56,745 bases of DNA. Source: Thermoanaerobaculia bacterium. GTDB lineage: Bacteria > Acidobacteriota > Thermoanaerobaculia > JALWYX01. Position 1 is the first letter of the stretch, and each line of letters opens with the position of its first letter. The stretch is taken from contig JALWYX010000040.1 of the NCBI GenBank assembly GCA_027078415.1, forward strand, positions 1-56,745, given 5' to 3'. A program made the translations under genes and the position numbers. The notes below the pieces were generated by a model. The model was not told the origin of the DNA. It was given only the letters and a program-made list of their open reading frames with translations, and ran no database searches. Below, in pieces: positions 1-56,745 of the stretch.

Positions 1-747
1 CTGATGAAGAGATTTATAGTAAATAATTAATAGTTAACTGGTGTAATTTGAAATAGAGAGGAGTGCAACAGTAGTTTATCTATATTTGATACAAACAGGA
101 AGTAGGAGTTAAACCATTTATCTGTTCGGTGAGAAAATAACCAAGAGTATCAAAAACCTAACGATATTGATGGTTGCTAGAATTCGCTCTTGCTCAATTT
201 GACGTTTATATAAGCAGGATAAAACAGCTTGCGTAAAAAATTACGTTTAATTGTATAGAGGTTTATGTAAAAGAAGAAGGTATGTTTGCTTTAGTAAAAA
301 GTTGATTTTTATCAAAAAGCTCTATGCAATTAATATTTACTAAGGGGATAATTGTTACAATTTTGGTGCTTTTTTCAATTGTAGCTGTTTATAATATATG
401 TTTAATAAAAACTTTGTGTAGCGATCTTAACTCTTTAGTCGGTTAATTGAGTTTCCAATATCTTATTTTGAGCCGAGGCACAAAAGACTTTTGTTTTTAA
501 GCAGCTACGATTGAGTAGAGAATTTTATCCAGTTGTCTTATATATTTTTTATGTATAACTTATATCTTGGTATAAAAATTATAACCCTTTAATTTTTTAT
601 GGCTTAATTAGTATATTTTCTAGTTACTGATTTTACGGATGTTTTGGGTATATTGTCTAAATTACAACTTTTTACCTTCTTGTTATTAGATTTGCTTATC
701 TTCTCTTTTATTGTAGGTATTGTAGTTTTTATGTTATTAGTTTGCTT
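1..747. other. Intergenic AT-rich stretch at window start
   Basis: No convincing gene is visible. Reading frames here are short, lack ribosome binding sites and look like AT-rich noise. One 63-codon plus-strand frame (644-835) runs antisense into the 3' end of the protease gene and is hydrophobic only because the DNA is T-rich. No tRNA-like cloverleaf or strong stem-loop terminator was seen. The left part may be the tail of a gene region outside the window. Confidence 0.5.
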
Positions 748-1875
748 TTACTGTTTTGCAAAAGGTACCCAGCTATGTTCTACCATTCTGCAGGTTACAG
801 CGTTTTTATTCACTGTGGATGTAATGGTATTGTAGCTCCATGAATAACCGTCAAAGTTGATATTGATTGTTAGATCATCACTCAGTACCGCGTTATTTGA
901 TGGCAGAAAAAAGCCGGTAGCTGCACAGGAAGCTAGTCCCGAAGTTGTTTCTTGTATGATAATATCGCACATTGTTGCAGAGTTGCTGCGTCCTGCGTAT
1001 ATTACGGTTACTATGTAATCATCTCCTGCACTTCCTATTTGTTGGTTATCTATATCATAGAGAGTATCTGTACCATCGTCGCCTGCTTTTGCAAGGGCCA
1101 AAGTTTCGACATCATCACATCCTAATTCTAATTGCTGTTCACTGCTGAAGGTACCTTGCTGCATTACAACTTCTATTGTAGAAGATGAGTAACCGTAAGT
1201 TGTTGCTACATCTCTATCACCGTTTGCGGCAAAGTTGTCTCCCGCTGGCAGATTAGCTAAATCTCTTGTCATACTGGTATTGTCATAGATTGTCGATTCC
1301 ACAGGGTCACACTGGAACGGATTGTTGTTGTAACTTGCAGTGCTCTGGTTGTATTTGAACCAGTGTAAATTTACGTCGTCTCCTCGTGTATCATCTGCAC
1401 TACCGTATATTGTGTCACTACCGCTATTGACATCGTAACTGCTATTTGAACCTTGAGTTGTTCTAGTAGAGTTGTTCTGCGGACTACCCAGTCCAGATTC
1501 GCTTGCCAGGTTGGGATGGGCTAAGCCTAGACAATGTCCTAGCTCGTGGAGAAACACAGATTCGAAATCCATTCCGCTTGCAGAAAAACTTAGATTGCTG
1601 GTTGTATTGTATATAGAACAGTTAAACGTTCTTATTGCATTCAATACAGATTCTTCTACCTGGTCAAATGTAGTGCCTGCGGGTAGAGTTATGTTGGGAT
1701 CTATACATAAAGTTACGACAAGCTCTTTATTTTCAGGATGAGAGGAGGGGTTATAGCCGGTTACAAAGGTTTTTAGGTTTACACCGTTGGTATCATCAGC
1801 AAAAATAAACGCTCCTGCATATAAGTTATAGGGGAGTAGCAACAATGAAAATATAGAAAGTATTTGTTTTATCAT
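748..1875 (-). CDS. Secreted metzincin-type zinc metalloprotease
   Basis: Predicted exported protease of 375 aa. A signal peptide covers about residues 1-20 (hydrophobic core ending NLYA). The zinc-binding motif HELGHCLGLAH lies at residues 110-120 and fits the metzincin pattern HExxHxxGxxH, with three His ligands and the catalytic Glu111. A segment rich in Asn, Ser, Asp and Gly follows (about 130-175), then a second half of beta-rich character with several Cys. The spacing resembles matrixin-like (M10) enzymes, but the subfamily cannot be fixed by eye. Its ATG overlaps the end of the upstream gene by 4 nt, so it is the last gene of a three-gene minus-strand operon of exported proteins. The substrate is unknown. 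Confidence 0.8.
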   Translation of the reverse strand: MIKQILSIFSLLLLPYNLYAGAFIFADDTNGVNLKTFVTGYNPSSHPENKELVVTLCIDPNITLPAGTTFDQVEESVLNAIRTFNCSIYNTTSNLSFSASGMDFESVFLHELGHCLGLAHPNLASESGLGSPQNNSTRTTQGSNSSYDVNSGSDTIYGSADDTRGDDVNLHWFKYNQSTASYNNNPFQCDPVESTIYDNTSMTRDLANLPAGDNFAANGDRDVATTYGYSSSTIEVVMQQGTFSSEQQLELGCDDVETLALAKAGDDGTDTLYDIDNQQIGSAGDDYIVTVIYAGRSNSATMCDIIIQETTSGLASCAATGFFLPSNNAVLSDDLTININFDGYSWSYNTITSTVNKNAVTCRMVEHSWVPFAKQ

Positions 1876-2459
1876 TTTTTCTCCCTCCTTTTTAGGCGGT
1901 TATCAGTTGTTAAGTTATTAAGTCTTTCTACCAGCTGGGCAAATGTAGCAATTTTTTTAGCTTCTGGAAAGCGTTTTGTTGCTGTTTCTACACCTCTGAA
2001 AAATATTTTTTCTTCTATTTTTTCTTTATCTTTTAAATAGTTTACTTCCAGCTGCGTGAGGACATCATCTGCTACGTAGAAAAGTTCAGGCTGGCCTACT
2101 GCACGCGCGTTTTTACGAAATTCAGCCTCAAAGATTTCATATTCTTCTTTTAGATCTTTTTCAGATAAGGTGGTAATTACAGTATCTATTTCGGCGAGAA
2201 GAGCCTCAAACTCGTTTTGTGGTAACTTCATATACCACCATCCTCCTCTAACATGAGGCTCGGGAAAATAAACTGAAACTTTCCCATCGGCCCATATCTG
2301 TAAAGTGGGGTGAGGATACGCTTCTATAAGTTGAGGTGCGACATGGTAAAACACCACTATAGGTTTTTCTTGTTTTGCTGGTAAAGGTTTTATTTGTACG
2401 TCTGATTTAACAAAGGTAGGGAAAAAAGTTATAAACGCTACTGATAATATTCTTTTCAT
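1872..2459 (-). CDS. Exported protein of unknown function
   Basis: A 195-aa protein that I do not recognise. It begins with a signal peptide (MKRILSVAFITFFPTFVKS, residues 1-19). The mature part is mixed alpha/beta with no Cys, a central stretch rich in Trp and Gly (residues about 70-80), and a charged Lys/Glu-rich C-terminal half ending in a run of Arg and Lys. Its stop overlaps the protease start by 4 nt, and the propeller gene ends 10 nt upstream, so co-expression with both is likely. A partner or inhibitor of the protease is conceivable but is not shown by the sequence. Confidence 0.7.
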   Translation of the reverse strand: MKRILSVAFITFFPTFVKSDVQIKPLPAKQEKPIVVFYHVAPQLIEAYPHPTLQIWADGKVSVYFPEPHVRGGWWYMKLPQNEFEALLAEIDTVITTLSEKDLKEEYEIFEAEFRKNARAVGQPELFYVADDVLTQLEVNYLKDKEKIEEKIFFRGVETATKRFPEAKKIATFAQLVERLNNLTTDNRLKRREKK

Positions 2460-2469
2460 TATCCCCCTC

Positions 2470-3606
2470 CTACTCTACGAACAAGCTTTTAAGTGTAACT
2501 GGTACATTTCCTTGCGTTGTAAATTTAAGTCTTCCAAAACTCATATCAAAATAGGCAATGCCTGCAGTTGCTGATCCTACGTCTACAACCGAAGGATGTA
2601 TGCCTACAAGACCGCTACTGTCCAGTAGTATAGGAGCATTCCAGCTGCTTCCTATAGAATCACTAGATATGATTAACTTTAGGTCGTAAGTTTTACCATC
2701 CAAAAACGCTATTACTATCCTATTGGCGCTTGTAAATTCTTTCATTTCTAAATGTACAGGTCTTACTCCCACAAGAACTGTTGTGCATGAACCCCATGAG
2801 GTTCCGTCGACATCCGTAGCTCTGCAGTAGATGAGATCATCACCTTTAAGCGCTGCTATTGCAGGATTTCCATCTACAACCTCTAACGAAGGAGATAGGA
2901 AAGGTACAGTACCAGAAGTATCAACAATAGTAGCAGAGGATGGCCATGAAGATCCATCTGTATTGTTAGCTCTTATGTAAGCTAATGAATATATGTTGCC
3001 AGTTACATCCACAGTTGCTATAGCTGGACGTCCATTTACTATTTCCAATGATGGATGGTGCCAAGATTCAAATGTTGTAAAATTGAGCACTTGTGTCGAG
3101 GTCCAACTGCTACCTATAGCATCAGTTGCTTTTAGGTAATATATTTGGGATTTAGTAGGAGTGTAATTTACTACATATGCTATAGCGGCGGTGTTTTGAT
3201 GCTCCACCATAGAGAGCCATCCTATGGGATTTGTAGAATCTATAGCATTTTGATGAGCTGCGGGCCACGATGAGCCGGTTGCGTCATTTGCTCGCTTATA
3301 ATCTACAGAAAAGTCACTTCTGTTGACGTAGGCTATCGCAGGATTTCCTGCTATTACCGCCATAGTAGGAAAGGTAGCGTTCGAGGCTATCGATGTAGGA
3401 GTACCCCACGTTGCTCCAGTACTGTCGTTGGCTCTCACATAGTAGATGTTGTAGGATCCCAAATCAGCGTACGCAACAGCGGGGTTTCCAGAAACTACCT
3501 CTGCATCCGCAAACCAACCTACCGTAAGATCAGCACCGTCGTGAACTACAACTTGCGCAATAGCTATAGTACCAACAATAAATAGTAAAATTACCCCCCT
3601 TTTCAT
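2470..3606 (-). CDS. Secreted repeat beta-propeller protein
   Basis: A 378-aa exported protein with signal peptide about 1-17 (ending AIAQ). The mature chain is made of roughly seven units of 45-55 residues. Each has the form GxPAIAY, then a Tyr-rich strand, then (R/K)AxDxxGSSW (for example GNPAIAYVNRSDF and RANDATGSSW). The last unit is shorter and the first strand sits before unit one, which suggests a closed six- or seven-bladed propeller. Such folds usually bind ligands or proteins, and no catalytic residues are evident. It is the first gene of the exported trio, follows a promoter-like sequence, and has a G-rich ribosome binding site (GGGGGG) before the ATG. Confidence 0.75.
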   Translation of the reverse strand: MKRGVILLFIVGTIAIAQVVVHDGADLTVGWFADAEVVSGNPAVAYADLGSYNIYYVRANDSTGATWGTPTSIASNATFPTMAVIAGNPAIAYVNRSDFSVDYKRANDATGSSWPAAHQNAIDSTNPIGWLSMVEHQNTAAIAYVVNYTPTKSQIYYLKATDAIGSSWTSTQVLNFTTFESWHHPSLEIVNGRPAIATVDVTGNIYSLAYIRANNTDGSSWPSSATIVDTSGTVPFLSPSLEVVDGNPAIAALKGDDLIYCRATDVDGTSWGSCTTVLVGVRPVHLEMKEFTSANRIVIAFLDGKTYDLKLIISSDSIGSSWNAPILLDSSGLVGIHPSVVDVGSATAGIAYFDMSFGRLKFTTQGNVPVTLKSLFVE

Positions 3607-3638
3607 ACCTAACCCCCCTAGTTATCATAAAATATATT

Positions 3639-3668
3639 ATCATATATGTTTAGTACAGCAGTTGTCAT
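3639..3668 (-). promoter_or_regulatory. Candidate promoter of the secreted trio
   Basis: On the minus strand ATGACA (3668-3663) and TATGAT (3644-3639) are separated by 18 nt, close to the sigma-70 pattern. They lie about 33 nt before the start codon at 3606, with a G-rich ribosome binding site between. The call rests on hexamer similarity and position only. The surrounding DNA is AT-rich, so chance matches are possible. Confidence 0.35.
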
Positions 3669-3702
3669 TAGCAATTTAAATAAAATTAAAGGAATTAGTA
3701 AA

Positions 3703-4482
3703 CTATTTTTTGTTTATCCTGTATTTGCTTACTTTTGTTTCTAAAAACTCGGCTTCTTCTTTTGATATTGCTGCTGTTAGTCCTTTCACTTTTAGAGGTA
3801 GAAGTTGTTGGGATGTGGTATTGTCGAGTATTACTGTTCCTCCACCAAATTCAACTAGGGCCCAACCTGCTGCTATGTCCCATAAATTTTTGGGAACCAA
3901 CGTTGAAGTGGCTTGATAGATGGAAGCTGCTACGAGTGATAGTTTATAAGCGATTGAGCCAGTAGGTATTATCTCTAGTTTCTTGTTTTTTTCTATTTCT
4001 TTCCATAAACCTTTTCTATACTCAGTTCGACTTACTAACGTTTGTATAGGAAAATATATTGTTTTTCTAGAGTTGTTTTTTTTCTTACCGTTTACCCATA
4101 CCCCTTCATCTATACTTCCGGATACCATGAAAGCTTTTTCAGGGTTGTAGATACCAGCTGCTTTGAATCTATTACTTTCCCAAAGAGCTACTGAGATAGC
4201 CCATTCAGGTATCTTATCTATAAACTCCTTTGTACCGTCTATAGGGTCTACTATCCACACTTTTTTGTATCTTTCCAAAGTGGTAGCTATCTCGCCACTG
4301 TTTTCTTCAGATAGCCAAATGTCACCTTCTTTAAAAAGGTGTTTTCGTAAAACTTTATTTGATTCTATATCTGCAGCTGTAACAGGGTCGTTAGGAGATT
4401 TCCATCTGATGGTACGGTTTTGGGTTTTTTTTATAGCTTCTGCAGCGCTAAGCAAAGCGTTTTCTATTTCTTTTCTAACCAT
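3703..4482 (-). CDS. cysQ: 3'(2'),5'-bisphosphate nucleotidase (CysQ-type)
   Basis: An inositol-monophosphatase-superfamily protein of 259 aa. The metal-binding motifs are present: EE at 59-60, WIVDPIDGTKEF around 76-87, and WDIAAGWALVEFGGG near 202-216. CysQ enzymes hydrolyse adenosine 3',5'-bisphosphate (PAP), the by-product of PAPS use. The start overlaps the end of the sulfurylase/APS-kinase gene by 8 nt. That coupling supports PAP phosphatase over inositol or histidinol phosphatase, which share the fold and motifs. The protein looks cytoplasmic, with no signal peptide. Confidence 0.8.
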   Translation of the reverse strand: MVRKEIENALLSAAEAIKKTQNRTIRWKSPNDPVTAADIESNKVLRKHLFKEGDIWLSEENSGEIATTLERYKKVWIVDPIDGTKEFIDKIPEWAISVALWESNRFKAAGIYNPEKAFMVSGSIDEGVWVNGKKKNNSRKTIYFPIQTLVSRTEYRKGLWKEIEKNKKLEIIPTGSIAYKLSLVAASIYQATSTLVPKNLWDIAAGWALVEFGGGTVILDNTTSQQLLPLKVKGLTAAISKEEAEFLETKVSKYRINKK

Positions 4483-6223
4483 TGCTATTAGGACCTATAA
4501 ATCCTTCCTTTTCTAAATGTAATATTATTTGTTGTACCGCTTCTCCGGGAGTGATATTGGTTGTATCTATCTCCAGATCTGCGTCGTCTGGAGGTTCGTA
4601 AGGGTCAGATATTCCTGTAAAGTTTTTTATTATTCCCATCCTTGCTTTCTTGTATAAACCTTTACGATCTCTTTTTTCACACACCTCCAATGGAGTGGAT
4701 ACGTACACCAATATAAATCCTCCGTATTGGGAGATCATTTTCCTTACTTCTTTTCTTACCGAATCGTAAGGTGCTATCGGTGCACACAAAGCAACTCCCC
4801 TGTTTTTAGTAATCTCTGAAGCAACAAAGCCGATCCTTTTTATGTTTATATCTCTATGTTCTTTAGAAAACCCTAATTCAGATGAAAGATTTTTCCTTAC
4901 TATATCACCGTCTAAAAGGGTAACTGGTCTTCCTCCTATCTCAAGAAGTTTAACAAGTAAAACGTTTGCTAAAGTTGATTTACCTGCTCCTGATAAACCT
5001 GTAAAAAACACTGTGAAACCTTGTTTGGAGCGTGGAGGATAAGTCTTTTGAAGTTCAGTTAAAACCTCTGGAAATGTGAACCATTCAGGTACAGATCTAC
5101 CTTCTTCTAACCTTTGTCTAAGCTCTGTACCTGATAGAGAGAAAAACTTTTTACCTTTGGGTATCTCATCTATGGGTAGATATCTGTCTTCCTCTGGTAA
5201 ATAAACCATCATTTTAAAGGGTACCATTTTTATCCCGAGCTCTTTCTCATATTTTTTTACGAGTTCTTGAGCTTCGTAAGGACCGTAGAAGGGCTTACCG
5301 TTGCTGTCTACACCTGGTCCAGCGTGATCTCTGCCGACTATAAAGTGAGTGCAGCCGTAGTTCTTACGAATTATAGCGTGTAGCAAGGCTTCTCTTGGAC
5401 CGCCCATTCTCATAGCCAGTGGTAGAAGCGCTAGAGTTGCTGTTCCCCTTGGATATCTTTTCATAACAGCCTGATAACATCTAACTCGTGTATAATGATC
5501 CACATCTCCAGGTTTTGTCATGCCTACAACAGGGTGTATAAGTAGATTGGCTTCTAACTCTTTTGCAGCTCGTAGAGTTAGTTCAAAGTGCGCTTTGTGC
5601 ATAGGATTTCTCGTTTGAAAAGCTACTATTTTTCGCCACCCCCATTTTTTGAAACGATAACGTAATTCACGCGGAGTTAACCTTAGATGGACAAAATCGT
5701 AATGGGGAGGTAGTTCTAAAACCTCTATCTTGCCCCCTATAGCTATGTTGTTCATACGATTGAATATGTGAGCTACCCCGGGGTGCTTTAGATCTAAAGT
5801 AGAATAAAGAGAAAGAGCTTTTTTTTCTCTGTCTATCTCCCAAGTTTCTTCGACATCGACTATAGCCAAACATACTCCTTCTGGATCGTAAAGGGCTAGT
5901 TTACCTACTTTACTAGCTTTTTCGGCGACCTCTGGAGTTACGTCTAGTGTTATAGGTAAGGGCCATAGTAAACCGTTTGTAAGACGCATATTATCGCATA
6001 CCGATTCAAAATCCTCTTTTCCTAAGAATCTGTCTAAAGGAGAAAAGCCCCCGTTCGCTAAAAGTTCTAAATCGCACAACTGCCTAGCTGTTAAATCCCA
6101 ACTAGGAAAATGTATTGCTTGTTCCGCAAGCTCTTTCTTTGTTTCTGAATCTACTACTAAATCTGTTAATTTGTTACCGTGCGGAAATATAGGGTACTCT
6201 TCCACTTTTAATTTGTCTAGCAA
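4475..6223 (-). CDS. sat-cysC: Bifunctional sulfate adenylyltransferase / APS kinase
   Basis: A 582-aa fusion. Residues about 1-390 are a Sat/MET3-type ATP sulfurylase with QTRNPMHKAH, MRMGGPREALLHAIIRKNYG and GRDHAGPG. Residues about 405-575 are an APS kinase with Walker A GLSGAGKST, DGDIVRKNLSSELGFS, and FTGISDPYEPP. The lid segment reads APIAPY where many kinases have SPF. Together they convert sulfate and ATP to APS and then PAPS. The order (sulfurylase first) matches the fusions known from Aquifex and fungi. The gene sits 99 nt downstream of the sulfatase-like gene and is translationally coupled to cysQ. No PAPS reductase or sulfotransferase is in the window, so assimilation and sulfation are both open. 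Confidence 0.93.
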   Translation of the reverse strand: MLDKLKVEEYPIFPHGNKLTDLVVDSETKKELAEQAIHFPSWDLTARQLCDLELLANGGFSPLDRFLGKEDFESVCDNMRLTNGLLWPLPITLDVTPEVAEKASKVGKLALYDPEGVCLAIVDVEETWEIDREKKALSLYSTLDLKHPGVAHIFNRMNNIAIGGKIEVLELPPHYDFVHLRLTPRELRYRFKKWGWRKIVAFQTRNPMHKAHFELTLRAAKELEANLLIHPVVGMTKPGDVDHYTRVRCYQAVMKRYPRGTATLALLPLAMRMGGPREALLHAIIRKNYGCTHFIVGRDHAGPGVDSNGKPFYGPYEAQELVKKYEKELGIKMVPFKMMVYLPEEDRYLPIDEIPKGKKFFSLSGTELRQRLEEGRSVPEWFTFPEVLTELQKTYPPRSKQGFTVFFTGLSGAGKSTLANVLLVKLLEIGGRPVTLLDGDIVRKNLSSELGFSKEHRDINIKRIGFVASEITKNRGVALCAPIAPYDSVRKEVRKMISQYGGFILVYVSTPLEVCEKRDRKGLYKKARMGIIKNFTGISDPYEPPDDADLEIDTTNITPGEAVQQIILHLEKEGFIGPNSNG

Positions 6224-6322
6224 CTCATTTCCTCCTTTGTCTGAATTTTTAAGATTACTAAATTATATTACGATTTGTGGTTACAAGCGATAAACTTCCG
6301 TTTTAGATGTTTTTGTGTTTGC

Positions 6323-7711
6323 TTATAGGTACCCTAGAGCTTGTAAGGTTTTCTCTAGTTCTGGAGAAAAGGAATAAGGTTGTTCACGAGGCCAATCTTC
6401 GTAGATTTTGTCGCGTTTTTTTATCAGATATTCTAATTTTTTGTGAAACCTGGATTTCGTATCTGCCACTCTATTTCTGCTGATAGAAGCTAAATCGTTT
6501 TGCTCAAAAGGATCTTGTATCAAATGGAAAAGCTTGGTTTTGTTTTTATGAGGAGAGATTTTCAGTGAAAGGGGAAAATCAACGGTGAAAAAGGTGAATT
6601 CACTAGCAGGATGAGACACCCCTAATATCAACCTTTTTGACCGAAGGTCTGACTGGAGTAAAGATACGGAGTCTAATTTGTAATTGGGAGGAGGAATATC
6701 TAAATACTCTAGAACAGTTGCGAATATATCTGTTATGCTTACGGGAGCCTTTACTATTTTGGGTTTTTCTTGCTTTGGAATCATAACCATTAGAGGTATA
6801 GCAATAGTTTCTACAAAAGGTTGCACGTGATCGAAGAAACCATGCTCACGAAATTCCTCTCCGTGATCGGAGAAGATTATTATTAGAGAGTCTTTTGATA
6901 TTCCCTCTTTGTCGAAGAACGAAAATAGTCCAACTAACTGATGGTCTAGATATTTTACACCTGCTCGATACAAATTTTCTACTTTATCTACCGTTTCTTG
7001 GGGAACTGAAATTCTCCTGTTATTAATCTCTTTTAACCACTGTATAGCACATTTTTGGTCGATGCAAAACTCTTGTTTGCTCACCTTTACGTTTCTTCTA
7101 TATTTCGGAGGAGAATAGTAAGGTAGAAAGTTTTGTCCTATGTCGCTTCGGTCTGCATGAGCATCCATAAAATTAAAAAATGCGAAAAACGGTGATCTTT
7201 TTTGACGTGCTATTTTTAGGTATTTGACAGCTTCCTTTATAAGGTGTTCGGCTGGTGCTAGTTTTCGTCTTACATTTATAAATACTTCAAATCCTCTGTG
7301 AAAACCCACTTCTTGTGCAAGGACAGGATTGGAGTTAAATGCTAATGTCGTATATCCTTTTTGTTGCAAAATTTCAGCTAACGTTTTTATAGTGGGAGGT
7401 AAAGATCCTTTCTTTATCTCTAGTATGGAATGTACAACAGGCGAAAGACCAGTAAAAACTGACATATGTGAAGGTGTTGAATAGTGAGACACACTAAAGG
7501 CGTTTGTAAAGATAATGCCTTTGAATCTTTTATAAATAGCAATTATATTAGGCATATCTAAATGTTTACTCCCTACCAATTGGCCCCAACAATCCCGCCT
7601 TACAGTATCTAAAGAGATAAGAATCACGTTGGTTCGGTTAGCAGAGAAAGGAGCTTTATTACAGCTTATAGCTAACAGCAGAAATATGGGTAGAACAACT
7701 TTCATTTTCAT
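6323..7711 (-). CDS. Sulfatase-like (alkaline phosphatase superfamily) lipoprotein
   Basis: A 462-aa protein with a lipoprotein signal (hydrophobic core then AISC, Cys17). The superfamily metal site is clear: VILISLDTVRRDCWG near the N-terminus, HYSTPSHMSVFTG at the nucleophile position, IIFSDHGEEFREHG later, and a C-terminal QDPFEQNDLAS typical of sulfatases. The nucleophile segment has Ser/Thr rather than the Cys-x-Pro-x-Arg motif needed for formylglycine formation. It may therefore be a phospho- or phosphoglycerol-type hydrolase or transferase rather than a classic sulfatase. It follows the ABC-2 permease by 9 nt, suggesting a role on an exported envelope polymer. The substrate is not evident. 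Confidence 0.8.
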   Translation of the reverse strand: MKMKVVLPIFLLLAISCNKAPFSANRTNVILISLDTVRRDCWGQLVGSKHLDMPNIIAIYKRFKGIIFTNAFSVSHYSTPSHMSVFTGLSPVVHSILEIKKGSLPPTIKTLAEILQQKGYTTLAFNSNPVLAQEVGFHRGFEVFINVRRKLAPAEHLIKEAVKYLKIARQKRSPFFAFFNFMDAHADRSDIGQNFLPYYSPPKYRRNVKVSKQEFCIDQKCAIQWLKEINNRRISVPQETVDKVENLYRAGVKYLDHQLVGLFSFFDKEGISKDSLIIIFSDHGEEFREHGFFDHVQPFVETIAIPLMVMIPKQEKPKIVKAPVSITDIFATVLEYLDIPPPNYKLDSVSLLQSDLRSKRLILGVSHPASEFTFFTVDFPLSLKISPHKNKTKLFHLIQDPFEQNDLASISRNRVADTKSRFHKKLEYLIKKRDKIYEDWPREQPYSFSPELEKTLQALGYL

Positions 7712-7720
7712 TTTTTTGGT

Positions 7721-8494
7721 TTATAACTGATCTCTTAAAATATCTGCTCCTCTTTGAAATATTGAATACCCAAGTAGAAGTATCAGGAAAGAGTAAATCG
7801 CTAAGGTAGAAATAGGTTGTAATATGGGTATAGGTTTACCTAGAAGACAGAATCTGTAAATCTCGATTAACGATGTTAGAGGGTTCAGTTGAAGCAGGGT
7901 TTGTAGTTTCTCAGGTACAAATGTAAGAGGATATACTATAGGCGTCATATAAAAAATAACTTGGAGAACTATTTGTACTATTTGATATGTGTCACGTATA
8001 ACTGTTTGTAGCATAGCTACCGCCAGGGAACATCCTGTCGAGATTGTTATTTGTATAATTAGTATGAAGGGTAACAGTAGGAGATTGAGCACTCTTGGAG
8101 GAGAGATAAAATATAGAAAAACTAAAAATATCCCTGTTGCTATCAATTGGTGAAATAAAGCGGAGAAGTTTACTGTCAGAATGAGAATTTTTGGATCGAG
8201 AGGGTTATTTTTTATTATGTTGGAGTTTTCTATAAGTACGTTTGTTGAACGTGTTATTGCTTCGCTAAATGAAAACCACGGTATTAGAGCAGTAAAAAGG
8301 AAGAGAGAGAAATTTGAAGTTCCTTCGATTGTTGGATCGATTTGTATTTTAAGTATAAGAGCGAAAAGAAAATAAAAAAGAAGGAAATTGCCAACAGGGT
8401 GAATAAAGGGCCAAATAATACCTCCTACCGATCCTACGTATCGCGCCTTTATATCTCGTTTTACAAACTCTTTAAGGAGTATTATTTTTTCCAC
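7721..8494 (-). CDS. ABC-2 type polysaccharide export permease (Wzm/TagG-like)
   Basis: A 257-aa integral membrane protein with about six hydrophobic segments. The N-terminus (FVKRDIKARYVGSVGGIIWP) is the pattern of Wzm/TagG/KpsM permeases, which export O-antigen, capsule or teichoic acid chains. The start is GTG at 8494, one base inside the tpx stop (TAGTG). No ATPase partner (Wzt/TagH) lies nearby, so it must be encoded elsewhere or shared. The link to the following sulfatase-like lipoprotein suggests one envelope-polymer pathway, though tpx as first gene is unexpected. Confidence 0.82.
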   Translation of the reverse strand: MEKIILLKEFVKRDIKARYVGSVGGIIWPFIHPVGNFLLFYFLFALILKIQIDPTIEGTSNFSLFLFTALIPWFSFSEAITRSTNVLIENSNIIKNNPLDPKILILTVNFSALFHQLIATGIFLVFLYFISPPRVLNLLLLPFILIIQITISTGCSLAVAMLQTVIRDTYQIVQIVLQVIFYMTPIVYPLTFVPEKLQTLLQLNPLTSLIEIYRFCLLGKPIPILQPISTLAIYSFLILLLGYSIFQRGADILRDQL

Positions 8495-9000
8495 TAAGAG
8501 GAGTTGATAAAGTTTAACACTTCCTGGTAGTTAGGTTCTGTTGTTATTTCAGGAACAAGTTGTGTGTATCGTACTACTCCATTTTCGTCTACTATTACTA
8601 CAGCTCTTGCTAATAGATAAGCCAAAGGACCTGAACTCATAAGAACTCCGTATTTTTTACCGAATTCCCCGGTTCTAAAATCGGAAAGAGTTTCAACATT
8701 TTCTAACCCTTCTGCACCGCAAAACCTGGCTTGTGCGAAAGGGAGATCACGTGATATACATAAGACTACACTATCACTTATTTGAGATGCTATTTCGTTA
8801 AATTTTCTTACAGACGCTGCACATACTCCTGTATCTATACTAGGAAAAATATTCATAACGATTCTTTTCCCTTTATAGTCTTTTAAGTTTTTTTCAGAAA
8901 GGTCGTTAGCTACAAGTGTAAAGTCTGGTGCATTTTCTCCTATTTCAGGTAGATTACCTACAGTTTCTACTTCTTGACCTTTAAAGGTTACAACAGCCAC
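8494..9000 (-). CDS. tpx: Thiol peroxidase
   Basis: A 168-aa peroxiredoxin of the Tpx family, which reduces lipid and hydrogen peroxides with thioredoxin. The peroxidatic cysteine is C60 in [17 protein letters not shown], and the resolving cysteine C94 lies in ARFCGAEG. Both match the standard Tpx positions (61 and 95 in E. coli). The start codon is GTG with a clear ribosome binding site (AGGAGG, 5 nt spacing). A TATAAT on the minus strand (9042-9037) could be its -10 box, but the -35 is weak. It is first in a run with the ABC-2 permease and the sulfatase-like gene. Confidence 0.95.
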
Positions 9001-9087
9001 TGTTTCCTCCTTCCATATATAATTTTTTAAGTTAATATTATAACAGAGAAGGTATTGCTGTTTTTAAGCTCAAGGACACGAAAATAG

Positions 9088-11640
9088 ATGAAGAATATTA
9101 TTGCACAAAAGATCAAGCTCGTAGATTTAGCTTCGAGAGGTGAAATAAGTGATACAGAGGTAGTTCTTGATCTTTTTCTAAAGTGGGTAGAAGGACAGGG
9201 TTTTAAACTTTTCTCCGCTCAGGAAGAAGCTATTCTGGAGTTGTATACCGGTAAAAACGTTATATTAAATACTCCTACAGGTTCGGGTAAATCTTTAGTA
9301 GCTTTAGCGTTGCATTTTTTGGATTTTTGTAGAGGAGGTAGGAGTTATTATACTTCTCCTACAAAGGCGCTTGCCAGCGAGAAATTTTTTTACCTTTGCG
9401 AGCAATTTGGTGCTTCTGCGGTGGGTATGCAGACAGGGGATGCTAGCATAAATAGTGAGGCTCCTATAATTTGTGCTACCGCTGAGGTCCTTGCTCATTT
9501 AGCTATAAGGAAACAGAACGATCTTAACGTAACTTCTGCGGTTTTAGATGAATTCCACTATTACTCAGACAGAGAGCGCGGGGTGGCGTGGCAATTACCT
9601 CTTATAACTTTGCCTCAAACGCAGTTTTTACTAATGTCTGCTACCCTAGGTAACGTGGATAAAATAGTTGAATCTCTCGAAAAGGAAACAGGTAAAGAAA
9701 CTGTAGTTGTAAAAGGTGATGAACGTCCTGTTCCTCTTGAGTTTTTTTACTGGGATAATTTGCTACACGAGGCAGTTGAACTACTTCGTGATAAGGGAAT
9801 GTTACCAGCTTACATAGTAAGTTTTACTCAGCGTGAATGCGCTGAGATAGCCCAAGATTTATCCAGTATAAACCTCGCTACTAGCGAAGAAAAGCGCAAG
9901 TTGCGGCAAGCAATATCGGCGTTTAGGTTCGATTCTCCCTATGGCAAAGAGATGAAACGCCTTATAGAAAAAGGTGTAGCAGTGCATCACGCAGGGTTGT
10001 TGCCTAAATACCGTTTACTAGTAGAACAACTAGCTCAACAGGGCCTTCTTAAAGTTATATGCGGTACAGACACTTTGGGTGTAGGAGTTAATATACCTAT
10101 AAGGACAGTGCTTTTTACTAAACTGGCTAAATTTGATGGAGAAAAAGTCAGAAGGTTAACTGTTAGAGAGTTTAAACAGATAGCCGGCAGGGCGGGAAGA
10201 AAAGGTTTTGACAATTTAGGATATGTTATAGCTTTACCTCCAGAATTTGAAGTGTTAAATCAGAGATTAAACTCGAAGAAAAAACGCAAGGTGACACCTC
10301 CACGAGGCTTTGTTAAATGGGATAAAGAGTTTTTTTCCAAGTTGATAAGTAGTGAACCTGAAAAACTTATCTCGCGTTTCGAAGTATCTCACCACCTTAT
10401 TTTGAATCTTTTGCAGAGAGATCAAGAACTTAATGATCCTACAAAACCCAATTTTTATTCTTTGAGAGTTCTTATTAACAAGTCACACGATAGTGAAAAG
10501 AAAAAGAAGAGGCATATAAGAAAAGCGGCGGTACTTGTAAGGTCTCTCAAAAAAGCTGGTGTTATAGAACTTGTGAAAGATACAAATACCAATTATTATT
10601 GGGTGGTCCTAAAGGAAGGTTTACAGATAGAGTTTTCTCTTCATCATGCTCTTTCATTATTTCTAGTTGAAGGTATAAAACAGCTCGACAACAGTGATCC
10701 ACAATACCATCTTAAAGTTCTAACTTTGGTTGAATCTATATTGGAAGACCCTAGAGCTATTCTTAAAAAACAGGAGAGAGTACTAAAAGATAGGTTGCTC
10801 AAACAGCTGAAAGCCGAAAAGGTGCCTTATGAAGAAAGAGTGGAACGGTTAGAAGAAGTCACCTATCCACAACCTGATGCTGATCTTGTATGGGATCTAT
10901 TTGCTTGGTTTTCCAATAAACACCCTTGGGTTATAGGGTATTCTATATCCCCAAAAGGTATAGGTAGAGAAATGTATGAAAACTTCTTCGATTTTTCCAG
11001 TTATGTGAAATATTACGGACTTCAAAGAAGTGAAGGTGTACTGCTAAGGTATATAACACAACTTTATAAAACACTGTTCCAGAACGTTCCTGAGACTAGC
11101 AAAAACGAAGCTATATACGATTTAGAGAGTTATTTTAGAACAATTATAGATACAACAGACACCTCTCTACTAAAAGAGTGGGAGTTTATGCTTAACCCTG
11201 AACTTAAGTTTAAGTCTAGAGACGAACAAGAGAAAGGCCGTAGAGAAATATTTCTATACCAGCTTCTGCATGATTACCGGGCATTTGAAGCAAAAGTTCG
11301 TAATGAAATGCATCAGTTTGCTAAAGCACTTGCTGAAGAAGATTTTCAAAGGGCTCTTTCGATCCTCAAGATCGATCCTGATGATAGATGGGATCTAGAA
11401 AGAATAGAACAAGCTGTAAAACCATTAAAAGAGATAGGTGGAATAGTGTGGAATAAAGATGCTAGAGATAAAAATATGATTCTTATAAAAAAGATCGATA
11501 ATCGCAATTGGGAAGTATATCAAAACCTGCTAACGCCAACGGGAGACACGAGTTGGTATATATTAGGTACTGTAGATCTTGCTAAGATAGATAATCCTTA
11601 TGAACCGATAGTTACTTTGCGATACATAGGAAATTATTAG
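9088..11640 (+). CDS. Ski2-like DExH helicase with DUF3516 region
   Basis: An 850-aa superfamily 2 helicase. Motif I TPTGSGKS is at 62-69, motif II is DEFH (154-157), and motif III SAT is at 184-186. A second RecA domain has VHHAGLLPKYR, GTDTLGVGVNIP and the motif VI region QIAGRAGRKG. The remaining C-terminal half (about 400-850) is helical and charged, and fits the DUF3516 helicases of actinobacteria and myxobacteria. The family resembles Ski2/Mtr4 RNA helicases, so RNA remodelling is the likely role, but substrates are not established. It is divergent from tpx and its stop is 3 nt from that of the convergent DUF6311 gene, leaving no room for a separate terminator. Confidence 0.85.
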   Translation: MKNIIAQKIKLVDLASRGEISDTEVVLDLFLKWVEGQGFKLFSAQEEAILELYTGKNVILNTPTGSGKSLVALALHFLDFCRGGRSYYTSPTKALASEKFFYLCEQFGASAVGMQTGDASINSEAPIICATAEVLAHLAIRKQNDLNVTSAVLDEFHYYSDRERGVAWQLPLITLPQTQFLLMSATLGNVDKIVESLEKETGKETVVVKGDERPVPLEFFYWDNLLHEAVELLRDKGMLPAYIVSFTQRECAEIAQDLSSINLATSEEKRKLRQAISAFRFDSPYGKEMKRLIEKGVAVHHAGLLPKYRLLVEQLAQQGLLKVICGTDTLGVGVNIPIRTVLFTKLAKFDGEKVRRLTVREFKQIAGRAGRKGFDNLGYVIALPPEFEVLNQRLNSKKKRKVTPPRGFVKWDKEFFSKLISSEPEKLISRFEVSHHLILNLLQRDQELNDPTKPNFYSLRVLINKSHDSEKKKKRHIRKAAVLVRSLKKAGVIELVKDTNTNYYWVVLKEGLQIEFSLHHALSLFLVEGIKQLDNSDPQYHLKVLTLVESILEDPRAILKKQERVLKDRLLKQLKAEKVPYEERVERLEEVTYPQPDADLVWDLFAWFSNKHPWVIGYSISPKGIGREMYENFFDFSSYVKYYGLQRSEGVLLRYITQLYKTLFQNVPETSKNEAIYDLESYFRTIIDTTDTSLLKEWEFMLNPELKFKSRDEQEKGRREIFLYQLLHDYRAFEAKVRNEMHQFAKALAEEDFQRALSILKIDPDDRWDLERIEQAVKPLKEIGGIVWNKDARDKNMILIKKIDNRNWEVYQNLLTPTGDTSWYILGTVDLAKIDNPYEPIVTLRYIGNY

Positions 11641-11643
11641 AAT

Positions 11644-13692
11644 TTACTCTATATGTGGAAAATTTTTTATCAAGTAACGATAAATTTTGTTTTGTTTATA
11701 GTTTAACACTACTAAATGTATACCTTTGCTAGGATGTATAAAGGTTAAGTCATAACCGTTTATCAAAAGTGCTACTCTTTCTCTACTCTTTGCTTTTAAT
11801 CTGCAGAAAAATTTATTTTTCCGATAATAAATATGTAACTTACTTTTCCCATATTTTTCTTTTAGTAGTACACCATCTTCAAATATAGCTAGATATGGAA
11901 TCATGTTGTTCTGGGTAGCTGTTGTGTTAAAGTTTTTTAGGAATTTTAGTAGGTTATGGTTGGATTGGTTTCTATTTACTGCAAGTAGCACTATTTCGCC
12001 TTTTTTGAAATGTTTTTTAACTATTTGAATTTCGTCTAGTATATTGGGCCAGTTGTCTAGATTATTTGCTATTTTGTGCGGGACGATTAGATACAATCCG
12101 TTAAGTAGAACTTTTTTAAAGTTATCTCTTTTTTGTAATTTTCTAAGCAAGTGAAAGTCTTCTATTATGTAGATACTTTGTGGATCGATAGAAGAATTTG
12201 TAATTTCTTTTTTTAGTTGTTTATGGTATTTCTCCCTTGCTTCTTTACTGTATCTAGCTACATTTCCAACGTTTATCTTCTTTCCTCTACTTGCTACAAT
12301 GGTGGCTAACTGGGTGTGTATAAGATCTGAATAACCCCTTGTAACGGGTGGGAAGAAAATAACTGTGTCTATTTTATCTACTATATCTTGCCACTTTTCT
12401 TTGTTAAACAAAGAGCCGTGAGGTTTTAGATTTAACAAACGTGCTTTTTTGGCAATATGAGGAGAGATGTCGATTGTTTGTAGCACAAGAGCTGTGGATA
12501 GAAAAACGGTGGATACTACGGGTGGGAAGTTTTGTATTACACTAACTATGACAAATATGTAAATAAGGTAGCATGCTAACCATATAAATCTACCGTTTGC
12601 TCTTACTACTTGTAAATGAGCAAGAGTCTTTTCAGGCAAAATTAAAGTAGTTATTAAATGTTCACCTATATAAATATTAGGTATTATGGAGAATATAAAA
12701 AAAAGTGTTCCTATTAGTGTAAGTAGCAAGAAGGTCGAAGGTAGCTTAGTTTTTCTCCAAATTAATGCTATCGGTAATAATGTTAGTATGCCTATCCCTA
12801 AGTACCCAAAACCTTCGTATTGAAAAGTTCCTACTTTTTTAATAGGTTTTATAAATTTTGATACGTATACAAAGTAAGGATCTATAAAGGATAGAATATT
12901 TGCGTTGTAGAATCTTCCTCCTCGCAAATCTGAAGCTTTTAAAATAAAGTATCCTAACAGATAAGCTGTTATCGTTACAAAAGCTAACAAATAAATAGCT
13001 TTTCTTATTTCTTGAATAGATAATTTATGCAGAAGAGTTAATAACCAGATTGCAAATACGAAGATAAATAGGTAGAAGTGAATAGCTATCGATATAGGAA
13101 GTAGAAAGTGAATGTTTTTGCTGTTGGTTAGGTATAAATAGATCGCTGCTATTATCAACCATTGACCTACGAGGGCTGAATGGCCACCCAATCTGATTAT
13201 CATGAAGGGTGCTAGGAGAAAGAATAGGGATCCTAAATACGATTGTACTGTTTTGTTGGTTAGGTATACTAGCAGTTTTGTAGCGAAGAATATTTGTAGT
13301 GTAAAAGATAGCAGATACCATATTCCGAAGTATTGGAACGGACTACCGATAATAGGTGATATTATTTTAAAGAGTATAGCTAACAGAGGTATACAATCTA
13401 CATACACTATACTTGTTCCGTGTGGGTAAAAGTAGTTCTCTATTTTGCCTATTATCGGGAAATTCCATTTTTCATTTAAGAAGAATAACCAACCTACGAA
13501 GTGATCGTTGAGGTCTGCTGGGTTGGATATTATCCAATTTATAGAGGAAGGGTTTAGGCTGCTGGTTCCAAAACAGAACAGGTAAAAACCGGAAGATACA
13601 GCAGAAGAAAAGATAAATAGTGTAAGGTTACTAGATGGTGGTAATAATTTGTATCTCGAAAGGCGATACAATAGTTTGGAAAAAATACTCAT
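11644..13692 (-). CDS. DUF6311-type multi-pass membrane protein
   Basis: A 682-aa protein. The first about 400 residues carry some ten or more membrane segments, and the last about 250 residues form a soluble domain. The N-terminal motifs INWIISNPADLNDHFVGWLF, YFYPHGTSIVYVDCIPLLAI and LGGHSALVGQWLIIAAIYL fit DUF6311, whose layout resembles integral-membrane C-type glycosyltransferases. The acidic ADLNDH early in the chain could be the catalytic Asp region of such enzymes. The soluble tail lacks a recognised domain. No sugar-pathway gene is adjacent, so the donor and acceptor are unknown. Confidence 0.6.
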   Translation of the reverse strand: MSIFSKLLYRLSRYKLLPPSSNLTLFIFSSAVSSGFYLFCFGTSSLNPSSINWIISNPADLNDHFVGWLFFLNEKWNFPIIGKIENYFYPHGTSIVYVDCIPLLAILFKIISPIIGSPFQYFGIWYLLSFTLQIFFATKLLVYLTNKTVQSYLGSLFFLLAPFMIIRLGGHSALVGQWLIIAAIYLYLTNSKNIHFLLPISIAIHFYLFIFVFAIWLLTLLHKLSIQEIRKAIYLLAFVTITAYLLGYFILKASDLRGGRFYNANILSFIDPYFVYVSKFIKPIKKVGTFQYEGFGYLGIGILTLLPIALIWRKTKLPSTFLLLTLIGTLFFIFSIIPNIYIGEHLITTLILPEKTLAHLQVVRANGRFIWLACYLIYIFVIVSVIQNFPPVVSTVFLSTALVLQTIDISPHIAKKARLLNLKPHGSLFNKEKWQDIVDKIDTVIFFPPVTRGYSDLIHTQLATIVASRGKKINVGNVARYSKEAREKYHKQLKKEITNSSIDPQSIYIIEDFHLLRKLQKRDNFKKVLLNGLYLIVPHKIANNLDNWPNILDEIQIVKKHFKKGEIVLLAVNRNQSNHNLLKFLKNFNTTATQNNMIPYLAIFEDGVLLKEKYGKSKLHIYYRKNKFFCRLKAKSRERVALLINGYDLTFIHPSKGIHLVVLNYKQNKIYRYLIKNFPHIE

Positions 13693-14004
13693 TGTACACT
13701 TGCTCTTATATTTTAGTTTTTTCTAAAGAGGTTTGATTTGTAGTAACCGTTTTAAACAACTTCATAAAAAATTTTACCTTTATAGAGATTCATGCTAGAA
13801 AAGATAATAAACAAAAACTTTGCCTGTTGTTGATCTCTTTCTGTGTTTTTAGTCTGAAATTTGCATGTTGGTTGTTTTTATGAAATTTTGAGCGGATAGT
13901 ATGTGTAATCGATGTGAGATTTTTGCATATTATTTATGAATATTGCTTCCCTTTTGTAAGCGAATAAGATTCAAAAATTAGAATTTACTTTGATAGATTT
14001 CAGT
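13693..14004. other. Intergenic region between SDR and DUF6311 genes
   Basis: About 310 nt of AT-rich sequence with no reading frame of note on either strand and no clear hairpin terminator. Because both flanking genes are on the minus strand, this stretch lies upstream of nothing on the plus strand. It should be the 3' trailer of the DUF6311 gene plus spacer. Confidence 0.4.
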
Positions 14005-14856
14005 TTATTGTTTTTTTGAAGTTCGCAATTTTGTAAAGATAGTATCTAGGGTTTTATCATCTAAGTATTTTAGATGGTTGAATTGTCCTGCCATTAACCA
14101 TTCTCCCCCATCGATTGTTACTATTTCTCCGTTGATGAACTCTGAAAGATCACTTATTAGAAAGGCAACTAAATTAGCCACTTCTTGAGGTTTACCAACT
14201 CTTTTAAGTGGTATTCTTGCGACTATTTTATCCTCTATCTCTTTAGGAACTAAACGGCTCCATGCTCCCTCTGTTGGAAATATTCCTGGAGCTACAGCGT
14301 TCACCCTTATCCTAGGTGCCCATTCTACCGCCAATGACCTAGTTAAGGCTACTACTCCTGCTTTTGAGACAGCACTAGGTACTACGTACGCAGAGCCTGT
14401 AAATGCATAGGTAGTTACTATCGATACTATTTTTCCTTTTACATTTGTTTTAAATAAGGTTTTAGCGAATTCCGTAGAACAGTAAAATGTTCCAAAAAGA
14501 ACAGTTTCTACTATCGCACGAAACCCTTTAGGAGAAATAGATTCGCTCTTAGCTAAAAAATTCCCTGCCGCGTTGTTAACTAGCGCTGTAGCTGTTTTAT
14601 ATTTTTCTCTTATATAACTGAATAGCTCGCTTACTTCCAGGGGCTCTCGAACGTTGCACTGCTTGTATGAATGATCGTTGTTATTTATAGATCGTAACTG
14701 CTTTGTGACCTCCTTTAAAGGTTCTTCCCTTCTGCCGCATACGATTACGGTTGCTCCTAATTCTGCAAATCTTATAGCCATGGCTCTACCTAAACCTGTA
14801 CCCCCACCAGTTATAACTATGGTTTCGCCCGATAATAATGTGTTACAACTATCCAT
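14005..14856 (-). CDS. 2,4-dienoyl-CoA reductase-like SDR
   Basis: A short-chain dehydrogenase of 283 aa. NAD(P) binding is shown by GGGTGLG (17-23) and NNAAGN (94-99). The usual YxxxK is absent because the aligned position reads SAVSK (161-165). Instead Tyr150 in TTYAFTGSAYVVPSAVSKAG matches the displaced catalytic Tyr of mitochondrial 2,4-dienoyl-CoA reductase (Tyr199/Lys214 in human DECR1). Similarity continues through WSRLVPKE, INGEIVTIDGGEW and GQFNHL. It therefore probably reduces a dienoyl-CoA or similar thioester with NADPH. A purine-rich ribosome binding site (GGAAAGGAG) precedes the ATG by about 10 nt. Confidence 0.82.
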   Translation of the reverse strand: MDSCNTLLSGETIVITGGGTGLGRAMAIRFAELGATVIVCGRREEPLKEVTKQLRSINNNDHSYKQCNVREPLEVSELFSYIREKYKTATALVNNAAGNFLAKSESISPKGFRAIVETVLFGTFYCSTEFAKTLFKTNVKGKIVSIVTTYAFTGSAYVVPSAVSKAGVVALTRSLAVEWAPRIRVNAVAPGIFPTEGAWSRLVPKEIEDKIVARIPLKRVGKPQEVANLVAFLISDLSEFINGEIVTIDGGEWLMAGQFNHLKYLDDKTLDTIFTKLRTSKKQ

Positions 14857-15176
14857 AACTACTGTTCTCCTTTCCTAAAGTTAGAGGTTGTAAGTATATT
14901 ACTGCTATTCTATTTGAAAAATTTATTGAGATAAAAACGGTGTGAACCAGATAAAGAGGTAACAGTTTGAGCACTGTATGAGACTGTTATTTATTTTAAG
15001 TTAACGGTGATGGTAGATGAGGTATATATGCGGTTTAAGATACGAATATCTTAGTATTATCTCTATGTTCCATCCATCTGTATTGTTAATGGGAGGTTCC
15101 TCTTTTTGTTTATTCTGGGGTGATGAGTGCAAAAGTTAAGAGAGATATTTGCAGAAACATGCGCAGAGGTAGAAAT
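14857..15176. other. Intergenic region upstream of the SDR gene
   Basis: About 320 nt between the tyrS stop and the SDR start, both on the minus strand. It holds the SDR ribosome binding site (14867-14875) and presumably its promoter, but no hexamer pair stands out. A plus-strand frame starting near 15120 overlaps tyrS antisense and is not credible as a gene. Confidence 0.4.
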
Positions 15177-16388
15177 TTAAATGATCTTTATTTTAGCAAA
15201 TTTTCTTTTTCCTATTTTGAGCAGATAAGGGTCTTTCCTTTTGACAAGTTTTGTGTGTTCATCGTATATTTTTTCGCCGTCTACTTTAATTCCTCCTTGT
15301 TTTATTAATCTTCTGACTTCGCTTTTCGATTTTGCTAGACCTACAGAAAATATTATTTCTACCAATTTGTTTTCTGTTAACTTGTATATAGGAACGTTTT
15401 CTGGGATCTCTTTTTTAGCGAAGATTCTTTCGAATTCTTCTTGTTCGCGCCTAGCTACTGTTGTTCCGTAAAATTGTGCTGTTATATGAAATGCTAGTTC
15501 ATGTTTGACTTTTTTGGGGTTGAGTATACCTTGCTTTACCGCACTTTTTTTGTTTTCTATGGTACTTTCATCTATATCTGTTAATAGGAGCAACCAATCC
15601 CACATTATCGAGTCTGGTATAGACATAACTTTTCCATACATATCCTTAGGTGTATCGTTAAGTGCTACTGCGTTTCCTAAACTTTTTGACATTTTCTCCT
15701 TACCGTCTAAACCCACAAGCAGGGGTACAGTTAGACATATCTGTGGTTCTAGTCCCCAATCTCGCATTAAGTCTCGTCCTACCAAGAGATTGAATATTTG
15801 ATCTGATCCTCCTAACTCTACATCTGCTTTAAGAGCGATTGAGTCGTATCCCTGTACTAAGGGATAGAGAAGTTCATGTATAAAAAGTGGCTGGTTAGTT
15901 GAAAGTCTTGTACGAAAGTCTTCCCTTTCTATCATACGTGCTAGTGTATATTTACTAGCTAGTTGAATTATTCCTCTACTGCCCAGTTGATCAAGCCATT
16001 CTGAATTAAATTTTATAATTGTTTTATCTGGATCCAAGATTTTGTACACTTGTTCCTTGTATGTCTCAGCGTTCTTCTTTACTTCGTCGGGAGTTAGTTG
16101 AGGACGAGTTTTCTTCTTTCCAGTAGGATCCCCAATAGTAGCTGTAAAGTCTCCTATAAGGAAAATTACCCTATGACCCAGTTGTTGAAAATGAGCCATT
16201 TTTTTCAGCAAGACTGTGTGACCCAAGTGTAAATCTGGTGTCGATGGATCAAATCCAGCCTTTACTAGTAAATTTGAACCGTTTTTTAAGCACTGTGCTA
16301 TTTTGCTTTTTAGTTCTTTCTCCTCTACAAGATCTACTGTTCCTCTTTTTATAAGTTTAAGTTGATACTCTAATTCTTTTTCCATCAT
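15177..16388 (-). CDS. tyrS: Tyrosyl-tRNA synthetase
   Basis: A class I aminoacyl-tRNA synthetase of 403 aa that charges tRNA-Tyr. The HIGH motif appears as HLGH (54-57) and the KMSKS motif is exact at 232-236. A C-terminal S4 RNA-binding domain (about 340-400, with [18 protein letters not shown]) completes the protein. The length and the extended spacing fit the TyrS2/TyrZ-like type found in many proteobacteria. Translation can start at either of two adjacent Met codons. Only 71 nt separate it from the divergent sigma-factor gene, too little for a T-box leader. Confidence 0.96.
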
Positions 16389-16459
16389 GATGGATAAAGA
16401 ATAGCATATTTTGCAAATCTAATAACTACTTTTGCTCGTACTATGTTAAGAGGAACGTG

Positions 16460-17047
16460 ATGATGATCGCTAAAGAGTTGGAAATAGATAAATGTAGCGA
16501 TTCCGAGTTGCTCTATATGATAAAGATGGGTGATGAAAAAGCTCTAGAAGAACTATATAGAAGGTATTACTCTATAGTTAAAGGTTTGGCTCTAAAAATT
16601 TTACGTAACGACGAAGAAGCTAATGAGGTTGTACAAACAGTTTTTATTCAAGTTTGGGATGAAGCGCACAAGTATTCTACAGATAAAGGTTCTGTTTTCA
16701 GTTGGATAATGCTTATAGCACGCAGTAGGGCTATTGATAGATTCAGAGTATTAAAGCGAAAATTTGCAACGGAGCTTTACGAGATTCCAAGTTGCTATGA
16801 AGTTGAAAGCGAAAATGAGCAAACTGTGTTGTATAGTCAGCAGAGAAAGATCGTTTTAAACGCTTTGGAGGCTCTACCTACAATACAGAGAGAAGTTCTA
16901 GAACTTGCTTATTTCGAAGGCTTATCGCAATCACAAATAGCTAAGAAGTTGGATATACCTTTAGGCACAGTTAAAACAAGAACATTACACGCTTTACGGA
17001 AACTTAGAAAAATACTTGGAGGTTGTAAGGCAGAAATTTTAGGATAG
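16460..17047 (+). CDS. ECF sigma factor (SigK-like)
   Basis: An RNA polymerase sigma-70 family protein of about 195 aa. Region 2 spans EELYRRYYSIV, NEVVQTVFIQVWDEA and GSVFSWIMLIARSRAIDRFR. Region 4 spans LPTIQREVLELAYFEGLSQS and IAKKLDIPLGTVKTRTLHAL. GTG (16457), ATG (16460) and ATG (16463) are in tandem. The AAGAGGA ribosome binding site (16448-16454) suits 16460 or 16463. The next gene, 8 nt on, encodes an RskA-like membrane protein, so this is a sigma/anti-sigma pair of the SigK/RskA kind. The regulon and signal are unknown. Confidence 0.9.
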   Translation: MMIAKELEIDKCSDSELLYMIKMGDEKALEELYRRYYSIVKGLALKILRNDEEANEVVQTVFIQVWDEAHKYSTDKGSVFSWIMLIARSRAIDRFRVLKRKFATELYEIPSCYEVESENEQTVLYSQQRKIVLNALEALPTIQREVLELAYFEGLSQSQIAKKLDIPLGTVKTRTLHALRKLRKILGGCKAEILG

Positions 17048-17055
17048 GTAAAACT

Positions 17056-17808
17056 ATGACTAAAAAAGATTGGTTGATAGAAACTGTAGATAAAGAGAGA
17101 GATGGCAAAGAGTTGAAAGAGGTGCTAGCACTTTTAACGTTTAAAGTGCCACTTGTTAACAGTGGTTATAGGTATAATTGGCAAAAGATAAAAAAGTATA
17201 TTGCTCAATCTAAGATCAAGAAATTTCCTTATGAATCACAATCTAAGAAATTAACTGGAATTAGTTTTCTCCCGTATTTAGCAGCTAGTTTTATGTTGCT
17301 TGGCTTTTTGGTAGTTTTACTTTTTGGGTATTATACCAAGAATAAAAGATTGCAAACTCTTAATAAAGAGGTTGCATCCTTGAAAAAATGGGTTGAGATT
17401 CTCGATTCGGAATCAAAAAGCGTTAGAAGCTACCTTAATATGGTTACTTCAGTAGGTACCGTTGTAGCTGTGTTCCATGATACGCGTTTTCGAGATAAAG
17501 TTAAGGGCGCTATTTTCATAGATCCTTCCAGGAAAGCTTACTATCTTAAGCTTGAAGATTTGGATCCATGTCCACCCAATAAGAGGTATAGAGTGTGGTT
17601 TGTAAGTAAAGTGGGGAAAGAAACTTTTTATTTACCTTGTATACATTTTTCTACTACAAATAGTGGGAAACTTGAATTTCTTATAGAACGTAAAATACCA
17701 GAAAACCTAGAGGCGGTTATTGTAACTCTCGAAGATAGTGTCCAAGATTCATATACACCGAGCGGTGAAATAGTACTCAAAGCCGATAATTTTAAGAAAA
17801 TAAGTTAA
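17056..17808 (+). CDS. RskA-like anti-sigma factor
   Basis: A 250-aa protein with a cytoplasmic N-terminus (about 1-75), one membrane helix (about 77-97, LPYLAASFMLLGFLVVLLFG), a short coiled segment, and an extracytoplasmic C-terminal domain. That domain has the RskA pattern: YRVWFVSKVGKETFYL, then a VTLEDS-type strand and a PSGEIVLKA ending, close to the usual VTLEP and PTGPVVL. RskA proteins hold their ECF sigma factor at the membrane. The position directly after such a sigma gene supports that role. The N-terminus lacks an obvious zinc-finger HxxxCxxC motif. Confidence 0.8.
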   Translation: MTKKDWLIETVDKERDGKELKEVLALLTFKVPLVNSGYRYNWQKIKKYIAQSKIKKFPYESQSKKLTGISFLPYLAASFMLLGFLVVLLFGYYTKNKRLQTLNKEVASLKKWVEILDSESKSVRSYLNMVTSVGTVVAVFHDTRFRDKVKGAIFIDPSRKAYYLKLEDLDPCPPNKRYRVWFVSKVGKETFYLPCIHFSTTNSGKLEFLIERKIPENLEAVIVTLEDSVQDSYTPSGEIVLKADNFKKIS

Positions 17809-18005
17809 CCGCAGCATTGTAGCCTCGGGTAATTAAAAACCTTAATTAGAGATGGATTGTTAGACGATTGTAAAGTGATTGAAAATTGTTAACCGATGTA
17901 GTTTCCCATAAATACCTTTGTATAGGTAGTTTATATTCAATATTACAGATAAAAGCGTTTCAATATTCTAAGTATTACGCAAGATAGATTACCCAAAGGT
18001 TGTAT

Positions 18006-20186
18006 CTAGTTGTTTAGTTGTGTTTCTCTATAGTTGCACTCCTTGTTTGGGCAAGAGAGAATAGTTGTTTTACCTTTGTTTACTTCTATAAGGTAGCTGT
18101 TTTGACATAGAGGGCAACTTTTGTTAACAGGTTTTTGCCAGGAAGTAAATGAACATTTTGGATATTCACTACAACCAAAAAATAGCTTTCCTTTTTTGGT
18201 TTTACGTTCTATCACTTCTCCTTTTTTACAGTTAGGACATTGCATGCCTGTTTTTTTTGTCAGTGAACTGGTTAAGTTGCATTTATCGCATTTGAGGTAG
18301 AAACCGAATCTTCCTTTTTTGAGTTCCATTAGCTCTCCACACTTGGGGCAAATTTGAGCAGCTTCTTCTTGGTTATCTGTAGATAAATCTTTTGTAAATG
18401 AACATTTGGGATAGCTACTACAACCTATAAATGGACCGTATCTTCCAAATCTTATTTTTAGGTTGCTACCACATTTTGGGCAAGTTTCATTGAGTTCTAT
18501 ACCTTCTTTCTTTAGGTTCGGAAGTTCCGTTTCTGCCTTTTTAAGGTCTTCTTCAAATTTCTGCGCGAACTCCTTTAAAACCTCTTTCCAATTTTTTTCT
18601 CCTCTCTCTATATAGTCCAATTGCTCTTCTAGGTAAGAAGTATATTTTTCGTTGATTATGGAAGAAAAACCTTGTTTTAGTAATTCGTTTACGATCATTC
18701 CTAGTTTGGTGGGTACAAATTTACCTTTTTCCTTAACACAATACTCTCTGTCTGTTAGGGTAGAGAGTATTGTAGCGTAAGTTGAAGGTCTTCCTATACC
18801 TTTCTCCTCTAAAGCTTTTACTAGTGTAGCGTCAGAGAATCGAGATGGAGGTTTAGTAAACTTCTGAATAGTTTCTATACTTTTTACTAGTAAAGGTCCA
18901 GCTTTGTTTATTGGAGGGAAGTTGTCCCTCTCCGCGTTTTCTTCCCGGTATATGTGAAGAAAGCCTGGAAAAACAAGCCGTTTAAACTTAGCAATAAATG
19001 AGTAGTTATCTACTGCTATTTTTATCTCAAGGTTGTTATATATAGCGGGTTTCATTTGAGATGCTACAAATCTTTTCCATATAAGCGAATAGATTTTTAG
19101 TTGATCTTTGTTCAAATGTTTGGCCATTGTATCTGGAGTGAGAGCTATGTTAGTGGGTCGTATCGCTTCATGAGCATCTTGTGCACTTGATCTGTTTTTA
19201 AATTTGTTGGCTTTTTTAGGTAAATATTCTCTACCTATATTTTCCTTTATAAACTCTCTAGCTGATTTTAGAGCTTCATCGGCTATTCTAACCGAATCTG
19301 TACGCATATATGTGATTACTCCTACTACCTCTGAACCTATTCGTACGCCTTCATAAAGTTCTTGCGCTATAAGCATAGTCTTTTTTGCGGAGAATCCGAA
19401 CTTTTTGTTAGCTTCTTGTTGTAGCGTGGAAGTTATAAAGGGTGGCGGCGGTGACAACTTAGACTCTTTACGTTTTACTTCTTCAACTATTCCTTTTTGT
19501 CCAACCAACTCTTTTTTAACTTGTTCAGCCTCTTCCCGGTTTTGTTTTTCAAGTTTTGCTTTTATAGATACTCCTTCTTTAGAGGTAAATTCAGCCTCTA
19601 CTACCCAATACTCTTGCGGTTTGAATGAATTTATCTCCTCTTCTCTGTCGCATACCATTTTAAGAGCGACAGATTGGACTCTTCCTGCAGAAAGTCCCTG
19701 TTTTACTTTCTTCCAAAGTAAAGGAGAGAGCTTAAATCCCAAGATTCTATCTAACAGTCGTCTGGCTTGCTGGGCGTTTACTTTGTTTATATCGATATCT
19801 CGAGGTTGTTTTAGAGCTTTGAGCACAGCGTTTCGGGTTATTTCATTAAAAACTATTCTTTTTATTTTGGATTTTTCTTTAACTTTAGAAAGTATAAACT
19901 TTATGTGCCAAGCTATAGCTTCTCCTTCACGATCTGGATCTGGGGCCAAGTAGATCTCTTCTACATTTTTCGCAGTTTCTTTCAGTTTTTTAACTACCTC
20001 TTTTTTTTCCGGAAGAATTACATAGCTGGGGGTCAAAGTTTTCTCGTTTATACCAAATTTGTCCTTTGGTAGATCACGAATATGGCCTACCGATGCTTCC
20101 ACTAGAAATTCTTTACCAACAAATCCTTTTATCGTTTTAGTTTTAGCTGTGCTTTCAACGACTATTAGTTTTTTAGGTTTCTCCAT
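18006..20186 (-). CDS. topA: DNA topoisomerase I
   Basis: A type IA topoisomerase of 726 aa that relaxes negative supercoils. The Toprim domain carries DPDREGEAIAWHI, and the catalytic Tyr lies in VITYMRTDSVRI. The N-terminal motif reads VESTAKTKTI, with Thr where most have VESPAK. The C-terminus has four zinc-ribbon units, beginning TCPKCGSNL, ICPKCGELM, QCPNCKKGE and SCPLCQNSY, each ending in a second Cys pair. Its start overlaps the end of dprA by 14 nt, the common dprA-topA arrangement. Confidence 0.97.
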   Translation of the reverse strand: MEKPKKLIVVESTAKTKTIKGFVGKEFLVEASVGHIRDLPKDKFGINEKTLTPSYVILPEKKEVVKKLKETAKNVEEIYLAPDPDREGEAIAWHIKFILSKVKEKSKIKRIVFNEITRNAVLKALKQPRDIDINKVNAQQARRLLDRILGFKLSPLLWKKVKQGLSAGRVQSVALKMVCDREEEINSFKPQEYWVVEAEFTSKEGVSIKAKLEKQNREEAEQVKKELVGQKGIVEEVKRKESKLSPPPPFITSTLQQEANKKFGFSAKKTMLIAQELYEGVRIGSEVVGVITYMRTDSVRIADEALKSAREFIKENIGREYLPKKANKFKNRSSAQDAHEAIRPTNIALTPDTMAKHLNKDQLKIYSLIWKRFVASQMKPAIYNNLEIKIAVDNYSFIAKFKRLVFPGFLHIYREENAERDNFPPINKAGPLLVKSIETIQKFTKPPSRFSDATLVKALEEKGIGRPSTYATILSTLTDREYCVKEKGKFVPTKLGMIVNELLKQGFSSIINEKYTSYLEEQLDYIERGEKNWKEVLKEFAQKFEEDLKKAETELPNLKKEGIELNETCPKCGSNLKIRFGRYGPFIGCSSYPKCSFTKDLSTDNQEEAAQICPKCGELMELKKGRFGFYLKCDKCNLTSSLTKKTGMQCPNCKKGEVIERKTKKGKLFFGCSEYPKCSFTSWQKPVNKSCPLCQNSYLIEVNKGKTTILSCPNKECNYRETQLNN

Positions 20187-21096
20187 ACAGCGCGTTTATT
20201 ATATCCAAATCTTCAGAGTTTTTCTTCAATGAGGAAGTTGTTTTTGAAGTTGTTCTGCTGTTGCGTATGTATCCCATATATTCTAGAATGTCATCTACAG
20301 ATGACACTAGATATGCGCCTTCTTGAATTAACCTATTTACGCCTTTAGCTTGCTTATCAGTTATTCTTCCAGGTATCGCAAAGATATCCTTTCCTAATTC
20401 TAAAGCGTAGTTTGCTGTGATAAGAGCTCCGGAGCGTTCGTTTGCTTCAACCACCAGGACAGCCTTCGCGAGTGCTGCAATTACTCTGTTACGTAGAGGA
20501 AAGTTGTGGCGGTAAGGGGGGTAGAATAAAGGGAATTCGCTTAAAAAAGTTGATTGTTGTCTCATTTTTCTACGTAAAAGTAAGTTTTCTTTTGGATATT
20601 CCACAAGGATGCCACATCCTAAAACTGCTATATTTACGCCTTCTGCCCGAAGAGCTCCTATGTGAGCATATCGATCTATTCCTACTGCAAAACCAGAAAT
20701 TATTCCTATACCTTTTAAAGAAAGTTTGTATGCAAATAGCTGGGCTAAATGCACACCGTAAGGAGACGCTTTTCTGCTACCTACTATGGCTATAAGTTCA
20801 TTACTCCACTCTCGCCCTTTTACGTACAGTACCGGTGGAGGAGAATCTAGAATTTTTAGTTCTTGAGGATATTCCTGGTCTAGGGGTGTTATTATTTTGA
20901 TTCCATTTTTTTTACATAAAGTTTCTATTTTAATTACAGTTTTTTCTTCGATGTTTGCTGATGCTATTGCTTTTTCCAAATTTTTCATCGATTTTTTAGA
21001 GAAGTTAGTCTCTATTAGTTTACGGGTAACTTTGTAAATTTTGTTTCTCTCTTTCCTAATTTCCCCTAGTGCTATTAGTTGTTTTTTTAGATCCAT
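20173..21096 (-). CDS. dprA: DNA-processing protein DprA
   Basis: A 307-aa member of the DprA/Smf family, which binds single-stranded DNA and loads RecA during natural transformation. The extended Rossmann fold shows AIVGSRKASPYG, IGIISGFAVGIDRYAH, VLGCGILVEYP, NFPLRNRVIAAL and VVEANERSGALITANYAL. After the core only about 35 residues remain, so the C-terminal winged-helix domain found in many DprA proteins is missing or very short. Co-transcribed with topA, with overlapping ends. Confidence 0.94.
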   Translation of the reverse strand: MDLKKQLIALGEIRKERNKIYKVTRKLIETNFSKKSMKNLEKAIASANIEEKTVIKIETLCKKNGIKIITPLDQEYPQELKILDSPPPVLYVKGREWSNELIAIVGSRKASPYGVHLAQLFAYKLSLKGIGIISGFAVGIDRYAHIGALRAEGVNIAVLGCGILVEYPKENLLLRRKMRQQSTFLSEFPLFYPPYRHNFPLRNRVIAALAKAVLVVEANERSGALITANYALELGKDIFAIPGRITDKQAKGVNRLIQEGAYLVSSVDDILEYMGYIRNSRTTSKTTSSLKKNSEDLDIINALYGET

Positions 21097-21190
21097 CGTA
21101 TATTTAGATAACGTATTTTTAGAAAACAGGTTATTTTCTCGTATGGAATAGTTATAAGATAATTAAGATAATGGTGTGCAAATAGGTACT

Positions 21191-21544
21191 ATGTTAAAAA
21201 AAATAGTTTTTATAATAGTTGCTTTTGCAGTTTTAAGTTGTGCTAGACAATTCGGCTCATATCCAACGTTGCAAGATGAGCTAAGGTTTATAGGAGAGAT
21301 ATCTGAATATGGGTTATGGAATGAAAGCTTTTTTAGATTGAGCAGATTGTATTCTCTGTATCCAGATAATCCTGAAATAGCTAATAATCTGGCAGTTGCG
21401 TGTGAAGCGCTAGGTAAATACAAACAAGCGGAGTTGTTGTACCGTAAAGCTCTTAGCATAGATCCTAATAACAGGTATATAAAGGAAAATTATGAGCGAT
21501 TTAAAAGGATTAGGAAAGGTGAAGATAAAGATAACAATAATTGA
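21191..21544 (+). CDS. Small TPR lipoprotein
   Basis: A 117-aa protein starting at ATG 21191. A GTG 15 nt upstream is less likely because the signal peptide would begin late. The leader MLKKIVFIIVAFAVLSC ends in a lipobox, with Cys17 as the lipidated residue. The mature part has about two tetratricopeptide units (DNPEIANNLAVACEALGKY and AELLYRKALSIDPNN), so it probably binds a protein partner at the membrane. It is the first gene of a 12-gene plus-strand run, divergent from dprA. Its end overlaps the following gene, implying coupled expression with the CsgG-like protein and the large barrel protein. Confidence 0.75.
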   Translation: MLKKIVFIIVAFAVLSCARQFGSYPTLQDELRFIGEISEYGLWNESFFRLSRLYSLYPDNPEIANNLAVACEALGKYKQAELLYRKALSIDPNNRYIKENYERFKRIRKGEDKDNNN

Positions 21545-22193
21545 GATATTGTTTCCTTTTATTTTGTATGCAGGTGTAAAAGAGGTAACTGTACCTATTA
21601 AGCAAGCGGCGAAGATAGATCTTTCGGAAAGCAGAAAAGTACTTATAGCACCCTTCATTTTCCCTGTGGAAGAAGGAGAAGAAGCGGTAAAAGAAGAAAT
21701 TGTAAAGGAGTTTAGTATATATATTGCTAGACTCTTAAAAAGGGAGACAGATATAGAGTTGAAGACAGCAGGTGACACGATCGAATATCCTGTTTATTCT
21801 ATAGAGAAGTTGAAACACCAAAAGGAGTTTTGGATCGATTTAGCTACTAGTTATAAGGTTAGATGGATATTAACAGGTAGCGTTGACTTTGACGTTAATG
21901 AACAAGTTGGATATAAGCAGGAGGAGTATATTTCGCCTTTCGATGGTCGCGTTTATACTCGACAAATATTGGTAGAAGAGACTGGATTTAGCTTGGATTT
22001 TCTAATTTTAGTTATAGATGGTCTATCTGGTGAGGTAGTTTTAGAGGAACATTTTAAAGATTTCACATCTTTAGAAGGTAGAAGGTTGGATCCACTTAAA
22101 GGTTTGTTTAAAAACTTATCTAAACTGGAAGATAAGATAGTAGCTATATTTAAAGAATTTACTGTTATAGATAGTAGGTATTTACTCTATTAA
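21519..22193 (+). CDS. Exported CsgG/TolB-N-like protein
   Basis: About 224 aa from a GTG at 21519, preceded by AGGAAAG. An in-frame ATG at 21492 would put 9 charged residues before the signal peptide. The leader KIKITIIEILFPFILYAG looks cleavable. The mature domain opens with KVLIAPFIFPV and later has YKVRWILTGSVDFDV and SLDFLILVIDGLSGEVV. This is the strand pattern of the anticodon-binding-like fold shared by CsgG, FlgT and TolB N-domains (VAVLPF ... ILTGSV). No catalytic site is evident. It is sandwiched between a TPR lipoprotein and an Omp85-type fusion, so a periplasmic assembly or transport role is likely. Family assignment is tentative. Confidence 0.55.
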   Translation: MKIKITIIEILFPFILYAGVKEVTVPIKQAAKIDLSESRKVLIAPFIFPVEEGEEAVKEEIVKEFSIYIARLLKRETDIELKTAGDTIEYPVYSIEKLKHQKEFWIDLATSYKVRWILTGSVDFDVNEQVGYKQEEYISPFDGRVYTRQILVEETGFSLDFLILVIDGLSGEVVLEEHFKDFTSLEGRRLDPLKGLFKNLSKLEDKIVAIFKEFTVIDSRYLLY

Positions 22194-22203
22194 AGGTGGC
22201 GTA

Positions 22204-25023
22204 ATGAGAAGGGTTATATATTTCATTGTAACATGTTATATGGGGTTCTATCCGTTATTTGCTCAATTTGGTAAAAATAAGGTGCAATATTATGAGTTTG
22301 AGTGGTTTAGGTATGAGTCGCTACATTTTGTTGTTTATTATTATAAAGGAGCAGAGAATCTTCTAACTAAAATAGTTTCTTTTGCTGAAAGTGCATACGA
22401 TGAGTTGTCCAGAAAGCTCAACTATTCTATAGATGAAAAGATAAATCTTATCTACTACGCTACTTTTTCTCATTTTGAACAGACCAATGTTATAGGGCCC
22501 GGTTTTGTTCCTGAGGGCGCTTTAGCTTTTGCCACTCCTGTTAAAAAACGCATGGTATTACCTGCTGATCTTCCCGACCCTGAGTTGTATCAGTTGATTA
22601 CGCACGAACTTACTCATATTTTTCAATACCACATGATTTTAGGTGAAAATAGGTTTGTGGGTACCGGATTTATGCTTCCTGCCTGGCTTATGGAGGGTAT
22701 GGCAAGTTATTTTGCCAAGGATGAAACTAGTTCCGATAAAATGTTTCTACGTGACGCTGTAGTCAATCATAGGATTCCAAATATTACAGAAAGTCGAGGT
22801 TTTAGCTTTTTCGCATATAGAATAGGTCACGCGGTTTTCGATTTTATCGAAGAAAAATGGGGTGTGGAGGGAATAAGAGATTTCCTACTAAATCTGCGAA
22901 CCATGTTAAGAGGAGGTGTAAGCAGAGCAATTAAAAGAAGTTTTGGCTTGAGTTCTGAACAGTTTAATTTGGAGTTCGCAAGATGGTTACGTAAAAGGTA
23001 TTTGCCGCTTTTTGCCAAGTCTGGTCCTCCAGACGATTACGGTCAACCAATTTCAAATCAAGAGGGTTTCAATACTTCTCTTGTGGGATTAGCCGTTTCT
23101 CCTGGCGGAGAATTGGGAGTTACTTTCGGAGTTGTAAGGGGAGAGGTCGATGTGTATTTGCTTAATCTTAAAAAGCGTACGGTTATCAGAAATTTGACCA
23201 AAGGGTTCAATACCGTTACGGGTGATTTCGTTGCTCAGATGTTTACAACTGGTAGAAGTTCTGGAAACGATTTGGCCTTTTCTCCAGACGGCAATTTGGT
23301 AGCAGTTTTTGCTAAGAAAGAAGGGAAGAGAGTATTGGTACTTTTAAACGTAATAAAGGGAGGTATACACAAAGTTATTCCTATAGAGTTAGATCAGCCT
23401 AGAAATCCTGTTTTTCACCCGAAAAAAATGGAAATTTACTTTTCTGCTGCTAAAAGAGGGCAATTTGATATATTCAAGATCAACCTGGAAAATTTTGAGG
23501 TGGAGAACGTTACAAATGATGAATATTTTGATTTAAGTCCTGCTATTTCGCACGATGGTTCCAAACTCGTTTACGTATCTTCTCGGGGAAAGTATATGGC
23601 TCTTTATATAAAGGAGGGCAACGAAGCTTCTAAACCTTTAATACGGGGTAAGATAAACGTTAGAGATCCTGTCTTCTCTCCTGATGGAAAGAGAGTGTAT
23701 TTTACCGGTGACCTTAACGATACTGAAAACATATACTACATATCCTTAGAAGAGAACAAAATTTTTAAGCTTACAGATCTTGTAACAGGTGCATTTATGC
23801 CTGCGATTGCTAGGAGCAAAGATGGAGATTATACTTTTGCTTTTACCTCTCTTTGGAATGGGGTATTTGGACTTTACGTTGCCGATGTAAAAAAACCGTT
23901 AGAAGTTAGTATTGAATCCGTTGAAGAAAAGGATACTTTTGAGCCACCGTTGGAGATATACGCTTCAATAGATAGGGCAAAAAAGTATAAAAGGTCACCT
24001 TTTTTCTTGCAAGATGCAAGTGGAGGGGTAGGTGTTACTTCGGATGGAATTCTTATTTCTCAACTGCAGCTGTTTTTTTCCGATATTTTGGGAGACAAAC
24101 AGATATTAGCTTTTGTTGGTTCAGCTGATACTTTTTCCCAAGTAGATCTTTTTTATTTGGATATAGGGAAAAGATGGCAAAAGGGGGTTAGAGTATTTGA
24201 TAGAAGACTTTTCTTTGTTACTTTTGTGGAAGATCAGTCTGGAAATCTTAGACTCCTGAGAAGAAATGTGTTTACTTTAACCGGTTTGAGTAGCTTTGCA
24301 TTCTACCCTTTAGATAAGTTTAATAGGTTGGAGTTAGCTGCTGGGTATCTACTGCGTGATTATGAATTACCAGTTTTTAGACCCGATACTGGTGAAGTTG
24401 TTATTTTTGAGGTAAGCGATAATTTTCCATTTATAAATGCTGCGTTTGTCCGTGATAATGCTAAGTTTGCTCCATGGGGTGCTATTGCTGGGAATAGGAT
24501 GAGAATAGAAGCTTCCTACGGTATAGGCTCTAAAGCAGCTAGCCAGGTCTCTTTTGATATACGTGGCTATATGCCTGTTTCCTTACGTTCCAATTTTGCC
24601 TTTAGGTTGTTTGGTGCTGCTAGTTATGGCGATAATCCTAACGTTATATTTTTTGGAGGTACCGATGACTTTAGAGGGGTGCGCTACGCTTCTTTCAGTG
24701 GAGATAGAGCTTTTTTTGTCAACTTAGAGTATAGATTCCCGCTCGTGGATAGATTGCATTTGCCTTTTATGCACCTTAACAATATAAGAGGCAGAATTTT
24801 CGTGGATGTTGCAGGTGCGTGGTTTGATTCTCTTGGAGAAGATTTTGTTTTCTGGGACTCTACTGGTAATAAGCTTCAAGATGCCAAGTCGGTATACGGT
24901 TTTGGTGTATCCTTTGCATTCCAAGGAATATGGTTACATTGGGATTTTTCTAAACGTTGGGATTTTAAAAACGTTCTGGATGACAGTTTTAACACAAGTT
25001 TTTGGATAGGTACCAGATTTTAG
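22204..25023 (+). CDS. Peptidase-propeller-Omp85 barrel fusion protein
   Basis: A 939-aa outer-membrane protein candidate with three parts. After a signal peptide (1-20), residues about 35-275 form a gluzincin-like peptidase domain with HELTH (134-138) and a downstream WLMEGMASYF holding the third ligand Glu164, so the zinc site looks intact. Residues about 290-590 contain TolB/PD40-type propeller repeats (LAFSPDGNLVAVFA, PAISHDGSKLVYVSS, PVFSPDGKRVYFTG). Residues about 600-939 resemble the Omp85/surface-antigen barrel: FFGGTDDFRGVRY, then RIFVDVAGAW and a final aromatic residue (F). It may process, insert or secrete a substrate at the outer membrane. The ribosome binding site AAGGTGG precedes the ATG. 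Confidence 0.8.
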   Translation: MRRVIYFIVTCYMGFYPLFAQFGKNKVQYYEFEWFRYESLHFVVYYYKGAENLLTKIVSFAESAYDELSRKLNYSIDEKINLIYYATFSHFEQTNVIGPGFVPEGALAFATPVKKRMVLPADLPDPELYQLITHELTHIFQYHMILGENRFVGTGFMLPAWLMEGMASYFAKDETSSDKMFLRDAVVNHRIPNITESRGFSFFAYRIGHAVFDFIEEKWGVEGIRDFLLNLRTMLRGGVSRAIKRSFGLSSEQFNLEFARWLRKRYLPLFAKSGPPDDYGQPISNQEGFNTSLVGLAVSPGGELGVTFGVVRGEVDVYLLNLKKRTVIRNLTKGFNTVTGDFVAQMFTTGRSSGNDLAFSPDGNLVAVFAKKEGKRVLVLLNVIKGGIHKVIPIELDQPRNPVFHPKKMEIYFSAAKRGQFDIFKINLENFEVENVTNDEYFDLSPAISHDGSKLVYVSSRGKYMALYIKEGNEASKPLIRGKINVRDPVFSPDGKRVYFTGDLNDTENIYYISLEENKIFKLTDLVTGAFMPAIARSKDGDYTFAFTSLWNGVFGLYVADVKKPLEVSIESVEEKDTFEPPLEIYASIDRAKKYKRSPFFLQDASGGVGVTSDGILISQLQLFFSDILGDKQILAFVGSADTFSQVDLFYLDIGKRWQKGVRVFDRRLFFVTFVEDQSGNLRLLRRNVFTLTGLSSFAFYPLDKFNRLELAAGYLLRDYELPVFRPDTGEVVIFEVSDNFPFINAAFVRDNAKFAPWGAIAGNRMRIEASYGIGSKAASQVSFDIRGYMPVSLRSNFAFRLFGAASYGDNPNVIFFGGTDDFRGVRYASFSGDRAFFVNLEYRFPLVDRLHLPFMHLNNIRGRIFVDVAGAWFDSLGEDFVFWDSTGNKLQDAKSVYGFGVSFAFQGIWLHWDFSKRWDFKNVLDDSFNTSFWIGTRF

Positions 25024-25025
25024 AT

Positions 25026-26171
25026 ATGAGCGCTTCAGAAATTTTGGGAGTTAAAGGTCTAGAACTCCTAAAGATGGGAGTCGAGATAGTAAGCACTTTA
25101 GATTTAGATCAAGTGCTAGAGAAGGCATTGGTAAAAGCGGAAACTCTATGCGCTGCAGATGCTAGTTCTATATGGGAAGTGGATGATGCAGAGGAAGGTC
25201 TTTACCTACGGTTGGTAAGAGGGAAAGAAGCGCCTAAGTTAAGAGATATTTTTGTAAATATGGGAGAAGGAATAGTAGGAAACGTAGCGTTATCGCAGAA
25301 AGCAGAGATAGTAAGTAACGTACCTCAAGACAAGAGGTGGTTAGGGAGATATATACCGTTGGAGAGTATCTCATCGATATTGACTGTTCCTTTAGTTGCT
25401 GCCCAGAAAAGTGTAGGTGTAATACAGCTTATAATGTACGGTGATAAAAGGTTTACAGATGAGGATCTGGAGTTGATAAGTTTACTCTCTGCTCCTATAG
25501 CAGCAGCGATGGCTAATGCGCGTTTATATGCGAAACAGCGTGCTCTATTTGCTCAAACCATATCATCTTTGGCTGAAGCTGTAGAAAGAAGGGATCCTTA
25601 TACAGGTGGACATACTAAGAGAGTTCTTTACTATTCTCTCGTTATAGGGAAGTTTCTAGGTTTATCTGTTGATGAATTGAAAGAGTTGTACGTGGCAGCG
25701 GTCTTACATGATATAGGTAAAATAGCTGTTCCAGATAAGATTCTTCAGAAACCAGCACCTCTTTCTAGAGATGAGTTTGATATTCTTACTAAGCACCCTG
25801 TAGACGGTGCTACTATTATAGCTAATATCTCTGGTATGGATAAGGTTGTAGAGGCTGTTAAGTATCACCATGAGAGGTTTGATGGTAAAGGATATCCTGA
25901 TAGACTAAAAGGGGAGAATATTCCTCTACTTGCACGTATTATAGCTGTAGCTGATACTTTCGATGCTATGACAACCGACCGTCCCTATAGGAAAGCACTT
26001 TCCTTTGAAGAGGCTGTGAAAGAGATTGAGAGATTTTCTGGAACCCAGTTTTGTCCTAACGTTGTAAGAACTTTTAAAGAAGCTTATAATATGGGAAAAT
26101 TTAAATTAGAGGAAGGAAAGAGGATAGCTGAGATTCTCTTTCCAGAAAGTGAGAAAACTAGGTCTAACTAA
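25026..26171 (+). CDS. GAF-HD-GYP c-di-GMP phosphodiesterase-like protein
   Basis: About 381 aa from ATG 25026; a TTG 24 nt upstream overlaps the barrel gene. Residues about 15-165 are a GAF sensor domain, followed by a helical linker. Residues about 180-370 are an HD-GYP domain with HD at 228-229 (VLHDIGKIAVPDKIL), HHERFDGKGYP at 281-291, and a DTFDAMTTDRPYR segment. HD-GYP proteins hydrolyse cyclic di-GMP, and all signature residues are intact. There is no membrane segment. The stop overlaps the next start (TAATG), so it is co-translated with a second cyclic-nucleotide phosphodiesterase-like enzyme. Confidence 0.9.
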   Translation: MSASEILGVKGLELLKMGVEIVSTLDLDQVLEKALVKAETLCAADASSIWEVDDAEEGLYLRLVRGKEAPKLRDIFVNMGEGIVGNVALSQKAEIVSNVPQDKRWLGRYIPLESISSILTVPLVAAQKSVGVIQLIMYGDKRFTDEDLELISLLSAPIAAAMANARLYAKQRALFAQTISSLAEAVERRDPYTGGHTKRVLYYSLVIGKFLGLSVDELKELYVAAVLHDIGKIAVPDKILQKPAPLSRDEFDILTKHPVDGATIIANISGMDKVVEAVKYHHERFDGKGYPDRLKGENIPLLARIIAVADTFDAMTTDRPYRKALSFEEAVKEIERFSGTQFCPNVVRTFKEAYNMGKFKLEEGKRIAEILFPESEKTRSN

Positions 26172-26929
26172 TGGAATTGGAGTTCCTAGGGTGCTACGGC
26201 GGGCAGGCTCCGGGTTATAATCTTACTTCACTTAGAATAAACGAGACTATACTTATAGATGCCGGTTGTACAGCTCAAGCTTTGAGTCTAGAGGAGCAGC
26301 GGAAGATAAAAGCTATTTTTCTTACTCATTCTCATATGGATCATATAAATTCACTTCCTTTTCTTATAGAGAATGTGTACGATTATAATGTAGAACCTTT
26401 AAGAGTTTATGCCCTTCCTCATACCGTTTACTCAATAAGAAAATATCTTCTTAACAACAATACATGGCCAGATTTTACAGGGTTACCTAATAATCTTATA
26501 CCAGTTATAGAGTTTGAAGAGATAGTTCCTGAAAAACCTATAGATATGGGTGAAGTGACGTTTATACCTGTAGAGGTTAACCACTTGATACCTACTGTGG
26601 GTTATATAATTAAGAGTGTTGAGGCAGCTGTGGTTTGGTCTAGCGATACAGGTCCTACAGAAAGAATATGGGTTTTGGCTAACACTCTTAGAAAACTCAA
26701 AGCTGTATTTCTAGAAACCAGTTTTCCTAACCGTATGCAGGAGATAGCTAACGTATCGTATCATTTAACACCTGCTACTTTAAAGGAGGAAATAGAAAAA
26801 ATAAGAAGAGAGGTACCCGTGTATTTACACCATATAAAACCTCTATTTATCGATACAATAAAAAAAGAGATAGAGGAGATGGGTCTTTCTGTTTTTTTTA
26901 CAGAGGATGGTATGAAATTAATTTTTTGA
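26171..26929 (+). CDS. Class II cyclic-nucleotide phosphodiesterase-like MBL protein
   Basis: A 252-aa metallo-beta-lactamase-fold hydrolase. The metal motif is THSHMDHINSLPFLIENVYD, and later ligands sit in PVEVNHL, SSDTGP and LHHIKP. The combination of HxHxDH followed by NSLPFLIENV and the C-terminal LHHIKPLF is typical of class II 3',5'-cyclic nucleotide phosphodiesterases (PDE1/CpdP type) rather than RNase Z. It likely cleaves a cyclic nucleotide, possibly cAMP, but substrate choice cannot be read from the sequence. It overlaps the HD-GYP gene by 1 nt and lies 14 nt before purS. Confidence 0.72.
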   Translation: MELEFLGCYGGQAPGYNLTSLRINETILIDAGCTAQALSLEEQRKIKAIFLTHSHMDHINSLPFLIENVYDYNVEPLRVYALPHTVYSIRKYLLNNNTWPDFTGLPNNLIPVIEFEEIVPEKPIDMGEVTFIPVEVNHLIPTVGYIIKSVEAAVVWSSDTGPTERIWVLANTLRKLKAVFLETSFPNRMQEIANVSYHLTPATLKEEIEKIRREVPVYLHHIKPLFIDTIKKEIEEMGLSVFFTEDGMKLIF

Positions 26930-26943
26930 GATAGGTTTAAGTT

Positions 26944-27195
26944 ATGGTTAAAGTCGAGATTAAAGTGTATCCCAAAAAAGAAGTCCTTGATCCTGTGGGT
27001 GAAACGATCAAAAAAGCTCTTAGAAGATTAGGAGTGGATGTGGAATCGGTTAGGGCTGGCAAGTTGTTTACTATAGAGATGCCCGAAAAATTATCAAAGG
27101 AGGAGTTGTACTTAGAAGCTGATAGGATGTGTAAAGAGTTACTTGCCAATCCGCTTATAGAAGAGTATGAAGTGATTTTATGCGAGCAGCAGTAG
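26944..27195 (+). CDS. purS: Phosphoribosylformylglycinamidine synthase, PurS subunit
   Basis: An 83-aa protein matching PurS: the opening KVEIKVYPKKEVLDPVGETI and the ending IEEYEVILCEQQ are diagnostic. PurS bridges the glutaminase PurQ and the small PurL in the fourth step of de novo purine synthesis. The gene overlaps purQ by 16 nt. With only 14 nt to the upstream phosphodiesterase gene, there is no room for a purine riboswitch or long leader of its own. Confidence 0.96.
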   Translation: MVKVEIKVYPKKEVLDPVGETIKKALRRLGVDVESVRAGKLFTIEMPEKLSKEELYLEADRMCKELLANPLIEEYEVILCEQQ

Positions 27196-27872
27196 TAGTA
27201 TTTCCAGGGAGTAATTGTGATCACGATCTTTTTTGGGTGTTGAACGATATTGTAGGTTTAAATACTGCCTATGTGTGGCATGAAGATACCAAGTTGGTAG
27301 ATTTTGATCTTATAGTATTACCGGGAGGGTTTTCCTATGGAGATTATTTGCGGTCGGGAGCTATAGCAGCTCGTTCTCCGATCATGGATGCTGTGAGAGA
27401 TGCTGCAGAGAAAGGTAGAGCTGTTATAGGTATATGTAACGGATTTCAAATTCTAACAGAGGCAGGCCTTTTACCGGGTGCTTTACTCCCTAATATAAAT
27501 CTTAGGTTTATCTCAACCTGGGTTTATATGAGAGTAGAAAATAATTCAACTGTTTTTACACATAAGTACAGAAAAGGGGAAATTATTAGAATGCCTATTG
27601 CGCATGCTGAGGGAAGGTATTACGTGGATAATGGGGCTCTTACTGAGTTGCAACGCAATGGACAGATCGTTTTTAGATACAGTGATGCTGAAGGTAATAG
27701 TGTAGATTACTGTAATCCCAACGGCTCAATCGATTTTATAGCAGGTATATGTAACAGGGCTGGGAACGTTTTGGGGCTTATGCCGCATCCGGAACGGTGT
27801 TGTGAAAGAAGCCTCGGAGGAGTCGATGGTTTACGAGTATTTACCAGTTTAGTTCAGTGCTTATCTAGCTAA
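27180..27872 (+). CDS. purQ: Phosphoribosylformylglycinamidine synthase, glutaminase subunit
   Basis: A class I glutamine amidotransferase of 230 aa that supplies ammonia to PurL. The nucleophile Cys is in GICNGFQILTEAG, and the catalytic His-Glu pair is in LMPHPERCCE. The opening VVFPGSNCDHD is typical of PurQ. The gene overlaps purS by 16 nt and is followed by purL after 12 nt. Confidence 0.97.
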   Translation: MRAAVVVFPGSNCDHDLFWVLNDIVGLNTAYVWHEDTKLVDFDLIVLPGGFSYGDYLRSGAIAARSPIMDAVRDAAEKGRAVIGICNGFQILTEAGLLPGALLPNINLRFISTWVYMRVENNSTVFTHKYRKGEIIRMPIAHAEGRYYVDNGALTELQRNGQIVFRYSDAEGNSVDYCNPNGSIDFIAGICNRAGNVLGLMPHPERCCERSLGGVDGLRVFTSLVQCLSS

Positions 27873-27884
27873 TAATATTTGGAA

Positions 27885-30068
27885 ATGGCAAAAAAGCGTT
27901 TTAGAGATTTTGGTCTTTCTGAAAACGAATACACCTCTCTTGTTGCTAAACTTGGTAGGGAGCCCACGAATGTTGAGCTAGCTATAATAGGTGCTCTCTG
28001 GTCAGAACATTGCTCTTATAAATCTTCAAAAATTTATTTGAGCTCTATGCCTCGGACTGGAGAGCGCGTTGTTGTATCTGAAGGGGAAAATGCAGGGGCT
28101 GTTGAGTTGGATGACGAATTAGTAGCTATTTTTAAAGTGGAAAGTCATAATCATCCAAGCTATATAGAGCCTTATCAGGGAGCAGCTACAGGAGTTGGTG
28201 GCATTTTGCGAGATATTTTTACTATGGGAGCTAGACCTATAGCGTTAATGGATCAGCTGTTTTTTGGTGAAAGTAAAGCTCCTAAGATGAGCCATCTTGT
28301 TTCTAGAGTAGTGAAAGGTATAGGCGATTACGGGAATAGAGTTGGTGTACCAACAGTTGGTGGCATGGTTTACGTGCATAGGTGCTATAACTTTAATATT
28401 TTAGTTAACGTTTTCGCTCTAGGTATAACAAGCAAACGTGGGATTTTCTCTTCTAAGGCAAAAGGGTTGGGTAACTATTTACTGTATGTTGGTAATTCTA
28501 CAGGTTTAGACGGTGTAAAGGGAGCTATTATGGCCTCCGATCGTTTCTCCTCGGAAAATAGCAGGGATGATATTTTACCTACAGTACAAATTGGTGATCC
28601 ATTTGTGGAAAAACTTCTTATAGAGGCTACTCTTGAAGCCCTTTCTACAGGATATGTAGTCGCACTCCAAGATATGGGTGCTGCTGGTTTGTCTTCTTCC
28701 TCTTATGAGATGGCGGCGAAAGGAGACGTAGGATTTGTCCTAGATCTCGACAGAGTACCTTTAAGAGAAGAAAATTTAACACCTGAAGCTATTATGCTTT
28801 CTGAAACTCAGGAGCGAATGCTTCTTGTTGTTATGAAAGATAAAGTAGAAGAAGTTAAAAACATATTTAACAAATGGGGAGTTCCTTCCGCAGTAGTAGG
28901 AAAAATCACTGACGATAGAATGGGTAAGGTGCTTTATAAAGGTAGTGAGATAGCTAATATACCGGTTTATTTAGAACCCCCAGTTTATAAAAGGGCAGTT
29001 GAACCGTACGTTCCCCCTCAAAAACCCTCCTTGTTTCCTCCTAAAAATGGAAAAGAGGTGGAAGAGATAGCTTCTACACTTGTGAGCACTCCTGAGATCG
29101 CTAATAAGGAATGGATATTTTCTCAATACGATTACATGGTTAGAACCAATACTGTAATACCTCCAGGTTCTGACGCTGCACTTTTAAGGATAAAAAAGAA
29201 GGATGTATCGTTAGCTATAACGAGTGATGTGAATCCTGCTTACTGTTTTTTAGATCCTTTCATAGGTACACTCCAGGCTATTGCTGAAGCTGCTAGGAAT
29301 TTAGCAAGTGTTGGAGCCGAGCCTCTGGGGGTTACTAATTGCCTAAATTTTGGTAACCCGGAGGATCCTAAAGTTATGTGGCAGTTTGCCCGTGCGGTAG
29401 ATGGAATATCTACAGGGTGCAAAACACTCGGGATTCCAGTAGTGTCAGGAAACGTTTCTTTTTATAACCAAACTGACGAAAATAGTGTATATCCTACACC
29501 TACTATAGTGATGGTTGGCATAAAAAAAGACGGTTATACCGTACCAAATTTCTTTAGAAAAGGTGGAGAAAAAATAGTTGCTATAGGAGCTCTTAGACAA
29601 GAGGAGTTTGGAGGTTCCCTTTATCAAAGATACATACTTAATAAAGAAGGAGGTAGACCTCCCACCGTTGATTTGAAATCTGAAATTAAAATTAATGATT
29701 TTGTGCGTTTTGTTATAAAAAAACGTCTAATTACCAGCGTTCACGATATTTCTGAAGGAGGATTACTCTTAGCACTTTTAGAAATGTCTTTCCCTCAATC
29801 TGTAGGATTTACAGTAGCAGTTGAAATACCTGCCGTGTCCCTTTTTTCTGAATCGCAAGGGGTTTTTATAGTAACGTGCGAGGATACTAACTTAGATCGT
29901 TTGTGCTACTTGGCCGATAGTCTTAATGTGCACTGTTCTGTTTTAGGTGATACGGTTGATCAAGATCTCTGGACGGTAGAATATGCTGAAGGCGTAGTAT
30001 CTTCGAGAGTGAGTAGTTTTAGTAAGTTATGGAATGAAGGGTTTAGTAGATATTTTGCGTTAGAGTAA
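27885..30068 (+). CDS. purL: Phosphoribosylformylglycinamidine synthase, synthetase subunit
   Basis: The small PurL (about 727 aa) of the three-subunit PurSQL enzyme, which converts FGAR to FGAM with ATP. SEHCSYKSSK and VESHNHPS near the N-terminus, GVGGILRDIFTMGARPIA and a duplicated AIRS-type half (from about 420) support it. The start is taken as ATG 27885. A TTG 6 nt upstream is equally in frame, and neither has a strong ribosome binding site. It is followed after 3 nt by purF. Confidence 0.97.
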   Translation: MAKKRFRDFGLSENEYTSLVAKLGREPTNVELAIIGALWSEHCSYKSSKIYLSSMPRTGERVVVSEGENAGAVELDDELVAIFKVESHNHPSYIEPYQGAATGVGGILRDIFTMGARPIALMDQLFFGESKAPKMSHLVSRVVKGIGDYGNRVGVPTVGGMVYVHRCYNFNILVNVFALGITSKRGIFSSKAKGLGNYLLYVGNSTGLDGVKGAIMASDRFSSENSRDDILPTVQIGDPFVEKLLIEATLEALSTGYVVALQDMGAAGLSSSSYEMAAKGDVGFVLDLDRVPLREENLTPEAIMLSETQERMLLVVMKDKVEEVKNIFNKWGVPSAVVGKITDDRMGKVLYKGSEIANIPVYLEPPVYKRAVEPYVPPQKPSLFPPKNGKEVEEIASTLVSTPEIANKEWIFSQYDYMVRTNTVIPPGSDAALLRIKKKDVSLAITSDVNPAYCFLDPFIGTLQAIAEAARNLASVGAEPLGVTNCLNFGNPEDPKVMWQFARAVDGISTGCKTLGIPVVSGNVSFYNQTDENSVYPTPTIVMVGIKKDGYTVPNFFRKGGEKIVAIGALRQEEFGGSLYQRYILNKEGGRPPTVDLKSEIKINDFVRFVIKKRLITSVHDISEGGLLLALLEMSFPQSVGFTVAVEIPAVSLFSESQGVFIVTCEDTNLDRLCYLADSLNVHCSVLGDTVDQDLWTVEYAEGVVSSRVSSFSKLWNEGFSRYFALE

Positions 30069-30071
30069 ATA

Positions 30072-31463
30072 GTGTGTGGAATATTCGGTATAGAGAATAG
30101 CGATTTAGCTTCATATTTTACCTATCTAGGTCTTTATGCTTTGCAGCATAGGGGTCAAGAGAGTGCTGGTATTGCTTCATGGGATGGCAAACTCGTACAC
30201 GTTGAAAGAGGTATGGGTGAAATATCGGAAATATTTAGTGAGAGTTTTGTAAAAAATTTGGAAGGCTTTAGAGCAATAGGACATACCCGTTATTCAACAG
30301 CAGGAGTGAGTTCTCTTAGAAACGCACAACCCATAGCTGTTAATACTTCTTTAGGACCTCTAGCTATTGTACATAACGGTAATATAGTGAATGCTACTTT
30401 TTTAAGAGAACAGCTAGAAAAAGAGGGTTCTATCTTTCAGACTACTAGCGATACAGAAGTAATACTACATCTGGTAGCTAAGTTTTCGAGAGATGGTTCT
30501 ATTTTAAAAGCTTTGTATAACGCTTTATTGAAGGTAAAAGGTGCTTATAGTTTGTTGCTTATAGCCCAAGATAGCCTTATAGCAGCTAAGGATCCTTGGG
30601 GTTTTAGACCTTTGGTTATGGGAAAAATAGAGGATGCTATTTGTTTTGCCTCTGAAAACTGCGCTTTTGATTTGATCGGAGCGGAGTTTATAAGAGAGTT
30701 AAAACCAGGGGAGATAGTTGTAGTACAAGGAGACAACGTTCAATCCTTTTTTTTACCTTCTGCATCTGTTTCTACACCGTGTTTGTTTGAGCTGGTCTAT
30801 TTCTCTAGACCTGATAGCACCGTCTTTGGAGAAGATGTGGCAGCTAGAAGAATTGAGATGGGGAAACTTTTAGCAAAAGAAGCACCTGTAGATGCTGATA
30901 TAGTTTCTCCCGTGCCAGATAGTGGTCTTTTCGCAGCTTTAGGATTTGCTCAGCAGTCAGGAATACCCTTTTCTTATGCTCTGATAAGAAACCATTACGT
31001 GGGTAGAACATTTATTCAACCTACAGGTAAGATAAGAGATTTTAGAGTTAAAGTTAAGTTGAATCCCGTCAAATCGGTTATAAAGGATAGAAGGTTAGTG
31101 TTGGTAGATGATTCTATAGTGAGGGGAACAACTTCCCGCAAGCTGATAAGAATGCTTAGAGAAGCTGGAGCTAAAGAAGTTCACTTTCGCGTTTCTTCTC
31201 CTCCAACAAAATGGCCGTGCTGTTACGGTATAGACACTCCTACTAAAGAAGAGCTTATAGCGGCCAATAAGTCTATAGAGGAAATTCGTAACTTTTTAGA
31301 AGTAGATTCTTTAGCTTATCTTTCCCTAGATGCGTTGCTTAGTACTGTAAATAATAAAACTTTTTGTACCGCTTGTTGGAATGGAGATTATCCTGTTACT
31401 ATTCCCAAATCCTACAGGCGTAGTCCAAGGTTATTTCCAATAAAAACTGAGGAGGATATATGA
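30072..31463 (+). CDS. purF: Amidophosphoribosyltransferase
   Basis: Catalyses the first committed step of purine synthesis, PRPP plus glutamine to phosphoribosylamine. The GTG start is followed directly by Cys2, the glutaminase nucleophile (MCGIFGIE), so there is no propeptide of the B. subtilis kind. The PRPP loop is LVLVDDSIVRGTTSRK. Cysteines in WPCCYGID and FCTACWNGDYP match the positions that hold the 4Fe-4S cluster in the Bacillus-type enzyme, which suggests oxygen-sensitive turnover. Length 463 aa. The end overlaps purM by 4 nt. Confidence 0.97.
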   Translation: MCGIFGIENSDLASYFTYLGLYALQHRGQESAGIASWDGKLVHVERGMGEISEIFSESFVKNLEGFRAIGHTRYSTAGVSSLRNAQPIAVNTSLGPLAIVHNGNIVNATFLREQLEKEGSIFQTTSDTEVILHLVAKFSRDGSILKALYNALLKVKGAYSLLLIAQDSLIAAKDPWGFRPLVMGKIEDAICFASENCAFDLIGAEFIRELKPGEIVVVQGDNVQSFFLPSASVSTPCLFELVYFSRPDSTVFGEDVAARRIEMGKLLAKEAPVDADIVSPVPDSGLFAALGFAQQSGIPFSYALIRNHYVGRTFIQPTGKIRDFRVKVKLNPVKSVIKDRRLVLVDDSIVRGTTSRKLIRMLREAGAKEVHFRVSSPPTKWPCCYGIDTPTKEELIAANKSIEEIRNFLEVDSLAYLSLDALLSTVNNKTFCTACWNGDYPVTIPKSYRRSPRLFPIKTEEDI

Positions 31464-32482
31464 AAAGTTCTAAGTATAGGGAAGCGGGAGTTGACTTAAG
31501 TAAATATGAATCTATTGTTAATAAAATTAAGAAACTTATGGGTGATGATGTACAAACAGGACATTTCGGTGGTTTTTTCCCTTTGAATTCTAAAACGGTT
31601 CTCGTTTCATCCATAGATGGTGTAGGAACAAAACTTATAGTAGCTCGTATGGCAAAAAAAGTACATTTGGTCGGCAAAGATCTTGTAAACCATTGTGTTA
31701 ACGATATATTGGCAACTGGAGCAACTCCGTTGTTTTTTATGGATTATATAGCTTCTTCCCTATTGAACGAAAAACAGGTGATTAGAATTATTGACTCTAT
31801 TAAAGATGCTTGTAAAGAAAATGAAGTAGCTCTTGTAGGTGGTGAAACGGCAGAGATGCCTGGAATTTATAATAACGGGGAGTGGGAGATAGTAGGTGCA
31901 ATAGTAGGTATAGTTGAAAGTGATAAAATCCTCGGTAAACACAACGTTAAGGAGAATAATATTCTAGTCGGGCTACCTTCTACAGGTTTGCATACAAATG
32001 GATACTCTTTGGCTAGGAAAATCGTTTTCGATAAATTGGGTTACTCTCTCAATACCAAAATTAGACGTTTAAATAACAAAAGTGTAGAGGAACTGTTACT
32101 AGTCCCTCATATCTCTTATAGAGGTTACCTCCAAGAGGTGTTACAAAAAGGCCTAGTAGGTGCTATAGCTCATATAACTGGAGGGGGAATTACAGGTAAC
32201 TTAGTTAGAGTGTTACCGCACGATTTAGATGCTGTTATATATTTGGGTAGCTGGGAAATACCTCCTATCTTTACCTTTCTTAAAGAGAAGGGAGAGATAG
32301 AGGACGAAGAAATGTTTACTGTTTTCAATATGGGAATAGGTATGATTCTAGTTGTGGATCCGGAAAATCTTTCTACCGTTTTAAATCTTTTAAAGAGTCG
32401 AGGAATGAAAGGAGAGATCATAGGTAGAATCACCAAAGGTAGAGGAAAAGTGATTTATGACTATCCTAAAAAAGAGTTCTAA
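31460..32482 (+). CDS. purM: Phosphoribosylformylglycinamidine cyclo-ligase
   Basis: AIR synthetase of 340 aa, the fifth pathway step. Diagnostic stretches are YREAGVDLSKYESIVNKIK, SSIDGVGTKLIVAR, LVNHCVNDILATGATPLFF, LVGGETAEMPGIY and HITGGGITGNLVRVLP. A strong ribosome binding site (GAGGAGG) precedes the ATG inside the end of purF, so it is translated efficiently despite the 4-nt overlap. The end overlaps purN. Confidence 0.97.
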   Translation: MKSSKYREAGVDLSKYESIVNKIKKLMGDDVQTGHFGGFFPLNSKTVLVSSIDGVGTKLIVARMAKKVHLVGKDLVNHCVNDILATGATPLFFMDYIASSLLNEKQVIRIIDSIKDACKENEVALVGGETAEMPGIYNNGEWEIVGAIVGIVESDKILGKHNVKENNILVGLPSTGLHTNGYSLARKIVFDKLGYSLNTKIRRLNNKSVEELLLVPHISYRGYLQEVLQKGLVGAIAHITGGGITGNLVRVLPHDLDAVIYLGSWEIPPIFTFLKEKGEIEDEEMFTVFNMGIGMILVVDPENLSTVLNLLKSRGMKGEIIGRITKGRGKVIYDYPKKEF

Positions 32483-33083
32483 GGTGAGAATTGCTGTGAT
32501 GCTTTCCGGCAAAGGTACTACTTTTGAAGCCCTGCAAAATGCAATAAAGAGGGATGATATTCCAGCAGAGATAGAGGTTGTAATCTCTAATAACCCTGAT
32601 GCTTTTGGTGTCAAAAGGGCCCAGAAGTTTGGGTTGCCTGTGGAGGTAATTTCTCACAAAAATTTTTCTTCAAGGGAAGAGCATGAACGGGCTATAATAG
32701 ATGTTTTAAACGTGTATAAGGTTGAGTGGATATGTTTAGCAGGTTATATGCGTATTTTAACGCGTTTTTTTGTAGATAAGTATTATTTGCGTATATTAAA
32801 TACACATCCTAGCCTTCTTCCTGCATTTCCCGGTGTTGACGCTCCACGACAAGCTTTAGAATATGGAGCAAAGATTACAGGATGCACTATCCACTTTGTG
32901 GATTACGGAGTAGATACAGGCCCTATAGTTTTGCAGAGGTGTGTTCCTGTGTATGATAACGATACTGTAGAGAGTTTGACTAAAAGAATTCAAGAGCAAG
33001 AGTATATAGCCTATCCTGAAGCATTGCATAAATTATTAACCAAAAGGTGGGAGTTGAGGGGAAGACGTGTTGTATTCTATTAA
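32457..33083 (+). CDS. purN: Phosphoribosylglycinamide formyltransferase
   Basis: A folate-dependent GAR transformylase. The core RIAVMLSGKGTTFEALQNAI, the catalytic segment LNTHPSLLPAFPG and HFVDYGVDTGPIVLQ (Asn, His and Asp of the active site) are intact. Two starts are possible. ATG 32457 (208 aa) lies within purM. GTG 32484 is 1 nt after the purM stop and gives the canonical short N-terminus MRIAVMLSGKG. The pathway genes purD, purE, purK and purB are not in the window. Confidence 0.95.
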   Translation: MTILKKSSKVRIAVMLSGKGTTFEALQNAIKRDDIPAEIEVVISNNPDAFGVKRAQKFGLPVEVISHKNFSSREEHERAIIDVLNVYKVEWICLAGYMRILTRFFVDKYYLRILNTHPSLLPAFPGVDAPRQALEYGAKITGCTIHFVDYGVDTGPIVLQRCVPVYDNDTVESLTKRIQEQEYIAYPEALHKLLTKRWELRGRRVVFY

Positions 33084-33098
33084 GGGAGGTTTTTAAAT

Positions 33099-33542
33099 AT
33101 GGGTGAGAAAACTATACTGGTTACAACCGATTTTTCTGACCTTTCAAAGAGAGCGATAGCTGAGGCGGTTAAATTGGCACGTTACGCTGGTGCAAAGATA
33201 ATTCTTTTTTATGCAGTAGAAGACACCTTGCCTCCTCTTTTCTATGGTCCTGAACCTGTTATATCACGAGAAGAGGTGCTTAAAAGACATGAATCGAAGG
33301 CTAAAGAAGCGTTAATAGATCTAGCGAAGGAAATTCCTGATGAACTTTTCCTCAAGCCTAAGGTGTCTGTAGGAGATGCTAGATATTCTATAGTGGAAGC
33401 TGCTAAAGAAGAAAACGTCGAATATATAGTAATGGCTACTCATGGACATTCTGCTTTTGGTGCATTTCTTCTAGGTAGTACTACCCATTACGTTGTAAAT
33501 AAAGCTCCTTGCCCTGTAGTAGTTGTACCTGCTCGCAAATGA
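33099..33542 (+). CDS. Universal stress protein (UspA family)
   Basis: A 147-aa cytoplasmic protein of the Usp fold. It opens ILVTTDFSDLSKRAIAEAVK and has the ATP-binding signature near the end (MATHGHSAFGAFLLGSTTH, then CPVVVVP). UspA-type proteins bind ATP and aid stress survival, and the precise role is undefined. The ribosome binding site AGGGAGG is strong. It is the last gene of the run starting at 21191 and converges with a GGDEF gene 25 nt away, without a clear terminator. Confidence 0.9.
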   Translation: MGEKTILVTTDFSDLSKRAIAEAVKLARYAGAKIILFYAVEDTLPPLFYGPEPVISREEVLKRHESKAKEALIDLAKEIPDELFLKPKVSVGDARYSIVEAAKEENVEYIVMATHGHSAFGAFLLGSTTHYVVNKAPCPVVVVPARK

Positions 33543-33567
33543 AGGATAAATTTTAAAGGTGCGGGTA

Positions 33568-35106
33568 TTAATCCTGGACCTCTAGGGAGGGAGAGTAATA
33601 GGTGTCTTTCCCTACATAGTGGAAAACTTTATTTCTTCCTTCACTTTTTGCTTTGTAAAGAGCTTTGTCTGCAAAATCTATAAGTTGGAGATAACTTTTA
33701 ACTAAGATGTCGGGAAACGCTGCAACGCCACAACTAACTGTTATTCTTATTTCTTTCCTGCCATGAACGAAAGGGTTTTTCTCTATATTAGACCTGATAC
33801 GTTCTGCGATATTTGTAATTAACTCACCATTAGCTTCAGGTATTACAATTACAAACTCCTCCCCTCCGTAGCGTGCTACTAAATCTGTCGGCCTTAATGA
33901 ATTTTTTATGATGTTAAGAACATGCTTTAACACGTTGTCTCCCACCGAATGTCCGTAAGTGTCGTTTATTTTTTTGAAATGATCTATATCAAGAACGATC
34001 ACTCCTACACTACCACCTTTTTTATATATACGAGTAAAATAGGATCCCAGATAAGCCTCCAATACTCTCCTGTTGCTTGTATCTAGCAAAGTGTCCGTTG
34101 AAGCAACCTTTGCTAAATAATACTTCTCTATAGTTGCTAGAATTCCTACCATAAGGTTGTTTAACCTTTCTATATCCGCTGTTCTTGCTATCCTTGGGTC
34201 GTACCATATAATTATTTCGCCCATTTTAGCGTATTGTTTGATTGTTATAGAATAATTTAGAGTTTTCCAGCCTATTATCCTGTGAAAGCCGGGAAGTGGA
34301 GGGGGCTTCTCTGGTATTCTGGCTCTGCCTTTGAATACCTTTTCTGACGGTGATAAATAGAACCTTTCATCTTCTTTACCTTCTCCCAAAATTATTTCTA
34401 TCCAGTTAGCTGGGAATACTTTTTTTATTTGTAACAGCAGGTTTTTTATAAATTGAGTTTCGTCTAAATGTATTTTTGTCAATTCAAACGATATACCTAA
34501 AGCGTCTAGTAGATCTTTTTTTTGTGATGTTAAGGTTAATAGCTTTTCTTCTAGATCTAGTATTATGTATAACGCTACAGCTGTAGATAAGAGAAGAAGA
34601 AAAGTTACGTTTGTAGAATTTTTTGTCAAATTTAGCAAACTTATCACAAGAGTAGTTGTAATAAGGCTTAAAGTTTCTACTATGATGAAATATATATTGG
34701 TTGAAAATAGTTTGGAGTGTTTAAGTACAATAGCGATCAGATAGATACTCCACCATTGCAGCAGAGCAATAAATGGGGGCAACTTTGAGATTATAAGTAG
34801 TGCATAACTTGTAGAAAGTATAATGAGCAATATGGCTTGCTTTTTGGGTAAGTGTAATGTTTTAGCCGAGAAAAATGTTATAAGTATAACTTGCCACAGG
34901 TTTTCAGGAGTATCTAGCAAAAAAAGTGGGATATTTAGGAATGGTAGTAAAGGTGAGATTGAAGTGTAGGGAATTTTCTTCTTTTTATATACAAGTAGCA
35001 GAGGGAGTATGGTAAAGGCGGTTGTTGCGAAGATAGCAATGCCTTTGATATTGTTGCTGGATATAGCAGATATTGCTAAAAGTAGATATATGTTGGATAT
35101 AGTCAT
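33568..35106 (-). CDS. Membrane diguanylate cyclase (GGDEF)
   Basis: A 512-aa protein. Residues about 1-185 hold around six hydrophobic membrane segments, a linker region spans about 190-335, and the GGDEF domain spans about 336-505. The active-site motif is GGEEF (414-418), preceded by VLDIDHFKKINDTYGHSVGD. The inhibitory I-site RPTD (405-408) sits five residues before it, as in product-inhibited cyclases. It should make cyclic di-GMP in response to a membrane signal. The HD-GYP protein about 7 kb away could be its counterpart. Divergent from mglB. Confidence 0.92.
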   Translation of the reverse strand: MTISNIYLLLAISAISSNNIKGIAIFATTAFTILPLLLVYKKKKIPYTSISPLLPFLNIPLFLLDTPENLWQVILITFFSAKTLHLPKKQAILLIILSTSYALLIISKLPPFIALLQWWSIYLIAIVLKHSKLFSTNIYFIIVETLSLITTTLVISLLNLTKNSTNVTFLLLLSTAVALYIILDLEEKLLTLTSQKKDLLDALGISFELTKIHLDETQFIKNLLLQIKKVFPANWIEIILGEGKEDERFYLSPSEKVFKGRARIPEKPPPLPGFHRIIGWKTLNYSITIKQYAKMGEIIIWYDPRIARTADIERLNNLMVGILATIEKYYLAKVASTDTLLDTSNRRVLEAYLGSYFTRIYKKGGSVGVIVLDIDHFKKINDTYGHSVGDNVLKHVLNIIKNSLRPTDLVARYGGEEFVIVIPEANGELITNIAERIRSNIEKNPFVHGRKEIRITVSCGVAAFPDILVKSYLQLIDFADKALYKAKSEGRNKVFHYVGKDTYYSPSLEVQD

Positions 35107-35189
35107 AAAATATTTTTGATATTTGTTATAGAAACCCTACCTATTTATAATAAAGTTTATAGTATGGTTGGCTTTTTAGATAGAAAGAG

Positions 35190-35219
35190 TTATCCTTGAA
35201 GAATAAGAGGGTATATAAT
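35190..35219 (+). promoter_or_regulatory. Candidate promoter of mglBA-glmU'-glmS run
   Basis: A perfect TATAAT at 35214-35219, 18 nt after a weak TTATCC, sits about 18 nt before the mglB start. The close distance leaves a very short leader. A second TATAAT-like site lies near 35141-35146. Evidence is the -10 match and the divergent intergenic position. Confidence 0.3.
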
Positions 35220-35236
35220 TTTCTAGATGAGGAAGG

Positions 35237-35731
35237 ATGATGGATAGCGCGTACTTTGTTTTGTTTGGAGAGGATTTTGAGAAACTTCAGAAGGTTCTTG
35301 AGAAATTGGTTGTAGATTCTAACGCCAGGGCGGTTTTTCTAATAGATAAAAATGGACAGCAGATAGCTGCTGCAGGAGAGGTTGATAAGTATGATACTAC
35401 TTCGTTAGCTTCTCTTACAGCGGGTAACGTAGCTGCTACGGATGGTTTAGCTAAGCTTATAGGTGAACGTGAATTTTCTGTGTTATTCCATGAAGGAAAG
35501 AGAGATCATATTCATATATCTATAGTTGCCAAGAAAGCCATATTGCTGGTTATTTTCGACGATAGATCCTCTTTAGGATTGGTGAGATTACGCGTCAAGA
35601 GGGCTAGTGAGAGTATGAAGAAGATATTTGATGATATAGAAAGGAAATCTAAAGAAGAGGTTGGCAATAAAGCAAGTAGCCCTTTTGCGGAGATAACAGA
35701 CGAAGATATTGATGCACTTTTTAGCGAGTAA
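35237..35731 (+). CDS. mglB: MglB, Roadblock/LC7 GAP for MglA
   Basis: A 164-aa Roadblock-domain protein that closely follows Myxococcus MglB: NARAVFLIDKNGQQIAAAGE, DTTSLASLTAGNVAATDGLA, and the C-terminal SPFAEITDEDIDALFSE. In Myxococcus MglB is the GTPase-activating protein of MglA and marks the lagging cell pole. A second ATG (35240) has slightly better spacing to GAGG. mglA follows after 37 nt. Confidence 0.93.
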   Translation: MMDSAYFVLFGEDFEKLQKVLEKLVVDSNARAVFLIDKNGQQIAAAGEVDKYDTTSLASLTAGNVAATDGLAKLIGEREFSVLFHEGKRDHIHISIVAKKAILLVIFDDRSSLGLVRLRVKRASESMKKIFDDIERKSKEEVGNKASSPFAEITDEDIDALFSE

Positions 35732-35768
35732 TTTTTACTCTTATAAAAAATTTGCTAGAGGCTGAAAG

Positions 35769-36353
35769 ATGGTTTTTATTAACTATGTACGTAAAGAAAT
35801 AAATTGCAAAATAGTTTATTACGGGCCTGGATTGGGTGGGAAAACTACCAATTTGCAATGGATATATGAACATACTCCCCAAGAGAGAAAGGGAAAAATG
35901 ATAGCGTTGGCAACAGAAGCGGATAGAACTCTATTTTTTGACTTTTTACCACTAGATCTGGGCACTATAAAAGGTTTTACTACCAGGTTTCAGCTTTATA
36001 CTGTTCCTGGACAAGTATTTTACGATGCTAGTAGAAAGTTGATATTAAAGGGTGCAGATGGTGTAGTGTTTGTAGCGGATAGTCAGAGAGATAGAATGGA
36101 TGCAAATATCGAGTCTGTAAGGAATCTTGAGCAAAACTTGAAAGAGCACGGTTTAGATTTGAAAACTATTCCTTACGTATTACAGTTCAATAAGAGAGAT
36201 TTGCCTAATATAGTTCCAGTTGAGGAGATGTATAGGATCCTGAACTACAAAAGAGAACCAACTTTTCAAGCTGTAGCTGTTAGAGGTATAGGGGTTTTTG
36301 AAACTCTGAAGGCTATAGCTAAATTGGTGTTAAAAGAGCTTAAGAAAAAGTAG
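35769..36353 (+). CDS. mglA: MglA, Ras-like polarity GTPase
   Basis: A 194-aa small GTPase. It has P-loop [10 protein letters not shown], the MglA-specific [20 protein letters not shown] in the switch II region, [17 protein letters not shown], and the base-recognition motif QFNKRDLP. The match to Myxococcus MglA runs the full length, from the opening [20 protein letters not shown] onward. MglA-GTP sets front-rear polarity and drives motility apparatus in Myxococcus; other bacteria use it in cell-shape or predation-linked polarity. No motility genes flank it here. Six nt separate it from the next gene. Confidence 0.95.
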
Positions 36354-36358
36354 TTTTA

Positions 36359-37102
36359 ATGTATACCACTAGAATTCTCTGTCCTGTTATTCTTGCCGGT
36401 GGGCAAGGAAAAAGGATGGGAGAGGGTGCGCCTAAAGTTCTGCGTGATCTAGGTGGAAAACCGGTTATTCAGCACCTTATAGATCTATTTGTTACTAAAG
36501 GCCTAAAGCCGTTGGTTGTGGTTCCTAGTAAAGATTCCAAGGTTGGTAAGTATGTAAAAAGACAAAATCTCACCTCTGTTGAACAAAAAGTTCCGTTAGG
36601 TACAGGAGATGCTTTAAAAAAAGTTGTTCGTGCATTAGACGGTTCGCAAGAGCTGTTTCTGTTGGTTGTACCTGGGGACGCTCCTCTTCTTTCCGCATCT
36701 ACTGTGGATAAGCTCTGTTTAGCTAGTAAAGTTTATAAATGGGTTGTTGGTGTAGCTTATATGGAAAATCCTAGATCTTTAGGAAGAGTAGTTTTAAAAA
36801 ACGGGAAGTTTCTTAAAATAGTAGAGTTTAGAGATGCTTCTAGTGAAGAACAAACGATTAAATTGGTTAATTCAGGGTTTTATCTTATACCGTTTCCGGA
36901 AGTTATTCCATATCTCGATTTACTTTCGTGTGATAATGCTCAAGGAGAGTTTTATTTGACCGACATTTTTAACCTAGTAGCAAAAAGCGAAGAGGTAGGT
37001 ATTGTCTATATAGACAATCCTATGGAGGCACAGGGTGTAAATACACCAGAAGAGTTGGAAATGTTAAAACAGTATGTGCGGGATAGTAGGGTATATAGGT
37101 AG
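36359..37102 (+). CDS. GlmU-like UDP-GlcNAc pyrophosphorylase without acetyltransferase domain
   Basis: A 247-aa nucleotidyltransferase. CPVILAGGQGKRMGEGAPKV matches the GlmU signature, KVPLGTGDAL matches the GTA/GTGDA loop, VVPGDAPLL is the metal site, and NAQGEFYLTDI is a GlmU-specific stretch. The left-handed beta-helix acetyltransferase half of normal GlmU (about 450 aa) is absent. Its end overlaps glmS by 29 nt in another frame, so it is not a simple truncation. It probably makes a UDP-amino sugar, with acetylation done by another protein. A different UDP-sugar pyrophosphorylase is the alternative. Confidence 0.8.
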   Translation: MYTTRILCPVILAGGQGKRMGEGAPKVLRDLGGKPVIQHLIDLFVTKGLKPLVVVPSKDSKVGKYVKRQNLTSVEQKVPLGTGDALKKVVRALDGSQELFLLVVPGDAPLLSASTVDKLCLASKVYKWVVGVAYMENPRSLGRVVLKNGKFLKIVEFRDASSEEQTIKLVNSGFYLIPFPEVIPYLDLLSCDNAQGEFYLTDIFNLVAKSEEVGIVYIDNPMEAQGVNTPEELEMLKQYVRDSRVYR

Positions 37103-38879
37103 TAGAAGAGCAGCAGATCTTCTACTTGCAGGTTTGCGAGCGTTGGAGTATAGAGGCTACGATTCTGCAGGTATAGCTACAGTTGTAGGTGGTAAATTGC
37201 AGCTATTTAAAGTGCAGGGGAAAATAGCAGCCCTTGAGGCTAAAGTAGACAGAGATGATAATAGTAACTGTGGGATAGGACATACACGGTGGGCGACGCA
37301 TGGAAAAGTTAGTTTACGTAACGCTCACCCCATAGTCGATTATAAAGGGCAGATTGCGGTAGTACATAACGGTATAGTAGAGAATTTTCTTTCTCTTAGA
37401 AAAAGCTTGGAGTACAAAGGAGTTAGTTTCTCTACCGATACAGATACAGAGATTATAGTAAATCTTATAGCTTATAATCTTTACAATGGTGAATCTATCG
37501 AGAGGGCTGTAAAACTTGCTATTGACAGTATTGAGGGTTACTTTGCTTTTGCCGCTATTACCTCTTTAAACGCTGAAAGTATAGTTGTTAGCAAACGAGG
37601 AGCTCCTCTTATATTGGGTATAGGAGAAGGTGAGTTCTTTGTAGCTTCTGACGCTATGGCTTTACTGCCATTTACACGTAGGGTGGTTTATTTAGAAGAT
37701 GATGATATAGCAATCATATCTAGTAAGGGTATAAATGTGTGGGATAAAACGTTTAAAGCGGTCGAAAGGGATTACGAGGTTGTAAACTGGGATCCAGTAT
37801 CTGCTGAGAAAGGAAGTTATAAACATTTTATGCAAAAGGAGATTTTTGAGCAGCCGAGAGCTGTATACGACACTATCAGTGGTAGGATAGATCCGCTTGA
37901 TAAGCGAACTATTCTGGAGGTGGAGTTACCTAAAGAGATAGATAGAATTCAGATAGTTGCTTGTGGTACATCGTACCATGCTGGTTTGGTAGGTAAATTC
38001 CTTATAGAAAATTTAGCTGGGGTACCTACCGAAGTAGATTATGCCTCGGAATTTAGGTATAGAAACCCTTTACTCTCTGATAAATCTTTGCTTATAGGAA
38101 TAACTCAATCTGGTGAAACTACAGATACTTTGCGGGCTGTAGAGTTAGCTAGGGATAGAGGGTTGTTTACTCTGGCTGTATGTAACGTCCCTATGAGTCA
38201 GATTACCAGAATTACTGATGAAACTTTATTAACTCATGCAGGTCCAGAGATAGGTGTTGCTTCAACTAAGGCGTTTACTACTCAGCTGGTAGCTTTATAT
38301 TTACTTGCTATAGCTCTTGGAGAGAGTAACGGGTACAGATTTCCTCATCTAATAGAAGATTTGTTGCACTTACCGGTTTTGCTTGATAGTTGTCTGAGGG
38401 GTATAGATTCTCTTGATGGCGTGAGTGATGTTATCTACAGAAGTGATAGTGCTCTTTTTCTTGGGCGAGGTATAAATTTTCCTATAGCTCTGGAGGGAGC
38501 GTTGAAACTTAAGGAGATTACTTACATACATGCAGAAGGATATCCTGCCGGTGAAATGAAACATGGTCCTATAGCTCTTATAGATGAAAAGATGCCAGTT
38601 TTTGGTATCTCAGGAGTGGAGGATCAGCTTAATAAAAAGCTTAAAAGTAATTTGCAAGAGGTATCAACTAGAGGAGGAAAACTTATAATTGTAACGCCGA
38701 CACCAGAAGCTTTCAGCGGCCTTGAAGCCTACTTGATACCTGTTCCCAAAAGTAACCAATATTTGCAACCAATTGTGAACGTTATCCCTTTGCAGATGAT
38801 AGCGTATCTGGTGGGAGTACGGTTGGGGTTGGATGTGGATCAACCTCGCAATCTAGCTAAAAGCGTTACTGTAGAGTGA
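37074..38879 (+). CDS. glmS: Glutamine-fructose-6-phosphate aminotransferase
   Basis: A 601-aa enzyme making glucosamine-6-phosphate for peptidoglycan and LPS. It starts MCGIVGYIGSRRAADLLLAG with nucleophile Cys2, and has LEYRGYDSAG and GHTRWATHGK in the glutaminase domain. Two SIS domains follow (VACGTSYHAG, ITQSGETTDT), and the chain ends with the family's PRNLAKSVTVE. The start lies inside the end of the GlmU-like gene and its GTGA end overlaps the helicase gene by 4 nt. No glmS ribozyme is possible in this position. Confidence 0.98.
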   Translation: MCGIVGYIGSRRAADLLLAGLRALEYRGYDSAGIATVVGGKLQLFKVQGKIAALEAKVDRDDNSNCGIGHTRWATHGKVSLRNAHPIVDYKGQIAVVHNGIVENFLSLRKSLEYKGVSFSTDTDTEIIVNLIAYNLYNGESIERAVKLAIDSIEGYFAFAAITSLNAESIVVSKRGAPLILGIGEGEFFVASDAMALLPFTRRVVYLEDDDIAIISSKGINVWDKTFKAVERDYEVVNWDPVSAEKGSYKHFMQKEIFEQPRAVYDTISGRIDPLDKRTILEVELPKEIDRIQIVACGTSYHAGLVGKFLIENLAGVPTEVDYASEFRYRNPLLSDKSLLIGITQSGETTDTLRAVELARDRGLFTLAVCNVPMSQITRITDETLLTHAGPEIGVASTKAFTTQLVALYLLAIALGESNGYRFPHLIEDLLHLPVLLDSCLRGIDSLDGVSDVIYRSDSALFLGRGINFPIALEGALKLKEITYIHAEGYPAGEMKHGPIALIDEKMPVFGISGVEDQLNKKLKSNLQEVSTRGGKLIIVTPTPEAFSGLEAYLIPVPKSNQYLQPIVNVIPLQMIAYLVGVRLGLDVDQPRNLAKSVTVE

Positions 38880-40981
38880 TAGAGGCAACGCAACTTAACA
38901 AGAGTCAGTTTGATGCTGTAACCCATACATACGGCCCTCAGCTGGTACTTTCCGGTGCAGGTACAGGGAAAACTCGGGTAATAACTTTCCGTATAGCGTG
39001 GTTAATTAAAGAATTTAATGTCTCTCCTTCTTCGATATTGGCACTTACATTTACTAACAAGGCTGCTAAAGAAATGAGAGAAAGAGCTACCGAGCTTATA
39101 GGTTCTTTACCTTTAGAGCAGCTTTTTGTTGGTACTTTTCACTCTTACGCGTTAAGAATAATAAGAAAATTTCATCATCTGCTAGAGTTACCACGATATT
39201 TTAACGTTATAGATAGGAAGGATCAGTTATTGCTAGCTAAAGATGTTGGAACTGCGTATAGAGTTGAGCCTAAAGAGATAGTAGACATCTTGTCGAAGGC
39301 GAAATCTGTTTCTGTATCACCGATAGATTGGTTGGAGGAGGAAATGATGCAGGGTAGATCTTATATATACCCTGCGTTGATAGATGCAATTGTTGAATAT
39401 GAACGCAACAAGAAACGCTCTTATTTGTTAGACTTTGATGATTTGTTGCTTTATTATTTTTCTCTTTTGGATACATCTTACGGTGAACAGTTGCGTTCTA
39501 CTGATCCTTTTGTTCTTGTAGATGAGTTTCAAGATACAAATTTTATACAATTCGAAATTCTTAAACGCATGTTAGGCACTTCGAAGAACATAACGGCCGT
39601 TGGTGATGAGGATCAAAGTATATATAGCTGGCGAGGTGCTAGAGTAGATAATTTGCTTGATTTTCCAAAAGTTTTCCCTAATTGTCAGATAAGAAAATTG
39701 GAGGAGAACTATAGATCACCTTCCGATATACTAATTTTGGCTAACAGGCTTATATCTAACAATAGTAACAGGATAGGTAAGGTATTGCGTAGTAAAGTTC
39801 AAGATAGAGGAGAAGTTCATTTTTTCACAGCTAGGGATCCTCGAGAAGAAGCTGCATGGGTAGCTTACAGATTCTCCGTGGAAAGGTCACGTTTTTCTTT
39901 TAATGATATGGCTGTTTTAGTTAGAACCACTTTTCAAACGAGAGTTTTCGAAGAAGAATTTTCTCGTCACAATATTCCTTATATTATACGAGGAGCAACT
40001 GCCTTTTACGAAAGAGAAGAGATAAAGGATATAGTAGCTTATTTAAGGGTTATACATAATCCTCACGACGATTGGGCTATGTTAAGGATTATAAATACTC
40101 CTCCAAGAGGGATAGGAAAGGTTAGTATAGAACGAATTAGGCATTTAGCAGAGGAAAACGATATGCCGATATTTGAAGTTTTAAAAAAGGAAAATTTTCC
40201 TAAGATAAGAAAGAAAATAGAGAATTTCCTCGACGATATAGAAAAGTTGATAAATTGTAAATACAATCTTAGTTTACCTGTTCTCTTAGAGGCGATACTA
40301 GAGCAAACTTCTTACATAGAATATTTGTCTAAGCGAGCAGACGGAGTACACAGAATAGAAAATGTTAATGAGTTGATTTCTGTTGCTCATTCTCTATCTT
40401 TAGTTAATGACGGTATTTCGTTAGAAGATTTTATAGATAGCGTTGCTTTGGCTACCGAAGGAGCAGATAAGGATGTTTATGATGAAGCTGTTTCTATAAT
40501 GACTTTTCATGCAGCAAAAGGATTGGAGTTTGATGTTGTTGCCGTATGTGGATTGGAGGAGGGGTTGTTACCTCACTTTAAAAGTTTCGATTCTCCAGAA
40601 GATATAGAAGAAGAGCGCAGGTTACTTTACGTAGGTGTTACTAGAGCCAAAAGGGTTCTTATGCTTAGTAACGCTTCAATACGGACCACGGGAGGAAATG
40701 TATCGTTTCAAAAACCTTCTCGTTTTCTTCAAGAGATGAATACCGTTGCTACAAATAAAACCACAATGTGTGAAAATAGTGGTGTAAAGTCTCACGATGA
40801 ATGTAGATTGTATAAAGGAAGTAGAGTGGTACATCCAAAATTTGGTAAAGGTATAATACGTAAGGTAGGATCTAATTGGGTTGAAGTAGACTTTTTCTTC
40901 TCGGGAATAAAGAAAATTCGGATAGATTTTCTTAGTAAGATCACAGTTGACAAGCAGGACAGAAAAACGTACTTCTCCTAG
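38876..40981 (+). CDS. uvrD: UvrD/PcrA-family DNA helicase
   Basis: A 701-aa superfamily 1A helicase with a GTG start. Motifs in order: LSGAGTGKTRVITF (I), LTFTNKAAKEM (Ia), VDEFQDTN (II), GDEDQSIYSWRGA (III), ENYRSP (IV), FHAAKGLEFD (V) and LYVGVTRAK (VI). A C-terminal Tudor-like segment (RVVHPKFGKGIIRKVGSNW) is typical of PcrA/UvrD. Rep cannot be excluded. It acts in nucleotide excision repair and fork clearance. The stop lies 41 nt inside the convergent mutM gene. Confidence 0.92.
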   Translation: MIEATQLNKSQFDAVTHTYGPQLVLSGAGTGKTRVITFRIAWLIKEFNVSPSSILALTFTNKAAKEMRERATELIGSLPLEQLFVGTFHSYALRIIRKFHHLLELPRYFNVIDRKDQLLLAKDVGTAYRVEPKEIVDILSKAKSVSVSPIDWLEEEMMQGRSYIYPALIDAIVEYERNKKRSYLLDFDDLLLYYFSLLDTSYGEQLRSTDPFVLVDEFQDTNFIQFEILKRMLGTSKNITAVGDEDQSIYSWRGARVDNLLDFPKVFPNCQIRKLEENYRSPSDILILANRLISNNSNRIGKVLRSKVQDRGEVHFFTARDPREEAAWVAYRFSVERSRFSFNDMAVLVRTTFQTRVFEEEFSRHNIPYIIRGATAFYEREEIKDIVAYLRVIHNPHDDWAMLRIINTPPRGIGKVSIERIRHLAEENDMPIFEVLKKENFPKIRKKIENFLDDIEKLINCKYNLSLPVLLEAILEQTSYIEYLSKRADGVHRIENVNELISVAHSLSLVNDGISLEDFIDSVALATEGADKDVYDEAVSIMTFHAAKGLEFDVVAVCGLEEGLLPHFKSFDSPEDIEEERRLLYVGVTRAKRVLMLSNASIRTTGGNVSFQKPSRFLQEMNTVATNKTTMCENSGVKSHDECRLYKGSRVVHPKFGKGIIRKVGSNWVEVDFFFSGIKKIRIDFLSKITVDKQDRKTYFS

Positions 40982-41705
40982 AGAGGTAACGTTTTTCTAT
41001 CTTGGTACCGCAATCTAAACAGTTATTACCCTGACGGTTATAAACGTAAAGGTTATTTTGGTGTGTTCCTTTTACACCGAAACAATCACAAAAATCTTTT
41101 AGTGTTGTACCTCGATCTTTTATAGCTTCTTTTAACACTCTTATTATAGCTTTTTTGAGTCTGTCCGCTTCTTGTTTTGTTAGCAAGGAACTTTTTTTAA
41201 ATGGTGATATCTTTGCCAACCATAAAGCTTCGTTGGCGTAAATGTTGCCTATGCCTATTACTCTTTTGCCGCTAAGTAAAAGATTCTTTATAACCATTTT
41301 GCTGGAAAGATTGTATAGATCCCAATTTTTTGTAAGTAGAGGATCTGGAGGTTCTTTTGGTATGTAAGGTCTTGTTATATGCAAATATCCAAATCTTCTA
41401 GGATCTGTGAAAGAAAGATAACCGTCTTTAAAAACGAGTATAACGTGTGTGTGTTTCTCCTTTTTATTCCATAACAGTTTACCACTCATACCTAGGTTTA
41501 CTAACAGGTTTTGTTTTTCTCCTACTAGAAATATATTCTTACCCCACCGTTTTACTTCTACAATGGTTTCATTTTTTATAGGTGTTATATTTATTTTTTT
41601 ACTCCTCAAAGGTAATCCTGAATACCAAACTTGCTCTATCGTTTTACCTATTACCAGTTTTTCCAACGATCTTCTTATAGTTTCTGCTTCTGGTAATTCA
41701 GGCAT
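40941..41705 (-). CDS. mutM: Formamidopyrimidine-DNA glycosylase
   Basis: A 254-aa Fpg/MutM base-excision enzyme that removes 8-oxoguanine. The N-terminus MPELPEAETIRRSLEKLV gives the catalytic Pro2 and Glu3. The H2TH region includes IGNIYANEALW, and the C-terminal zinc finger is NCLDCGTKIEKRY followed by FFCPACQ. Length is slightly under the usual 270 aa but all parts are present. The gene overlaps the possible holA upstream by 31 nt and the convergent uvrD gene by 41 nt. Confidence 0.94.
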   Translation of the reverse strand: MPELPEAETIRRSLEKLVIGKTIEQVWYSGLPLRSKKINITPIKNETIVEVKRWGKNIFLVGEKQNLLVNLGMSGKLLWNKKEKHTHVILVFKDGYLSFTDPRRFGYLHITRPYIPKEPPDPLLTKNWDLYNLSSKMVIKNLLLSGKRVIGIGNIYANEALWLAKISPFKKSSLLTKQEADRLKKAIIRVLKEAIKDRGTTLKDFCDCFGVKGTHQNNLYVYNRQGNNCLDCGTKIEKRYLSRRSTFFCPACQL

Positions 41706-42679
41706 TTTGCTATCTTTTCAAAAATTGTTACTATCTCTTCTTGCCTCCAACTTCCCTCTTTTGCTAATATTTCTGCTTCGGTAATATCTAGAAGGGCATC
41801 TATAGTAGTATCCGTTATAGGATTAGCGTTCACAAAATCGATTATTTTGGATAGGAAAAAATCGTTTTTTGGAAGGATAGAATATTTATCTTCGTTGCGT
41901 ATTTGGATAAGCTGTCTATCTTTTCCACTTTTTTTAGCTAGAGTATCTACTAATGTTATGTTGTATAGATAGGAATAGAGTATCCCTAAAAGTTTTGTAA
42001 TAGATTTTTTAGGATCCACAGAGTTGTTTATATAACGATTTAACAGTTTTTTGTAATCTTTACCGTTTAATAAATTATCAACTATTTGCCATATATTACT
42101 CTCTCCCCTGTCTATTGTAAGTGTTTCAATTTCGTATATGGAGGGATTATCTAAAAGGGATATTTTTTCTAGTTCAGTAAAAAGTAGAGATGTATCTACT
42201 ACTTTTTCGGAGATTCTGTACGTTTTGTCCAATAATCTTTTAAAAATTTCATATTCTATAGTTATTCCACAATAATCGGTTATAAACTGCCAATATCTGT
42301 AACTGCCTTTTATTTCTCCAGTTTTTGTAGTGTGTAGAACGGGAAATCTTAGTAATTTTACGTGGTTAAAACTGTTGTGTCTCAGGAGGTTTACCACTTT
42401 TGCGTCTCTATCAAATATCATTATCACGTTATTTTTAGGTTTGATTGACAACAGCTGTGATAGTTCTTCAATTTGTTCTATATCTATTAGGTAAACGGGA
42501 ATAGGATATGGAAAGAGAAGTTTGTTTTTTTGCAAGTCTTTTAGTTCATTGTAAGTGGTAGGTACAAATTTGAATTGTGATTCGAAGTTGCTCTTTCTGT
42601 AATAATAGAGAGCTAACTTGGGGTCTCCTGTAACTATGTAGGTGTTTGAAGGATATATTTTAAATAAGTCCTTCTTCAT
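41675..42679 (-). CDS. Possible DNA polymerase III delta subunit (HolA-like)
   Basis: A 334-aa cytoplasmic protein with weak signals. It begins YIVTGDPKLALYYYRKSN, like the YLLYGDE start of HolA, though the Walker-like residues are lost. It has an early RecA-like half with VIMIFDRDAKVV. A helical C-terminal half (LLNGKDYKKLLNRYINNS, then ITKLLGILYSYLYNITLV) fits the collar domain of clamp-loader delta subunits. The size and the lack of other features also fit. It sits between DksA-like and mutM genes, overlapping both, an unusual but possible place. Not certain. Confidence 0.45.
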   Translation of the reverse strand: MKKDLFKIYPSNTYIVTGDPKLALYYYRKSNFESQFKFVPTTYNELKDLQKNKLLFPYPIPVYLIDIEQIEELSQLLSIKPKNNVIMIFDRDAKVVNLLRHNSFNHVKLLRFPVLHTTKTGEIKGSYRYWQFITDYCGITIEYEIFKRLLDKTYRISEKVVDTSLLFTELEKISLLDNPSIYEIETLTIDRGESNIWQIVDNLLNGKDYKKLLNRYINNSVDPKKSITKLLGILYSYLYNITLVDTLAKKSGKDRQLIQIRNEDKYSILPKNDFFLSKIIDFVNANPITDTTIDALLDITEAEILAKEGSWRQEEIVTIFEKIAKCLNYQKQKL

Positions 42680-43037
42680 ACATTTGTTGACACTTTATAC
42701 AGAATCTTGCCCAAGGTACGGCTTTTAGTCGTGGTATTTGGATTGTTTTGCCGCAATTTTGACATATTCCGTACTGTCCTGTTTCTAATCTTTGCAACGC
42801 TTGTTCTATCTCCTCTAAGGTTTTTCTTTCGGTATCTGAGAGGGATAGATGTAGTTCTCGTTCATAACCGCTTGTAGCCATGTCGATAAAATCTTCTGGT
42901 TCGATAGTTTTTATTTGTCCTTCTTTAAAGTCTTGGTAATATAAAGATAGGATTTCCTTTTTCTTTTTTTCTAATAATTCCTTTATTTTGTCTTTTCCTC
43001 CTAGTTCATTCCACAAATTGTTTTGAGACATAGACAT
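42660..43037 (-). CDS. DksA/TraR-type C4 zinc-finger protein
   Basis: About 125 aa. The start is placed at ATG 43037 because GGGAGGA (43050-43044) lies just upstream; an earlier in-frame ATG at 43091 would fall inside rlmH. A helical coiled region comes first (about 20-80), then the zinc finger CQNCGKTIQIP and RFCIKCQ. DksA-type proteins reach into the RNA polymerase secondary channel and act with ppGpp. The coiled-coil tip has no clear DxxDxA motif, so this may be one of the DksA-like paralogues rather than DksA itself. Confidence 0.8.
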   Translation of the reverse strand: MSMSQNNLWNELGGKDKIKELLEKKKKEILSLYYQDFKEGQIKTIEPEDFIDMATSGYERELHLSLSDTERKTLEEIEQALQRLETGQYGICQNCGKTIQIPRLKAVPWARFCIKCQQMYEEGLI

Positions 43038-43054
43038 AACATGTCCTCCCAACT

Positions 43055-43519
43055 TTATTCTCTGTGATAGTCTATACCATATCTTATGCAAACCGATCTA
43101 TATATTTGTTCATATAGGATAGTTTTGCTTAATTGATAACTAAAAACCATTTTGCTAAGAGAAAGTATCTTATCTGCTTTTGCAAGCACTTTTTCTCCTA
43201 TACCGTCGCTGGAACCTATAATAAAAACGGTTCTTCTTCGTTTCTCTTCTAATTGATTGAATAGCCATTTATAGAAGGTGTATGTGGAAATGGTTTCACC
43301 TTCTCTATCTAATACACAATTTGTGTCATTGTTTTCTAACTTACTTAAAATTTTTATACTTTCATCTTCTATTCTTAGAGCAGCAGATCGCTTGTTGGAT
43401 GGTTTTATAAGTATTTCACCTATTTTAATGTATCTGTTTATTCTTTTACTGTATTCTCTTGTTATTTCTGTCCAAGGGGATATGTTGCGACCTACCCATA
43501 TAATTCTGATCTTTTCCAT
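43055..43519 (-). CDS. rlmH: 23S rRNA pseudouridine1915 N3-methyltransferase RlmH
   Basis: A 154-aa SPOUT-fold methyltransferase. The knot shows FIIGSSDGIGEKVLAKADK and SLSKMVFSYQLSKTILYEQI, then YRSVCIRYGIDYH, which are the RlmH signature with the C-terminal Tyr-His. It modifies helix 69 of 23S rRNA with S-adenosylmethionine. The start is 1 nt after the dehydrogenase gene and the stop is 17 nt before the DksA-like gene. Confidence 0.93.
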   Translation of the reverse strand: MEKIRIIWVGRNISPWTEITREYSKRINRYIKIGEILIKPSNKRSAALRIEDESIKILSKLENNDTNCVLDREGETISTYTFYKWLFNQLEEKRRRTVFIIGSSDGIGEKVLAKADKILSLSKMVFSYQLSKTILYEQIYRSVCIRYGIDYHRE

Positions 43520-43520
43520 T

Positions 43521-44360
43521 TTAGTAGTTGTAGAATCCTCTTCCGCTCTTTCTACCTAGGTAACCTGCATCAACCATTTTTATAAGCAGTGGGCATGGTC
43601 TGTATTTAGGGTCTCCGAAATTTTTGTACAGGACATTTAAGATAAACAAACAAACATCTAAGCCTATAAGATCTGCCAATGCTAGAGGTCCCATAGGATG
43701 ATTCATTCCTAATTTCATAACTTGATCTATAGCTTCTGCGGTAGCTATACCTTCGTAAAGACAAAATATAGCTTCATTTATCATTGGCATTAGAATCCTG
43801 TTTGACACAAACCCTGGAGAATCATTAACTTCTATTGGAACCTTATTTAATTTCTTAGCTAGTTCTATCACGAAATTAACTACTTCGTCTTCAGTTTGTA
43901 AACCACGTATAACTTCTACTAGTGGCATTAGGGGAACAGGATTCATAAAGTGCATACCTACTGTTTTTGCTGGTCTTCCAGATGCCTTAGCTAATTTGGT
44001 TATAGGCAATGAACTGGTGTTGGAAGCGAATATAGTTTCGGGTTTGCATATGCTATTTAACTGGACAAAAACTTTTTCCTTTACTGCAAAATCTTCTGTT
44101 ACAGCCTCTATTATTATCTCTGCATCGCTAATAGCGTTTAAATCGGTTGCTGTTTCTATTCTAGAGATGATGGTTTCAGGAGTTTCAGAAATTTTCCCCT
44201 TTGTATGTAGTTTTTCCAAACTTTTTCTGATATTAGATATAGATTTTGTAAGTAACTCTTCTATCACGTCTATTAGAATAGTTTTAAAACCATAAGTTGC
44301 ACATACCTGAGCTATTCCAGTTCCCATTGTTCCTGCACCTACCACTCCTATTTTCGTCAT
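43521..44360 (-). CDS. hbd: 3-hydroxyacyl-CoA (hydroxybutyryl-CoA) dehydrogenase
   Basis: A 279-aa NAD-dependent enzyme. The Rossmann motif is [20 protein letters not shown]. The catalytic His-Glu region is [17 protein letters not shown], and [20 protein letters not shown] is the family signature. It lacks the enoyl-CoA hydratase part of FadB, so it is the stand-alone Hbd type. It oxidises 3-hydroxyacyl-CoA or works in reverse in butanoyl-CoA formation. No thiolase or crotonase is near. The dienoyl-CoA-reductase-like SDR at 14005 hints at fatty acyl-CoA chemistry. Confidence 0.93.
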
Positions 44361-44541
44361 ACTACCTCCTTCTCTCTTTATCTGAATCGGTATATAAGCT
44401 TAAACTATTTTGATTTTTAAAGCTATCCGATTTTTTAATAGAATATTTTTCCTTCTACCGATCTTTACTGATTTTTTTATAGTATGGAACCTTGCTTCTT
44501 AAAAAACTAGATTTTTAAGATTTAATTAGAATATGTTTTGT

Positions 44542-45048
44542 TTAGGTTGTTATACCTCCTCTGTTCTCCTCTAGACTTTTTAGGATCCATACAAAAAATA
44601 GGATTTGGTTGATTAGGAATATGGTGATGGTTGGATAAATTATATAGGAAAGGTTTTGAGAGATAAGTATGGGTGTAGAATCTGACGCTGTTACTCCACC
44701 GAAAGATAAAATTGTTTCTGTTAAGGTGCTTATAAATATACTTACCACTATCACTAACGTTTTGAGTGCTAGTTCTCCTACTGATACGTCTTCAGGTAGA
44801 ATGGAGTAATTAGCATTCAATATAAGTTTCACTATAATGTAGCTTATCATTAAAGAGATTACTATTATTGGTATAAATTTTAGTTCCTTAGATATTATTT
44901 TCATAATTTGGGCAGTAAAGTTTTTATTTGTTTTTATTTTGCACCTTCTAAAAACGTTTTCTAACTTTCTATCCTCTTCAGAATTGGTCTTGTTGTAGTT
45001 GCGTAGAGTGAATTGTACAGATAAGTTCTCTCCTGTACCCTTTCTCAT
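44542..45048 (-). CDS. Three-TM membrane protein paired with ECF sigma factor
   Basis: About 168 aa from ATG 45048, chosen because GGAGGC lies 6 nt upstream; longer starts fall deeper inside the sigma gene. The first 60 residues are basic and cytoplasmic. Three membrane segments follow (FIPIIVISLMISYIIVKLIL, then ones around LVIVVSIFISTL and YIIYPTITIFLINQI). There is no zinc-binding HCC motif. It overlaps the end of the sigma gene by 71 nt, an arrangement typical of sigma/anti-sigma pairs, so it is probably the anti-sigma factor. I do not recognise the family. Confidence 0.6.
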   Translation of the reverse strand: MRKGTGENLSVQFTLRNYNKTNSEEDRKLENVFRRCKIKTNKNFTAQIMKIISKELKFIPIIVISLMISYIIVKLILNANYSILPEDVSVGELALKTLVIVVSIFISTLTETILSFGGVTASDSTPILISQNLSYIIYPTITIFLINQILFFVWILKSLEENRGGITT

Positions 45049-45580
45049 TTTTTTGCCTCCGATATATTCCGTATTGTTCAAGTTCTTTTTTTAGTAGTGC
45101 TCTGGCTCGGAAGATTCTATTTTTCACTGTTCCTAAAGGAATATCTAAAGTTTTGGAGATCTCTTCATATGAGAGTTCCCCAAAATATCTTAAGACCAAT
45201 ATTTCTTTCATCCTTTGAGGTATTTTATCTAACGCTTTTTGCAGGATAATGGACATTTCTCCACTTAAGATCTCTTTTTGTACTTCATCTATATAAGGAA
45301 AGTCATTTTGGAGTGAGATATGACGTCTTAGTTTGCTTTTTCTTAATTCATCAATAGCTAGGTTACGGGCTATTTTGAATATCCAAGGAGCAATAGATCT
45401 GTTTTTGTCAAAAAACTTTTGTCCTTTATATACACGTAAAAATGTTTCTTGTGTTAGATCAAATGCTAGGTCAATATCTCCACAAAATCTATAGAAAAAG
45501 TTAACTAGCTTGTCCTGATATTCTACGACTAATTTTTCAAAAGTCGAAAACGTTTGTTCTTTGATCTGCATTTTACTCAT
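44978..45580 (-). CDS. ECF sigma factor (RpoE-like)
   Basis: A sigma-70 family protein of 200 aa. Region 2: VNFFYRFCGDIDLAFDLTQE, TFLRVYKGQKFF, and APWIFKIARNLAIDELRKSK. Region 4: IPQRMKEILVLRYFGELSYE and ISKTLDIPLGTVKNRIFRAR. About 25 residues beyond region 4 (from YGIYRRQKNEKGY) have no family match and overlap the membrane-protein gene. A frameshift or a late stop cannot be excluded. The other sigma gene (16460) is clearly different. Confidence 0.92.
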   Translation of the reverse strand: MSKMQIKEQTFSTFEKLVVEYQDKLVNFFYRFCGDIDLAFDLTQETFLRVYKGQKFFDKNRSIAPWIFKIARNLAIDELRKSKLRRHISLQNDFPYIDEVQKEILSGEMSIILQKALDKIPQRMKEILVLRYFGELSYEEISKTLDIPLGTVKNRIFRARALLKKELEQYGIYRRQKNEKGYRRELICTIHSTQLQQDQF

Positions 45581-45631
45581 TTTACCTTATTAACGTTTGA
45601 GGGTATGTTATTGTTTCATTTTATTTATAAC

Positions 45632-47635
45632 TTATCTGCATTTGGTTTCATACGCGGAGATTATTCTATCTCCCGGTAGCAACTTTGTTGCTGTTTTAAA
45701 TCCTACCACAGTTTCTCCTAGGTGTATATAATTACCATCCAGATGAGGAAACCGGAATAAAGTTATAAATATTTGGCTGCCTGAAGTATGATCGCCTGCA
45801 TGTGCTAAACCTAATGAACCTTCTTTAAAAGCTTGAGGTGTCATCTCGTCACGTATCTCAAATCCTGGCCCTCCGTACCCTGTAGCTGAGGGATCCCCAC
45901 CTTGTATAACAAATCCTGGAACCATCCTGTGAAATTGGATTCCGTCGTAAAACCTGGATTTAACTAACCTCCTTATTATATAGCAAGAGCGAGGATTAAA
46001 GATACAGTTTAGCTTAATATTTATTATTCCTTTTTCTGTATTTAGAACTATACATCTTTTTGTGTAAGATTCTTTGATCATCTCCAAATAATCTTTTCTG
46101 TGAAAATTACTTTTTGGGTATCCTGGATTTGAAAATTTGGTCACATACGATCCCAGAATTTTACGAGCTATCCATCGACTTTTTATGGTTATAGGGGATA
46201 GAAGATGAGAAGCTGTTTGATCGGTAAGTAGAGATGTTAGCTGCTCTGTCAATATTTGTATTTCTTCTGGGTCACTGTTGTTTGCAGCCATATAGATAGC
46301 TTTATCTATAGGTATAAGTTTTATACACTTCTGGTCTAGCCTTTTCCAACCTACTATTCTAACCGCTGGTTGTTTATCTAAAATGGCCCGTTTTAGTAGT
46401 TGACACTTTGGTGTCTCCTTATACTTTTCTAGGAGTAATTCAAACGCTTTAGCCCTTACAGTTGGGTGTGCATCTTTTGTGGATTTTTCCAATTCCTCTA
46501 TTCTACCAGTTTTGCTTAAAAAATCTGTTCTGGCTAATCGTAGTCTCCATGATTTTAGTGTTGGAATTACTGTTTCCAGATATCTGTAATAGTTCTCTGT
46601 GTTTAATAGAGTTTCTATAGCGAGTTGTTTTAGGTATTCTTGATCTTTAGATATTACTCGTTTTAGGACAAAGAAAATATCCTTGTCAGGTAGAAATACG
46701 CTAGCAGTTTCTATTGCAGCGGCTCTTATCTGCTCGTTAGGATTTTCTATAAGTTTAGCTATTTTCTCTTTCCAAATAGGAGCTGAACACATTTCTCGCT
46801 TTTTAATGTTATATACTGCTCTAAGTGTTTCTCCTAAAGGTTGTGGGTAAGATAAGAACTTTTCATCTGCTAATATTTCCAGTGAATCGCAATTTCCTAT
46901 TTTTGACAAGGACCGCGCTATGGCAACTGAGGTAAAAGGTGTGTTACTTTTTTCTGCTTCTTTATGAATTAGATGTAACATTTGTTTATCTGGATTTCGT
47001 GATAATGAATAAAGAGCCCAGAGTTTGTAAGGTGAATTTGTGAGAAGTAGTTGTTTTATATACTCTATTTTCTCTGGAGAAGGGTTAATTTTAAACAGTG
47101 CTGGCGCTATGCGTGCGTCTATTTCTATTTTTGTTATCGAGGGCTTGAATAGAGATTTAATTTCTCTGAATCCTATATATTCTGATAGATAGAAAACAGC
47201 TTCTATAGCTACTGTTCGGTCTTTGTCGTTCACCATCTGCTCTACAGTTTTTATATAGGGAGCTTTTATTTTTCTAAGGGCAAAGAGAGCGGCTTTTCTA
47301 ACTTTGGGATCACTGTCGTTAAGGTAAGGTCTTATAAATTTTATAACTTCTGTATTTGGGGGTAGTTGGGCCAACTGATATAGCAGAAACTTTTTTGTAA
47401 AGCTCTTTTGCTTGTTAGAAAGGGGATGTTTTAGGTAGTTATTTAGCTGTGAGGTTAATGTTGTACGATCGAAACTTTGTTGATCTACCATTGAAACTAC
47501 TAAAGCTTGTAGCGAGTGTAAAGCGCTTTTTATATTTTTTGTTTGTGTTTCCTGTAAATATGTACAGCTTATAAAACACGCCGTAGTTATAAAGATAAAG
47601 GTTGTTCTTCTATTTTGGTTTTTCTTTGGTATCAT
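45632..47635 (-). CDS. HEAT-repeat lipoprotein with C-terminal cyclophilin domain
   Basis: About 667 aa from ATG 47635; longer starts would run into the divergent ccmA gene. The leader ends TFIFITTACFISC, with Cys20 or Cys24 as lipid site. Residues about 50-490 are alpha-helical HEAT-like repeats (DPKVRKAALFALRKIK, NEQIRAAAIETASV, HPTVRAKAFELLLE, QPAVRIVGW). Residues about 510-665 are a cyclophilin-type peptidyl-prolyl isomerase: FHRMVPGFVIQGGDP, LAHAGDHTSGSQIFI, YIHLGETVVG. Active-site Arg and Gln/Gly-Gly residues are kept. A periplasmic folding factor with a protein-binding scaffold is likely. Divergent from the cytochrome maturation operon by 16 nt. Confidence 0.85.
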   Translation of the reverse strand: MIPKKNQNRRTTFIFITTACFISCTYLQETQTKNIKSALHSLQALVVSMVDQQSFDRTTLTSQLNNYLKHPLSNKQKSFTKKFLLYQLAQLPPNTEVIKFIRPYLNDSDPKVRKAALFALRKIKAPYIKTVEQMVNDKDRTVAIEAVFYLSEYIGFREIKSLFKPSITKIEIDARIAPALFKINPSPEKIEYIKQLLLTNSPYKLWALYSLSRNPDKQMLHLIHKEAEKSNTPFTSVAIARSLSKIGNCDSLEILADEKFLSYPQPLGETLRAVYNIKKREMCSAPIWKEKIAKLIENPNEQIRAAAIETASVFLPDKDIFFVLKRVISKDQEYLKQLAIETLLNTENYYRYLETVIPTLKSWRLRLARTDFLSKTGRIEELEKSTKDAHPTVRAKAFELLLEKYKETPKCQLLKRAILDKQPAVRIVGWKRLDQKCIKLIPIDKAIYMAANNSDPEEIQILTEQLTSLLTDQTASHLLSPITIKSRWIARKILGSYVTKFSNPGYPKSNFHRKDYLEMIKESYTKRCIVLNTEKGIINIKLNCIFNPRSCYIIRRLVKSRFYDGIQFHRMVPGFVIQGGDPSATGYGGPGFEIRDEMTPQAFKEGSLGLAHAGDHTSGSQIFITLFRFPHLDGNYIHLGETVVGFKTATKLLPGDRIISAYETKCR

Positions 47636-47651
47636 ACGTAGTAACTTTATC

Positions 47652-48269
47652 ATGGATATGTTGGCCGTTTCGCTAAGGGTTGAGAATTTGCACTTTGGAT
47701 ATCCTGAAGTAGATGTATTGGACGGCGTTGATTTTGAAGTAAAAAGAGGGCAACTGTGCGTTATTATAGGAGCTAATGGTAGCGGTAAGAGTACAACCCT
47801 TATGCTTATTGCTGGTTTCCTTGAACCAAAAGAAGGGAAAATCATATTTGAGTTTGAGAATAATACTGTAACAGATCGCTATCAGCGACTTAAGATGATA
47901 GGGTATTTATCGCCTCATGTTGGTTTATATCCAGTTATGAGTGTTAGAGAAAACTTGGAGTTTATCTGTTCTTTAAAGGGTATTTCGTCTGAGGAAGCGA
48001 TTTTTATTGTCTCTGAATTTGGGGTTCCTTTAAATAGAAGTTTTAGTAAATTGTCCTCTGGTATGGTCCAGAAAGTCAAATGGGCGTTGGCATTGGCTAA
48101 TTTGCCTCCCGTATTGTTGCTCGACGAACCTTGGCAAAACATGGACAAGGAGGGTATAGAAATAAGTTCTAATTTTTTGAAAGGTTATCTTAGCAAGGGA
48201 GGTATAGCTGTAGTTACCACTCCCTTAGATACCGATTTTTTAGATTGTGATGTTAAAGTCTTTCTTTAG
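47652..48269 (+). CDS. ccmA: Heme exporter ATP-binding protein CcmA
   Basis: A 205-aa ABC ATPase. Walker A is GANGSGKST, the signature LSSGMVQKVKWALALA precedes Walker B VLLLDEPWQNMD, and VVTTPLDTDF replaces the usual His-loop region. The short length and place before ccmB and ccmC identify CcmA, which powers heme release from CcmE. ATG 47652 or 47658 may be used. The end overlaps ccmB by about 20 nt. Confidence 0.92.
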   Translation: MDMLAVSLRVENLHFGYPEVDVLDGVDFEVKRGQLCVIIGANGSGKSTTLMLIAGFLEPKEGKIIFEFENNTVTDRYQRLKMIGYLSPHVGLYPVMSVRENLEFICSLKGISSEEAIFIVSEFGVPLNRSFSKLSSGMVQKVKWALALANLPPVLLLDEPWQNMDKEGIEISSNFLKGYLSKGGIAVVTTPLDTDFLDCDVKVFL

Positions 48270-48912
48270 AAAAAGTGTTCGTCTGTTTTATAAAGATATC
48301 TTAGAAGAGTGGAGACGTCCGTGGGATTTAATGGTAAGTTTTTTGTTTGGTGCCACAATAATAACTTCTTTAGCTATCTCTGTGGGACCCCAGTTTGGAA
48401 ATCCTGAGTTTGTTACAGCTGTTTTCTGGACTATAGTATATTTGGCTTCTTTTATTGCTGTTGCACGTTCATTTGATAAAGAATATGAGAGAAATACTAT
48501 ATATCTGCTGTTTATGAGTATGGAATATGATGAACTTTTTTTCGGAAAATTGTTATATAATCTCACGGTTTTGTATGCTCTTATAACTTTGTTATATCCT
48601 ATAACTCTATTTTTCTTTCAAGAATTTATAGATTTCTGGTTTTTTATAATACTTGCACTTTTGGTTCCTTTAGGTATTACTCCTATACTTACTCTTATAG
48701 CTGCTCTTACCGTTCATGCGAGACATAAGACAGCTATTCTACCTATAGTTGCTATTCCTATACTGTTGCCTTTGCAAATAGTTACTTTTAAGTTATCCTT
48801 AACTCTTGATTTTTCATCTAAATGGGATATGATTATCTTGCTCGTATTTTATGACTTAGTAGCTATTTTTTCTTCGGTGAGTTTGTATAGTTTTATCTTT
48901 GCTGAAAAATGA
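48250..48912 (+). CDS. ccmB: Heme exporter membrane protein CcmB
   Basis: About 220 aa with six membrane segments. It opens FYKDILEEWRRPWDLMVSFL, typical of CcmB (a transporter-like start with an Arg-rich loop). GTG 48247 and ATG 48250 are tandem starts. It forms the CcmAB complex with the adjacent ATPase. The stop overlaps ccmC by 4 nt. Confidence 0.9.
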   Translation: MLKSFFRKSVRLFYKDILEEWRRPWDLMVSFLFGATIITSLAISVGPQFGNPEFVTAVFWTIVYLASFIAVARSFDKEYERNTIYLLFMSMEYDELFFGKLLYNLTVLYALITLLYPITLFFFQEFIDFWFFIILALLVPLGITPILTLIAALTVHARHKTAILPIVAIPILLPLQIVTFKLSLTLDFSSKWDMIILLVFYDLVAIFSSVSLYSFIFAEK

Positions 48913-49550
48913 GATATATTTTTTTGTGGATATTTGGCCTTTTGTATCTTTATATGTCTTTTTATTATTCTCCTCTCGCAGAAAAGTTTGAAGGTATAAG
49001 TTCTAGAGCTCTGTTTTTTCATGTTCCTGCAGCTTGGGTCTCGTTATTGGCTTTCTGTATGGCTGCGTATTTTAGTATAAGATACCTAACTTCACGTAAT
49101 TACAAGTTTGATCTTAAAGCTGTTTTGTCCGTCGAATTGGGATTTCTATTTTGTGTGTTGGCTACTATTACAGGATCTTTATGGGCTAAAGTTATGTGGG
49201 GAAGTTATTGGAACTGGGACCCCAGACAGACTTCTATAATAGCTGTTCTTATCTTTTACGTAGCTTATCTTGTATTGCGTGATAGTGTGGAGGACAAAAA
49301 GATTAAGCCTGTAGTAGCTGCCGCGTATGCGAGTTTGGGCTTTATCGTAGCACCCTTTTTCTATTTTGTTATCCCTAGAATAACCTACTCACTTCATCCT
49401 GATCCTGTGGTGAATACAGAAGCGAAACTTAAGATGGATTCAAAGATTTTTATTACCCTTATTGTATCCACTCTTTTTTTTACCCTACTCTATTTGGTGA
49501 TGTTGAGACTTGTGGAAAGGGTAGAATTACTTAAGAGGAAAGCAAAGTGA
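48909..49550 (+). CDS. ccmC: Heme handling protein CcmC
   Basis: A 213-aa protein with six membrane segments. The tryptophan-rich WWD motif WGSYWNWDPRQTS lies at 97-109 and the heme-ligand His region HVPAAW at 38-43, with a second His in the later RITYSLHPDP loop. CcmC loads heme onto CcmE in the periplasm. Overlaps ccmB and ccmD by 4 nt each. Confidence 0.95.
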   Translation: MRYIFLWIFGLLYLYMSFYYSPLAEKFEGISSRALFFHVPAAWVSLLAFCMAAYFSIRYLTSRNYKFDLKAVLSVELGFLFCVLATITGSLWAKVMWGSYWNWDPRQTSIIAVLIFYVAYLVLRDSVEDKKIKPVVAAAYASLGFIVAPFFYFVIPRITYSLHPDPVVNTEAKLKMDSKIFITLIVSTLFFTLLYLVMLRLVERVELLKRKAK

Positions 49551-49681
49551 ACGGCGGACCTTTGTGGTTACTGATAATTAATTTTATTGTATGGAGTGGA
49601 ATAGCTGTTTATCTCTATTATCTGGACAGAAAAATTAGCCATTTGGAAGAAAAGGGAGAGGGAAGAGAAGATGAAAAGTAG
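49547..49681 (+). CDS. ccmD: CcmD, small heme-lyase membrane subunit
   Basis: A 44-aa reading frame starting with GTG inside the ccmC stop (GTGA) and ending 11 nt inside ccmE. It has one membrane helix (residues about 5-25, PLWLLIINFIVWSGIAVYLY), then a basic YLDRKIS and an acidic tail. This is the size, layout and place of CcmD, which releases holo-CcmE from CcmABC. Sequence conservation in CcmD is low, so identity rests on topology and synteny. Confidence 0.8.
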   Translation: MNGGPLWLLIINFIVWSGIAVYLYYLDRKISHLEEKGEGREDEK

Positions 49682-50087
49682 AAAGCTGTGGCCGTATTTA
49701 ACCGCTTTGACCTTGGTGTTTTTCTTATTTTTTGCTTTTAAAACTTTTACTCAAAATGTAACGCCTTATATTAGTTTCGCTGAGGCTAAGTTATCGGGCA
49801 GGCAGGTTCAGGTAGCTGGTAAGCTTAAACCGGATAGTGTAGATTATAGCTCAGGTGTTTTACGCTTTACCTTACTAGACCCCGATAAGTCTGAGAGTTT
49901 GGTAGTTATATATAGAGGTACAAGGCCAGCTAATTTGGAGGAAGCTGAAAGTATAGTTGTTATAGGTAAGTACGATAACACTTCAGACATTTTCTTTGCT
50001 AATAAAATTTTGACTAAATGTCCTTCAAAATACGAAGGTAAAGGTATACACCCAGATAACGTGGATTTAAGAAGTTATGACAAGTAG
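49671..50087 (+). CDS. ccmE: Heme chaperone CcmE, Cys-type (System I*)
   Basis: A 138-aa protein with a membrane anchor (about 8-25) and a periplasmic beta-barrel (OB-fold) domain with VQVAGKLKPDSVDY, VVIYRGTRPANLEEAES and DIFFANKILTKCP. The heme-binding site reads C117-P-S-K-Y121. Standard CcmE has His in HxxxY, while the CxxxY form is known from Desulfovibrio and archaea and is called System I*. The fold-level match and position are clear. It overlaps ccmD by 11 nt and ccmF by 11 nt. Confidence 0.93.
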   Translation: MKSRKLWPYLTALTLVFFLFFAFKTFTQNVTPYISFAEAKLSGRQVQVAGKLKPDSVDYSSGVLRFTLLDPDKSESLVVIYRGTRPANLEEAESIVVIGKYDNTSDIFFANKILTKCPSKYEGKGIHPDNVDLRSYDK

Positions 50088-52323
50088 TTTCTATCTACCT
50101 GGAACATTGCCTCTCTGGGGGTTTTTGTTATTACTTTTTGTTTCTATTTGGGGTTATTTGAAAAAAGATGTAGGTTTTGCTAGAGTTGCGCTTCATAGTT
50201 CAGCTTTTCTACTGTTTTTGTCTATAGGGGTGTTAGTTGTAAAATTACTTACTTCAGATTTTTCCATCGCTTACGTATACAACTATACAAGTTCCGATCT
50301 CCAGAGAATTTTTAAGTTTGCAGCTCTATGGGCTGGGCAAGAGGGAAGTTTTCTAGTTTGGCTTTTCTGGAGTGTAATTATAGCTCTGTTTCTTTCAGAG
50401 AAAATTGGGACATTGGAATCTAAGGTTATGCCAGTTTATTTAGCTGTGGTTGGATTGCTTGCAATAATTACTGTAAAGAGTACACCTTTTGAATTACTTG
50501 TAGTCAATCCTGGTGAGGGGAAAGGGTTAAACCCTCTGCTTCAGAATTATTGGATGGCTATCCATCCACCCGTTATGTTTTTAGGATACTCTCTTACAAC
50601 TGTACCGTTTTCTTTGGCGTTAACCAGGCTTTTAGTATCGGAAAATTTTAATTTTTCTCGCCTCGTACTGCCATGGACCATACTGTCGTTAGTTATTTTA
50701 GGTGCAGCTATTATGTTAGGAGGATTTTGGGCGTATGAAACTCTGGGTTGGGGCGGGTATTGGGCGTGGGATCCTGTAGAAAATGCATCTCTTGTACCGT
50801 GGCTCCTTATAGTAGCATTGGTGCATACACTCCGTTTAGAGTCTACAAGCAAAGGATATTCTAGAATAAACTTGATTCTGTCTCTTCTGCCTTATATAGC
50901 TGTTGTATATGGCACCTTCCTTACTAGATCAGGAGTACTTGCAGATTTCTCTGTACACAGTTTCGTAGACCTTGGCTTCTCCAGTTGGATAGCTACTTGG
51001 AATGTACTATTGGTAATTGTTGTTGCAATTGCTTACTGGATCGGAATAAAGAAGATACCTAAGAAAAAAACGTATTACCCTTTCTTATCTACCCACACCC
51101 TAGCATTTATCGGGGCGTGCACGTTTCTTGTTTTGGCTTTGGTAGTAGCTGTAGCTACATCTATGCCTTTGCTGAGTAGGATATGGGGTAAGCCCTCAGG
51201 TGTTGATAGCAATTTTTACAATACAGTGCTTTTCCCCGTAGCTATTTGGATAACTGTATTAATAGGTCTTGTTCCTATAGTTAAGGCGAAAAAAGAAAAA
51301 CGTCTAAAACTTATACTGTTGTTTGCTGGTATAGCTCTTGTTTTAACTATTTTTACTAAAATGATCCTAGGTTACAGAGGTCTTGGTAGTTTCATCTACA
51401 CTTTTTCTGCTATGTTTACTATAGTTTCTTACTTTGCTTGGTTTAAACGAATAAAAAATATCGGATATCTGACCTCTGTTGGAACTATTCACACAGGAGT
51501 TGCAGTGTTTTTACTAGGTGCACTCTTTTCTTTTGTATATTCAAACTCGCAAGATATAAAGTTGGAGTATGGAAAAACTGCACAGTTTAATGGATATACT
51601 TTTAGGCTTGTAAGTATACCCATTGGAGGGAAAAAACGTGAGTTCGTAGTAGAAATTGTTGATAGAAAAGGTGAAAAATTTTTCTCTAGACCGTCGATGG
51701 AATTTAATCCCTTAACGGAGCAGTTTATAGGACATCCTGGAATAACTTTTAACCCTTTACAAGATATATATCTTGCTCCACAATCGTTTGATCCTAAGAA
51801 CGACGGAAAACAGCATGGCGTTAAACTTAGAAAGGGTGAACAAGCTGATTTGGGTATGTACAGATTAAAATTTGTGGGTTTTGATTTTACAATCGACGGA
51901 GATCCTAAGAATAAGTTGGAAAAAGGAGAAGAGGTTACTTTAGGTATCCAGGTAGAAATTAGTACTTTAGATAACAGTTTTAGAGAGACTTTGAAGTATA
52001 GATTTAATCCTAGGGACGGGAAAGTTTACGTTTTGCCTTCCTTTCTTCCTTACGGGGGCGAAATTAAAGTAGATAAGATTTTTCCTTCGGAAGGTGCTGT
52101 TTTGATAAGTGGAAGAAATGTGCCTGGTACTGCAGGTACCCCTACTTTTATAGTTAATGTGTCCTTCAAGCCCTATATAATTCTGGTATGGATAGGCTCT
52201 ATTATGATAATAGTAGGGGGAATTATAGGTTATTCGGTGCGTAGATATTCGCCAAAGGCTGCTAGAGAAAAAACTCTAGAAGAAAAACATTTTGTTGTTT
52301 CCCCCGAAAAGTACCTTGGATAG
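50077..52323 (+). CDS. ccmF: Cytochrome c heme lyase subunit CcmF
   Basis: A 748-aa protein with about 14 membrane segments. Motifs: the P-His region AIHPPVMFLGYS (161-172) and the WWD domain GWGGYWAWDPVENAS (224-238). A periplasmic domain from about 490 ends with a last membrane helix and tail. It attaches heme to apocytochrome c. No ccmG or ccmH follows, as expected for System I*. The stop touches the start of the next gene. Confidence 0.95.
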   Translation: MTSSFYLPGTLPLWGFLLLLFVSIWGYLKKDVGFARVALHSSAFLLFLSIGVLVVKLLTSDFSIAYVYNYTSSDLQRIFKFAALWAGQEGSFLVWLFWSVIIALFLSEKIGTLESKVMPVYLAVVGLLAIITVKSTPFELLVVNPGEGKGLNPLLQNYWMAIHPPVMFLGYSLTTVPFSLALTRLLVSENFNFSRLVLPWTILSLVILGAAIMLGGFWAYETLGWGGYWAWDPVENASLVPWLLIVALVHTLRLESTSKGYSRINLILSLLPYIAVVYGTFLTRSGVLADFSVHSFVDLGFSSWIATWNVLLVIVVAIAYWIGIKKIPKKKTYYPFLSTHTLAFIGACTFLVLALVVAVATSMPLLSRIWGKPSGVDSNFYNTVLFPVAIWITVLIGLVPIVKAKKEKRLKLILLFAGIALVLTIFTKMILGYRGLGSFIYTFSAMFTIVSYFAWFKRIKNIGYLTSVGTIHTGVAVFLLGALFSFVYSNSQDIKLEYGKTAQFNGYTFRLVSIPIGGKKREFVVEIVDRKGEKFFSRPSMEFNPLTEQFIGHPGITFNPLQDIYLAPQSFDPKNDGKQHGVKLRKGEQADLGMYRLKFVGFDFTIDGDPKNKLEKGEEVTLGIQVEISTLDNSFRETLKYRFNPRDGKVYVLPSFLPYGGEIKVDKIFPSEGAVLISGRNVPGTAGTPTFIVNVSFKPYIILVWIGSIMIIVGGIIGYSVRRYSPKAAREKTLEEKHFVVSPEKYLG

Positions 52324-52971
52324 ATGCTAGGACGTCATCACCTAGCACTGTCAATTATGTGGGGCTTTAATATTATTGAATCGGGAGATTTTACAGATTA
52401 CAAAATAGCCTTTGCCTCTCTCGCTATAGGAGCTTTACTGCCCGATGTGGATGCACCGTCTAGCAAGTTGAAAAAAGGTGACTTTGGAATTATAAAAGCG
52501 AGAAAATTAGGAATAGCTGTTTTTTACGGAGCTAAATTCCTCTTTTTCTACCCTTACGCTGCCCTTGTGTCTCTTTTACGTAAAGACGCTTTTAAACACC
52601 GAAAGTCTATGCATAGTATATGTGCTCTGTTTGTTTTGCTGCTTTTTCTCTATTACCCTGTAAAATATTTGGGGTATCTAGAATATCTATTTCCTTTTGC
52701 TTTAGGGTTCTTGTTCCACTTATTCCAAGATGGAGTAACAGTTTCGGGAATATACCCTTTTTACCCTCTTAGCTCTTTTGCACTCAAGGGAGGGTTTGTA
52801 ACCGGTTCTATGCCCTCAAGCGTACTTTTTGATCTCTACTCAGCAGCTTTATTTGCCTACAACGTTGGATTTTTTAATTTTTCCTTGGACCCCGTTTTGT
52901 TTTTAATTGGTAATATATTTTTTATCTCCTTTATAGGAATAATAATTAAATTTTTCGGTATTAAAGTGTAA
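52324..52971 (+). CDS. YdjM/DUF457-like membrane hydrolase
   Basis: A 215-aa protein with several membrane segments. GALLPDVDAPSSKL (36-49), HRKSMHS (92-98) and FLFHLFQDGVT form the conserved acidic-His pattern of the YdjM/DUF457 family of putative metal-dependent membrane hydrolases, one of which is LexA-regulated in E. coli. The reaction is unknown. The ATG directly follows the ccmF stop, so it is co-transcribed with the ccm operon, an unexpected partner. No ribosome binding site is free of ccmF coding sequence. Confidence 0.75.
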   Translation: MLGRHHLALSIMWGFNIIESGDFTDYKIAFASLAIGALLPDVDAPSSKLKKGDFGIIKARKLGIAVFYGAKFLFFYPYAALVSLLRKDAFKHRKSMHSICALFVLLLFLYYPVKYLGYLEYLFPFALGFLFHLFQDGVTVSGIYPFYPLSSFALKGGFVTGSMPSSVLFDLYSAALFAYNVGFFNFSLDPVLFLIGNIFFISFIGIIIKFFGIKV

Positions 52972-53084
52972 TTTTGGCTACGAGATAAACAGTTTGTAAA
53001 CGGTAAAATTACTTGCTTGTACTAGGTTATAAATTTTGTTAAGAAAAATATCCTATTATAACATTGGCAAAAACTAAAAAGAGT

Positions 53085-53422
53085 TTGAAATTAAGAAGCT
53101 TACTTCCTACTGGTTTATTTGCTATCTTTGCTGCTTAAAGTTACCTTTGCACATGTAAAGTTTTATTTTTTATACAATAACTGCCCAAATCCAATAGGTT
53201 GTTACAAAAAGTCTGCAGGAAACTCCGGAGTCAGAGAGTACAATTTACTCTGTGAATAATCTGTTGGATGCTCTTGCCGCTTATGGTGGACAGATACGCG
53301 AGTTGTAGCAACAAGGTATTGGTTTAAATCATTAAAACTTCTATGTAGGATATTACTTTTCTCAGACCTTCCTAGATAATAACACCACTGTATCATCGGC
53401 GCTTCGGGGTAACAATATCTAA
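53085..53422 (+). pseudogene. Remnant of a secreted-protein gene
   Basis: A TTG-started frame (53085-53138) reads like a signal peptide (LKLRSLLPTGLFAIFAA), then stops. In a different frame, 53198-53422, protein-like sequence follows: SESTIYSVNNLLDALAAYGG, QIREL, stop, QQGIGLNH, stop, FYVGYYFSQTFLDNN and TTVSSALRGNNI. Codon use here looks coding and the DNA is less AT-rich than its surroundings. The two in-frame stops and a frameshift suggest a gene that has decayed. Sequencing errors are the alternative. The family was not recognised. Confidence 0.4.
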
Positions 53423-53740
53423 CTATTCAAGTTAAGCTAGGTTACTTTTTTAGAAAAGTTGTAAGGTTATTTTTACTAAATTATTATCAAATTTTAATAA
53501 GTTTAAGTATTTCCATTAAGTGTGATACCAAAGTTTTTACAGTATATTAACGTTCATCGGTAGAGATATATTTATACTCTTAGTTACCTTTAAGAAGATA
53601 TATATTCTCAATATCCAGCTAAAAGTAATTCTTTCTATAAAAGTTGTTTTTCAAATTTTAACTCTTACAATTTTTGATAAGTAACCTTAAGTACGGAAAA
53701 TTTGGTCTGTTTTAAAGTTCAAAAAGAATCATTTTTTCAC

Positions 53741-53764
53741 TTGACTTTTTTTTTTTTTTACAAT
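53741..53764 (+). promoter_or_regulatory. Promoter-like element with 14-T tract
   Basis: TTGAC (53741-53745) is followed by 14 consecutive T (53746-53759), the last T beginning TACAAT (53759-53764). Taken as -35 TTGACT and -10 TACAAT, the spacer is 12 nt, shorter than the usual 16-18 nt. A change in T number would restore good spacing, so this could be a slipped-strand promoter switch. It lies about 55 nt before the small exported protein gene. Confidence 0.4.
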
Positions 53765-53772
53765 GCAAATGA

Positions 53773-53794
53773 CTCTTTTAGGGCCCTAGAGGAG
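53773..53794 (+). promoter_or_regulatory. Palindromic leader / possible operator
   Basis: A perfect 10-nt palindrome TAGGGCCCTA (53779-53788) is extended on both sides by pairs that include two G-U possibilities (ctcttt and gaggag). It would lie at the expected transcription start and fold into a 5' hairpin, or act as a dimeric repressor site. The GC-rich core stands out in very AT-rich DNA. The ribosome binding site AGGAGGAGG (53806-53814) follows. Confidence 0.35.
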
Positions 53795-53819
53795 TTAAAT
53801 AAAAAAGGAGGAGGTTAAA

Positions 53820-54158
53820 ATGAAAACTAGAGTAGTTTTAGCTTTAGCTGCAGGGTTGTTTTTAGTGAATCTAGGTCCACTTTTCGCGTGTAGTATATGT
53901 GATGGTGGTATGAAGTGGTGTAATTTAGATCCTGATGGTTATGAGTTTTGTACTGCAAATGGAGTCAACGGTGATAATGATGGTGATAATCGTCCTGATG
54001 AGACGCCGTTACCGGGTACTTTTTGTGTAGAGAGTGGTAGGCAATGTGAGGGTTGGATTCCTAAGGATTGTACTGATTCTGCTGATTTCTGGTGTTGGGT
54101 GTTGAGTCATGCAAAGTATGATCCTTGCTCTCACAATGGCGGAAGTAACGCAAGTTAG
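53820..54158 (+). CDS. Small exported cysteine-rich protein
   Basis: A 112-aa protein with leader MKTRVVLALAAGLFLVNLGP ending LFAC, so Cys24 could be lipidated. Mature cysteines are 24, 27, 34, 44, 69, 76, 84, 92 and 103. If Cys24 is the lipid site, the remaining eight could form four disulfides. A loop NGDNDGDNRPDET (50-62) resembles a Ca-binding Asp-rich repeat as in dockerin or thrombospondin type 3. The start has a very strong ribosome binding site. No family recognised; a cytochrome is excluded because CxxCH is absent (the only CxxC is followed by Asp). It heads a pair with the large exported protein 24 nt on. Confidence 0.75.
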   Translation: MKTRVVLALAAGLFLVNLGPLFACSICDGGMKWCNLDPDGYEFCTANGVNGDNDGDNRPDETPLPGTFCVESGRQCEGWIPKDCTDSADFWCWVLSHAKYDPCSHNGGSNAS

Positions 54159-54182
54159 TTAAACTAGGTGGAGGAGGGTAGG

Positions 54183-56414
54183 ATGAAAAGAGTAGCTTCG
54201 CTGTCTGTACTCTTTTTCTACAGTTTATTTGTATCTGCCAAAACCGGTGAGATTTGGGTGAATTTTTACCTTGGGGAGAAAGAGGATAAAGGTGTTATAG
54301 GTATTCTTAAAAATGAAGATGGTAATTTGTCTGCTGTAATGGTTCGTAAAAATCTCAAGCCAGGTAAGTATACCTTTAAAGTAAAGGAAGGTAAGTATCT
54401 AGTAATATGTATGAAATACTCGTACAATCACTCTTTTCAAAGACGTCCTATAATTGTAAAGAGTGGTTCTGTTACAGAGGTAATATGTAAAGGTCATCCT
54501 GATAGCGATTTTATAGAATTAAGGGGAGTTGTGATAGATAAGGAAAGTGGACTCCCTATAGCTGGAGCTAAAGTGGGATATCCCCCGTACATCCTGCCCT
54601 CCGGACTTTTACCCCATTATAGCCTAGTTATAGAGATAAAGAATGAGAAGTTGGATGCAGGTGACGAAGTAAGATTTCTTAAAAAATACAGTTTGGATAA
54701 ATACCTCTATTTTCCTACTGATAGAAAAGGCAATTTTAAGATATTTATTTACAAAAAGGCTGTTGCAGATTTTGGTTTTATATATTTTTCTGTCATAGCC
54801 GATGGTTACGCTCCTTTTTTCTACAAAAAAAAGATAGGAGTAAAGGAGGTTTTTAATACAAAGAATCCTTTGGATGTAGGTACCCTAGAGTTAGTATCTG
54901 CAAGTAGTTTTAAACTATCGTTAGTACCGTCTCTTAAGAAAAATGCCGCTGTGTACCTGAAGCCTGTTAATACTGAGATAGAGAGTTTTCCTAGGTACTA
55001 TTTTCTGTCTTCCCCTTATCGTAGATTTGGTACTTCTTCAAAGAATCCTATTTTTGTAAAAGACAGTTTTATATGGTCATTTCTTTCTCCTTGGGTTTAC
55101 TCTGTTGAGTGGAGGATTAAAGAGAACAAAAGGAGTCGAGATGCTAGTGCATCTTTGGCTGTATACGAGGTAAAGGAGAAGGAGAATAAGGAGGTTAGTT
55201 TAGATGTGAACGATTGTGAGTACGAGATTGAAGTCGTAGGGTTTGATAAAAGAGGTAATGATGAGGGTAAAGTAGACTTTGATATTTCTATTATATGGAG
55301 GGGTAAATATAGGGTAATTGATTTTGTAAGTTTTAAGGATTTAAAAGAGCCGATAAAGGTTAGGGATATATCTAGAGGTAGGAGCTTTATTGAGGTTTCC
55401 GTAAGGTATGGAGAAGAGGGGGAGGTCTTTATAAAAGAGATAGGAGAGAAGATCAAATTTAAGAAATCTGATACGACTTTTTACTCCCGTGTTATGATGG
55501 AAGATTGTGCTAGAGATAGTAAGGTTAAGATTAAGTTGGAGGATGGGGAGCTTTCCTTTGTTATAAGAGACGATAAGGGGAAACCTATAAAGGGTGCGAG
55601 TGTTATTGCGTATTTGTATAAGGAGGGGTATGAGCCTTCGTTTTCCTGTTGGACCAGCAGTGATGAGAAGGGAAGAGCTGTATGTAAGTTTTTAAAAAGC
55701 GGAGAGTATCTAGTTCTTGTTCGTCATTCTAAAGGCTACTTTGGTCCCAAGACTTTTACAACGGGTAAGGATAGTTATGAAATAACGCTTAAGAAAGGTA
55801 AAAATATCGAGGTTGAGTTGTTGTCTCCGGAGTATAAACCGATTGGAATGGGTTTAGTTATGGTAGCTGCTTTAAGAGATACCCCTTTTAGTATATTGTC
55901 TACGTTAAGAGTTGAGGGGGAGGAATCGAAGCCTTATAGGATTCTAGGTCTCTTTAGTAAAAAGGAGTATAGGTATATAGCGAGGTTTACCGATTTACCT
56001 TACCTCGATATCTACATTTTCCCGGAGACCCAGGTAACTAAGTTAGGGAGAGGCTGGAGTAAATGGGGTGTGTTGGTAGGTTCTGAGGAGGAAGATAATG
56101 TACAGTTGGTTCTTGAGATGGGGAGTGGTGCTGTTGTGTTTCAGGGTAAGAACACTGGGGTAGGTTTTGACGATGCTTACAAAGTATCCATTTGTAAAAA
56201 AGGAGCAGAATGTTTACCTTCTTCATTTTTTACTCCACCTAAGTTTTTTTCCCCAACAGGAGGATTTGTTATAACTGGTTTATCACCTGGAGAGTATAAA
56301 GTGAGGCTTATTCCTATAGATTTAGGTGAGGGTAGAGAATCGTTAGAGACTCCATTTTTTAAAATTTATGCCGATCAGCACACTATTGTGGAGGAAGGGA
56401 GTTTTAGGAGGTAA
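54183..56414 (+). CDS. Large exported protein with CarboxypepD_reg-like segments
   Basis: A 743-aa protein from ATG 54183, chosen because GGAGGAGGG lies just upstream of it and the upstream GTG would fall inside that site. Signal peptide about 1-18 (SLFVSA). Two or more Ig-like carboxypeptidase-regulatory segments are visible: RGVVIDKESGLPIAGAKVGY (near 120) and VIRDDKGKPIKGASVIAYLY (near 465), plus a final GLSPGEYKVRLIPID. The rest is beta-rich and Lys/Glu-rich. No catalytic motif was seen. It is probably a periplasmic or surface adhesin-like or scaffold protein, co-transcribed with the Cys-rich protein. Confidence 0.7.
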   Translation: MKRVASLSVLFFYSLFVSAKTGEIWVNFYLGEKEDKGVIGILKNEDGNLSAVMVRKNLKPGKYTFKVKEGKYLVICMKYSYNHSFQRRPIIVKSGSVTEVICKGHPDSDFIELRGVVIDKESGLPIAGAKVGYPPYILPSGLLPHYSLVIEIKNEKLDAGDEVRFLKKYSLDKYLYFPTDRKGNFKIFIYKKAVADFGFIYFSVIADGYAPFFYKKKIGVKEVFNTKNPLDVGTLELVSASSFKLSLVPSLKKNAAVYLKPVNTEIESFPRYYFLSSPYRRFGTSSKNPIFVKDSFIWSFLSPWVYSVEWRIKENKRSRDASASLAVYEVKEKENKEVSLDVNDCEYEIEVVGFDKRGNDEGKVDFDISIIWRGKYRVIDFVSFKDLKEPIKVRDISRGRSFIEVSVRYGEEGEVFIKEIGEKIKFKKSDTTFYSRVMMEDCARDSKVKIKLEDGELSFVIRDDKGKPIKGASVIAYLYKEGYEPSFSCWTSSDEKGRAVCKFLKSGEYLVLVRHSKGYFGPKTFTTGKDSYEITLKKGKNIEVELLSPEYKPIGMGLVMVAALRDTPFSILSTLRVEGEESKPYRILGLFSKKEYRYIARFTDLPYLDIYIFPETQVTKLGRGWSKWGVLVGSEEEDNVQLVLEMGSGAVVFQGKNTGVGFDDAYKVSICKKGAECLPSSFFTPPKFFSPTGGFVITGLSPGEYKVRLIPIDLGEGRESLETPFFKIYADQHTIVEEGSFRR

Positions 56415-56745
56415 AAAATTTTCTCTTTTGTTCACTGTTTTAATTTGTTAAGTGTGAGAAATTAGTGTTTTTAAATTGGTTTATATATCGTTTTGATAGG
56501 TGAAGTAGCAGCTTTGATGGGTATAAGTAGTGTTGTGTGGTATAGCTAGTTTTATACTGTAATGTTGTAAGTTTTCTCAGAAGTATAAAATAGATTGACC
56601 GTTGCGGAATTGTACGATTTTTTGTGTTACTATTTTATGTCTTGGATGTATATATAGGCTTAGCAGAGTTTTAACAGTTGTACTTTTTTATAACGTTTTT
56701 GCTTTTATAAGTTGAGGTTTTATGCTTTAGCTGAGAGTAATCTAG
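56415..56745. other. AT-rich non-coding end of window
   Basis: About 330 nt after the large exported protein. No reading frame, hairpin terminator or promoter pair that I can support. The DNA is T-rich like other spacers in this window. Confidence 0.4.

Follow-up and report, generated by a model that had tools for sequence, protein, structure and literature searches.

Several subfamilies of Omp85 proteins, including WD40-Omp85, were described in 2014 and were still uncharacterised in a listing of 2024. In WD40-Omp85 proteins a TolB-like propeller stands N-terminal to an Omp85 barrel, and their function is uncharacterised (Heinz and Lithgow, 2014; PMC4104836). FhaC, another Omp85 relative, translocates a single substrate (PMC4104836), and in PlpD, likewise an Omp85 protein, the enzyme domain remains in the periplasm (PMC11116518). 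The zinc peptidase BepA, which carries TPRs, assists or degrades LptD on the BAM complex (PMC8423444).

The window studied here, a stretch of 56,745 nucleotides, belongs to an Acidobacteriota genome related to Thermoanaerobaculia. At positions 21191-25023 its + strand carries three genes, encoding a TPR lipoprotein (gene 1), a putatively periplasmic protein with a TolB-N/FlgT-M/PelC/CsgG-type fold (gene 2) and a peptidase-propeller-barrel fusion (gene 3). As a preliminary description of this DNA had it, the genes overlap or are tightly spaced: gene 1 (21191-21544) overlaps gene 2 (21492-22193), and gene 3, with a ribosome site, follows gene 2 after 10 nt. Promoter and terminator scans scored no better than shuffled sequence. 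By domain make-up, the propeller-barrel part of gene 3 fits the WD40-Omp85 type: a TolB-like propeller leads into a 16-stranded Omp85-type barrel, and POTRA is absent. It differs by the zinc peptidase in front of the propeller, whose active site is invariant in the peptidase domain, and by its two linked and conserved partner genes. The text of PMC4104836 mentions neither a peptidase domain nor partner genes, and we found no published description of either. The earlier view that no named system has this exact set needs correcting for the propeller-barrel part.

The peptidase-propeller-barrel protein

Gene 3 (22204-25023, + strand) encodes 939 amino acids with a Sec signal peptide, and its three domains were delineated from a 15-member alignment, an AF2 model (pLDDT 77.9) and Foldseek, which matched TolB at 3.9e-11 and BamA at 4.7e-10. 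Residues 22-272 (22267-23019) are assigned to a gluzincin (Peptidase MA) domain, a zinc peptidase that is predicted to be active. Pfam Peptidase_MA_2 is matched by 15/15 family members (best 1.2e-9), the window copy by itself falling below the curated cut-off. This is the most conserved domain of the protein, with 52 of 252 positions invariant, and all 134 distinct homologues keep the HExxH...E pattern: the HELTH zinc-binding motif at residues 134-138 (22603-22617) and, 26 residues past its second His, Glu164 in EGMAS (22693-22695), a candidate third zinc ligand. A search of solved structures with the peptidase domain gave no real relative, and a BepA/M48 identity was rejected because the Pfam matches of the 15 members do not include Peptidase_M48. 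BepA resembles the trio in combining an envelope zinc peptidase with TPRs and in acting at an Omp85 barrel; it is, however, an M48 enzyme, while gene 3 has Peptidase_MA_2 fused to the barrel and the TPR of the trio resides on a separate lipoprotein.

The peptidase is followed by a TolB-like beta-propeller of about six blades (residues ~285-575; 23056-23928), which matches TIGR02800 with E=2.8e-31; with the gene-3 profile, TolB was the top structure match (E=5e-32). Residues ~601-939 (24004-25020), ending in a C-terminal Phe, form an Omp85-type barrel with 16 strands in the AF2 model, and Omp85 PF01103 is matched by 7 of the 15 members (best 2.7e-10). Between strands 11 (797-809) and 12 (835-853) of the model, in loop 6, lies the VRGF/Y-like motif FRG (residues 823-825; 24670-24678), of which R824 and G825 are invariant in the 15-member alignment. 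Sequence and model thus both place gene 3 in the Omp85 superfamily by its 16-stranded C-terminal barrel and its loop-6 VRGF/Y-type motif, and the proposal of an outer-membrane barrel with its own zinc peptidase was borne out.

Omp85 insertases usually bind their substrates through POTRA domains. None was found in gene 3, either among its Pfam matches or in the AF2 model, the region being taken up by peptidase and propeller. PlpD, a patatin-Omp85 protein, shares an enzyme domain N-terminal to the barrel, but the enzyme is a lipase and not a peptidase, a POTRA is present and there is no propeller; to our knowledge, it has no partner genes like genes 1 and 2. The same kinds of part also make up BAM (BamA-BamB-BamD), namely a BamA-type barrel, a propeller and a TPR lipoprotein, whereas in the trio POTRA is absent, the propeller is fused, and the peptidase and the TolB-N-fold protein are extra. 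Canonical BamA (TIGR03303) and BamD (TIGR03302) pass their cut-offs on contigs C3 and C72, outside the window, and a canonical TolB lies on contig C67, gene 3 scoring 63.5 bits against a TolB cut-off of 343. Canonical BamA, BamD or TolB identity for the trio genes was rejected on account of these copies, which also show that the main BAM and Tol systems are encoded elsewhere and that the role of the trio is additional.

The lipoprotein and the TolB-N-fold protein

Gene 1 (+ strand, 117 amino acids) holds a single clear TPR (Pfam TPR_1, E=5.5e-9) behind a signal peptide and lipobox, MLKKIVFIIVAFAVLSC, whose Cys17 is encoded at 21239-21241; signal peptide and lipobox are shared by most homologues, and the TPR lipoprotein of the preliminary description is thereby confirmed. 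It is far smaller than BamD and does not match the BamD model. An ortholog with the motif GLWxEAxFRFxxA...NNLAVAxEAxGxxxxAxxxYxxAL is found at 20/20 loci of the class.

Gene 2 (+ strand) encodes 233 amino acids if read from ATG 21492, although the true start is more likely GTG 21519, ahead of which stands AGGAAAG. The product has a signal peptide and is a secreted soluble protein in the window, and a lipoprotein in some relatives only. Taken alone, it gives FlgT_M as its only Pfam hint (E=0.0037), and this model is matched by 20 of 21 relatives (best 5.3e-7). The AF2 model (pLDDT 88.2) found HpaA (7e-8), PelC (5e-7), FlgT (1.4e-6), CsgG (4e-4) and the TolB N-domain (8e-4) in Foldseek, overall at E=7e-8 to 1e-3 and with probabilities of 0.97-1.00, but with low TM-scores of about 0.2-0.6. 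The modelled structure thus assigns gene 2 to the CsgG / TolB-N superfamily at the level of fold only. CsgG family membership was rejected, since the CsgG model PF03783, run against the genome itself, matches contig C79 only and gives no match at 21492-22193; of the periplasmic CsgG/TolB-N-like protein first proposed, the fold was retained and the family was not.

What further sets gene 2 apart from the CsgG, PelC, FlgT-M and TolB-N proteins that share its fold is a long, charged and conserved beta-hairpin (residues 125-176; 21864-22019), delimited from AF2 secondary structure and the 21-member alignment. In that alignment its tip, EEYxSPxDGRxYxRQxLVExTGF, is near-invariant, and G140, E144, E145, Y146, R157, Q158, E162, T164 and G165 are invariant. 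The hairpins of CsgG are membrane-inserting, unlike this strongly charged one; a CsgG-like pore was rejected as unlikely, given that both faces of the hairpin carry charged and conserved residues close to the tip.

Since gene 2 adopts the fold of the TolB N-domain and the gene-3 propeller is TolB-like, the two proteins together recreate both halves of TolB, split over two genes, to which the trio adds barrel and peptidase. They might accordingly act as a Tol-Pal-like tether or sensor, a split TolB anchored directly in the outer membrane and linking that membrane to peptidoglycan or other proteins, with the peptidase trimming partner lipoproteins. We regard this as quite improbable, as a full canonical TolB is encoded separately in the genome, gene 2 matches HpaA, PelC and FlgT better than TolB, and the trio has no linked gene resembling Pal or TolA.

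Linkage and distribution of the trio

Used as a profile, the 15-member gene-3 alignment found 488 relatives, of which 80 were kept as named loci; a scan of genome contigs with a single gene-3 sequence had given no match. Gene order and strand are the same at all 20 class loci fetched and at 77/77 of the named loci that have enough upstream DNA. Distribution was counted in Acidobacteriota genomes, with a search of plasmids in addition. Of 61 genomes in the class, 51 carry both gene 2 and gene 3 and 10 carry neither, with no mixed case; the joint absences are spread over three families, and family f4 lacks the trio in 7 of its 9 sampled genomes. Across 297 genomes of the phylum, 104 of the 105 with gene 2 also have a gene-3 family member, and the trio is present in further Acidobacteriota lineages outside the class. 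At six loci genes 1 and 2 are fused in one frame without a second signal peptide, which puts the two in one compartment. The trio is a real unit, and with the intact block found in dozens of families its recurrence is far above chance. The self-contained set of the preliminary description is thus supported as a conserved trio, and the predicted structures show a CsgG-like fold and a barrel.

The same description had named separate occurrence in relatives as a point against the trio, and this is found in part: gene 3 does not adjoin the gene 1-2 pair at 10 of the 36 loci taken from other lineages, but 9 of the 10 genomes concerned carry a family member elsewhere. Gene-3 relatives without the pair also occur (loci L210-L212). 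Together with the pair-only loci they suggest that gene 3 may be capable of working without partners. On plasmids, gene 2 found no match and gene 3 one clear partial relative, a Salinibacter peptidase and propeller without a linked pair. All three observations would suit a reading with no joint machine, whereby genes 1 and 2 form an adaptor pair in the periplasm, encoded close to topA/dprA, and gene 3 is an independent outer-membrane protease that usually adjoins them by happenstance; the joint losses in the class, the tight gene packing and the phylum-wide co-presence make such a reading a poor prospect in our view.

Divergently oriented on the - strand are a dprA-like gene (20173-21096), beside the trio at 18/20 loci of the class and 14/36 from other lineages, and a topA-like gene (18006-20186), at 12/20 and 16/36, both named from sequence reading. 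Downstream, a GAF-HD gene at 25002 recurs at 1/20 class loci and a gene at 26171, metallo-hydrolase-like by eye, at 11/20. A wider functional cluster was rejected, given that only this last gene and the opposite-strand topA/dprA recur. These neighbours bear on whether the trio is a dedicated export and maturation system, in which the barrel would pass a single class of secreted or surface-exposed protein across the outer membrane, the attached peptidase would cleave it in transit, and genes 1 and 2 would feed the substrate. FhaC offers a precedent among Omp85 relatives, and an invariant active site in a trio that some lineages dispense with would fit a specialised client. No conserved substrate gene is linked, however, neighbours other than topA/dprA being variable, and the PlpD study speaks against translocation of a fused enzyme domain (PMC11116518); on balance we consider dedicated export unlikely.

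A possible assembly and proteolysis machine

We tentatively favour, with belief somewhat short of even, the reading that the trio is a machine that assembles outer-membrane proteins or controls their quality by proteolysis. The three proteins would form one envelope complex, in which gene 3 is anchored in the outer membrane via its barrel and probably holds its propeller and putatively active peptidase in the periplasm. Gene 1, as a membrane-tethered TPR lipoprotein, and gene 2, as a TolB-N-fold adaptor, would bind each other and dock on gene 3. Most likely the complex would take in outer-membrane or exported proteins, aid their insertion or passage, and cut these clients, either to remove stalled proteins or to mature them, by analogy with BepA on BAM in E. 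coli. The domains, the catalytic residues, the linkage and the natural gene 1-2 fusion on which this proposal builds are shown by sequence and model.

In favour of such a machine are the gene order (20/20 and 77/77), the joint pattern in the class (51/10), the phylum co-presence (104/105), the fusion of genes 1 and 2, the invariant HExxH...E in the most conserved domain and the barrel with its loop-6 motif, with precedents in the periplasmic enzyme domain of PlpD (PMC11116518) and in BepA on BAM (PMC8423444). Against it stand the lack of POTRA in gene 3, the lack of a linked substrate gene, the 10 pair-only loci of other lineages, the gene-3 relatives without the pair and the lineage-wide absences, from which it follows that the trio is not essential for outer-membrane biogenesis.

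It is conceivable, if more doubtful than not, that the trio represents an undescribed Acidobacteriota outer-membrane machine uniting insertion or export with proteolysis in one complex, an alternative to having BAM and proteases apart. To WD40-Omp85 the present finding adds two conserved partners and an enzymatic domain whose active site is invariant, and moves this subfamily from 'function unknown' to a testable three-protein complex. The trio occurs through much of Acidobacteriota, and if the proposal is true, outer-membrane protein assembly and proteolysis would be joined in one protein, a novelty for envelope biology, and such a built-in machine would be common in a phylum that is abundant in soils and sediments.

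Domain architecture and predicted structures

The three genes lie on the forward strand, overlapping or 10 nt apart, and encode a lipoprotein with a lipobox and a clear TPR domain (gene 1, 21191-21544), a secreted 233-residue protein (gene 2, 21492-22193, with GTG 21519 as its probable real start) and a 939-residue protein (gene 3, 22204-25023) comprising a signal peptide, a peptidase, a TolB-type propeller and a C-terminal Omp85 barrel. FlgT_M, the sole Pfam hint for gene 2, is weak for the window protein alone (E=0.0037) and is matched by 20 of 21 relatives. For gene 2, the AF2 model (pLDDT 88) matches HpaA, PelC, FlgT, CsgG, LptE and the TolB N-domain, with low TM-scores that are perhaps due to a long hairpin (residues 125-176); judged by this model, the preliminary label "CsgG/TolB-N-like" is correct as a description of fold. 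This hairpin has a nearly invariant tip (EEYxSPxDGRxYxRQxLVExTGF). Both of its faces carry charge, which makes a CsgG-type pore unlikely, and we do not expect one. A true CsgG-family protein (PF03783, E=2.7e-29), unrelated to gene 2, is encoded on another contig of the source genome (G000:C79:23052-23426, L001).

The gene 3 model (AF2, pLDDT 77.9) combines the peptidase with a propeller of about six blades and a 16-stranded barrel, and Foldseek matched it to TolB and BamA; no POTRA domain was found in the protein. A conserved FRG motif sits between barrel strands 11 and 12, the site at which Omp85 proteins carry VRGF/Y. The models thus contain both the CsgG-like fold and the barrel that the preliminary description had anticipated. 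Peptidase_MA_2, found in all 15 members of the gene-3 domain alignment, identifies a gluzincin zinc peptidase. HExxH and the downstream glutamate are kept in 134 of 134 distinct sequences, and no other domain is as well conserved as the peptidase (mean 69% versus 58% and 56%; 52 invariant positions). Together these constitute strong sequence evidence that the predicted peptidase is active and central.

Upstream, 16457-17808 encodes an ECF sigma factor and, after it, a putative anti-sigma protein that is RskA-like (below cut-off); this arrangement is not conserved beside the trio. Downstream, the frame for a GAF and HD-GYP-type (HD_5) regulator (25002-26171) starts with TTG and overlaps gene 3 at its end; this regulator adjoins the trio in only one of 20 relatives.

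Conservation of the three-gene set

Among the 80 of 488 gene-3 relatives listed, the named ones belong to Acidobacteriota, chiefly Thermoanaerobaculia, with one record labelled Deltaproteobacteria. Both partners are present at all 77 of these loci with enough upstream DNA, the upstream side of the remaining three being cut by a contig end. Order and strand are identical at 20 of 20 loci from about a dozen families of Thermoanaerobaculia. Of 61 genomes of this class, 51 carry both gene 2 and gene 3 and the other 10 lack the two together; these 10 belong to three families, with most in f4. Since the genes are adjacent, gaps in draft assemblies could account for a few of the double losses, but hardly for the seven of nine f4 genomes lacking them. 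Another family, f6, holds divergent second copies of gene 3, similar to the paralogues at L210-L212.

Across 297 Acidobacteriota genomes, gene 2 occurs in 105 and gene-3 relatives (E<=1e-60) in 147; comparison of the two lists by eye placed a gene-3 relative in 104 of the 105. The preliminary expectation of a triad conserved in several lineages was borne out at 26 of 36 gene-2 loci retrieved from outside the class. Separation of the genes in relatives, which had been named as evidence against a set, was seen at the other ten, which hold genes 1 and 2 only, but nine of these ten genomes carry a gene-3 relative elsewhere, the exception being G308. That genes 1 and 2 associate only loosely with gene 3 seems improbable to us. 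At these pair-only loci (L181, L184, L185, L187, L189, L191-L195) the gene-2 match mostly splits near residue 100, resembling an insertion, and at several the pair is followed by rplU, rpmA or obgE, recognised by sequence.

All 12 checked loci without a gene-2 match in the genome search have a TPR domain just upstream of gene 3, and 11 also have either a small secreted protein in between or a fused TPR-gene-2 frame. The remaining locus, L199, has an overlapping frame whose product looks like a lipoprotein of the gene-2 type; its profile match is weak (38%). When six of the divergent middle proteins are grouped, their profile aligns with that of gene 2 over 197 columns (90%, E=1.5e-6). Genes 1 and 2 share a single open frame at six loci, with a signal peptide ahead of the TPR and none between the two parts, which places both in one compartment; the fusion suggests direct contact of their products.

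Solo gene-3 paralogues (L210:2861-5941, L211:2567-5839, L212:4111-7272), with no TPR or gene-2 partner and a weaker barrel match, are a separate divergent subfamily. Our sampling covered Acidobacteriota genomes, and other phyla through plasmids only. Salinibacter ruber plasmid pSR116 (L233:5905-7806) encodes a 633-residue protein made up of peptidase and propeller, with 28.6% identity over 22-536; it bears the annotation "basic secretory protein-like" and is followed by a 493-residue protein. Its presence suggests that the peptidase-propeller core also exists outside Acidobacteriota.

Known relatives and a possible role

Canonical BamA, BamD and TolB, each over its curated cut-off, are encoded on other contigs of the source genome, and we therefore reject the trio as the housekeeping BAM/Tol system; a Tol-like tether seems improbable. 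Besides the canonical BamA on C3, the genome encodes another BamA/TamA-like Omp85 protein at G000:C46:35070-37619 (L219, L220), which scores under the BamA cut-off. The preliminary description put the triad forward as a candidate for an undescribed system. Its propeller-barrel part fits a type already known as "WD40-Omp85", likened to a BamA-BamB fusion and given no function in the 2014 text (Heinz and Lithgow, 2014; PMC4104836), and such proteins were still listed as uncharacterised in 2024 (PMC11116518). The peptidase domain and the two partners appear to be the new part: text searches, covering few subscription journals and, for the 2014 paper, its main text, found no description of them.

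By analogy with PlpD, an Omp85 protein whose enzyme domain was shown to stay inside (PMC11116518), the gene 3 propeller and peptidase would face the periplasm, with the barrel in the outer membrane. Gene 1, tethered by its lipid, and gene 2, as an adaptor, would join it in one outer-membrane complex. Such a complex might serve export with maturation, which we consider unlikely, though less so than a tether. Given what Omp85 proteins generally do (PMC4104836) and the precedent of BepA, which either promotes LptD on BAM or degrades it (PMC8423444), we tentatively favour a complex that would assemble outer-membrane or exported proteins and cut those that are stalled or immature.
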